From an uncultured Lachnospiraceae bacterium (GTDB lineage: Bacteria > Bacillota > Clostridia > Lachnospirales > Lachnospiraceae), in NCBI GenBank assembly GCA_944380065.1, contig CALWGM010000116.1:1-34676 (forward strand): 34,676 nt of DNA. The letters are read 5' to 3'. The notes beneath the pieces are model-generated. The model did not search any database. It worked only from the letters and a program-made list of their open reading frames with translations, and was not told where the DNA came from. This document shows, piece after piece, positions 1 to 34,676 of the stretch; position 1 is the first letter of the stretch, and every line of letters starts with the position of its first letter. A program made the position numbers and the translations under genes.

Positions 1-6
1 ATAAAC

Positions 7-28
7 AACAAAAAAATATTTTTTTGTT
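7..28. repeat. 22-bp perfect AT-rich palindrome
   Basis: Positions 7-28 read identically on both strands: an AAC arm with seven A, a central TAT, then seven T and GTT. It lies about 84 bases upstream of the -35 box of the marR-like gene. It could be a regulator operator or the A/T-only end of an upstream terminator; there is no GC stem, so a classical terminator is unlikely. Confidence 0.5.
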
Positions 29-111
29 ATATATAGCCAAGAAAACTCTGAGATCCTGCAGACAGGGAAAAACGACGCAGAGAAAACAGGTATCCTCACC
101 TGCATATATCT

Positions 112-140
112 TTGACTTTACGGCTAAAAAAAGTTATGAT
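112..140 (+). promoter_or_regulatory. Sigma-A type promoter of the marR-like gene
   Basis: A -35 box TTGACT at 112-117 and a -10 box TATGAT at 135-140 are separated by exactly 17 bases. The start codon follows about 47 bases after the -10 box, preceded by an AAAGGAG ribosome binding site at 176-182. No separate promoter is obvious before mcrB, so this one may also serve mcrBC. Confidence 0.7.
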
Positions 141-187
141 AATAAAAAAATATATATATTCAAGACGAACAGCAGAAAGGAGATTCT

Positions 188-709
188 ATGAAGCTGGAAT
201 GGATGGGTGAATACCGAGATGTGGTGGAAGCGATTATCGGCGTGGCAAATATATATAATCAGATATACAATTATAAGGTTTTTTCTGACCCGTCCGGTAA
301 AATATTGCTGACAGCCAACGAGGTACAGATCATAGAGTATATTTATGAAAACGAAGAACGCAATGACAACATGTCAGAGGTAGCCAGACGTTTGTCCATT
401 TCACAAAGTACATTTTCAAAAAAGGTAAAGCAGCTGGTACAAAAAGGGCTTCTGGAACGGTACTGTACGGTCAGCAACAAAAAAAATATTGTAATTAAGA
501 TTTCGGAAACCGGAAAACAGTTTTATGCCAATTATATAACGGGACAGCAGACGGATGTCTGGCGTGAAATGTTCGCCCGGCTGGACAAGTTAGACAAAGA
601 ATCCATCGACACGTTTGTAGAGGCCCTTACGATTCTCCGGAAATCCATGACCCATACCTCAGAATCCAAATCCATCGGCCCTGAGGATACGCTGATCCGG
701 CTGGATTGA
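188..709 (+). CDS. MarR-family transcriptional regulator
   Basis: A 173-residue protein of typical MarR size. Residues about 50-110 form a winged helix-turn-helix: a helix reading NMSEVARRLSISQSTFSKKV, a recognition helix, then a wing with RYCTVSNKKNIVIKISETGK. The flanking helices would form the dimer interface. It most likely represses or activates nearby genes in response to a small molecule or stress; the target and ligand are unknown. It starts at an ATG with a good AAAGGAG site and its own promoter. Its stop lies 60 bases before mcrB on the same strand, so it may control the McrBC restriction genes. The gene is clearly more AT-rich than mcrB, which suggests a different origin. Confidence 0.85.
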   Translation: MKLEWMGEYRDVVEAIIGVANIYNQIYNYKVFSDPSGKILLTANEVQIIEYIYENEERNDNMSEVARRLSISQSTFSKKVKQLVQKGLLERYCTVSNKKNIVIKISETGKQFYANYITGQQTDVWREMFARLDKLDKESIDTFVEALTILRKSMTHTSESKSIGPEDTLIRLD

Positions 710-769
710 TCCCGGTCTCCAAAGACCATACACCCCATACAGAATCTGCTCATAAGGAGGATACGCCAA

Positions 770-2737
770 ATGCAACTGGAGGAAGCCCTGAAACTATACA
801 GAAACAACTTTACCGATACCTACTGGCAAAATGCAAAGTGCCGATGGGAATGCGTGAAACACTTCCAGGAGCACTGGAAACCGGAAAATCCCAACCTTCC
901 CTTCGCGGACATGCTTGCCGCATCTTTCGGACAGACGGAAGGCCTGTCAAGGCTGATCAACGCGGACAGCGTCCCCTTCTCCAATATGGTAAATCTCGCG
1001 AAATCTGTCCCGGCAGAAGTCCGGGCACTGTTTCATCTGCTTTTTGACGAACGGGCAGATCTCTGGAAGCGGATGCGTGATTTCCAGACCCGCATGCTGT
1101 CCCTGCTGGAGGCGCAGGGGGGCGACGCTTCCCTGTTCTACTTTTCCGAGACGACGGTCAGCATCCTCCTCTGGCTCCGCTATCCCTGGAAATACCATAT
1201 TTACCGATTCTGGGAGGTAAAAACTCTCGCGGAGGAGCTGCAGCTGCCCTACACCTTTGCGTTAGGATCAGATGCGGACAATATCCGAAACGCCTGCCGG
1301 ATGTACGATTACCTGCGGGAGACTGTCTGCCGGGATGAGGCGCTGATTTCCCAGATGAGAAGCCGTCTCGACGAAACCTGCTGGCCGGACCAGGAGTGCG
1401 GGATTCTCGCTTCCGATATTGCCGCCACTGTCAGCGGATATCTGACCATCGCAGAGCAGAATGACCGACAGAATACCCGGTCCACCGAGCGGTTTTTCGC
1501 CGGTCTGTCGGCCCGTGACTGGGCAAAGCTCCTGGCGGATGAGCGCGTCTTCCTCCCCGGAGACATGGAGATGCTGCAAAAGATGAAGGACCAGAACTGC
1601 TGGCGAAGCTACGATGAGCTTCCCCAGACGTCCTCCGATCGGACGGATCCGACAGATTCGGCAAAGAAGAAAAATCCCTCAGAGAAGCGCGATACGGAAA
1701 ATGCCAGAGAAAAACGCGGCACGGAAAACTACAATAAAAAGGTCATTTCTCTCAGCTGGCGCCTCATTCACAAGACGGGATGTCCCACAAACGTGACCAA
1801 GGGCGTGCTCCACGAGGAGTGCCGGATCGACGGCGAGACCGCATGGCGGCTGCGGAACAATCTTTCTTTGGCTCTTTACACCGCCAAAGATTTTCTCGCT
1901 GAAGTCTACATGGCCCGGGAGCAGTTTGCCCGGCTGAAAAATCTGGTCAGGAAAAAGAAGAACGTGATCCTCCAGGGAGTGCCGGGTGTGGGCAAGACCT
2001 TTACGGCAAAACGACTGGTTTACTCCCTCATGAAGTCAAAGGACGACAGCCGGATCCGCTTCATCCAGTTCCACCAGAGCTATTCCTACGAAGATTTCGT
2101 CATGGGCTACCGGCCCTCCGGCGACGGGTTCCGGCTGCAGTACGGCGTCTTTTACCGCTTCTGCCAAAAAGCGGCGGCCTGCCCCAATCAGGATTTCTTT
2201 TTCATCATCGACGAAATCAATCGGGGAAATATCAGCAAAATTTTCGGGGAACTGCTGATGCTGATCGAACGGGATTACCGGGGAACAGAGGCCGTGCTGG
2301 CCTACGACGGCAAGCCTTTCTCGGTGCCGGAAAATCTCTATATCATCGGTATGATGAACACGGCCGACCGGAGCCTGGCCATGATCGACTACGCTCTCCG
2401 CAGGAGATTCAGCTTCTTTGAGATCGCGCCGGGATTTGACTCCGATGGTTTTCGGAACTATCAGCGGAGACTGAACAATCCCCATTTCGACGCGCTGATC
2501 ACGGAGATCAAAGCGCTCAACGAGGAAATCGCGGAAGATCTCTCCCTGGGTCGGGGCTTCTGTATCGGCCACAGCTATTTCTGCGGCTGTAAAACGCCCG
2601 CCGACTGCACGGATGAGTGGATGAAGTCCGTTGTGGAGTATGACATCCTCCCCATGCTGGGGGAATACTGGATAGATGATGACCGTGAAAAGCAAAACTA
2701 CTGGCAGAGACGTTTGCATGACATATTTGAAAAATGA
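770..2737 (+). CDS. mcrB: McrB-type AAA+ GTPase of a modification-dependent restriction system
   Basis: A 655-residue protein. Residues 1-280 form an unfamiliar N-terminal region, probably the DNA- or modification-sensing part. A charged low-complexity linker covers about 281-322. The C-terminal half is a McrB-type AAA+ motor: Walker A GVPGVGKT near 403-410, Walker B FFIIDEINRGNISKIFGEL near 477-495, and the McrB signature MMNTADRS near 529 followed by the arginine-rich ALRRRF. In the McrB family this motor hydrolyses GTP and translocates DNA while the McrC partner cuts. The ATG follows AAGGAGG at 753-759. The stop overlaps the mcrC start by 4 bases (ATGA), which implies translational coupling. 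The N-terminal specificity domain does not match one I know, so the recognised modification is open. Confidence 0.93.
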   Translation: MQLEEALKLYRNNFTDTYWQNAKCRWECVKHFQEHWKPENPNLPFADMLAASFGQTEGLSRLINADSVPFSNMVNLAKSVPAEVRALFHLLFDERADLWKRMRDFQTRMLSLLEAQGGDASLFYFSETTVSILLWLRYPWKYHIYRFWEVKTLAEELQLPYTFALGSDADNIRNACRMYDYLRETVCRDEALISQMRSRLDETCWPDQECGILASDIAATVSGYLTIAEQNDRQNTRSTERFFAGLSARDWAKLLADERVFLPGDMEMLQKMKDQNCWRSYDELPQTSSDRTDPTDSAKKKNPSEKRDTENAREKRGTENYNKKVISLSWRLIHKTGCPTNVTKGVLHEECRIDGETAWRLRNNLSLALYTAKDFLAEVYMAREQFARLKNLVRKKKNVILQGVPGVGKTFTAKRLVYSLMKSKDDSRIRFIQFHQSYSYEDFVMGYRPSGDGFRLQYGVFYRFCQKAAACPNQDFFFIIDEINRGNISKIFGELLMLIERDYRGTEAVLAYDGKPFSVPENLYIIGMMNTADRSLAMIDYALRRRFSFFEIAPGFDSDGFRNYQRRLNNPHFDALITEIKALNEEIAEDLSLGRGFCIGHSYFCGCKTPADCTDEWMKSVVEYDILPMLGEYWIDDDREKQNYWQRRLHDIFEK

Positions 2738-3882
2738 CAAGAGACAATAATATTCTGATCAAAAACATCTATTATATGCTGGCTTACACCTATGACACCT
2801 TAACGCCTTCCGTCTTTGAGGCCATGCAGGTGGAGCGATTTGACAATATTTATAATATGTATGCCCACGTTCTGACCCGCGGGCTGGGCGTCCAGCTGAA
2901 AAAGGGATTGAACAAAGCCTACCAGACCAGGACCGAGGAGATGACGACTGTCCGGGGCAGGATTTCTATACCCGACACCATCCGTGCGCGGATGCAGCAG
3001 AAATATACCCTGGTGTGCGAGACCGATGAACTGACGGAGAATCATCTTTCCAATCAGATTCTCAAGACAACGGCTCTTTTTCTTCTGCGCCATCCCGATG
3101 TGGACCGGAATTATAAGAAGGAACTGAAAAGGGAGCTGATGTACTTCTCCGATATAGACGCTATTCTGCCCCAGATGATTCGCTGGGACCGTATCCGGTT
3201 TCAGCGGCACAGCAAAGATTACCGGATCATGTTGGCAGTCTGCCGCCTGCTTTTGGAGGGCATGCTGCTGACAACGGAGCCGGGCGCCAACCGCCTCTTT
3301 ACCTTTCAGGAAATCCGAGGCCTCTCGGAGCTGGAGAAAAAGGAGCGCACCAAAAAGCTGGCAAAACTCTTTGAAACCTTTGTCCGCAAATACTATGCCA
3401 GGGAGTATCGGCAGTTTCCCGGATTTTCATCCACGGATGAGACCATGATCTGGCAGGAGGATAACGGCTATGTCGAATATTTACCAAAGATGCACACCGA
3501 CATCACGCTGACTTATGGACGCAAGATACTGATCATTGACACCAAATATTATCAGAATACACTGGAAAGAAATAAGGAAACCGGCAACACCTTTCTCTCT
3601 CCCGACAATCTTTATCAGATTTTTGCTTATGTGAAAAATAAAGAAGCTTTCCTGACAAAACGTGAAAAGGAAACAAATCCCAATGCCCAAAAAACTCCGC
3701 CTTTTGAAGTCAGCGGTATGCTTCTGTACGCCCGGACACAGGAACCAAAGCAACCCGACAACGTCTATTCTTTCATGGGCAGCAAAATCAGCGTAAAATC
3801 TCTGAACTTAAACGCGGATTTCCAGAATATCCGCCGCCAGCTGAACGATATTGTCTGCACGCATTTCGGCAGTATGAAATAA
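2734..3882 (+). CDS. mcrC: McrC-type nuclease subunit
   Basis: A 382-residue protein of normal McrC length. McrC stimulates the McrB GTPase and carries the PD-(D/E)XK nuclease. The expected catalytic triad is visible: Asp256 in HTDITL, then Asp269-Thr-Lys271 in LIIDTKYY, with 13 residues between the first two acids as is usual for this fold. The N-terminal half, with NIYYMLAYTYDTL near the start, matches the McrC N-terminal region that contacts McrB. It starts inside the end of mcrB with an ATGA overlap. All key residues are present, so the restriction system looks intact. The gene ends 79 bases before the end of the converging cassette on the other strand. Confidence 0.93.
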   Translation: MTRDNNILIKNIYYMLAYTYDTLTPSVFEAMQVERFDNIYNMYAHVLTRGLGVQLKKGLNKAYQTRTEEMTTVRGRISIPDTIRARMQQKYTLVCETDELTENHLSNQILKTTALFLLRHPDVDRNYKKELKRELMYFSDIDAILPQMIRWDRIRFQRHSKDYRIMLAVCRLLLEGMLLTTEPGANRLFTFQEIRGLSELEKKERTKKLAKLFETFVRKYYAREYRQFPGFSSTDETMIWQEDNGYVEYLPKMHTDITLTYGRKILIIDTKYYQNTLERNKETGNTFLSPDNLYQIFAYVKNKEAFLTKREKETNPNAQKTPPFEVSGMLLYARTQEPKQPDNVYSFMGSKISVKSLNLNADFQNIRRQLNDIVCTHFGSMK

Positions 3883-3961
3883 TTCTGTGATACTGAATAC
3901 GGATCAGCCTGGCTATGTTAGCGGGGACGAAGCCATGATATCCCGCTTTCATCCCGCTGTC

Positions 3962-5260
3962 CTATATCTGTTTTTGCCCATAAACAATCCCGGCCAGCCT
4001 TTTTTCATACTCTGCCCTTACATCTTCTACATCCTTGCTGATGTCCTCTCTCTCCGGGATATCAAAATATTTTCTGTACTCCGGGGGGAGCAGTTCTCCG
4101 CTCTCCGCATCTTCCAACTGGTTGGCCAGATGAAAATTTTCGTAGAAAATATCCCGGGACCGTACATTGAGCTGTCCCTGGTAAATATTCAGGGCCCGAT
4201 CCAGATCAGAAAAGAGAATACCTTCCGGGTTGCTGTCACAGCTCTCATAGACCATATCGACCATCGAATAAGGACACCACAGATAAGTGTCCTCCAGCCT
4301 TGCTTCCAGATTCAGGAATTTTACAATCGCGTAACAACAGGGCCGGTTTCCCAGAATTCTTTTTACAATCCTGCGCGTCCGTGGATCCGCGTCCCAGCTT
4401 TTCAGGTATGCCCTGCCGACCAGGTACAGACCGCTTCCCGAATCATTGTCTGTCATCAGAGGAATAACGGCTGTCGTCATCCTTTTTTCGTATACAAACT
4501 GATACAGCTCCTCTATCTTTTCTGTCATATCCGGATTCTGTGAAACAGCGCGCGGAGCAGCCCGGTTAATAGAAGACATTTTCTGAAAAGACAGGTCTCT
4601 TTTTGAAAAATAGAAATCCAGAAGTTTCAGGGGAATTGTCTTGATTCTCGGCCTCGCCAGCCTGGCCAAAGCAACGTCTTCCTTCTCATAATCCCTGTCC
4701 TTTGGAAGGGGATACCCTGCGTTATACAGAAACTGCGCCGCCTCCGCACAAAGATAAAGATCCATCACGTTCTCTGCCACACCTTCCATTTTCTCAGGAT
4801 CACAGTCTCTTCGCAAAATTTCCATTTCAGAAAGGATAGGCTGTTTCCGTTTCTTTCCCGCTTTCGATACACTGACCAGCCTGAGCAGTGTTTCCAGAAA
4901 AAGTTCCGTGCATTCTTTCTGCAGTGTGCGGTTCTTTTCTCTCTTTCCACGTTCATATGCCGCCAGATAATCATAATATCCGCAGAGAATTTCCACTGCC
5001 GGCTGCCTGCCCGAGGTTCGTCTGCCGGATTTCATACGATCTGCCGCGGGGCTGCAGCCATCCGTTTCCAAACTATTTTCCCCGGCAATCTCTTCGTAAG
5101 GACCGAAAACCGCTGTTTCTTCATATATCCGTTTTCTTTCCCGCACCGCTGCGTGACGCCTTTTTTCTTCTCTGAAATAACAGCACAAAACAGACCTTTC
5201 CCCATAAAACATCATATCCTGGCGCAGATCTTCAAGAAAGTCTTCGTGAAAGCTACCCAT
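3962..5260 (-). CDS. Protein of unknown function, third gene of the ClpX-like cassette
   Basis: A 432-residue protein that I do not recognise. It is charged and predicted to be mostly helical, with no signal peptide, membrane segment or known motif that I can see. Residues about 75-95 form a basic, low-complexity stretch (KSGRRTSGRQ). I chose the ATG at 5260 because an AAGGAG site lies five bases upstream; a start 15 bases earlier would put that site inside the gene. It overlaps the end of the preceding gene by 8 bases, so the two are translationally coupled and their products likely act together. It may be an adaptor, sensor or effector for the ClpX-like unfoldase, which is inference from gene order only. 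Confidence 0.75.
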   Translation of the reverse strand: MGSFHEDFLEDLRQDMMFYGERSVLCCYFREEKRRHAAVRERKRIYEETAVFGPYEEIAGENSLETDGCSPAADRMKSGRRTSGRQPAVEILCGYYDYLAAYERGKREKNRTLQKECTELFLETLLRLVSVSKAGKKRKQPILSEMEILRRDCDPEKMEGVAENVMDLYLCAEAAQFLYNAGYPLPKDRDYEKEDVALARLARPRIKTIPLKLLDFYFSKRDLSFQKMSSINRAAPRAVSQNPDMTEKIEELYQFVYEKRMTTAVIPLMTDNDSGSGLYLVGRAYLKSWDADPRTRRIVKRILGNRPCCYAIVKFLNLEARLEDTYLWCPYSMVDMVYESCDSNPEGILFSDLDRALNIYQGQLNVRSRDIFYENFHLANQLEDAESGELLPPEYRKYFDIPEREDISKDVEDVRAEYEKRLAGIVYGQKQI

Positions 5261-6299
5261 GCATTCTCCTTTCATCTCTCAGTGCCGTCTCTTTTACGCG
5301 TTTTCCCGCTCTGCGCAGCAGCGCGGCCGCAGTAAAATAAGTATCGTCGTCCTCCAGATGCGACAGGCCTCTTTTTTCCAAAAACATCAACACGGCCGTC
5401 TTCACATCATCCTCTAAGCGGCATGCCGTCTCCATCATCGCTATTTTGTCTATGGAGCCCCCAACATACAGGCTGTCGTATGCAGGGTCATATTTTTGGG
5501 AACGGAAGGAAAGATAACTCTCAACAAACTTTTCCTGTTCCGAAAACCGTTCTCTGATTTCCTCTGCCGCTTTTTCCGTTCGCTGCTCAGCGGAAGACGA
5601 AATTCCATCCAGAAAATAATCAAAGTATTCGGACGGTTTGCATCCGACACGCTCCATTCCATTTCTCATCTCCACAGGAAGCTGGAAAATGTATTTTTTC
5701 TGAAGATCTTCCGGATAGAGATCTGACAGATTTTTTCCTGTAAACAGGTGTACCAGCCAGGAGGCGGGACGGTAAATTCCTTTCATCCCATCATAATTAT
5801 TCCGAAGCCCTTCCGCCACCGCTTCCCCCGCGTATAATTGTGCCTGCCTTTCATAATGATCCCCGGAAAACCACAGAAGATCATGAAACGTCTGCGTCGC
5901 GCCGGATATATCCTCCCCGTCAACATCGCAGAGTTCCTCCGCCTCGGAAATCCGCAGTGCGCAGTAGAAAAAATTCCGGAAGAACGTTTCTGCCTCTTCT
6001 GAGAATCCCGGAAAAACATTTCCTGCTTCTGTCCATTCTCTGCCGTACATTTCCTCCTGTTCCCGCAGACTGCAGTCTGCCTCATATTCATGATAAAGCC
6101 GCACATATCCGACCAGTTCTTCTATGACTTCTTCTGTTTTTTCCGGACTGTAATGCCCCTCCCCGTCTCTGATATACGGGAGAATACTTTCATATTCTCC
6201 CGTGAGATGGATCCTGTACTGTTCCAGTTCTTCTGCCATCAGCTTCTCCCGGAATTTCAGAAGCGCGATCCTTTTTATGTTCTGTTTTTCTCTTTCCAT
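5253..6299 (-). CDS. Acidic helical protein of unknown function, second gene of the ClpX-like cassette
   Basis: A 348-residue protein that I do not recognise. It is rich in Glu and aromatic residues and looks soluble and helical, with no signal peptide, membrane span or metal-binding cluster. The start at 6299 is set by a clear AAAGGGGG site a few bases upstream; an open frame continues 53 codons further but would run into the end of the ATPase gene. It lies 28 bases after the ClpX-like gene and overlaps the next gene by 8 bases, so all three are probably one transcript. Its position between the unfoldase and another orphan protein suggests a shared complex or pathway; no biochemical role can be assigned. 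Confidence 0.75.
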   Translation of the reverse strand: MEREKQNIKRIALLKFREKLMAEELEQYRIHLTGEYESILPYIRDGEGHYSPEKTEEVIEELVGYVRLYHEYEADCSLREQEEMYGREWTEAGNVFPGFSEEAETFFRNFFYCALRISEAEELCDVDGEDISGATQTFHDLLWFSGDHYERQAQLYAGEAVAEGLRNNYDGMKGIYRPASWLVHLFTGKNLSDLYPEDLQKKYIFQLPVEMRNGMERVGCKPSEYFDYFLDGISSSAEQRTEKAAEEIRERFSEQEKFVESYLSFRSQKYDPAYDSLYVGGSIDKIAMMETACRLEDDVKTAVLMFLEKRGLSHLEDDDTYFTAAALLRRAGKRVKETALRDERRMHG

Positions 6300-6327
6300 A
6301 CCGTTCCCCCTTTTCAGAGAAAGTATA

Positions 6328-7737
6328 TCACATCTCTCCGGCAAAAGGAACATGGACAGGATTTCCGATCCAGTATTCTTTTTTCTCTCCCTCATTGTAC
6401 ATCTGTTCGTCCAGATACTCCTGCAGACGGTTTCGGAGATATCTGACTCCGAAACCATTTTTCGCGGCTTCCCCGGCCAGTTTTCTCTCCGTCCTCTCCT
6501 CCAGATGAATCGTAACGCCGTACATTTTTTCCAGCTTACGCACCGGAGAAATCTTTTTGTCCTTGAGAATACAGCGGAAATCTTTTTCTGTCATGGGATG
6601 AAGCTGTACAATCTGCTGGATGCGTCCGGCAATCTCCTGACGGACTCCGGCGTATTCAATTAGATCCTGCGCTGTAATTTTATTCAGATACTGCGCTCCG
6701 GCGTCTTTTTTTTCGCCGTTCCTTCCAAATCCAATGGACTCTTTCTGTTCAGAGGCCGTCTTCTTCCCGACCAGCTGCTCGAAGCTTCCGCAGAAGACAA
6801 AACTCATCCCTGAACTGTCAAAATCCACCGCCTCTCTTCCGTTATCAGATCCGAATGAGATTCGTGATCCCTCGATCATCTTCAGAAGTTCGTTCTGCCC
6901 CGCCGCGGAATAATTCGCGCCGCTGCCTGAATATAACGGCTCACAGAATTTATCGAACTCGTCAAAAACAATAATGGACTTCTCTATTTCTTCTGTTTTC
7001 ATACCGCGAAAAATATCCTGTATCTTAAATCCGCCGCTCCATCCCTGCATGGTAATGGCGCTGCTGTCGACAATGCGGATATTCGGATAAATTTTTTTCA
7101 TAACCCGCCAGATCTCCGTCTTCCCGCAGCCTGTCGGCCCGATAAAAAGAATATTCCTTTTTCTTTTCCGTATGTGGTTATACAGAAGAATCGAGGCCGC
7201 CTTTACAGCCTCTTCCTGGCCGTAAATCTTAGAGGAAAGATATTCCTTGATCGCTCTCGGACTTTCCGCGAAATGAGGATCAAAGGTTTCCTCTTCCTCA
7301 GAGTTTCCCTTTTTCATATAACGCTCATATCTCTGTGTTTTTTTGCACAGGCCGTACATATCCGGAAGTCTGTTCCCGTCGTCATCCTTCCCGGGGACTC
7401 TATTTTCTTCTGTAAATTCGCCGTGAGCGGCAGCATAGTAATCGGTCAGCAGCTCCGCGATCAGATGGATCTCCTCTCTGCTCATCTTCAGTCTCGATAA
7501 AAACTTTACAAAAAGCTCGCCGCTGCTTTTTGAATAATCTTTTTCCCAGAGCTCCGCCAGTTCTTCCGTTTCTGCCAGAAGTTCATGGTATCCGTCGTCC
7601 GATATTTTATGGAACACCCCCTTTTTCGCGTACTGGCAAAACAGCGCCCCGGGATTCAGATGCTTTTGCTTCCCTCCGTCTTTTACTGCTTCTCCTAAAT
7701 ATTTTTCAATCCATTTTGTACAAACTGATCTTCTCAT
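6328..7737 (-). CDS. ClpX-like AAA+ unfoldase with a non-zinc-finger N-terminal domain
   Basis: A 469-residue protein. The region 170-450 aligns by eye with ClpX: YGQEEAVKAA and YNH near 172-188, Walker A GPTGCGKT at 200-207, pore-loop segment QGWSGG at 231-236 (ClpX has GYVG), Walker B IIVFDEFDKF at 255-264, LLKMIEG near 284-290, an IGFG tetrapeptide at 335-338 where ClpX carries its ClpP-docking loop, arginine finger in EIAGR (Arg372), and sensor 2 in GVRYLRNRL. The first 150 residues are helical and lack the ClpX zinc-binding domain, so substrates or adaptors must differ. ClpX unfolds proteins for ClpP; the retained IGFG suggests this one may too. The ATG at 7737 has AAAGGA seven bases upstream. 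It is the first gene of a three-gene operon and is not the housekeeping clpX, since no clpP or tig is nearby. Confidence 0.85.
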   Translation of the reverse strand: MRRSVCTKWIEKYLGEAVKDGGKQKHLNPGALFCQYAKKGVFHKISDDGYHELLAETEELAELWEKDYSKSSGELFVKFLSRLKMSREEIHLIAELLTDYYAAAHGEFTEENRVPGKDDDGNRLPDMYGLCKKTQRYERYMKKGNSEEEETFDPHFAESPRAIKEYLSSKIYGQEEAVKAASILLYNHIRKRKRNILFIGPTGCGKTEIWRVMKKIYPNIRIVDSSAITMQGWSGGFKIQDIFRGMKTEEIEKSIIVFDEFDKFCEPLYSGSGANYSAAGQNELLKMIEGSRISFGSDNGREAVDFDSSGMSFVFCGSFEQLVGKKTASEQKESIGFGRNGEKKDAGAQYLNKITAQDLIEYAGVRQEIAGRIQQIVQLHPMTEKDFRCILKDKKISPVRKLEKMYGVTIHLEERTERKLAGEAAKNGFGVRYLRNRLQEYLDEQMYNEGEKKEYWIGNPVHVPFAGEM

Positions 7738-7804
7738 GCCGCGTTCCTTTCTGAGATTGCTGTTTCCGTTTCTGTACCCATCTTACTCCTCAGTCAATAT
7801 TTTG

Positions 7805-7819
7805 TCGTAAATTATACGA
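7805..7819 (-). promoter_or_regulatory. Probable -10 box with overlapping inverted repeat, ClpX-like cassette
   Basis: On the - strand a perfect TATAAT lies at 7816-7811, about 74 bases before the start of the ClpX-like gene. It is embedded in the inverted repeat TCGTA-AATTA-TACGA (7805-7819), a layout expected when a repressor covers the -10 box. No good -35 box lies 16-18 bases upstream, so the promoter may be weak or activator-dependent. Confidence 0.4.
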
Positions 7820-7895
7820 AACTTTATTTTCCACTGCCGTTTCACTTCTACAGGTCAAATCACCGGCTCCACTTCCTTTCAGCGATTTCAGGCAG

Positions 7896-7916
7896 AAAAA
7901 AGCTGCCAATGCTTTT
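7896..7916 (-). terminator. Possible intrinsic terminator after rlmD-like gene
   Basis: On the - strand the stem AAAAGC / GCTTTT with a seven-base loop is followed by extra T residues, 42 bases after the stop of the RNA methyltransferase gene. The stem is short and AT-rich, so this is a weak call. It separates that operon from the ClpX-like cassette. Confidence 0.4.
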
Positions 7917-7957
7917 ACACATCAGCAGCGAATCGCTTTCTGTCCGGTGTTCTGTTT

Positions 7958-9214
7958 TCAGTTCAGATTATCCCTTGCGTCCTTCATACAATAATCGTCT
8001 GCCAGATCCACATCGATTCTGACTTTCGTATCCGGTTTTTGGTTGACCAGCAGACAGACGCATTCCGTGTGCCCGGTGAACGGGAAGCAGTCATAGGGAT
8101 ACGCTCCTTTCGCCCGGTACCCGTGCGCGGTCAGGTATTTCAGATCCCTGGCCTGGGTCTCCGGGTTGCAGGAAATATAGACAATCCGCTTCGGTCCAAG
8201 CTTTACCACAGAGCTGAGAAATTTTTCATCGCTGCCGCTCCTGGGCGGATCTAAGAACACCACATCCGCATGTTCTTTGCGGGCTGCCATCTGCACCATA
8301 AATTTCCCGGCGTCCGCGTGATAAAAGGAAATATTTTTGATCCGGTTCCGTTTCGCGTTGCGCACCGCGTCCTTCACCGCATCCCGGTTCAGCTCCACGC
8401 CGATCACTTCAGCCGCCCTGTCTGAGGCACAGATCCCGATGGTTCCGATCCCGCAGTAGGCGTCGATCACCCGTTCCGTCCCCGTCAGACCGGCCAGCTC
8501 AATGGCCTTTTGGTAAAGCTTTTCTGTCTGCACCGGATTCACCTGGTAAAAAGAACGGGGCGAGATCCGGAACACATGTCCGCAGAGCACATCTTCGATA
8601 TATCCCTTGCCGAAAATCGTTGTTTCCCGGTCTCCCAGCACCATGCTGGTCTTTTTGTTGTTCACATTGATCACGATCGTGGTGATTTCCGGGTGCAGCT
8701 GCCGCAGCGCCTCCACGAAATGATTTTTGGAGTGCATCACTATGGAGCCCAGCACTAAGACCACCATGATTTCCCCTGTGGAAAACCCGCGGCGGATCAG
8801 CACATGGCGCAGCAGTCCGGTTCCGGTGTCTTCGTTATAGATCTTAATCTTAAAAGACTTCACCAGACCGCGGATATCGTTGATGATGGCGTCCGCCTTC
8901 TCATCCTCAATCAGGCAGGAGGTCACCGGAACCACCCGGTGGGTGCCCTCCTCATAGACGCCGGAGATCACCGTCCCGTTTTTCAGGCGGTGGAACACGG
9001 CATGGACTTTATTCCGGTAATGATACGGATGCTCCATACCGACCACCGGGTAGACACGACAGAAAGGCAGGAGCAGCTTTTCCACCTGCTCCTGCTTCCT
9101 CTTTAACTGTTTCTGATACGGCACGCCCTGATACCGGCAGCCGCCGCATTTTTTTGCCGCCGGGCAGAGAGTCTGTGATGCCCGCCCCGGCTTTTTTTTA
9201 TTTTCCTTTGACAT
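7958..9214 (-). CDS. 23S rRNA/tRNA (uracil-5-)-methyltransferase, TrmA/RlmD family
   Basis: A 418-residue SAM-dependent m5U methyltransferase. A four-cysteine iron-sulfur type cluster begins near the N-terminus (CPAAKKCGGC, with the last Cys further upstream or downstream of this pattern). The SAM-binding region is VIDAYCGIGTIGI, followed by FLDPPRSG and the catalytic motif YISCNPETQARDL, whose Cys attacks uracil C6. The TRAM domain seen at the N-terminus of longer RlmD proteins seems missing or minimal, consistent with the shorter length. It starts at ATG 9214 with AAAGGA upstream, 12 bases after the end of the YczE-like gene, so the two are cotranscribed. Whether rRNA or tRNA is the substrate cannot be decided from the sequence; Firmicutes RlmCD is the likely equivalent. 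Confidence 0.9.
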   Translation of the reverse strand: MSKENKKKPGRASQTLCPAAKKCGGCRYQGVPYQKQLKRKQEQVEKLLLPFCRVYPVVGMEHPYHYRNKVHAVFHRLKNGTVISGVYEEGTHRVVPVTSCLIEDEKADAIINDIRGLVKSFKIKIYNEDTGTGLLRHVLIRRGFSTGEIMVVLVLGSIVMHSKNHFVEALRQLHPEITTIVINVNNKKTSMVLGDRETTIFGKGYIEDVLCGHVFRISPRSFYQVNPVQTEKLYQKAIELAGLTGTERVIDAYCGIGTIGICASDRAAEVIGVELNRDAVKDAVRNAKRNRIKNISFYHADAGKFMVQMAARKEHADVVFLDPPRSGSDEKFLSSVVKLGPKRIVYISCNPETQARDLKYLTAHGYRAKGAYPYDCFPFTGHTECVCLLVNQKPDTKVRIDVDLADDYCMKDARDNLN

Positions 9215-9226
9215 AACTATTTCCTT

Positions 9227-9913
9227 TTATTGAATGTCCTGCTGCGGTTTCTGACCCCACATCAGCATGGGCTGCGCCACCTTCCGGTTAAAGAAATCAA
9301 TCAGCGGCCCCATAAAAAGCGCCGTCACGATAGTTCCCACACCAACCACAGCCCCGATTCCCTGTACCTTTCCACCTGCCAGGAAGTAAAACAGGATCCC
9401 CAGGCAGACGCAGACACAGTCGGTCAGGATCCGCACCCAACGGAACTGCCCCTTATGCCAGGTCCCGGTAATGATCAGCGCAATCGCGTCATAAACGGAT
9501 ACGCCCAGATCCGCCGTAAAATACAGGGACGACGCCAGACACATAACCACAATACCGATCAGCAGGCAGACAATACGCCCGGGAATGCCCAGATCCGGCA
9601 GCAGCCGGTTGAGCAGGCCGTGGGAAAAATCTACAATATATCCCACCAGGAACAAATTAATAAAGGTTGCCAGCCCGATATAATGGCGGTCCGCAATCAG
9701 GCTGAACACCAAAAAAAGCACACAGACAATCACATAAAGCGTACCAAAAGAAATCGGCACTAACTCGCTCAGTCCGGCCATCATAGACTGGAACGGATCC
9801 ACGCCGAACGTAGCCCGCTTAAAAAAGCCTACGCTCACAGCGCTGATCAGAACGCCTAAGATACACATCAGCAATCTTCGCCTGAAATTCTCAATCTTGA
9901 TCTGCTTTTTCAT
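9227..9913 (-). CDS. YczE/YitT-type integral membrane protein
   Basis: A 228-residue protein with about five membrane-spanning segments (roughly residues 13-33, 52-72, 77-97, 107-132 and 160-182) and a polar C-terminal tail. The early motif GFFKRATFGVDPFQSM and the internal echo YFTADLGVSVYDAI are typical of the YczE family, whose two half-repeats share the G-[AL]-[DG]-[VP] pattern. The molecular function of this family is not established. It starts at ATG 9913 with GAGGA upstream and leads a two-gene operon with the RNA methyltransferase. Confidence 0.8.
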   Translation of the reverse strand: MKKQIKIENFRRRLLMCILGVLISAVSVGFFKRATFGVDPFQSMMAGLSELVPISFGTLYVIVCVLFLVFSLIADRHYIGLATFINLFLVGYIVDFSHGLLNRLLPDLGIPGRIVCLLIGIVVMCLASSLYFTADLGVSVYDAIALIITGTWHKGQFRWVRILTDCVCVCLGILFYFLAGGKVQGIGAVVGVGTIVTALFMGPLIDFFNRKVAQPMLMWGQKPQQDIQ

Positions 9914-10098
9914 AACGCCATATCCTCAGTCTTTCTCATCAGAAAACGTTTTTATCACACCAATCCTATATTAAGCAAATCCCTGAAAATTTCAACTGTT
10001 TTTTCCATGTATTTTTGACCTGATTCCGCGCATTCTCCGCTATGGGAATCCTCTGCGGAAAATCCTGAAACCGGGATGACGGAAATGGAAAAAAACTG

Positions 10099-11043
10099 CT
10101 ATATCCTGATGTCAAACAGGCTCTGCGCGTTTTTCCAGTATAGTTTTTCCCGGATTCCATCCAGACTGTGGTCTCCATCCATCTGTTCTATTTTGTCAGC
10201 GATCATTGAAATCGGCGTATACGGGAAGTCCCCGCCGAACAGGATGTGGTCATCATCCGCCATCGTCCGCAGGATCTGAATCCCCCGCGGCAGGGCGTCT
10301 CCCGCCACATCAAAATACAGGGACTGCAGAGATTTCCGCACATCCACCGGCTTTCCGATTCCCTTTGCGGCCAGCAGGCGGGTGATCCCCTCCAGCCGGT
10401 CCATGATATTCGGCAGAAACGAGCCGCAATGGGGAACCACCACCCGCAGATTCCCATACTTTTCCAGCGTACCATTTGCGATCAGATCCACCACGGCTCT
10501 GGTAGTGTCATTGATAAACTCCAGCAGAGGAAGCGGCCCGCTGGTGAAGCACCCCTCCGGCACCGCCTGCGGCCTGGTCGGATGAAAGATCAGCACCGCA
10601 TGCCGTTCATTCAGGTACTCCAGCAAAGGCTCCATCCGTTCATCTCCCGGATACAGCCCGGCCGCCTGACTGGACAGTTTGATCCCGCAGGCGCCGCCCT
10701 GCTCTATGGCAAATCTGGCCTCCGCCAGCGCCCGCTCCACATCCGGCAGCGGCAGTACCGCGGCATAGGAAAACATACCGGGATATTTCCGTGCCAGGGC
10801 TGCCGCAGATTCATTGAGCATACGGCACAGCTGCGCGCTGTACGCGCCGTCCCCGAAATACGGATGGGGCGAGGAAATGGTCAGCACCGCATGTGCGATC
10901 TGTGCCTTTTCCATATACTCCAGCTGCATCTCCTCACTCCACTGCGGACAGGGAAATCCGTCCTCACTGATACGGCCATACCTTTTCAGAGCTTCCACAT
11001 ATTCCTGCGGAAGAAAATGACAGTGTACATCCATTGCTTTCAT
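10099..11043 (-). CDS. Amidohydrolase-family protein (ACMSD-like)
   Basis: A 314-residue TIM-barrel metal-dependent hydrolase or decarboxylase. The metal-binding motif HCH occurs at the very start (MDVHCHFLP), with further ligands in the conserved VVVPHCGSFLPNIMDR segment and in the closing Asp of FGGDFPYTP. This pattern is that of the amidohydrolase 2 group, which includes 2-amino-3-carboxymuconate-semialdehyde decarboxylase; the real substrate is unknown. The ATG at 11043 follows GGAGGAG, and an open frame extending further upstream lacks any family similarity. It sits 52 bases after the ABC permease gene on the same strand and may belong to that operon. Confidence 0.85.
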   Translation of the reverse strand: MKAMDVHCHFLPQEYVEALKRYGRISEDGFPCPQWSEEMQLEYMEKAQIAHAVLTISSPHPYFGDGAYSAQLCRMLNESAAALARKYPGMFSYAAVLPLPDVERALAEARFAIEQGGACGIKLSSQAAGLYPGDERMEPLLEYLNERHAVLIFHPTRPQAVPEGCFTSGPLPLLEFINDTTRAVVDLIANGTLEKYGNLRVVVPHCGSFLPNIMDRLEGITRLLAAKGIGKPVDVRKSLQSLYFDVAGDALPRGIQILRTMADDDHILFGGDFPYTPISMIADKIEQMDGDHSLDGIREKLYWKNAQSLFDIRI

Positions 11044-11095
11044 CTCAGTCTTCTCCTCCTTCTCTCCGGCGCTTCTGCCGCCTGCAGACTCTGCG

Positions 11096-11710
11096 CTATA
11101 ATTCCCGCTTCTGATAGATTCGGATGGACAGCAGCCAGGAGCAGACAAACACGATCCCCGCTGCCGCCAGAAGTCCGGCCTCTGCCGCCGCGCCAAGCTG
11201 CAGATGCAGCTGCAGATCCTGCGTGCGGGCTCCGATCACCCCGGCAGCCGCCGCTGTCGCTGCTGCAATAACAATCACATAGGCCACCCGTCCCTTTTCC
11301 GCCCCCAGGCGGAATACAAACGGTAAGATCAGTGCCGGGATCAATAGTAAAAATAATACCATAAGAACCAGCACCTGCAAATACTCTTTCCCCACGCCTC
11401 TGGCCGCAAACTGCGCGGCGCTCATCAGCACTGCCACACAGCCGCCCACCAGCAGACTGATGCAGTATTTTCCGGAAACAACCTGCGCCCTCGTCACAGG
11501 CATCGTCCCCTCATACAGACTCCACTTTTCCCGCTCATCATAGGACAGGAGGGTGATCGGGATCAGTCCGGAGAGAACACAGGGATAAAACAGAAGAAAT
11601 GCGTTCGTATCCCCGATACAGGATACCATGATAAAAATAACCACGATCACGGCGTATCCCCTGCAGTATTTTCTCATCAGATAAAAATCCTTCAGCAATA
11701 GTCCGCTCAT
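11096..11710 (-). CDS. ABC-2 type transporter permease
   Basis: A 204-residue membrane protein with about six hydrophobic segments and a short cytoplasmic start (LLLKDFYLMRKY) typical of small ABC-2 permeases. The loop YDEREKWSLYEGTMPVTR after the second segment is the usual coupling region to the ATPase. It likely works with the ATPase encoded just upstream, whose stop overlaps its start by 4 bases. The transported substrate is unknown; YtrA-linked transporters often respond to cell-envelope antibiotics. The sequence ends with basic residues at a normal length, so it looks intact. Confidence 0.85.
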   Translation of the reverse strand: MSGLLLKDFYLMRKYCRGYAVIVVIFIMVSCIGDTNAFLLFYPCVLSGLIPITLLSYDEREKWSLYEGTMPVTRAQVVSGKYCISLLVGGCVAVLMSAAQFAARGVGKEYLQVLVLMVLFLLLIPALILPFVFRLGAEKGRVAYVIVIAAATAAAAGVIGARTQDLQLHLQLGAAAEAGLLAAAGIVFVCSWLLSIRIYQKREL

Positions 11711-12555
11711 GCCGCCCGGCCTCCTTTCACCATATAGACAAACAGCTGTTCCATGTCAATGGGACTGATCTCCCAGCCCGCCGGGATCCTGTCCCGCAGC
11801 ACCATGGCTTCCACGCCGTAGGCGCTTTCCCGTTTTCCCACCACGGCGTCCGGAGCCAGAACCGCAAACTGTTCCCTGCTGCAGTGCACCATTCCGTACC
11901 TGTCCTTTAAAACATCCTTCTCCTCACACAAAAGCAGCTTCCCCTGATGCAGAAAGGCGATATAATCGCAGATCTTCTCTAAATCGCTGACGATGTGGGA
12001 GGAAATCAGGACGGCGTGGGTCTCATCCCTGGTAAACTCCGCAAAAAGGTCTGTCACCTCATCCCGCACCACCGGATCCAGCCCGGAGGTGGCCTCGTCC
12101 AGGAGCAGGAGCTTCGCCTGGTGGCTGAGCGCCACGGCAATCCCCAGCTTCATCTTCATGCCCCGGGAGAAATCCTTAAACCGTTTTCCCTCCGGAATCT
12201 CCAGCATACGCAGGTATTTCCGGTAAGCGGCGTCATCCCAGTTACGGAAGATCCTGCGCATGACCTTTCCTGTCTGGACAGCATTCAGGCATTCAGAAAT
12301 CCCCACCTCATCCAGAACCACGCCGATATCCTCTTTCGCCAGCTCGATATGTTCCTGATTGCTTTTCCCGAACAGGGAGACCGTTCCCCCATCCCTGCGG
12401 ATCATGTTCAGTATCAGCTTGATCAGGGTACTCTTCCCGGCTCCGTTCTCCCCCACCAGCCCCATGATGCATCCTGCCGGGAGCGTCAGGTTCACATGAT
12501 CCAGGAAAAATCCGTCATACCGCTTACACAAATCTCTGATCTCAATCGCATTCAT
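11707..12555 (-). CDS. ABC transporter ATP-binding protein
   Basis: A 282-residue ATPase. Visible motifs are Walker A GENGAGKST, the Q-loop region, signature FSRGMKMKLGIA, Walker B LLLLDEATSGLDP and the H-loop in ISSHIVSDLEKI. Subfamily features (short, C-terminal extension without a membrane domain) fit the CcmA/YtrB-like exporters that pair with a small ABC-2 permease. The start at 12555 is preferred over ATGs 30 and 9 bases upstream because GGAGG lies at the right distance only for this one. The gene follows the GntR regulator by 26 bases and is coupled to the permease gene. Confidence 0.92.
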   Translation of the reverse strand: MNAIEIRDLCKRYDGFFLDHVNLTLPAGCIMGLVGENGAGKSTLIKLILNMIRRDGGTVSLFGKSNQEHIELAKEDIGVVLDEVGISECLNAVQTGKVMRRIFRNWDDAAYRKYLRMLEIPEGKRFKDFSRGMKMKLGIAVALSHQAKLLLLDEATSGLDPVVRDEVTDLFAEFTRDETHAVLISSHIVSDLEKICDYIAFLHQGKLLLCEEKDVLKDRYGMVHCSREQFAVLAPDAVVGKRESAYGVEAMVLRDRIPAGWEISPIDMEQLFVYMVKGGRAA

Positions 12556-12581
12556 AGCTTCCATTCCTCCAAACCCAAAAC

Positions 12582-12953
12582 TCACTCTTCCCAGATACAG
12601 TCCAGCATTTCCGCCAGATCCCGCTTCGTCAGATTGCAGGTGGCTGCCAGCTGGCGGATCGCCTCCAGATGTTCTTCGATCCTTTTTAAATTCTCCTCCC
12701 GCAGAAGCTCCACATTTTTCGGGGCTACAAAGCAGCCCTTGCCAGCCACCGTGTAGAGAAACCCCTCCCGTTCCAGCTCCTCGTAGGCCCGCTTCGTGGT
12801 GATCACGCTGATCCGCAGATCCTTCGCCAGGTTGCGGATGGAGGGCAGCGCTTCATCCTCGCAAAGCTCCCCGCTGATGATCTGTGCCTTGATCTGGGAA
12901 TAAATCTGTTCATAAATCGGTTTTCCACTCTTGTTATCAATGAAAAGATTCAT
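12582..12953 (-). CDS. YtrA-type GntR-family regulator
   Basis: A 123-residue protein with a winged helix-turn-helix of the GntR family at residues 1-75: PIYEQIYSQIKAQIISGEL, then PSIRNLAKDLRISVITTKRAYEELEREG and a glycine wing VAGKGCFV. The rest is a short helical tail of the YtrA subgroup rather than a ligand-binding domain. YtrA regulators usually repress their own ABC transporter operon. It is the first gene of that operon, and the promoter directly upstream contains a perfect inverted repeat across the -10 box, consistent with autorepression. Confidence 0.92.
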   Translation of the reverse strand: MNLFIDNKSGKPIYEQIYSQIKAQIISGELCEDEALPSIRNLAKDLRISVITTKRAYEELEREGFLYTVAGKGCFVAPKNVELLREENLKRIEEHLEAIRQLAATCNLTKRDLAEMLDCIWEE

Positions 12954-12973
12954 ATTGTCATCCCTCTGTTTGT

Positions 12974-12996
12974 CTGTATATAAACAGTATATACAG
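12974..12996. promoter_or_regulatory. Probable GntR (YtrA-type) operator
   Basis: A perfect 9-bp inverted repeat, CTGTATATA and TATATACAG with a five-base spacer, covers the -10 box and the transcription start of the gntR-ABC operon. A third, similar half-site overlaps its upstream side. Position and symmetry fit a repressor operator of the adjacent GntR protein. Confidence 0.65.
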
Positions 12997-13014
12997 TATA
13001 TGCACAGTTGTCAA
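12986..13014 (-). promoter_or_regulatory. Promoter of the gntR-ABC operon
   Basis: On the - strand a consensus TTGACA (13014-13009) and TATACT (12991-12986) are exactly 17 bases apart. The leader to the ATG at 12953 is about 27 bases. Confidence 0.8.
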
Positions 13015-13033
13015 GAACGAATTCCTGCAAACG

Positions 13034-13107
13034 AAAAAAAGCAGTATGGTTTTCCCTGTGCCGCGGCCTCCTCCGCCGGAACAACACAGTTCGCCAAAAC
13101 TGCTTTT
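13034..13107 (-). terminator. Large intrinsic terminator of ldh
   Basis: On the - strand, 40 bases after the ldh stop, AAAAGCAGT pairs with ACTGCTTTT (13107-13099 with 13045-13037), with an inner CTGTG / CACAG stem and a GC-rich apex, followed by a run of seven T. The structure spans about 70 bases, longer than usual. Confidence 0.7.
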
Positions 13108-13146
13108 CATCCAGATTTAATTTGCCGGAATTCCCGCAGGGTCTCC

Positions 13147-14094
13147 TCAGGTCATCCCTGCTTCCCGCAGCACCTGCCGGAGCTGCCGCGCGGAACGCTC
13201 CAGCTCCGCCTGTTCTTTCTCGTTCAGCGGGATCTCCAGCACCTGCTCCAGGCCTCTGCCGCCCACAATAGAGGGAACGCTGATACAGAGATCCTTCAGG
13301 CCATATTCCCCGCACAGCAGCCCCGACACCGGAAGCACCGCATGTTCATCACGGATGATGCTCTCGCAGATCCGTCCCACAGCCATGGCCACGCCGTAAT
13401 AGGTAGCGCCCTTTCTCTCAATGATCTCATAGGCGCTGTCCCTGACCTGCCGGTAAATGCGGTTCATTTGCTTCTCATGGTCAAAAAATCCCCGGATTTC
13501 ACAAAAGTGATGGATCTCAATCCCCGACACACTGGCGCCGCTCCAGACCGCCAGCTCGCTGTCCCCGTGTTCCCCGATGATCATGGCGTGGACGCTGCCG
13601 CTGTCCACATGCAGGTGCTCGCTGAGCAGATAGCGGAAACGGGCGGTGTCCAGAACCGTCCCGCTGCCGATCACCCGCCCCCTCGGAAACCCGGAAAGCT
13701 TCCAGGCCGCATAGGTCAGAATATCCACCGGATTCGATACCACCAGCAGGATACCGCCAAATGCCTGCCCGGCAATTTCCTGCAGAACCGACCGCAGGAT
13801 CTCCACATTTCTGCCCACTAAGGCAGTTCTCGGTTCCCCCGGCTTCTGACTGGTTCCGGCTGTCACGATAATCACCGCACAGTCGCCCACATCCGCATAG
13901 CTCCCCGCATAAATCTTCATCGTGTGCGCAAACGGCCTTCCATGGCTCAGATCCATGGCCTCCCCCTCTGCCTTTTTCCGGTCTGCGTCAATCAGCACCA
14001 GCTCAGAAAAAAGCCCGGTCTGCATCAGCCGGAAAGCGGTGGCCGCCCCCACAAAACCACATCCGATGATTGCCGCCTTCTGTATATTGATCAT
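13147..14094 (-). CDS. ldh: L-lactate dehydrogenase
   Basis: A 315-residue NAD-dependent dehydrogenase that interconverts pyruvate and L-lactate. Residues 8-13 (IIGCGFVGAA) form the nucleotide-binding loop. The substrate-specificity loop reads AGTSQKPGEPR, with Gln83 at the position that distinguishes lactate (Gln) from malate (Arg) dehydrogenases. Arg152 in LDTARFR and the catalytic His176 in GEHGDSE are present. The specificity loop ends GEPRTALVGRN, slightly different from the common GETRLDLV, so kinetics may differ. It lies 54 bases after the EamA transporter gene and is likely cotranscribed from the promoter upstream of that gene; a large terminator follows it. Confidence 0.9.
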   Translation of the reverse strand: MINIQKAAIIGCGFVGAATAFRLMQTGLFSELVLIDADRKKAEGEAMDLSHGRPFAHTMKIYAGSYADVGDCAVIIVTAGTSQKPGEPRTALVGRNVEILRSVLQEIAGQAFGGILLVVSNPVDILTYAAWKLSGFPRGRVIGSGTVLDTARFRYLLSEHLHVDSGSVHAMIIGEHGDSELAVWSGASVSGIEIHHFCEIRGFFDHEKQMNRIYRQVRDSAYEIIERKGATYYGVAMAVGRICESIIRDEHAVLPVSGLLCGEYGLKDLCISVPSIVGGRGLEQVLEIPLNEKEQAELERSARQLRQVLREAGMT

Positions 14095-14148
14095 AGACTC
14101 ACCCTGCTTTCTTTCATAATAGATGAGTCTGCCCGGATCCGGCGCGTT

Positions 14149-15105
14149 TTAAACCTCAGCGGTTCCGCCTGCAGGATTTTTCTGTTTCCGGTTCACTAAA
14201 ATAATCCCCGCCGACACCAGTACCAGCGCTGCCAGGGACAGCCAGCCGAAGCTGCTGCCCTCCCGCAGAAACAGCGCCGAAAACAGCACGCCGAAAATCT
14301 GGGTCGTAAATCCGAACACCGTGATCCTGGAAACCGGATTATGTTTCAGCAGTACGCCCCACAGAGAGTACGCGGCAGCCGAAATAAAGGACATATAAAC
14401 CACAAGCAGCACAGACGCCGGGGTAAAGCCGGACAGTCTGCCGCCCAGGCCAAAGCCCACCGCCATCATGATCGCCCCGCCCACTAAGAACTGATAGCCG
14501 CTGAGCATCACCGGAATCTCGTTTCTGGAAAACATCTTAAAGAACACCGAGGAAAAGGAGGAGGACAGCGCCGCCAGGATCATGAACCCTTCCCCGATGA
14601 ACGCAAACTGCAGATCCATATCCGCGCCGTTAAAGTTCACTAAAATGATCCCCACAAAACCAATCACACACCCCACCGTCTTCATTACCGTCAGCCTCTC
14701 TGTCCGAAACAGCAGACAGGCGATCAGCAGGGAAAACAAAACGCTGGTTCCCTGGAGGATCGACCCCTTCACACCCGTGGTATGCGCCATACCTATGTAA
14801 AAAAGCACGTACTGCATCGACGTCTGGAACAGACTCAGGACTAAAATCTTAGGCACAGATCCCCGGCGCGGCCGCAAAAACTGCCTCTGCCCCACGCTCC
14901 CGATCAGAATCGCCAGAATCCCGGCGCCAAAAAAACGCACTCCGGCAAACAGGATCTGCCCCGCCACATCCGAAGAACCAATATCAAATAAGACATACCC
15001 TGTTTTGATACAGGGAAAAGCACTGCCCCACAGCGCAGTGCAGATCAGCGCACAGAGCCATACCATCCAGGTCCGCTGCATCAGCGGTTTCTTCTGCTGT
15101 TCCAT
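14149..15105 (-). CDS. EamA/DMT-superfamily transporter
   Basis: A 318-residue protein with about ten membrane helices in two EamA repeats: CALICTALWGSAFPCIKTGYVLF in the first half (split across helix 1) and the second repeat beginning near FMILAALSSSFSSVFFK. A cytoplasmic Lys/Asn-rich tail closes it. Such carriers export amino acids, metabolites or drugs; the substrate is not predictable. It starts at ATG 15105 with an AGAGGAAG site and has a consensus promoter. Ldh follows in the same direction. Confidence 0.88.
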   Translation of the reverse strand: MEQQKKPLMQRTWMVWLCALICTALWGSAFPCIKTGYVLFDIGSSDVAGQILFAGVRFFGAGILAILIGSVGQRQFLRPRRGSVPKILVLSLFQTSMQYVLFYIGMAHTTGVKGSILQGTSVLFSLLIACLLFRTERLTVMKTVGCVIGFVGIILVNFNGADMDLQFAFIGEGFMILAALSSSFSSVFFKMFSRNEIPVMLSGYQFLVGGAIMMAVGFGLGGRLSGFTPASVLLVVYMSFISAAAYSLWGVLLKHNPVSRITVFGFTTQIFGVLFSALFLREGSSFGWLSLAALVLVSAGIILVNRKQKNPAGGTAEV

Positions 15106-15183
15106 ATCGTTTTACTTCCTCTTTCTGCATTTATGTTCCGCCAGGCTCCTGCTGCATCGGCACTCACCTGACATCCGCACCGT

Positions 15184-15212
15184 ATTATACCCACCTTCCC
15201 GGTATCTTTCAA
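15184..15212 (-). promoter_or_regulatory. Promoter of the EamA-ldh unit
   Basis: On the - strand TTGAAA (15212-15207) and a perfect TATAAT (15189-15184) are 17 bases apart, about 80 bases before the EamA start codon. Confidence 0.75.
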
Positions 15213-15282
15213 GTCAGATTTCTGTATGATTCCCGCAAAAAAGCGGTATACTATAACATTTCCAGAGGAGGTACCGTCCTGC

Positions 15283-16140
15283 ATGAAAAAAGACTTTCGA
15301 TCCGAACTGATCCAGGATCTGCCCGCAGACCTGGCCGGCGGCAGCCTGATCGCCGCCGGCGTATATAATTTCGCCTCGGCGGCAGAATTTCCCATCGCCG
15401 GCATCAACGGCATTTCCCTGATCTTCTATCAGCTGTTCGGGCTGCCCATCGGCGCGATGGCGCTGCTCTTAAACATCCCCATTATCCTGGGCACGTACCG
15501 CATCCTGGGGCAGCGGTTCCTCCTGCGCTCCGTCAAATCCATGCTGATTACTTCCACACTGATGGATACTGTCGCTCCCCGGTTCCCGCTTTATACCGGA
15601 GACCGTCTGCTGGCCGCCCTCTGCTGCGGCGTACTCTGCGGCATCGGTTATGCCCTGATCTTCATGCGCGGTTCCTCCACCGGGGGAGCAGACTTTATCA
15701 CCCTGTCCATCCGCGCAAAATATCCGCACCTGACCATCGGGAACATCATGTTCGTCCTGGACGTAACCGTCATCCTCCTGGGAACCCTGCTGGTCTCCCG
15801 GAATGTGGAGAGCCTGATCTACGGCGTCATCATCTCCTGGCTGCTTTCCACCGTCATGGACAGGCTGATGTACGGCATCAGCCAGGGAAAGGTGGCCCTG
15901 ATCATCACAGAACACAGCGCTGCCATCTGCCATGCCATCAGCGGGCAGTTCCACCGCGGATCCACGGTGCTCAGAGCCAGCGGCGGCTACACCGGCAGCA
16001 GACGCGACATCGTCCTGTGCGCCTGCAACAAAAAACAGATGTACGGCATCCGCCGGCTGATCCGCAAAACCGATCCGGCCGCCTTCCTGGTGATCATGGA
16101 ATCCAGCGACGTGGTAGGCGAGGGCTTCCGGAAGGAGTAG
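15283..16140 (+). CDS. YitT-family membrane protein with C-terminal DUF2179 domain
   Basis: A 285-residue protein with about five N-terminal membrane segments (roughly residues 16-36, 45-75, 95-125, 145-165) and a soluble C-terminal domain of about 80 residues starting near GKVALIITEHSAAICHAI, with the DUF2179 pattern TVLRASGGYTGSRRDIVLC. The family is widespread in Firmicutes; a specific function is not established. I chose the ATG at 15283 because AGAGGAGGT lies just upstream; an in-frame start at 15226 has no site. Confidence 0.88.
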   Translation: MKKDFRSELIQDLPADLAGGSLIAAGVYNFASAAEFPIAGINGISLIFYQLFGLPIGAMALLLNIPIILGTYRILGQRFLLRSVKSMLITSTLMDTVAPRFPLYTGDRLLAALCCGVLCGIGYALIFMRGSSTGGADFITLSIRAKYPHLTIGNIMFVLDVTVILLGTLLVSRNVESLIYGVIISWLLSTVMDRLMYGISQGKVALIITEHSAAICHAISGQFHRGSTVLRASGGYTGSRRDIVLCACNKKQMYGIRRLIRKTDPAAFLVIMESSDVVGEGFRKE

Positions 16141-16191
16141 TACCCATACAACATTCCCCGCCAAAAATCTGCATCGGAATCTGATCCACTC

Positions 16192-16220
16192 TTGTCATTT
16201 CCATTCCCGTTTTCTATAAT
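16192..16220 (+). promoter_or_regulatory. Promoter of the D-lyxose isomerase gene
   Basis: TTGTCA at 16192-16197 and a perfect TATAAT at 16215-16220 with a 17-base spacer. The start codon lies 43 bases downstream. Confidence 0.8.
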
Positions 16221-16263
16221 ACATTTATAAGAAAACGCTCTTTTTAAGAAAGGAAGGATGATC

Positions 16264-16947
16264 ATGAAACGTTCTGAGATCAACGCCGCCATCCGGGAGA
16301 TGGAGGCCATGATAGAAAAACATGGGTTTGAAATTCCGCCCTTCTGCCGCTGGACGCCGCAGGAATGGGAAAACAAAAACCAAGAATACGATGAGATCCG
16401 CGACAACATGCTGGGCTGGGACATCACCGACTACGGCCTCGGTGATTTTTCCAAGGTGGGCTTCTCGCTGATCACCCTGCGCAACGGCAACCAGCAGCTG
16501 CCGCAGAAATACGCCAAGCCCTATGCGGAAAAGCTGCTGATGGTGCGTGAGGGACAGTATGCCCCCATGCATTTCCACTACTATAAAATGGAGGACATCA
16601 TCAACCGGGGCGGCGGAAATGTGCTGATCACCGTTTACAACTCCACCGAGGACGGCCAGTACGCGGACACGGATGTGAAGGTCTGTTCCGACGGCAGGAC
16701 TTATTACGTCCCGGCCGGAACCGCCATCCGGCTGACTCCCGGGGAGAGCATCACGATCTACCCCTGTATGTACCACGATTTCAACGTAGAACCCGGCACC
16801 GGCGATGTCCTGCTGGGCGAAGTATCCATGTGCAACGACGACAACACGGACAACCGCTTTTACGAGCCCATCGGCCGCTTCCCGGCGATCGAAGAGGACG
16901 AGGAACCGTACCGCCTGCTGTGCAACGAATATCCGGCGGCCCGTTAA
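16264..16947 (+). CDS. D-lyxose (D-mannose) isomerase
   Basis: A 227-residue cupin-fold aldose-ketose isomerase. The whole length matches the D-lyxose ketol-isomerase family: an N-terminal helical region with PPFCRWTPQEW, then the manganese site in MHFHYYKMEDIINRGGG (two His and a Glu) and a further His in CMYHDFNVEPGTGD. It would convert D-lyxose to D-xylulose and D-mannose to D-fructose. I placed the start at ATG 16264, seven bases after AAGGAAGG; the ATG at 16258 abuts that site. It is monocistronic with its own strong promoter and a terminator, without neighbouring sugar transport or kinase genes. Confidence 0.9.
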   Translation: MKRSEINAAIREMEAMIEKHGFEIPPFCRWTPQEWENKNQEYDEIRDNMLGWDITDYGLGDFSKVGFSLITLRNGNQQLPQKYAKPYAEKLLMVREGQYAPMHFHYYKMEDIINRGGGNVLITVYNSTEDGQYADTDVKVCSDGRTYYVPAGTAIRLTPGESITIYPCMYHDFNVEPGTGDVLLGEVSMCNDDNTDNRFYEPIGRFPAIEEDEEPYRLLCNEYPAAR

Positions 16948-16993
16948 ACCCGGCCGGTTCCCGTCACAGGGATTGTTTTCCTTATGAAAAAAT

Positions 16994-17046
16994 GCGGAGT
17001 CTGCTCCACAGAAACGATCTTTTCTGTGGGACAGGCTCCGCCTCCT
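16994..17046. terminator. Bidirectional intrinsic terminator
   Basis: GCGGAG (16994-16999) pairs with CTCCGC (17036-17041), and inside it CCACAGAA pairs with TTCTGTGG. The stem is preceded by a run of A and followed by a run of T, so it works for the converging lyxose isomerase and DJ-1/PfpI genes. Confidence 0.85.
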
Positions 17047-17103
17047 TTTTACGTCATCAGCAGGCATGCTTTCTTTCGCCTTCCTGCATCCCCGGCCTAT
17101 TTT

Positions 17104-17646
17104 TTACGGCATCATGGTGGACACCCGGATTTCCTGCGCCTTTGCCTCCCCTTCCAGATAACGGATGATCTCCAGCGCAAAATACGGCGCGGCGCCCGGC
17201 CCTTTTCCGGTAATCAGGTTGCCGTCGCATTCCGTCGTGTGCTCCGTCCAGTCCGCCCCGCCTTCCGGCTTGCATCCCGGATATCCGGTCGCAGTCCTGC
17301 CCTTTAACAGGCCTGTCTCCGAGAGCATCCCCGGCGCGGCGCAGATAGCCGCCACCAGCTTTCCTTCCGAGAGAAACTTCTCTGCCAGCTCCCGTGTTCC
17401 TTCTGCTTTTCCAAGATCCGCAGTCCCGGCTCCCCCCGGATACACAACTGCGTCAAACACATCGAAATCCACATCCGCCAAAACACTGTCCGTATGGAAG
17501 ATGATATCATGGCTCCCGCGAACCTGTTTTGTCCCGGTCACCGAGACGGTAGTTACCCCGATCCCGGCCCGCCTGCAGAAATCCACCGTAGTCAGGCATT
17601 CCACCTCTTCCACGCCATCCATCACAAAAACTGCTATCCTGCTCAT
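17104..17646 (-). CDS. DJ-1/PfpI-family protein
   Basis: A 180-residue protein of the DJ-1/YajL type. The nucleophile-elbow cysteine is Cys102 in AAICAAPGML, with the partner Glu in the early GVEEVE segment (residues 11-16) and an oxyanion glycine pair in YPGGAGTADL. Family members act in protein or nucleotide deglycation, chaperone activity or redox defence; members in Firmicutes are often mislabelled ThiJ. It starts at ATG 17646 with GAGGAGG and runs alone to the shared terminator. Confidence 0.88.
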   Translation of the reverse strand: MSRIAVFVMDGVEEVECLTTVDFCRRAGIGVTTVSVTGTKQVRGSHDIIFHTDSVLADVDFDVFDAVVYPGGAGTADLGKAEGTRELAEKFLSEGKLVAAICAAPGMLSETGLLKGRTATGYPGCKPEGGADWTEHTTECDGNLITGKGPGAAPYFALEIIRYLEGEAKAQEIRVSTMMP

Positions 17647-17716
17647 AAAAGAATCCTCCTCTTCCTCTTTTTCCTGTTTTGATTTATACTGAATACAGCA
17701 CTACTGTAAGCAAAAC

Positions 17717-17775
17717 GACGGCCAACGGCAGCATGCCGCAGATTCCGGATCTGCATTCCGGCATCCCCCGCCGTC
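17717..17775 (+). other. Long hairpin in the leader of the CYTH gene
   Basis: Nested pairing arms are visible: GACGGC (17717-17722) with GCCGTC (17770-17775), ATGCCG (17733-17738) with CGGCAT (17759-17764), and CAGAT with ATCTG around a TCCGG loop. The structure ends right before the AAAAGGAG site of the next gene, with no T run. Confidence 0.5.
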
Positions 17776-17791
17776 AAAAGGAGAACGCCAA

Positions 17792-18250
17792 ATGGAAATC
17801 GAACGCAAATTTTTAATCGCCAGACTGCCTGAAAACCTGGATACCTGTCCCTGTCATCAGATCGAACAGGGGTATCTGTGCACCGACCCTGTGGTGCGCA
17901 TCCGCAGGCAGGATGACACGTATATCCTCACCTACAAATCCGGCGGCATGATGAGCCGGGAAGAATACAACCTTCCCCTGACCGCCCAGGCATATGAACA
18001 CTTAAAGCCCAAGACAGACGGTATCTATATATCGAAAAAGCGGTACTGCATCCCCTATAAAAACTATACCATCGAGCTGGATATTTTTGAAAAGGATGCG
18101 GCGCCGCTGATCCTGGCTGAAGTGGAATTCCCCTCCGAGGAGGAGGCACGCGCCTTTACGCCTCCGGAATGGTTCGCGGAAGACGTCACCTTTTCTCCCT
18201 GCTACCATAACAGTTATATCAGCCGGTACGGATACCGCCCGGAACCCTGA
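17792..18250 (+). CDS. CYTH-domain protein (triphosphate tunnel metalloenzyme family)
   Basis: A 152-residue protein that is one CYTH domain. The signature ExExK is at the very start (MEIERKFLI, Glu2, Glu4 and Lys6), followed by alternating basic and acidic strands (VVRIRRQDDTYILTYKS and YTIELDIFEKDAAPLILAEVEF) that line the tunnel binding triphosphate and metal. Known activities are inorganic triphosphatase or thiamine triphosphatase; the substrate here is not certain. It starts at ATG 17792 with AAAAGGAG upstream, directly after a long hairpin. Confidence 0.9.
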   Translation: MEIERKFLIARLPENLDTCPCHQIEQGYLCTDPVVRIRRQDDTYILTYKSGGMMSREEYNLPLTAQAYEHLKPKTDGIYISKKRYCIPYKNYTIELDIFEKDAAPLILAEVEFPSEEEARAFTPPEWFAEDVTFSPCYHNSYISRYGYRPEP

Positions 18251-18262
18251 CTGTGCTGACGC

Positions 18263-18319
18263 CATCCATATCTCCCGCTATAGAAAAGGCGGAAAATGGA
18301 TGAGCGCCCCTTTCGCTCA
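18263..18319. terminator. Possible tandem hairpins between converging genes
   Basis: CATCCAT (18263-18269) pairs with ATGGATG (18296-18302), with an inner CCGC / GCGG pair; a second stem TGAGCG / CGCTCA follows at 18301-18319 and includes the stop of the DUF1653 gene. No strong T run is present, so termination is uncertain. Confidence 0.4.
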
Positions 18320-18931
18320 CCGCAGTCTCCCGGACTCATATTTCTGCCGTGTCCGGATACAGTGCTTTAACTGTGCGTAGCGTTCCCGCAGGTTTCCCTC
18401 CGGTATCGCCAGATCCAGCACCACAGCAATATCGTCGATCAGCCTGTCTGTGACATCATTCTGCATGTCACAGACAATTTTATACTTTTCATCAAAAGTG
18501 GCTGCGTCCAGGATCTGATCCAGCCAGGGATTCAGATGTGTCCCGGCTGCCTCCCCGGACAGTTCCCCCAGGTGTTCCGCAGCCTCATCCCGGACAGCTG
18601 TTCCGTCCTCCGTTTTTACCAGTTCCCGGCAGCCGCCCGCATTCTTCTCTTCCGGCTCTGCCTTCGCTCCGCCTTCTGCTCCCTCCCCGGATGTCTCCGG
18701 ATCCAGATACTGAAAACGGTATTTCTGCTCCACCTGCGGATACTTTTCATGATCCACCTCACTGACAAACATCTCATACGGGCGGATATAAACTTTAAAA
18801 TCCCCGTACAGCGCCTGATAGACCACATATTTTTCCATTGTCTCAGAATGATACGCCACCGCGATCACCTGATACAGCTTCTTCTTGAAATGTAAATACT
18901 TTTCTCCCGGCATGGGATTTCCCTGCGCCAT
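18317..18931 (-). CDS. DUF1653-domain protein
   Basis: A 204-residue protein. Residues about 8-65 match DUF1653: PGEKYLHFKKKLYQVIAVA, then KYVVYQALYGDFKVYIRPYEMFVSEVD, a small beta-rich domain of unknown function. A variable Glu/Ala/Gly-rich linker follows, and the last 75 residues form a helical domain ending LKHCIRTRQKYE. I chose ATG 18931 because AGAGGT is seven bases upstream; other starts 6 and 33 bases earlier lie on or before that site. It is third in the operon after tcdA and a small membrane protein. Confidence 0.8.
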   Translation of the reverse strand: MAQGNPMPGEKYLHFKKKLYQVIAVAYHSETMEKYVVYQALYGDFKVYIRPYEMFVSEVDHEKYPQVEQKYRFQYLDPETSGEGAEGGAKAEPEEKNAGGCRELVKTEDGTAVRDEAAEHLGELSGEAAGTHLNPWLDQILDAATFDEKYKIVCDMQNDVTDRLIDDIAVVLDLAIPEGNLRERYAQLKHCIRTRQKYESGRLR

Positions 18932-18998
18932 GGCCATTACCTCTTTTCTTCTATCTTTCTGCACTGCAGACAGCCCCGGGCAGAGATTGCGGCCGCCG

Positions 18999-19400
18999 TT
19001 ACGGAAGTGTCGTATAGCGGTTCAGCATATCCGTAGCTTCTGCCACAAAATCTCTGGAAAAGGTCAGTGTATCCTTCGGTCCCTTCACCATCACATCATA
19101 TACGTTATCCATCAGCTGCTCGGACGCAATGGCATCCAGGTCATTTCCCACCGCCACCTCCACGGTATTTTCTTTCGCCGCAGTGAGAATATTTTCCTTT
19201 GGTTCTGCTTTCCTGCGGGGAACGGACGCCGCTGAAGATTTCTTCTGTGTTTTCCGCACCCTGCCGTCTGTTCTGTACGACGTCTGCGCAGTGCGCGCCG
19301 GATCCTGCGGCCCGCTCTTTTCCCTTTTCCCGGCTGATTTGCGCCATGCCTGAAAAATCACGGCTGCGATAACAATGATTACAATAATTACGGAAACCAT
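18999..19400 (-). CDS. Small single-pass membrane protein of unknown function
   Basis: A 133-residue protein not recognised. Residues 2-20 are a strongly hydrophobic membrane anchor rich in Val and Ile, followed by a basic Lys/Arg/Ser linker to about residue 70. The C-terminal 60 residues form a mixed domain (VEVAVGNDLDAIASEQLMDNV). The orientation is probably with the tail in the cytoplasm because the positively charged residues follow the helix. It has a GGGGAGGA site before the ATG, and lies between tcdA and the DUF1653 gene in the same direction. Confidence 0.7.
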   Translation of the reverse strand: MVSVIIVIIVIAAVIFQAWRKSAGKREKSGPQDPARTAQTSYRTDGRVRKTQKKSSAASVPRRKAEPKENILTAAKENTVEVAVGNDLDAIASEQLMDNVYDVMVKGPKDTLTFSRDFVAEATDMLNRYTTLP

Positions 19401-19475
19401 ACCCTGTCCTCCCCATCCTCTTTCGCTGTTCCTGCTGCCCCTCTATTTTATCCTCTGACGTGGGCAATGTCAATT

Positions 19476-20195
19476 TCACAGCGTGAAACGGCACAGATCC
19501 TTCACCACCTCTGACGCCAGGAGCAGCCCCGCCACCGACGGCACAAAAGCCACGCTCCCCGGCAGGGAACGCCTGCCAGCCGTTTCTTCCCCGGTATCCT
19601 CCGCCGGCTGCAGCGGCTTCTCCGGGGAATACACCACCTTCAGATGCTTCACGCCCCGTTTTTTCAGTTCATGCCGCATGACCTTTGCCAGCGGGCACAT
19701 ACTCGTTTTGTAAATATCCGTCACCGCAAGCTGCGCCGGATCCAGCTTGTTCCCGGTTCCCATACTGCTGATCACCGGGACGCCTGCCGCCTGTGCCCGC
19801 AGAATGATCTCAATCTTGGCAGTGACGGTATCTACCGCGTCCACCACATAAGAATATTCCGAAAAATCAAACGTATCCGCGTTTTCCGGCAGATAAAAAC
19901 ACGGGCAGATCTCCACATCTGCCTCCGGCTGGATCTCCAGGATCCGCTCCCTCATCACCTCTGCCTTGACCCGCCCCACGGTTTTGTGCGTGGCAATGAT
20001 CTGGCGGTTCAGGTTCGTTAAGGATACGGTATCATGATCCACCAGCACAAACGAACCGATCCCCGTCCGCGCCAGCGCCTCCACCGTGTAGCCTCCCACG
20101 CCGCCGATTCCGAAAACGGCTACCTTCGCCTGCCGCAGCCGCTGCATATTTTCACTGCCCAGAAGCATCCTTGTCCTTGAAAACTGATCTGTCAT
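19476..20195 (-). CDS. tcdA: tRNA threonylcarbamoyladenosine dehydratase (TcdA/CsdL)
   Basis: A 239-residue E1-like ATP-dependent enzyme that cyclises t6A at tRNA position 37 to ct6A. The nucleotide-binding loop is GIGGVGGYTVEALARTGIG (about residues 30-48), followed by VDHDTVSLTNLNRQI, which carries the conserved Asp, Asn and Arg, and the VDAVDTVTAK segment. The ISSMGTGNKLDP motif is typical of the TcdA branch rather than ThiF or MoeB, as is the lack of a rhodanese domain. It starts at ATG 20195 with AAGGAG and a good promoter, and leads the operon with two small genes. Confidence 0.9.
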   Translation of the reverse strand: MTDQFSRTRMLLGSENMQRLRQAKVAVFGIGGVGGYTVEALARTGIGSFVLVDHDTVSLTNLNRQIIATHKTVGRVKAEVMRERILEIQPEADVEICPCFYLPENADTFDFSEYSYVVDAVDTVTAKIEIILRAQAAGVPVISSMGTGNKLDPAQLAVTDIYKTSMCPLAKVMRHELKKRGVKHLKVVYSPEKPLQPAEDTGEETAGRRSLPGSVAFVPSVAGLLLASEVVKDLCRFTL

Positions 20196-20216
20196 CTGTT
20201 CATCTCCTTACAGACC

Positions 20217-20245
20217 ATTATACTGGCTGACCGGGCTTTCCACAA
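20217..20245 (-). promoter_or_regulatory. Promoter of the tcdA operon
   Basis: On the - strand TTGTGG (20245-20240) and a perfect TATAAT (20222-20217) are 17 bases apart, leaving a leader of about 15 bases to the start codon. Confidence 0.65.
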
Positions 20246-20253
20246 CCGCCATC

Positions 20254-20281
20254 TTGCAATTTTACAGATTTATGGTATTCT
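20254..20281 (+). promoter_or_regulatory. Promoter of the rsmF-like gene
   Basis: TTGCAA at 20254-20259 and TATTCT at 20276-20281 with a 16-base spacer. The leader to the ATG at 20374 is about 85 bases and contains a stem-loop. Confidence 0.55.
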
Positions 20282-20301
20282 TGGATTACTGTTCAGGCCA
20301 G

Positions 20302-20324
20302 CATCAAACCTTGACTGTTTGATG
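20302..20324 (+). other. Stem-loop in the leader of the rsmF-like gene
   Basis: CATCAAAC (20302-20309) pairs perfectly with GTTTGATG (20317-20324) across a seven-base loop. No T run follows. The sequence TTTGATG recurs at 20335-20341, so an alternative pairing with the first arm is possible. Confidence 0.5.
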
Positions 20325-20373
20325 TGTCAGCACCTTTGATGATTGTTGATTTCAGTACAGGGAGGAACCACAG

Positions 20374-21897
20374 ATGATCCGTCTTCCGGAAGATTTTTTA
20401 AGCAGAATGAGAGCTCAGCTGGGCGATGAATTTGATTCTTTTTACGAGAGCTACCAGGCTCCCCGCCGGTCCGGCCTGCGGGTGAATACTTTAAAATGCG
20501 CGCCGGAACAGTTTCCCCGGATCGCTCCGGGCGACTGGGAACCGATCCCCTGGGTGCATAACGGCTATTTTGTCCCGGAAGGCATGCGGATGGGCGCGTC
20601 GCCCCTGTACGCCGCAGGCGTCTTTTACCTGCAGGAGCCCAGCGCCATGACGCCGGCCTCCCGCCTGAATGTCTCCCCCGGCGAGCGGGTTCTGGATCTC
20701 TGCGCCGCTCCCGGCGGCAAATCCACCGAGCTGGCGGCCAGACTTCAGGGCAAAGGTCTCTTAGTGGCCAACGATATCAGCAACGCCCGAGCGAAGGCGC
20801 TGCTGCGCAACCTGGAATTATTTGGTTCCGGAAATATTCTGGTGACAAACGAGACGCCCGGGAAATTAGCAGAAGTATTTGAAGGATATTTCGACAAAGT
20901 CCTTGTGGACGCCCCCTGCTCCGGCGAGGGCATGTTCCGCAAAGATGAGGCGGTGATCGGCACCTGGACGCCGGATCGTCCCGCGTTTTTCGCCGCCCAG
21001 CAGAAGGACATCACCGCAAATGCCGTAAAAATGCTGCGGGAAGGCGGCGTCATGATGTACTCCACCTGCACCTTCTCTCCGGAGGAAAATGAGGGAACCA
21101 TTTCCTGGCTCTTAGAGCAGTTCCCGCAGATGCAGCTGATGGAGATGAAAGGATATGAAGGGTTCGCCCCCGGGAACCCGGAATGGGGAAACGGCGATCC
21201 CGGCCTGCGCAAATGCGTGCGGATCTGGCCGCACCGGATGCAGGGGGAAGGCCATTTCCTGGCTCTCCTGCAAAAAGACGCCCCGGATCCGGAAGCCTGG
21301 CAGGACGCAGAAAATGTCCCGGAACGCACAGATTCTGCCTGCCGTCCATCGGAAAGTGCCGCAAACATATCGCAGAGTTTATATCGTGAAGACCGGAAAT
21401 CCAAAAAGAAAAAAGCAGGGAAAAAAAGGAACGGCCGACCGGAAAACACCGGAAATTCCTCCGCGCTTTCCCGCGCACAGCTGACCCTGATGGCTGAATT
21501 TCTCAGCCAGGCAGACACAGACCTCCCCCTGAAGGATCTGGAACTGCGAGGTGAAAAGGTCTTCCTTTCCCCTGCCCTCCCCTCCGGCGCGCACCGGCTG
21601 CATTTCCTGCGGAACGGCCTGTACCTGGGGGATCTGAAAAAGGACCGTTTTGAACCGTCTCAGCCCTTTGCCATGACCCTGTCGGCCGACACGTTCACAG
21701 ACTGCCTGGATCTTGGTCCCGACGATGACAGGATCCGCCGTTATCTGGCCGGAGAGCCCATTCCTGTGGCGGACGGCGAAACCGCCTCCGCCACAGGCTG
21801 GAAGTTAGTCTGTGTACAGGGCTTCTCCCTGGGCTGGGGCAAATTGGTGAACGGCACCTTAAAAAATAAATATCCTGCCGGATGGCGGCGGAATTAG
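20374..21897 (+). CDS. RsmF/RsmB-family rRNA (cytosine-5-)-methyltransferase
   Basis: A 507-residue SAM-dependent m5C RNA methyltransferase. An N-terminal RNA-binding domain is followed by the catalytic core: VLDLCAAPGGKSTELAA (SAM loop, near 107-121), the release cysteine in DAPCSGEGMFRK (Cys182) and the catalytic cysteine in YSTCTFSPEENE (Cys232). The C-terminal 200 residues start with a basic, lysine-rich linker and then a PUA-like domain (AHRLHFLRNGLYLG). Overall layout is that of RsmF (YebU), which methylates 16S rRNA; the exact position cannot be read from the sequence. It starts at ATG 20374 with GGGAGGA and ends six bases from the converging GH13 gene. Confidence 0.92.
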   Translation: MIRLPEDFLSRMRAQLGDEFDSFYESYQAPRRSGLRVNTLKCAPEQFPRIAPGDWEPIPWVHNGYFVPEGMRMGASPLYAAGVFYLQEPSAMTPASRLNVSPGERVLDLCAAPGGKSTELAARLQGKGLLVANDISNARAKALLRNLELFGSGNILVTNETPGKLAEVFEGYFDKVLVDAPCSGEGMFRKDEAVIGTWTPDRPAFFAAQQKDITANAVKMLREGGVMMYSTCTFSPEENEGTISWLLEQFPQMQLMEMKGYEGFAPGNPEWGNGDPGLRKCVRIWPHRMQGEGHFLALLQKDAPDPEAWQDAENVPERTDSACRPSESAANISQSLYREDRKSKKKKAGKKRNGRPENTGNSSALSRAQLTLMAEFLSQADTDLPLKDLELRGEKVFLSPALPSGAHRLHFLRNGLYLGDLKKDRFEPSQPFAMTLSADTFTDCLDLGPDDDRIRRYLAGEPIPVADGETASATGWKLVCVQGFSLGWGKLVNGTLKNKYPAGWRRN

Positions 21898-21903
21898 GCG
21901 GAA

Positions 21904-24024
21904 TCAGAACTTCCACACCACCGCTTCATACGGTCTCAGCCGCAGAACTTTTCCGAATGCCGGATCTCCATAGTTGGAAATCAGGCATTCCGGCGTTTCC
22001 GCCGGCAGTTCTTCCGCGGACATCTCTGTATCATGATCCGTAAAATTACATACCACCAGCAGCATCTCATCTCCCAGATGGCGTCTGTAGGCGTAGATCT
22101 CCTCCGACTCCGGAAGCAGCAGCTCATAGTCGCCGTATACGATGATCTCCTGCTCATGGCGCAGACGGATCAGCTTCTGATAATAATGGAAGACAGAATC
22201 CTGCCGCCGCAGCTGCTCTGCCGCGTTGATCTTCATATAATTGGGATTTACCATAATCCAGGGCTCCCCGGTGGAAAATCCCGCGTTTTTGCTGTCATCC
22301 CACTGCATGGGCGACCGGGCGTTGTCCCGGCTCTTATAACAGATCCGCCGGAACATATCCTCTGCGGAAAAAATCCCGTTTTCCACATATTCATGGTAAG
22401 CGTTGATGCTGTCCAGATCCCGCAGGTCGTCAATGGAGGCAAACGGCACATTGGTCATACCAAGCTCTTCCCCCTGGTAGACATAGGGCGTCCCCTGCAT
22501 CATATGCAGGCAGGTGGCCAGCATTTTTGCCGACAGTTCCCGGTAAGCATCGGAGTCATTTCCAAAGCGGGAGACAGACCGCGGCTGGTCATGGTTGCAA
22601 AAATACAGGCTGTTCCAGGCCACTTCGTGCAGTTCCCTCTGCCAGTCGGACAAAACCTTCTTCAGTTCGCGCAGATCCACTTTTTTCTCACTCCACTTAC
22701 TGCCGTTTTCATCATCCAGTCCCATATGTTCAAACTGGAAGACCATGTTCAGTTCCGATCCATCGGAGGATGCATAGGATTTCGCCTCCTGGATCGTCAC
22801 CCCGCAGCATTCTCCTACCGTAATAGTATCCCGACCCGCCAGTGTTCTGCGGTTCATCTCTCTCAGATACTCATGAACATGCGGGCCGTTGGCGCTGACC
22901 GCGAAGGATGCGTAGCCGTTGATTCCCGGCTCCCTGTCCGGCAGCCCGGGTTCTTTGGAAATCAGGCTGATCACGTCCATGCGGAAACCGTCCACCCCCT
23001 TATCCAGCCACCAGTTCATCATGTCAAACACGCTGTCCCTCACCTTCGGGTTATCCCAGTTCAGATCCGGCTGTTTTTTGGAGAACAGATGCAGATAGTA
23101 CATCTGCGTTGCCTCGTCAAACTCCCAGGCAGGCCCGCTGAAACAGGATCCCCAGTTATTCGGCTCTTTTCCGTCAACCGGCTCTCTCCAGATATAGTAA
23201 TCCCGGTACGGATTCTCCCTGGACCTGCGGCTCTCCACAAACCAGGCGTGCTCATCCGAAGTATGGTTCACCACCAGATCCATAACCAGACGGATGCCTC
23301 TCTTATGCATCTCCTCCAGCAGACAGTCAAAATCCTCCATGGTGCCGAACTCTTTCATGACCGCCCGGTAATCCCGGATATCATATCCATTGTCGTCATT
23401 GGGGGAATCATAGATCGGCGAAAGCCAGACCACATCTACGCCCAGCTCTTTTAAATAATCCAGCTTGCTGATAATGCCCTGCAGATCGCCGATCCCGTCC
23501 CCGTTGCTGTCGCAGAAGCTGCGGGGGTAAATCTGATATACCACGCTTTCTTTCCACCATGCCTTCTTCATAAAACATCCTCCTTGTAAATCTATCCAAT
23601 ATAGAATCATCTGATGCAGTTTCCCCAGAATCTCTTCAATTTCCCGGGCAGTCCGGACCACGCAATCCTGCACCTCACGGATCCTTGCCTGAACCTTCAT
23701 ATCCGTAAAAATGTTGTCAAAAAAGAGATCCAGCGTCCTGGTCATGCCGTCAAACTCGATCTGCAGTTCCTCTCCAATGGGAAAATCCAGCAATTCCCTG
23801 TGAAACCTGTGCAGTTCATGCCTGGCCCGATCCAGATCCGCCTGCGCGGTCTCGATCCGGGAATGCTTGGCCGCGCTGATAAAAAAGCCGCCTCCCAGCA
23901 TATCCAGGATCCCCATATTCCTGGCACTGTTCAGCGCCTTCGCCGCGTCTTCCAGCGCTTTCAGCACCTCCTCTCCCGCACGGATCGCCTCATAAATCTC
24001 CTGATTCTTTTCTTCATCTGTCAT
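21904..24024 (-). CDS. Oligo-1,6-glucosidase (GH13) in frame with an upstream helical protein
   Basis: A continuous frame of 706 residues. Its first 151 residues are a helical protein (DMLGGGFFISAAKHSRIETA near 38-57) that, as far as I recall, usually stands alone in Firmicutes. From 23571 a complete 555-residue GH13 enzyme follows: nucleophile Asp199 in GFRMDVI, acid/base Glu253 in VGECCG and Asp328 in NHDQPR, numbered from its own Met. Val200 next to the nucleophile is the residue linked to alpha-1,6 specificity in oligo-1,6-glucosidases. There is no stop between the parts, but a strong AGGAGG sits seven bases before the internal ATG. So the enzyme can be made alone, as a fusion, or both. 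The start at 24024 is a GGGGGTG-preceded ATG; earlier in-frame codons look non-coding. Confidence 0.85.
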   Translation of the reverse strand: MTDEEKNQEIYEAIRAGEEVLKALEDAAKALNSARNMGILDMLGGGFFISAAKHSRIETAQADLDRARHELHRFHRELLDFPIGEELQIEFDGMTRTLDLFFDNIFTDMKVQARIREVQDCVVRTAREIEEILGKLHQMILYWIDLQGGCFMKKAWWKESVVYQIYPRSFCDSNGDGIGDLQGIISKLDYLKELGVDVVWLSPIYDSPNDDNGYDIRDYRAVMKEFGTMEDFDCLLEEMHKRGIRLVMDLVVNHTSDEHAWFVESRRSRENPYRDYYIWREPVDGKEPNNWGSCFSGPAWEFDEATQMYYLHLFSKKQPDLNWDNPKVRDSVFDMMNWWLDKGVDGFRMDVISLISKEPGLPDREPGINGYASFAVSANGPHVHEYLREMNRRTLAGRDTITVGECCGVTIQEAKSYASSDGSELNMVFQFEHMGLDDENGSKWSEKKVDLRELKKVLSDWQRELHEVAWNSLYFCNHDQPRSVSRFGNDSDAYRELSAKMLATCLHMMQGTPYVYQGEELGMTNVPFASIDDLRDLDSINAYHEYVENGIFSAEDMFRRICYKSRDNARSPMQWDDSKNAGFSTGEPWIMVNPNYMKINAAEQLRRQDSVFHYYQKLIRLRHEQEIIVYGDYELLLPESEEIYAYRRHLGDEMLLVVCNFTDHDTEMSAEELPAETPECLISNYGDPAFGKVLRLRPYEAVVWKF
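23569..23584 (-). promoter_or_regulatory. Internal ribosome binding site and start codon of the GH13 enzyme
   Basis: On the - strand AGGAGG (23584-23579) lies seven bases before the ATG at 23571-23569. This ideal site is itself translated as Gln-Gly-Gly in the upstream frame. It marks the original start of a 555-residue alpha-1,6-glucosidase of normal family length. Confidence 0.85.
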
Positions 24025-24040
24025 CCTGAACACCCCCATT

Positions 24041-24060
24041 TTTATTATGCATATAATAAA
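24041..24060. repeat. AT-rich inverted repeat before the GH13 fusion frame
   Basis: TTTATTAT (24041-24048) and ATAATAAA (24053-24060) form a perfect 8-bp inverted repeat with the spacer GCAT, 17 bases upstream of the start at 24024. It sits in the divergent region with the flavoprotein gene and contains possible -10 hexamers on both strands. It may be an operator. Confidence 0.4.
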
Positions 24061-24203
24061 AGAATTTACACAAAAAATCAATACGGAATCCCCCTTTTTT
24101 CTTTCGTCCATTTGATGTAAGATAGCTGTAGACAGCAGGGCGGGTCTGCGGCAGTCATCTGCCGGACAGCGCACCCGCCAGAGAAAAAGGAGGAAGACAC
24201 ATC

Positions 24204-24830
24204 ATGAAAGTAATGCTCGTAAATGGCAGCAGCCATATGCACGGAACAACGATGAAAGCACTGGAAGAAATGATCCGGATTTTCGAGGCAGAAGGAATTG
24301 AAACTGAAGTGATCCAGCTGGGCAGCAAACCGCTGGCAGACTGCCTGCAGTGCAACGCCTGTTCCAAGACCGGGAAATGCGTTTTCACCGACGACGGCGT
24401 AAATGAATTCGCAGAAAAAGCCGCCGGGGCAGACGGTTTTGTCTTTGCCACACCGGTTTACTACGCGCATCCCAGCGGAAGAATTTTCTCTTTCTTAGAC
24501 CGGGTGTTCTACAGCGCAGACAAAAGCGTTTTTCGCTTCAAACCCGGCGCATCGGTGGCGGTAGCCCGGCGCGGCGGCACGATCGCATCCCTGGACGCAT
24601 TAAATAAATACTTCGGGATCTCCCAGATGCCCGTTGCCGGTTCCACTTACTGGAATATCGTTTATGGACGCACCGCCGGGGACGCCCCTCAGGACGGCGA
24701 AGGCATGCAGACCATGCGCAACCTGGCCAGGAATATGATCTGGATGATGCGCTGCTTTGAAGAAGGCAAAAAGAACGGTATCCCGTATCCGGAAACAGAA
24801 TCCGGGACATCCACAAGTTTTGTCCGCTGA
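24204..24830 (+). CDS. Iron-sulfur flavoprotein-like NAD(P)H-dependent FMN reductase family protein
   Basis: A 208-residue flavodoxin-fold protein. The FMN phosphate loop is NGSSHMHGTT (residues 7-16), and FATPVYYAHPSGRIFSFLDR supplies the second flavin contact. Four cysteines at 47, 50, 53 and 59 give the pattern CX2CX2CX5C, the compact motif of iron-sulfur flavoproteins that bind a 4Fe-4S cluster. Such proteins pass electrons in anaerobes, often in oxygen or peroxide detoxification; the partner is unknown. The ATG follows AAAGGAGG. A hairpin terminator follows the gene. Confidence 0.85.
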   Translation: MKVMLVNGSSHMHGTTMKALEEMIRIFEAEGIETEVIQLGSKPLADCLQCNACSKTGKCVFTDDGVNEFAEKAAGADGFVFATPVYYAHPSGRIFSFLDRVFYSADKSVFRFKPGASVAVARRGGTIASLDALNKYFGISQMPVAGSTYWNIVYGRTAGDAPQDGEGMQTMRNLARNMIWMMRCFEEGKKNGIPYPETESGTSTSFVR

Positions 24831-24852
24831 AAATCAAATCCTGATGAACACG

Positions 24853-24887
24853 CAGAGCCTGCTCCCGATGACCGGGAACAGGCTCTG
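24853..24887. terminator. Hairpin between converging flavoprotein and GNAT genes
   Basis: CAGAGCCTG (24853-24861) pairs with CAGGCTCTG (24879-24887) with an inner CCCG / CGGG pair. T residues after it are few in either direction, but the stem is strong and placed 22 bases after the flavoprotein stop. Confidence 0.65.
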
Positions 24888-24911
24888 TGCCTTTCCGTAT
24901 CCGTTTCCAGA

Positions 24912-25466
24912 TCAGCCATTCAGCGGATGACTCATCTCATACCACTGTTCGCCGCCCCACACAGAAGCGGAAATTCCCAGGTTCTCATACCCCATCCTCT
25001 CATACATCCCGATCTTTCCTTCCAGACAGGTCAGTACTGCTGCTGTCCTTCCGTTTGCCTGCTCCCGTTCCAGATACCGGCGCATAATTTCCCGGGCAAG
25101 CCCCTGTCCCCGGTATTCCGGCAGCACATCCAGCCCCAGCAGCATCACATACTTCCCATCCGGTTGGTGCAGGCTGGCATCCCTGAAAAACTCATCCCGG
25201 AATGCCCCCTCATCCGTGGCAATTCCGTTCAGAAACCCGGCAATCTTCCCGGTGCTGCGGTCTGCCGCCACGAAAAACAGATCGGAGACCTTCTCGGCGC
25301 GCTCCTTCATCATGGCTTCTGTGCAGGCCTCATTGGGCGGGAAACAGATCAACTCAATCTGCGCTGCCTGGTCTCCCTCTTCCGGGCGGATATCCCGGAA
25401 TTCAAACCGCTCTGCCAGCATTCTGCTGTTTTCCAATCCTGTATTTTTCTGATTCTTACTACTCAT
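24912..25466 (-). CDS. GNAT-family N-acetyltransferase
   Basis: A 184-residue acetyltransferase. The acetyl-CoA loop is LDVLPEYRGQGLAREIMRRYLE (split around residues 120-140) with the Arg-Gly-Gln-Gly-Leu-Ala pyrophosphate signature, followed by the C-terminal strand EGKIGMYERMGYENLG. The acceptor is unknown. It is the last gene of a three-gene operon and overlaps the metallophosphoesterase stop by 4 bases (ATGA), with AAAGGAG inside the end of that gene. Confidence 0.9.
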   Translation of the reverse strand: MSSKNQKNTGLENSRMLAERFEFRDIRPEEGDQAAQIELICFPPNEACTEAMMKERAEKVSDLFFVAADRSTGKIAGFLNGIATDEGAFRDEFFRDASLHQPDGKYVMLLGLDVLPEYRGQGLAREIMRRYLEREQANGRTAAVLTCLEGKIGMYERMGYENLGISASVWGGEQWYEMSHPLNG

Positions 25467-26158
25467 CTTCCAGTCTCCTTTATCTCTATTTTATCTAAAA
25501 TTTCCCGGGCAGAAATACCGGGATGATTCACTTTCATACGATAAACATCTTCCACAAATTCCGGATTCAGCTTCAGTTCCCGCGCCGCTGCCGGGATTGT
25601 CTGTCCCTTTTCCAGTTTCTTCAGAATTTTTTCAACCGTCTGAAGCATGTCTCCGGAAGGCATCTTTGCCGCCTCATTTCCAGCAGTTCCATGCGGAATA
25701 TCGATCCGTTCCACCCGCCAGGCATCAGGCTCCGGGCTGCCCAGATGCAGCACCGCCATGGTGATATCCTGATGAAACCGCCGCTTCCCGCAGCTCCCCG
25801 GATTCAGCCACAGCCTGCCGTCTTTTCGCTCCTCTGCATATTGATGCGAATGCCCGCAGATCACGATCTGACAGTCCCCCAGATCCTCCGGCACATCCTT
25901 TTTGTTATGCACTAGAAGGAACGGCACACCCGCCAGGGAAAAACGTTCACAGAGCGGAAGCTGCGCAGCCCACTCTCTGTCCGCATTTCCCCTGACCACG
26001 AAAAACGGCGCCTCCGCTTTTTTCACTTCCGCTATTTCATCCAGCACCTTCTGTGTATGGATATCTCCGGCGTGGATCACCGCGCCGCACCCGGCAATCA
26101 CCGCCCTGACCTCCGGCCGCAGCAGGCCGTGGGTATCTGACAGAACTGCAATGTTTAT
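25463..26158 (-). CDS. YfcE/MJ0936-type metallophosphoesterase with apparent ATA start
   Basis: A 231-residue binuclear-metal phosphodiesterase. Counting from the ATA codon at 26158, the metal ligands are Asp8 and His10 in LSDTHG, Asp32 in HAGDI, Asn58 in RGNAD, and the His pair in CGHSHQ. The first ATG, GTG or TTG in this frame is GTG at 26101, which would remove Asp8 and His10. The frame is open upstream only to a TAG at 26164, so the candidates are ATA, ATT (26152) or CTG (26143). ATA lines up with the usual family start Met-x-Ile and overlaps the upstream stop as ATAA, mirroring the ATGA seen at the other end. Translational coupling may rescue the weak start. The substrate is unknown. Confidence 0.8.
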   Translation of the reverse strand: MNIAVLSDTHGLLRPEVRAVIAGCGAVIHAGDIHTQKVLDEIAEVKKAEAPFFVVRGNADREWAAQLPLCERFSLAGVPFLLVHNKKDVPEDLGDCQIVICGHSHQYAEERKDGRLWLNPGSCGKRRFHQDITMAVLHLGSPEPDAWRVERIDIPHGTAGNEAAKMPSGDMLQTVEKILKKLEKGQTIPAAARELKLNPEFVEDVYRMKVNHPGISAREILDKIEIKETGR

Positions 26159-26880
26159 AGTCTATCTCCCTTCCCTTTATAGCGCTCCCACTCTCTCATC
26201 TCCCGCCGCTGCCGCAGGGCAGATAAAATGCCGCTCAGCACAACGCTCCCCAGACAAATGACAAAAGCCAGTATGACAGGTGTACCGACGGATTCTTCCA
26301 GCCGCGCCAGCAGAGGCGTCGCCATGCCATTTCGCGCAAAATAACCAAACGTCAGATTTGCCACAAAAATCAATCCGGCGCTGATCCCGCCGATCAGAAT
26401 GCTGGAATGACGCAAATCCTTTCCGGGTATTTTCCTGTTGATATAACAGCCACACCAGGCAACCGCCCCGGCCAATATCCAGAAAAACAGGAAGAATGGC
26501 CTGATCTCCGGTCTGCCGGCAGAGCCATACCCCATCCAGAAAGGCAGATAGATAAGAACCATCATCACCAGCACCAGAATAATAATCACGATCTGAAATC
26601 CATATAGCTGCCGTTTCCCCAGCGATTCCATCAGCAGCTTGTCGGTTTCCTCCTGATACTGCTCCGGTTCCAGACGCTTCCCCGCCAGAAGCTCACTGAC
26701 ACTGATATCCAGCTCCCGGCACAGGTTTTCCAGTATACTCACATCCGGGAATGACCGGGCGTTTTCCCATTTGGAAACCGCCCGGTCTGTCACATTTAGT
26801 TTTTCTCCCAGCTGTTTCTGTGTCAGGTGTTTCTTCCTGCGGCACTCTGCAATAAATGCTCCTGTTTTACTCAAATCCAT
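26155..26880 (-). CDS. XRE-family regulator with C-terminal membrane domain
   Basis: A 241-residue protein. Residues 5-65 form an XRE helix-turn-helix (HLTQKQLGEKLNVTDRAVSKWE). A linker leads to about four membrane helices from residue 95 on, ending in a basic tail. Such one-protein sensors couple a membrane signal to DNA binding. I chose ATG 26880 over one 36 bases upstream because family similarity starts here. It is the first gene of an operon with the metallophosphoesterase and the GNAT protein. An inverted repeat at 26958-26978 is a likely operator. Confidence 0.85.
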   Translation of the reverse strand: MDLSKTGAFIAECRRKKHLTQKQLGEKLNVTDRAVSKWENARSFPDVSILENLCRELDISVSELLAGKRLEPEQYQEETDKLLMESLGKRQLYGFQIVIIILVLVMMVLIYLPFWMGYGSAGRPEIRPFFLFFWILAGAVAWCGCYINRKIPGKDLRHSSILIGGISAGLIFVANLTFGYFARNGMATPLLARLEESVGTPVILAFVICLGSVVLSGILSALRQRREMREWERYKGKGDRL

Positions 26881-26957
26881 CCTTATGATATCCTTTCCCC
26901 GCATTCCAATACCCATACGGCTTCTGACATCATTCTATCAGTCCCGGCTGGAAAATG

Positions 26958-26978
26958 CACTCTACCGATCGTAGAGTG
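26958..26978. promoter_or_regulatory. Probable operator of the XRE regulator operon
   Basis: A perfect 8-bp inverted repeat, CACTCTAC and GTAGAGTG with the spacer CGATC. It lies between ogt and the regulator gene, just upstream of a TAGAAT -10-like box (- strand), where a -35 box would be expected, so binding there could block or recruit polymerase. Confidence 0.55.
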
Positions 26979-26984
26979 ACACCA

Positions 26985-27509
26985 TCACCCTTTTCCCGGA
27001 ACAAACAGGGACGTCATATCTGTCCCTTCCAGCTGCAGCAGCCGGAGCTTTTTCTCAATTCCCCCGGCATAGCCGGTCAGGCTGCCGTTGGTACCCACTA
27101 CGCGGTGACAGGGAACGATCACAGAGATCCGGTTATGTCCCACCGCGCCTCCCACCGCCTGGGCGGACATGCGCGGCACGCCCTGTCTGACAGCCATCTG
27201 ACCGGCAATCTGCCCGTAGGTCATGGTCTGTCCATAGGGAATCGTGCAGAGGATCTCCCATACCGCTTTCTGAAATTCCGTACCAATAAAATGAAGCGGC
27301 ACAGTAAACTCCGGCTCTTTCCCGGAAAAATACAGTTCCAGCCACTGCTTCGTTTTTTCAAAGACAGGGATTTCCCGCTCCTCCTGTTCCGGATCCAGAT
27401 GAAGGGCAAAATACTTCTGCCCCTCAAACCATAAACCGGTCAGACCCGCTTCATCTGCGGACAGCAAAATCTTCCCCAGAGGGGACTCATAATGACTGAC
27501 GTACTGCAT
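26985..27509 (-). CDS. ogt: Methylated-DNA-[protein]-cysteine S-methyltransferase
   Basis: A 174-residue DNA repair protein that removes methyl groups from O6-methylguanine by suicide transfer to its own cysteine. The acceptor is Cys134 in IVPCHRV, with the preceding helix-turn-helix region (GTEFQKAVWEILCTIPYGQTMTYGQIA split over 76-102) and the Asn-hinge region GHNRISV. The length and lack of an AraC-type domain point to Ogt rather than Ada. ATG 27509 follows AAGGAGG. The gene stands 78 bases after the transporter gene. Confidence 0.93.
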   Translation of the reverse strand: MQYVSHYESPLGKILLSADEAGLTGLWFEGQKYFALHLDPEQEEREIPVFEKTKQWLELYFSGKEPEFTVPLHFIGTEFQKAVWEILCTIPYGQTMTYGQIAGQMAVRQGVPRMSAQAVGGAVGHNRISVIVPCHRVVGTNGSLTGYAGGIEKKLRLLQLEGTDMTSLFVPGKG

Positions 27510-27587
27510 ACGGAACCTCCTTCACTTAAGACTCATGTTTCCCCATACATCGTATTCTTATCACACCTGCCAGCCCGGCAACCAAAA

Positions 27588-28718
27588 TCAAACCATTCTC
27601 CGCAGCAATACAGCCACCGCCGCCAGCACCACTAAAAACAGCACATTCCACAGTGTAAACACCTTCAGGAACCGTCCCTTCTGATTCGGGTATTCCCGGG
27701 CAAAAAATTTAAAGGAAATCAGGCTGGCCAGGGAGGCGATCAGGGTTCCCAGGCCGCCTAAGTTGACCCCGGTCAGCAGGCCGGAGAAATCCCTGCTGAA
27801 ACCGGACAGCAGGATCGCCGCCGGAACATTGCTGATTACCTGGCTGGCCAGGATCCCGGTCAGCAGTTCCCTGCCCTGCACCATGGCGATCAGCAGTTCA
27901 TTGACCTCCGGAATCCGCTTCATATTGCCGATAAAAATAAAGAAACAGAGGAAGGTCAGCAGCAGGAAATAGTCCACGGACAGATACAGTTTCCGGTTCA
28001 CCACAAAAATGACAAGCATCACGCAGGCCAGCACCGGCTGCCAGGGCAGCACCCGCAGTACCACCAGCAGACAAAGCCCCAGCAGGATCAGATAGGGGAT
28101 CAGCCCGCGCAGGATTTCTTTTTTTGACCGGTCTGATTTTTCTTTCACCACAACATCTAACAGCGGTACCTCCCGCTGGGTAAATACAATTACCATCAGC
28201 ATTCCGAAAGCGATGGCGGAATAAGGAAGAACCGCGCGCGCAAATTCTCCCGCCGTCAGCCCGGAGACGGAATACAGATACAGATTCTGCGGATTCCCGA
28301 TGGGCGTCGCCATACTGCCTAAATTGGCGGCGATGGTCTCCAGCACAACAATCTTCAGCACCGTCTGCACCCTGCCGCCCATCCGCAGCACCAGAAGCGT
28401 AAACGGCACAAAGGTAATCAGCGCCACATCGTTGGTGATCACCATACTGCTAAAGAAACAGAGCACCACCATGACCGCCGAAAATCTGCGGATACCTCCC
28501 GCCTTTTCCAGAAGGAAATGCCCCAGCATGGCAAAAATCCCCAGCGACTGGAAACCGGCCACAATGATCATCAGACAGAACAAAAGCGCTATCGTGTGGT
28601 AATCCGGATAAGCCAGATATTCCGCATCCGGACGGATGATCAAAGACGACAGCACCGCCAGCAGAAACGATACACAGAACACCGTTTCATTTTTCACAAG
28701 TAATTTTAAAAATTTCAT
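27588..28718 (-). CDS. ArsB/NhaD/SLC13-like ion transporter
   Basis: A 376-residue integral membrane protein with about ten helices. Two pseudo-repeats each carry the re-entrant signature of the ion transporter superfamily: SSMVITNDVALITFVPF in the first half and ASQVISNVPAAILLSGF in the second. GSMATPIGNPQNLYLY, a hallmark of the family, follows the first. Candidate substrates are dicarboxylates, arsenite or Na+/H+; it cannot be decided here, and no arsenic genes are near. I chose ATG 28718, which begins the hydrophobic match; a consensus promoter lies 40 bases upstream. Confidence 0.85.
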   Translation of the reverse strand: MKFLKLLVKNETVFCVSFLLAVLSSLIIRPDAEYLAYPDYHTIALLFCLMIIVAGFQSLGIFAMLGHFLLEKAGGIRRFSAVMVVLCFFSSMVITNDVALITFVPFTLLVLRMGGRVQTVLKIVVLETIAANLGSMATPIGNPQNLYLYSVSGLTAGEFARAVLPYSAIAFGMLMVIVFTQREVPLLDVVVKEKSDRSKKEILRGLIPYLILLGLCLLVVLRVLPWQPVLACVMLVIFVVNRKLYLSVDYFLLLTFLCFFIFIGNMKRIPEVNELLIAMVQGRELLTGILASQVISNVPAAILLSGFSRDFSGLLTGVNLGGLGTLIASLASLISFKFFAREYPNQKGRFLKVFTLWNVLFLVVLAAVAVLLRRMV

Positions 28719-28757
28719 AACCAAATCCCGTTTCTTCCTCAAAGCTCCCCCGCTGCT

Positions 28758-28786
28758 ATTATAGCCGTCCATCTCCGCAAAGACAA
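28758..28786 (-). promoter_or_regulatory. Promoter of the ArsB/SLC13-like gene
   Basis: On the - strand TTGTCT (28786-28781) and a perfect TATAAT (28763-28758) are 17 bases apart. Confidence 0.75.
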
Positions 28787-28854
28787 TCCCCATCTGCGCC
28801 GGCAGATCATGTTATGCTTTCCTGAGCTGTGAAAATCCCCGGGGATCCGGGCAT

Positions 28855-28899
28855 AAAAAGATGGCGTCCCTCCACTTTTCATAGTTCGGGAACGCCATC
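28855..28899 (-). terminator. Intrinsic terminator of ptb-buk
   Basis: On the - strand GATGGCGTTCCC (28899-28888) pairs with GGGACGCCATC (28870-28860) around a loop of about 17 bases, followed by five T. It begins 14 bases after the buk stop. Confidence 0.85.
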
Positions 28900-28912
28900 C
28901 ATCTCATTTTAT

Positions 28913-29986
28913 TTATTTTTCAACTTTGACAAACTGCTTGGCCTGCTCTTCGCCGCGCAGCACTCTCAGTCCGCCCAGAGCCAGAGACTGCATCTCGTTC
29001 TCTCCGGCATATACCGTTACCGGAGCCAGGAACTCCACCAGCTCTTTCAGCATGTTGGTGAACATCTCAGAGTAAGCGATACCGCCTGTGAGGATGATCG
29101 CCTCTACCTTGCCCTTTACCACCGGGGCTTCCATCGCTACAAATCTGGCTACATTCATCGCCATGGCTTCATAGATGAATTTTGCATGCTCGTCGCCGTC
29201 CGCGATCATCTTCTCCACCTCTCTGGTGTCGTTGGTTCCCAGATGAGCTACCAGACCGCCCTGGCTCTTCACGCGCTTCATCGCTGTCTTGTGGTCATAC
29301 TCACCGGAGGTCATCATATCGATCACCTGGAATACAGGCAGGCATCCTGCGCGCTCCGGTGCGAAAGTACCATCTTCATCGTTGATGATATCGGCAACCT
29401 TGCCGTCATGGTGCAGACTGACTGAAATACCGCCGCCCAGATGAACCACGATCAGGGAACAGTCCTTATATGCTTTGTTGTGCTCTTTGGCGTAGCGCAT
29501 CGCCGCTGCACGCATGTTCAGGTTATGCCCCATGCCTTTGCGTCTCATCTCCGGAAGTCCTGTCACACGCAGGATCGGCAGCATCTCATCGACCGTCACA
29601 CCGTCATAAATGTAAGCCGGGATATTCTCATTCTTCGCAATCTCATATGCGATCAGCGCGCCCAGGTTGGAAGCATGCTCATGCTCCGGCGCGTAGCGCA
29701 GCTGCCATACCATATCCTCATTCACCTCATAGGCTCCTGCCTCAATGGGCGGAAGCAGACCGCCTCTGGCTACAACAGCAGTCAGGTCGTCAATGCTGAT
29801 GCCATGCTCCTTCACGCATGCCAATACCAGGTCTTTTCTGAATTCATACTGGTCTACCAGCGCGTCGTATTTGGCAATCTCCTCTGCGCTGTGGGAGATA
29901 CTCTCGACAAACAGCTGGTCTTCGCCGTCATATACGGCTACCTTTGTGGATGTGGAACCGGGATTGATAATCAGTAATTTTTCCAT
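28913..29986 (-). CDS. buk: Butyrate kinase
   Basis: A 357-residue acetokinase-family enzyme that transfers phosphate between butyryl phosphate and ADP, giving ATP and butyrate in the final fermentative step. The start LLIINPGSTSTKVAVYDGED holds the first phosphate-binding motif, HLGGGISVSLHHDGK the second, and LTGGIAYSEM the adenosine motif. Length and motifs are normal for Buk. It lies 75 bases after ptb in one operon and is followed by a strong terminator. Confidence 0.95.
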   Translation of the reverse strand: MEKLLIINPGSTSTKVAVYDGEDQLFVESISHSAEEIAKYDALVDQYEFRKDLVLACVKEHGISIDDLTAVVARGGLLPPIEAGAYEVNEDMVWQLRYAPEHEHASNLGALIAYEIAKNENIPAYIYDGVTVDEMLPILRVTGLPEMRRKGMGHNLNMRAAAMRYAKEHNKAYKDCSLIVVHLGGGISVSLHHDGKVADIINDEDGTFAPERAGCLPVFQVIDMMTSGEYDHKTAMKRVKSQGGLVAHLGTNDTREVEKMIADGDEHAKFIYEAMAMNVARFVAMEAPVVKGKVEAIILTGGIAYSEMFTNMLKELVEFLAPVTVYAGENEMQSLALGGLRVLRGEEQAKQFVKVEK

Positions 29987-30061
29987 TTTTATTCTCCATT
30001 CCTATAGTGGGATACTCAGCGGGACAGCAGCGGTCTGCAGCCGCCCCGTGTACTGCCGCAA

Positions 30062-30967
30062 TTATTTTGCAGCTGCTGCGGAAACAACGATCGCCAGATA
30101 TTTCTCCTCTGCGGAAGAACCTCTGGAGGTCAGTACGATCGGGCATTTCGCGCCTACAATAAAGCCTGCCATTTTTGCCTTGCAGGTGCATGCCAGCATC
30201 TTGCCCATGATATTTCCCGCATGGATGTTGGGAGCCACCAGCACGTCCACATCACCGGAAACCTCACTGTGGAATCCCTTGAACTCTGCAATCTCTTTAT
30301 CAATCGCGCAATCATAAGAGATCGGTCCCTCTACGATACAGTTCTTGATCTCGCCGCGCTCGTTCATCTCTTTCAGTTCACGCGCCTCAACCGTCTCCGG
30401 CATCTTCGGGTTGACCTTCTCCACACAGGCCAGAACGCCAACCTTCGGGCAGTCATAGCCCATGGCAATCAGGGCCTCGACCGTATTGTTGATGATATCC
30501 TTTTTCTGCTCTAAGGTCGGATAGGTCACCATGCCGCCGTCCACCGGACAGAGAATCTTGTGATAAGTAGGAACCTCAAACATGGTAAAATGAGACATGG
30601 TACGTCCCTGGCCAAGACCATTCTCTTTGTTCACAACAGCCTTCAGGATCACAGCTGTATCCAGTTTTCCCTTCATCAGGAAATCAGCCTGTCCGTCTTT
30701 TACCAGCTTTACAGCATATTCTGCCGCTTCTTTCAGATCCGGATAATCAAAAATCTGCTCCTCCGGAACCGTCTCCCCAAGCTCAGCCAGCACCTGGTCA
30801 ATTACAGCCTTATCGCCAACCAGCAGGGGTTCGATGATCCCTTCTCTTCTGGCATGTACCACTGCCTGAAGCGTATGCTCATCGCCTGCTGCCGCAACTG
30901 CCATACGTTTTCTTTCCGGATAGCCCTTTACTTTTTCAATGACCTCGTCAAAGCTCTTAAATACCAT
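30062..30967 (-). CDS. ptb: Phosphate butyryltransferase
   Basis: A 301-residue enzyme converting butyryl-CoA and phosphate to butyryl phosphate, which Buk then uses. The sequence matches the phosphotransacetylase family of Ptb size: RKRMAVAAAGDEHTLQAV early, then GQADFLMKGKLDTAVILKAV and VDVLVAPNIHAGNIMGKML. The start is ATG 30967 with AAGGAG seven bases upstream; an earlier in-frame ATG at 31000 has no site. Its presence with buk indicates butyrate formation by the kinase route rather than only by CoA-transferase. Confidence 0.95.
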   Translation of the reverse strand: MVFKSFDEVIEKVKGYPERKRMAVAAAGDEHTLQAVVHARREGIIEPLLVGDKAVIDQVLAELGETVPEEQIFDYPDLKEAAEYAVKLVKDGQADFLMKGKLDTAVILKAVVNKENGLGQGRTMSHFTMFEVPTYHKILCPVDGGMVTYPTLEQKKDIINNTVEALIAMGYDCPKVGVLACVEKVNPKMPETVEARELKEMNERGEIKNCIVEGPISYDCAIDKEIAEFKGFHSEVSGDVDVLVAPNIHAGNIMGKMLACTCKAKMAGFIVGAKCPIVLTSRGSSAEEKYLAIVVSAAAAK

Positions 30968-31009
30968 GTCTTTCTTCTCCTTTTTTTGAATTTTTCTCAC
31001 TGCAAACCA

Positions 31010-31042
31010 ATATGAAATAATATATCATGCACGATTTCATAT
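31010..31042. repeat. Inverted repeat in the ptb leader
   Basis: ATATGAAAT (31010-31018) and ATTTCATAT (31034-31042) form a perfect 9-bp inverted repeat with a 15-base spacer. It lies between the -10 box and the start codon of ptb, so it could be an mRNA hairpin or a repressor site. Confidence 0.5.
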
Positions 31043-31048
31043 AGTTCC

Positions 31049-31076
31049 ATTATAGTATAATTCTGACATTTTGCAA
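31049..31076 (-). promoter_or_regulatory. Promoter of ptb-buk
   Basis: On the - strand TTGCAA (31076-31071) and a perfect TATAAT (31054-31049) are 16 bases apart. The leader to ATG 30967 is about 75 bases. Confidence 0.7.
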
Positions 31077-31159
31077 GATTTTATTTTATTTTATTTTTTC
31101 TCAGATTTTAAATGAGTTCCGTTTCGATGTCTGCAGGCAGTCCTTCAGCCGTTCTTCTG

Positions 31160-32017
31160 TCAGGACTGAAGGGAAGCCAGATATTCGATGATGGAATGCG
31201 CAGCTACGTTTCCTTCGCCAACCGCCTTTGTATACTGATAAGGACGCCCGGTACAGTCCCCCGCCGCATAACACCCTCTCAGGTTCGTTTCCATACGGCG
31301 GTTCACCACAATGTGGCCGCCCTCCGTCTGCAGTTCCCTTAAAAGCGTATCCGGCGCGATGGCGTTGCGGAGAATAAAAATACCATCCACAGGCAGGATC
31401 TGCCCATCCTGAAGCACAAGGCGCTCCGCACGGCTTTCCCCCTCCACCTTTACCGGCCGTCCTGCAGAAACAGTCACATTGCCGGCCTGTACACGGCTGC
31501 CCCGGTACTGGGGAAAATAAATTAACTGCTCCGCTAATTCTGCCAGGTATGTCACTTCATGTTCAAAGCGGGCATCATTGCAGATCACCGCAATCCGTTT
31601 TCCTTTATAAAGCGCACCGTCGCAGGTGGCGCAGTAGCTGATGCCCCTGCCCAGAAACGAATCTTCCCCTTTTAGGGTCTTCGCCGCCATCACGCCGGTG
31701 GCAAACAGGACAGTTTTGGCCTCATACAGCTCATTGTCCGCCAAAACCATGTAGGAATCGCCATTTTTCATGATCATAGTGACCATCTTCTCCTGGATCT
31801 CAATATCCATCGTTTCCGCATGATGCTGAAAATGCGCCTGCAGCTCCTGCCCGGTAATCTCCGGCAGTCCGGGATAATTGCGGATCTTTTCCGCTTTCTC
31901 CACCTTACTGCTCATATTTTTGCTCCCAAACCACAAAAAGTCCTTATTATGAATTTTCAGGTTCATGGCCGCCGAAAATCCTGCCGGTCCCGTCCCGATA
32001 ATAATCGTATCGTACAT
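31160..32017 (-). CDS. Thioredoxin reductase-like flavoprotein lacking the NADPH motif
   Basis: A 285-residue FAD disulfide reductase. FAD binding is shown by GTGPAG near 8-13 and by YAAGDCTGRPYQYTKAVGEG near 250-269. The redox pair is Cys129 and Cys132 in YCATCDG, as in thioredoxin reductases. The usual second dinucleotide loop (GGGDSA type) is missing: the matching place reads VICNDARFEHE (about 144-154), and the arginine pair that normally binds the NADPH phosphate is absent (LIYFPQYRG). This is the pattern of the ferredoxin-dependent flavin thioredoxin reductases (FFTR) known in clostridia. It would then reduce thioredoxin with ferredoxin electrons. The ATG follows AGGAGGT, 15 bases after a small membrane protein gene. 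Confidence 0.85.
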   Translation of the reverse strand: MYDTIIIGTGPAGFSAAMNLKIHNKDFLWFGSKNMSSKVEKAEKIRNYPGLPEITGQELQAHFQHHAETMDIEIQEKMVTMIMKNGDSYMVLADNELYEAKTVLFATGVMAAKTLKGEDSFLGRGISYCATCDGALYKGKRIAVICNDARFEHEVTYLAELAEQLIYFPQYRGSRVQAGNVTVSAGRPVKVEGESRAERLVLQDGQILPVDGIFILRNAIAPDTLLRELQTEGGHIVVNRRMETNLRGCYAAGDCTGRPYQYTKAVGEGNVAAHSIIEYLASLQS

Positions 32018-32032
32018 ATTTTACCTCCTGCT

Positions 32033-32206
32033 TCAGCCTTTTCTCTTAAAATAGATGATCACTGCGCAGATCAGTAAGATCACGCAGATGATATACGCCG
32101 CGCCCCTTCCGCCTTTTTCCGGCGCGGCAGCCTCCGCCGCCAGAGCCGGAACGGAAAAAACCAAAAATGCCAGAACTGCTGTTATGCTTGCCATCCACTT
32201 TTTCAT
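32033..32206 (-). CDS. Small membrane protein with signal-like N-terminus
   Basis: A 57-residue protein. Residues 5-22 form a signal-like hydrophobic helix ending ALAAEA, a plausible signal peptidase site. After a short Gly/Lys spacer a second helix (AYIICVILLICAVIIYF) follows, with a KRKG tail. The start at 32206 has a GAGGT site; the open frame begins 7 codons earlier. It lies 15 bases before the thioredoxin reductase gene and is probably cotranscribed. Function unknown. Confidence 0.65.
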   Translation of the reverse strand: MKKWMASITAVLAFLVFSVPALAAEAAAPEKGGRGAAYIICVILLICAVIIYFKRKG

Positions 32207-32272
32207 CTGTTCTACCTCGTATTTCATATCATTTTTATTTCGTATGGTTCCCGGAACGGTATCAGGAAACCC

Positions 32273-33136
32273 TCATCCGCCGGAAATCTTTTTCCCCCGC
32301 TCCCGCCAGTAGGCAAGCCTGCTTTCCCTGTCCGGCGCCTCCCTCCACTGTTCCAGACAGCCGGTCAGTCCCCGGATGCCGGATGGATTCCCGCCTGCTG
32401 CCGATTTTGTCCACCATCTGACCGCTTCCCGGTAATTTTCCTGACGCTGGAACTTCGCCGCCTTTTCTTCCGCATCCCTGACCGCCTGCGCAAGCTTTTC
32501 CCAGATCCAGTCCTCAAATTCCGGCTCATTGAGATATTCGTTCTCCGGAACGTCCTCCTCAAGAGCCCGCAGGTTCCCGCCAATGGCGGCCAGCCGGTAC
32601 AGCAGCTCCGCCGCCCTGTAGATCCGAAAGCATGTCCCCGGCTCCGGATCGTATACACCGATCGTCGACATCTGATTTTCTTTCCAGTCTGTAAAATCCG
32701 CCTCATCATACAGATCCTCTGCCTGTTCCCGGATCTGTTCCGGCCTGGGATCCCTGCAGTCATATCCTTCCCAGGTACACGCAAAATCTGCCATATACTC
32801 CTGAAATTTTCCGGGTGCAAATTCAGATTTCATTTCCTCTAAAAAATGTTCCTGCGCTTCCCGCCGGGAATCCTCCCCCTGGGGACTGTAGCGCAGGGCA
32901 AGCCGCAGAGCCGCTTCCGGACCTGCCGCAGTCTGTCCACAGGCGCCCGGTTCCGCCGCCGGACACGGCTTCGGGACTTCTCCCCTCCAGAAACATTCTG
33001 CCGCCTCCTCATCCGCCCGGCAATGAATCCCATAATAATAAAACAGTCCGCAGATGAGACTGGAATTTTGCAAAATCACGTCCTCCGGCAGGGGATTCTC
33101 CCGCAGACGGTCTAAAAATTCCCCTTTTGTCAACAT
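32273..33136 (-). CDS. Unrecognised acidic protein with a Sel1-like C-terminal repeat
   Basis: A 287-residue protein without signal peptide or membrane segment. The bulk is acidic and rich in Glu and aromatic residues, with no family that I recognise. The C-terminal part, ENYREAVRWWTKSAAGGNP and on, resembles one or two Sel1/TPR-like helix pairs, suggesting a protein-binding role. I chose ATG 33136 over 33145 because GGAGGAG lies nine bases before it. A promoter is visible just upstream. Confidence 0.65.
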   Translation of the reverse strand: MLTKGEFLDRLRENPLPEDVILQNSSLICGLFYYYGIHCRADEEAAECFWRGEVPKPCPAAEPGACGQTAAGPEAALRLALRYSPQGEDSRREAQEHFLEEMKSEFAPGKFQEYMADFACTWEGYDCRDPRPEQIREQAEDLYDEADFTDWKENQMSTIGVYDPEPGTCFRIYRAAELLYRLAAIGGNLRALEEDVPENEYLNEPEFEDWIWEKLAQAVRDAEEKAAKFQRQENYREAVRWWTKSAAGGNPSGIRGLTGCLEQWREAPDRESRLAYWRERGKKISGG

Positions 33137-33169
33137 TATTTCCATCTCCTCCCTGTTCTCTATACTTTT

Positions 33170-33197
33170 ATCATACACAGAAAGGAAAAATGTGCAA
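33170..33197 (-). promoter_or_regulatory. Promoter of the Sel1-like gene
   Basis: On the - strand TTGCAC (33197-33192) and TATGAT (33175-33170) are 16 bases apart, 34 bases before the start codon. Confidence 0.55.
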
Positions 33198-33382
33198 GGG
33201 AAAGCCCCAAAAATGTATGACAGCCGCACGCCGGAAACGCCTGCAGACAGCCTGCACACTGACAAGCAGAGGGGGATGCGCGCCGTCCTCCTTCAGATAC
33301 CGATTCCCGGCTATGCATCCCTCCTGTGTCAAGATCAGAATCAGCGCCAACTCTCCCAGGCTAACTCTTTTTCCGCCCTGCT

Positions 33383-34642
33383 CTACACTAATTCCGCGAT
33401 CCGCGTCACACCCACATAAATCTGTGAAATCTTATACCAGGTGGCAAAATCAACCACTCCTGTCACCGGCAGGCTGAAAATCCTCTGGAATGCTTCGACC
33501 GCCTCCTTCGTTTTCGGCCCGTAAATCCCGTCTGCGGCAATCCGCGGGATCGCCGGATAAGAACGGGAGATCACCGCCAATTGCTCCTGCATCTGCCGCA
33601 CCTTGCTCCCGGTGGAGCCGATGGACAGGTTGGTTCCCGGCCAGGAAGCAGGAACGCCGGAGATTTCCTCCGCCGAATTGATGTACAGATTGCTGCCGTA
33701 ATAATAGCGCAGAATCTGAATGGCCGTATATCCCTGATCGCCCAAATATTTCGACCCCCACTGTGACAGCCAGTTGGGACAGCTCACATTCTTCCCGTCA
33801 CAGTACTGGGTCAGAATCGGCTGTCTCACATTTGGCCGGGAAAGATAATTGTTGAACATCTCATCCACAATCTGTGAAATATTTCTGTAAATTGTCCGCC
33901 CAAACGACCAGGTCTGATCGTAGGCCGTAGAGGAAGTGATGGTAAAATCATAAGATTTGTTCCGGTACCACTCCGTGTAAACCCGGTTCAATGTAAAGGA
34001 CATGATTGCCAGGATATTCGCCCGCAGCGCAGCGTCCGGCCAGGTGGAATAAATCTCCCCCGACGCCACATTTTTGATGTAATCGCGATAGCGGACATAG
34101 TAATCCTTTGCGCCCCGGTCAGAGGGCGGCCCATCATGAACGATCACATACTCCGGTATCACCACACGGCTCAAGACGATCTCCCCGCTCTCATCCATCG
34201 GCTTGATCTCATCTTCCGCAATCTTCGGCGGAAAATCTCCCCACAGCGCGTTGGGCGGAACGACAATATTTTCCTCACCATCTCCCGATGAGGTTTCCAA
34301 CGGCTCCATTTCAACGGGCTGCAGCGCCATTTCTTCCGGAAAAATTGCCACGTTCGACACTTCAACTGGACGGTAGCCCGGCGCCTCCACCTGGATCGTA
34401 TATTCCGCAAAAGGCTGCGGCTGGTTTGGCTCCTGAGAGTACGCAAACGGCGGCGCCGGAAGCTGGATTGCCGGCGTCTGGCCGGAACTGTCCGTTGTCA
34501 GATCCTCCACCTGTGTCTGCCCGGAAAATATTTTTACTGCCGCACCCATAATCGGCTGTATCCCTATGGTGGAAGTGACATTTACCTGCAGCCCGCCCTG
34601 TTCCGGGGTATCCTGCTGTAAGATGCAAATTTCCCTGCTCAT
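33383..34642 (-). CDS. SleC-like spore cortex-lytic protein
   Basis: A 419-residue protein with the layout of SleC, the germination enzyme that degrades spore cortex in clostridia. Residues 1-110 form a beta-sandwich propeptide-like region (TIGIQPIMGAAVKIFSG). Residues about 180-330 are the SpoIID-like lytic domain: AALRANILAIMSFTLNRVYTEWY (around 204-226), LTQYCDGKNVSC and GSKYLGDQGY. Residues 340-405 are a peptidoglycan-binding domain (GSTGSKVRQMQEQL, DGIYGPKTKEAVEAFQ). There is no signal peptide, which is usual for spore-localised SleC. The position of the SpoIID catalytic Glu looks like Ala205 with Asp203 nearby, so activity should be checked. The ATG follows GAGGT; only 34 bases lie upstream in the window. 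Confidence 0.85.
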   Translation of the reverse strand: MSREICILQQDTPEQGGLQVNVTSTIGIQPIMGAAVKIFSGQTQVEDLTTDSSGQTPAIQLPAPPFAYSQEPNQPQPFAEYTIQVEAPGYRPVEVSNVAIFPEEMALQPVEMEPLETSSGDGEENIVVPPNALWGDFPPKIAEDEIKPMDESGEIVLSRVVIPEYVIVHDGPPSDRGAKDYYVRYRDYIKNVASGEIYSTWPDAALRANILAIMSFTLNRVYTEWYRNKSYDFTITSSTAYDQTWSFGRTIYRNISQIVDEMFNNYLSRPNVRQPILTQYCDGKNVSCPNWLSQWGSKYLGDQGYTAIQILRYYYGSNLYINSAEEISGVPASWPGTNLSIGSTGSKVRQMQEQLAVISRSYPAIPRIAADGIYGPKTKEAVEAFQRIFSLPVTGVVDFATWYKISQIYVGVTRIAELV

Positions 34643-34676
34643 ATTCTGACCTCACATGATCTGCACTCTGTTTCAG

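Follow-up and report, generated by a model that had tools for sequence, protein, structure and literature searches.

The window, that is, the whole 34,676-nt stretch of DNA analysed, carried three minus-strand ORFs, designated A, B and C (3962-7737), opposite two plus-strand ORFs of the McrB and McrC types (Table 1). The three-gene cassette of the original prediction was present at this span, with the start of B revised from 6458 to 6299: the 401-aa ORF ran into A, and ATG 6299, following a GGGGGA stretch, was the likely start. For C, the likely start was ATG 5260, after AAAGGAG, with an 8-nt overlap with B. Convergence of the cassette on an intact McrBC system was likewise borne out by adjacent, full-length McrB and McrC ORFs, the ends of McrC and C lying 79 bases apart. 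McrB matched NF008457 over residues 370-649 (E 1.3e-87; 294.5 of 637 bits) and McrC matched NF007277 (E 6.1e-89; 298.6 of 338 bits), both under the curated cut-offs; McrC passed the Pfam McrBC cut-off.

The GC content was 0.47-0.48 in A, B and C versus 0.54 for positions 9914-34676, and 0.545 in McrB, like the remaining contig. The hairpin between an rlmD-like gene and A suggests that the cassette may form its own transcription unit; terminator-like sites, by consensus match only, numbered nine in 3700-8100 (shuffle mean 4.2). Homologues of each of the three proteins in other genomes argue that the cassette is more than a chance arrangement.

Table 1. Features of the cassette and its McrBC neighbour, in positions of the window.
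Feature	Position	Strand	Remarks
McrB-type gene	770..2737	+	Full-length ORF, NCBIfam NF008457 match
McrC gene	2734..3882	+	Convergent with C; NCBIfam NF007277 match
Gene C	3962..5260	-	432 aa, family unknown; motif around IPxxxDxxxGxGxYxxG (from alignment)
Gene B	5253..6299	-	348 aa, family unknown
Gene A	6328..7737	-	ClpX-like AAA+ protein, 469 aa, with N-terminal helical domain
ClpX-type AAA+ core, A residues 157-449	6391..7269	-	phmmer and Foldseek
IGF motif, A residues 335-337	6727..6735	-	IGFG at 335; motif only
Walker B IIVFDEFDK, A residues 255-263	6949..6975	-
Walker A GPTGCGKT, A residues 200-207	7117..7140	-
N-terminal helical domain (N-dom), A residues 1-105	7423..7737	-	Fused in A
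Terminator-like hairpin	7902..7929	-	Between rlmD-like gene and A; consensus match only

Two NCBIfam ClpX models matched A (E 1.1e-34, residues 150-453; E 1.2e-29, residues 136-449), with scores below the equivalog level (120 of 359 and 103.6 of 370.75 bits), and in Pfam only AAA and AAA_2 were above cut-off. By phmmer, residues 157-448 aligned to ClpX 6sfw (E 8.7e-23), and the best Foldseek matches of the predicted model of A were ClpX chains (E 6.3e-17). Walker A, Walker B and the aromatic pore-loop residue (GWSG) of the ClpX core were present in A; the simple motif patterns used overlooked both Walker A and the pore loop in locus L049, and in L050 the pore loop. The N-terminal zinc-binding domain of ClpX was absent from the Pfam matches listed for A, which has the helical domain instead. 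Identity of A was 24.7-32.2% to phage and plasmid ClpX-like proteins among the matches listed, and 26-30% to ClpX-like proteins in viral contigs.

The IGF loop of ClpX docks on ClpP. The corresponding motif of A was in a low-pLDDT part of the predicted model; [ILV]GF was kept in 15/15 members of the clade of A, and the same pattern missed 4/10 other ClpX rows, including one ClpX of the same genome as A (L060). The RKH pore loop was found in 0/15 clade members, A included, versus 7/10 other rows; it is not decisive for ClpX identity, since L018 and L060, both ClpX from the housekeeping group, also lacked it. In the tree, the 15 members formed a clade apart from the remaining 10 ClpX rows (support 100/99), and nearest to A were the N-dom-fused proteins of L012 and L034 (99/99). 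L018, a match in genome G152, was dropped from the clade for grouping with housekeeping ClpX, and L002 was dropped as a 73-aa stretch with 7 stops. The tree omitted three of the 18 ClpX-like copies counted: L016, a stretch lacking Walker A, L024 and L052. The copy in L024 resembled that in L038, and the one in L052 resembled that in L051 and had an internal stop.

In the host genome, clpP adjoined the housekeeping clpX, elsewhere than the cassette, and this, together with the separate clade, indicates that A is not the housekeeping ClpX. That identity was also rejected on the sub-cut-off scores of A, its rarity in the genus and the two other ClpX proteins of the genome.

N-dom was fused in 4/18 ClpX-like copies and encoded by a separate adjoining gene in 12/18, in each case downstream and on the same strand. 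An HMM built from nine stand-alone N-dom proteins matched A at E 1.5e-5, and the predicted model of the domain in A had five helices (pLDDT 55-73 per 10-residue block). N-dom is a recurrent domain and the usual partner of the ClpX-like clade of A. Of the claim that A is a ClpX-type protein with a foreign N-terminal domain, the ClpX type and the non-ClpX N-terminus stood, and the word foreign was misleading. Against solved structures, the N-dom profile gave by sequence a best E of 0.81, which is not meaningful. N-dom was not found in viral contigs, plasmids or phages; one N-dom scan, as well as one scan for C, used a single peptide pattern and was insensitive. The family libraries searched contained no model for the ClpX-like clade or for the helical domain.

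B and C were adjacent in 5/5 loci of 4 genomes (spacing -23 to +19 nt) and had no match above cut-off in Pfam or NCBIfam and none in PADLOC or PHROGs, in agreement with the claim of two coupled proteins of unknown family; the Pfam, NCBIfam and PADLOC searches were run on the longer ORFs. Profiles of four homologues without the window found its B at E 1e-5 (next 1.0) and its C at E 1.1e-7 (next 0.31). B was at E of about 1 by single-sequence search and at 0.049 with a two-homologue profile, its proposed relation to the homologues being apparent with profiles only. The predicted model of B alone was all-helical with a mean pLDDT of 39, and is not reliable. Sequence comparison of the B and C profiles with solved structures gave a best E of 0.5 and 0.67, respectively, not meaningful. 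Remote kinship to DUF5688 was unsupported for C and B (hhalign probability 0.3 and 0.1%, respectively). Two L012 proteins, of 410 and 237 aa, were rejected as candidates for C or B, matching them in neither direction.

B was not found in the 19 congeneric genomes within the 61 genomes searched. C was very rare (1/348, 4/392 and 1/167 genomes), and the fourth of the 392 (G666) was not borne out: its match (L064; E 0.005, one stop) was rejected, as the B and C profiles gave no better than E 5.8 there. Contig scans of the genomes with B alone and with C alone gave no matches. No C was found in viral contigs or plasmids, and no B in viral contigs.

Lack of co-occurrence, or a conserved housekeeping operon, would have told against the original prediction, and neither applied: B-C was found with a ClpX-like gene in one other genome, where that gene follows the pair (L035). 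In L063, B-C was directly 5' of a 1237-aa protein composed of AAA_2, FtsH AAA and peptidase M41 parts, with HEAGH; a short M41 gene was near B-C in L070, and L069 had B-C with no adjoining AAA+ protease gene. The strongest sign that B and C work in the unfolding or degradation of proteins is this exchange of motors, ClpX-like for AAA-FtsH-M41, which points to the cassette being a candidate dedicated proteolysis module. A proteolysis module had been proposed from layout only; proteolysis gained support, and that basis no longer describes the case, since B-C also precede the AAA-FtsH-M41 protease.

No system of A-B-C make-up was described in the open-licence PMC literature, as had been anticipated, and nothing was found there on DUF5688 or on ClpX-like proteins in connection with anti-phage activity. 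A is like the ClpX of ClpXP in its AAA+ core, Walker motifs, IGF motif and model match to ClpX chains, and differs in the helical N-domain, with no zinc-binding domain found, the missing RKH, the scores far below ClpX cut-offs, the clade of its own and the partners B and C. In PMC11514479, Dodola (DolA, DolB) is an anti-phage system of two genes that includes a Clp-type ATPase. DolB was the sole PADLOC match of note for A (E 1.6e-12), over a 72-residue segment at the P-loop (A 146-217 against 116-190 of the 375 profile positions), and no PADLOC model, DolA included, matched B or C. Membership in Dodola was rejected, as A did not match DolB as a full-length ATPase and the DolA partner was not found.

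IetAS combines an AAA ATPase with a subtilisin-like serine protease. The cassettes resemble it in pairing an AAA+ ATPase with a protease, and IetA profiles matched the protein of L063 in its FtsH-like AAA region (7.5e-35), but A matched IetA only at E 0.04, the protease here would be ClpP or, in L063, M41, and B and C are additional. B and C had no protease match in Pfam, PADLOC or NCBIfam. Other cassettes found here, composed of ClpX-like, DUF5688 and N-dom genes, share the ClpX-like clade and have the same N-domain in trans, but DUF5688 replaces B-C and shows no kinship with B or C by hhalign; no description of them was found in the open-licence PMC literature.

Restriction, methylase, DarT-NADAR or CRISPR genes were recognised by eye, with no background rate, in 7/20 loci with flanks read in part: McrBC in the window, Mrr in L063 and L069, DarT-NADAR in L035, HsdM/HsdR/TIR in L017, methylases in L037, and Cas1 with a methylase in L014. 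Mobile-element genes were recognised in the same manner, again with no background rate, in 7/20 (flanks read in part): relaxase (L047, L049), serine recombinase (L049, L050), integrase (L037, L051), PcfJ (L034) and conjugative coupling protein (L063). A defence-type gene was identified by eye in just 5/17 ClpX-like loci read. The neighbourhood of L048 looked housekeeping-like by eye.

We infer a defence role for the cassette. A would be an accessory ClpX-type unfoldase, forming a ring, with the helical N-domain as its built-in adaptor. It would bind particular target proteins through N-dom and/or B and C, unfold them and probably pass them to host ClpP by docking on it, and B and C may act as one unit to sense, deliver or restrain the substrate. 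The cassette would be horizontally acquired accessory cargo, most likely in defence against phages or other mobile DNA. For this reading as a whole, the chances appear evenly balanced. A bolder and more doubtful version is that B-C is a portable sensor-and-delivery unit for interchangeable AAA+ machines (a ClpX-like motor working with the ClpP of the host, or a machine whose FtsH-type protease is built in), destroying proteins of the invader or the infected cell; it would be a new class of proteolytic immunity on mobile DNA islands.

The mobile-element genes sharing stretches with the modules would also suit a role in the transfer, replication or persistence of integrative elements, for instance through remodelling of the complex of a Rep, a relaxase or an integrase, the copy in the window being leftover cargo. 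This is unlikely, as no gene of these kinds was noticed among the window ORFs read as protein (1-12.5 kb), element types varied across loci, and L048 had its housekeeping-like surroundings. Equally unlikely is that A unfolds or disassembles complexes without ClpP, with B-C as clients: the link to ClpP is a motif in a low-confidence model region and RKH is lost, but [ILV]GF is retained throughout the clade and B-C sit beside an FtsH-type protease in L063.

Ordinary stress or housekeeping function would agree with protein quality control, the usual role of ClpX relatives. It is very improbable, with A in just 1/20 genomes of the genus (E limit 1e-40), two further ClpX proteins above the curated cut-off in the genome, and no B found in the 19 congeneric genomes searched. 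The restriction genes adjoining the cassette of the window and those of L017, L063 and L069 could instead mean that the cassette shields its host by unfolding or degrading a neighbouring restriction enzyme that attacks self DNA, as in restriction alleviation, where E. coli ClpXP targets EcoKI HsdR during DNA translocation (PMC4231737). However, enzyme types differed (McrBC, type I, Mrr). Inspection by eye showed no restriction gene in the portions read of L012, L016 and L047-L052, which leaves the cassette without a constant partner enzyme, and such control seems quite improbable.

Should the reading of A, B and C as an acquired unfoldase cassette be true, bacteria would have co-opted the ClpX engine into DNA islands, fitted with an adaptor domain of its own and a pair of dedicated partners. 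B-C, used with both a ClpX-like motor and a protease of the FtsH type, would give a handle on how unfoldases gain substrates, and the ClpX-like clade and its helical domain are marked out for family libraries.

Three head-to-tail genes encoded a ClpX-like AAA+ protein (A) and two partner proteins (B and C), with a spacing of 28 nt between A and B and an overlap of 8 nt between B and C.

Features of the cassette and its surroundings in the window
Feature	Position	Strand	Remarks
A	6328-7737	-	first of three head-to-tail genes
B	5253-6299	-	head to tail between A and C
C	3962-5260	-	last of three head-to-tail genes
Terminator-like hairpin	7929-7902		between A and upstream rlmD-like gene
McrB-McrC	770-3882	+	restriction system, full-length ORFs; cassette convergent on the pair
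MarR-type regulator gene	188-709		directly upstream of McrBC, near contig edge

Terminator-like sites numbered 9 in the region, where shuffled sequence gave a mean of 4.2, so any single site of this type proves little. McrB and McrC scored below the curated NCBIfam cut-offs. GC content was 0.47-0.48 in A, B and C, 0.47 in McrC and 0.54 in 9914-34676; that of McrB (0.545) was a misfit with a simple low-GC island. The MarR-like gene had the lowest GC among the genes measured (0.43), and the view ends to its left, the window being one entire contig out of the 160 of its genome.

The core of A was matched by ClpX models with scores far under the cut-off, and A was rejected as a member of the ClpX equivalog. 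The closest solved sequence was ClpX of 6sfw (E 8.7e-23, residues 157-448), and a structure model for which seven phage rows were supplied (mean pLDDT 67.5) matched ClpX chains in Foldseek, with a best E of 6.3e-17 and a TM-score, normalised by query length, of 0.53. The sequence of A had the IGF loop motif as well as Walker A and Walker B, and no RKH loop motif was found in it. In a tree of 25 rows, A belonged to a clade of 15 that was distinct from the other 10 rows (housekeeping, plasmid and phage; support 100/99), the proteins of loci L012 and L034 being nearest to A (99/99). The action of A is predicted to be ClpX-like in outline. The same genome encoded two further ClpX proteins above the curated cut-off, one adjoining clpP and a second, longer one on contig C146 (L084).

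With a limit of E <= 1e-30, ClpX-like loci came from 6 of 348 genomes (the window's own genome and the ClpX of G152 counted) and, within one genus, from 8 of 79; with a limit of E <= 1e-40 they came from 7 of 392 (own genome counted, the profile including the N-domain). A profile of the helical N-terminal domain of A (N-domain), built from nine stand-alone proteins only (97-145 aa) and searched among 2308 ORFs, recovered four fused proteins (L012, 1e-10; L016, 9.3e-6; A, 1.5e-5; L034, 1.1e-4), the next match being at 0.17. Among 18 ClpX-like copies the N-domain was fused in 4, encoded by a nearby gene in 12, and neither in 2 (L014 and L015, from one genome; the L014 contig stops just past the ClpX-like gene). 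The separate gene was on the same strand and downstream of the ClpX-like gene in 12/12 cases, -11 to +1030 nt away. The fused copy at L016:11343-12635 was without the stretch bearing Walker A, its frame still open.

To lessen bias, the N-domain was left out of a ClpX-like query, which matched 8/79 genomes of one genus (E <= 1e-30); the N-domain profile matched 9/79, with 8 genomes in common. Seven of these 8 had supplied rows to the N-domain profile, hence their N-domain matches arose by construction, and the informative part of the test is one extra matched genome only, G692. Its lone N-domain gene (L082) lay 1.4 kb from a DUF5688 gene and adjoined a split integrase; no ClpX-like gene was noticed nearby within the part of the locus read.

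A cassette of three parts recurred: a ClpX-like gene, a gene for a DUF5688 protein and an N-domain gene standing by itself, with the DUF5688 gene between the other two at L017, L037, L047, L049 and L050 (gaps 869-1030 nt) and preceding the ClpX-like gene at L051 and L052. Several of these loci adjoined recombinase, integrase or relaxase genes. The assignment was made by Pfam on the L017 protein (8.5e-84), the others being its homologues (E 3e-9 or better), and a search of open-licence PMC papers yielded no paper on DUF5688.

B as query matched 2/61 genomes, one match being a stretch with 7 stops, and C matched 1/348. The C profile matched 4/392 genomes (own, G561, G669 and G666), of which G666 was not upheld on later check. 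It matched G669 and G764 (twice) among 29 genomes of the genus of G669, G561 alone among 79 of its genus, and the own genome alone among 167 of the class. No significant relative of window B emerged from a single-sequence search, and when just two B homologues made up the profile, window B was matched at only 0.049. Among 2618 ORFs, profiles from four other loci, the window excluded, recovered the window copies of B (E 1e-5, next hit 1.0) and C (E 1.1e-7, next hit 0.31). Among 500 shuffles the B score was attained by 0, 18 and 1, depending on which of three homologues was considered, and the C score by none. B and C were neighbours in 5/5 loci, two of which (L063 and L069) carried near-identical pairs (95-96%). 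B, C and the N-domain had no match above chance in Pfam, PADLOC or PHROGs, and the same held in NCBIfam for B, C and the N-terminal part of A (some homologues were run on only part of these libraries).

At L063 the gene directly after C encoded a 1237-aa protein with Clp-type AAA_2, FtsH-type AAA and peptidase M41 parts and HEAGH at 1068; the resemblance of its two AAA parts to A was no more than distant (best E 7e-4). At L070 the two genes after C encoded a 176-aa protein and a 260-aa M41 protein that lacked an AAA part. L035, reached through neighbours of ClpX-like genes, had two coupled genes before a ClpX-like gene, with an N-domain gene also present, and at L069 C was followed by no more than a gene of 106 aa and one for an Mrr-type nuclease. 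By this reading, an AAA+ unfoldase/protease, or apparent remnant, was close by in 4/5 B-C loci, and these neighbourhoods are the grounds for proposing a role in proteolysis. The L063 protease gene (5160-8873) stood in a row that also encoded an Mrr nuclease and a conjugative coupling protein, and at L035 transglutaminase-like, DarT and NADAR antitoxin genes followed the ClpX-like and N-domain genes on the same strand (10505-14357).

Most likely, the N-domain of A and B-C would bring a target to A, which would thread the target into ClpP. Possible parts for B and C are those of a sensor, an adaptor or a brake. We infer each of these steps beyond the anatomy. A defence role, as in the original prediction, is weakly suggested by tool-confirmed defence-type genes at 7/20 loci (window, L014, L017, L035, L037, L063, L069). 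Upkeep of mobile elements is a chief rival, and mobile-element genes likewise stood at 7/20 loci (L034, L037, L047, L049, L050, L051, L063); both counts are raw, without background rate, from flanks read in part and genes picked by eye. A ParE toxin (L050), a helicase (L070) and a Ser/Thr kinase (L012), the last two matching defence models, were omitted from the defence count because such families are widespread. The kinase headed a row (L012:10289-15763) of a 410-aa protein, a PP2C phosphatase, the fused ClpX-like protein and a 237-aa protein, the 410-aa and 237-aa proteins having no Pfam match. Further chief rivals are work without ClpP and control of restriction, the latter by analogy with ClpXP and HsdR (PMC4231737).

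No described system of such make-up was found in the open-licence PMC papers searched. We rate the A-B-C system as a ClpX-type machine of known kind, with new dedicated parts.
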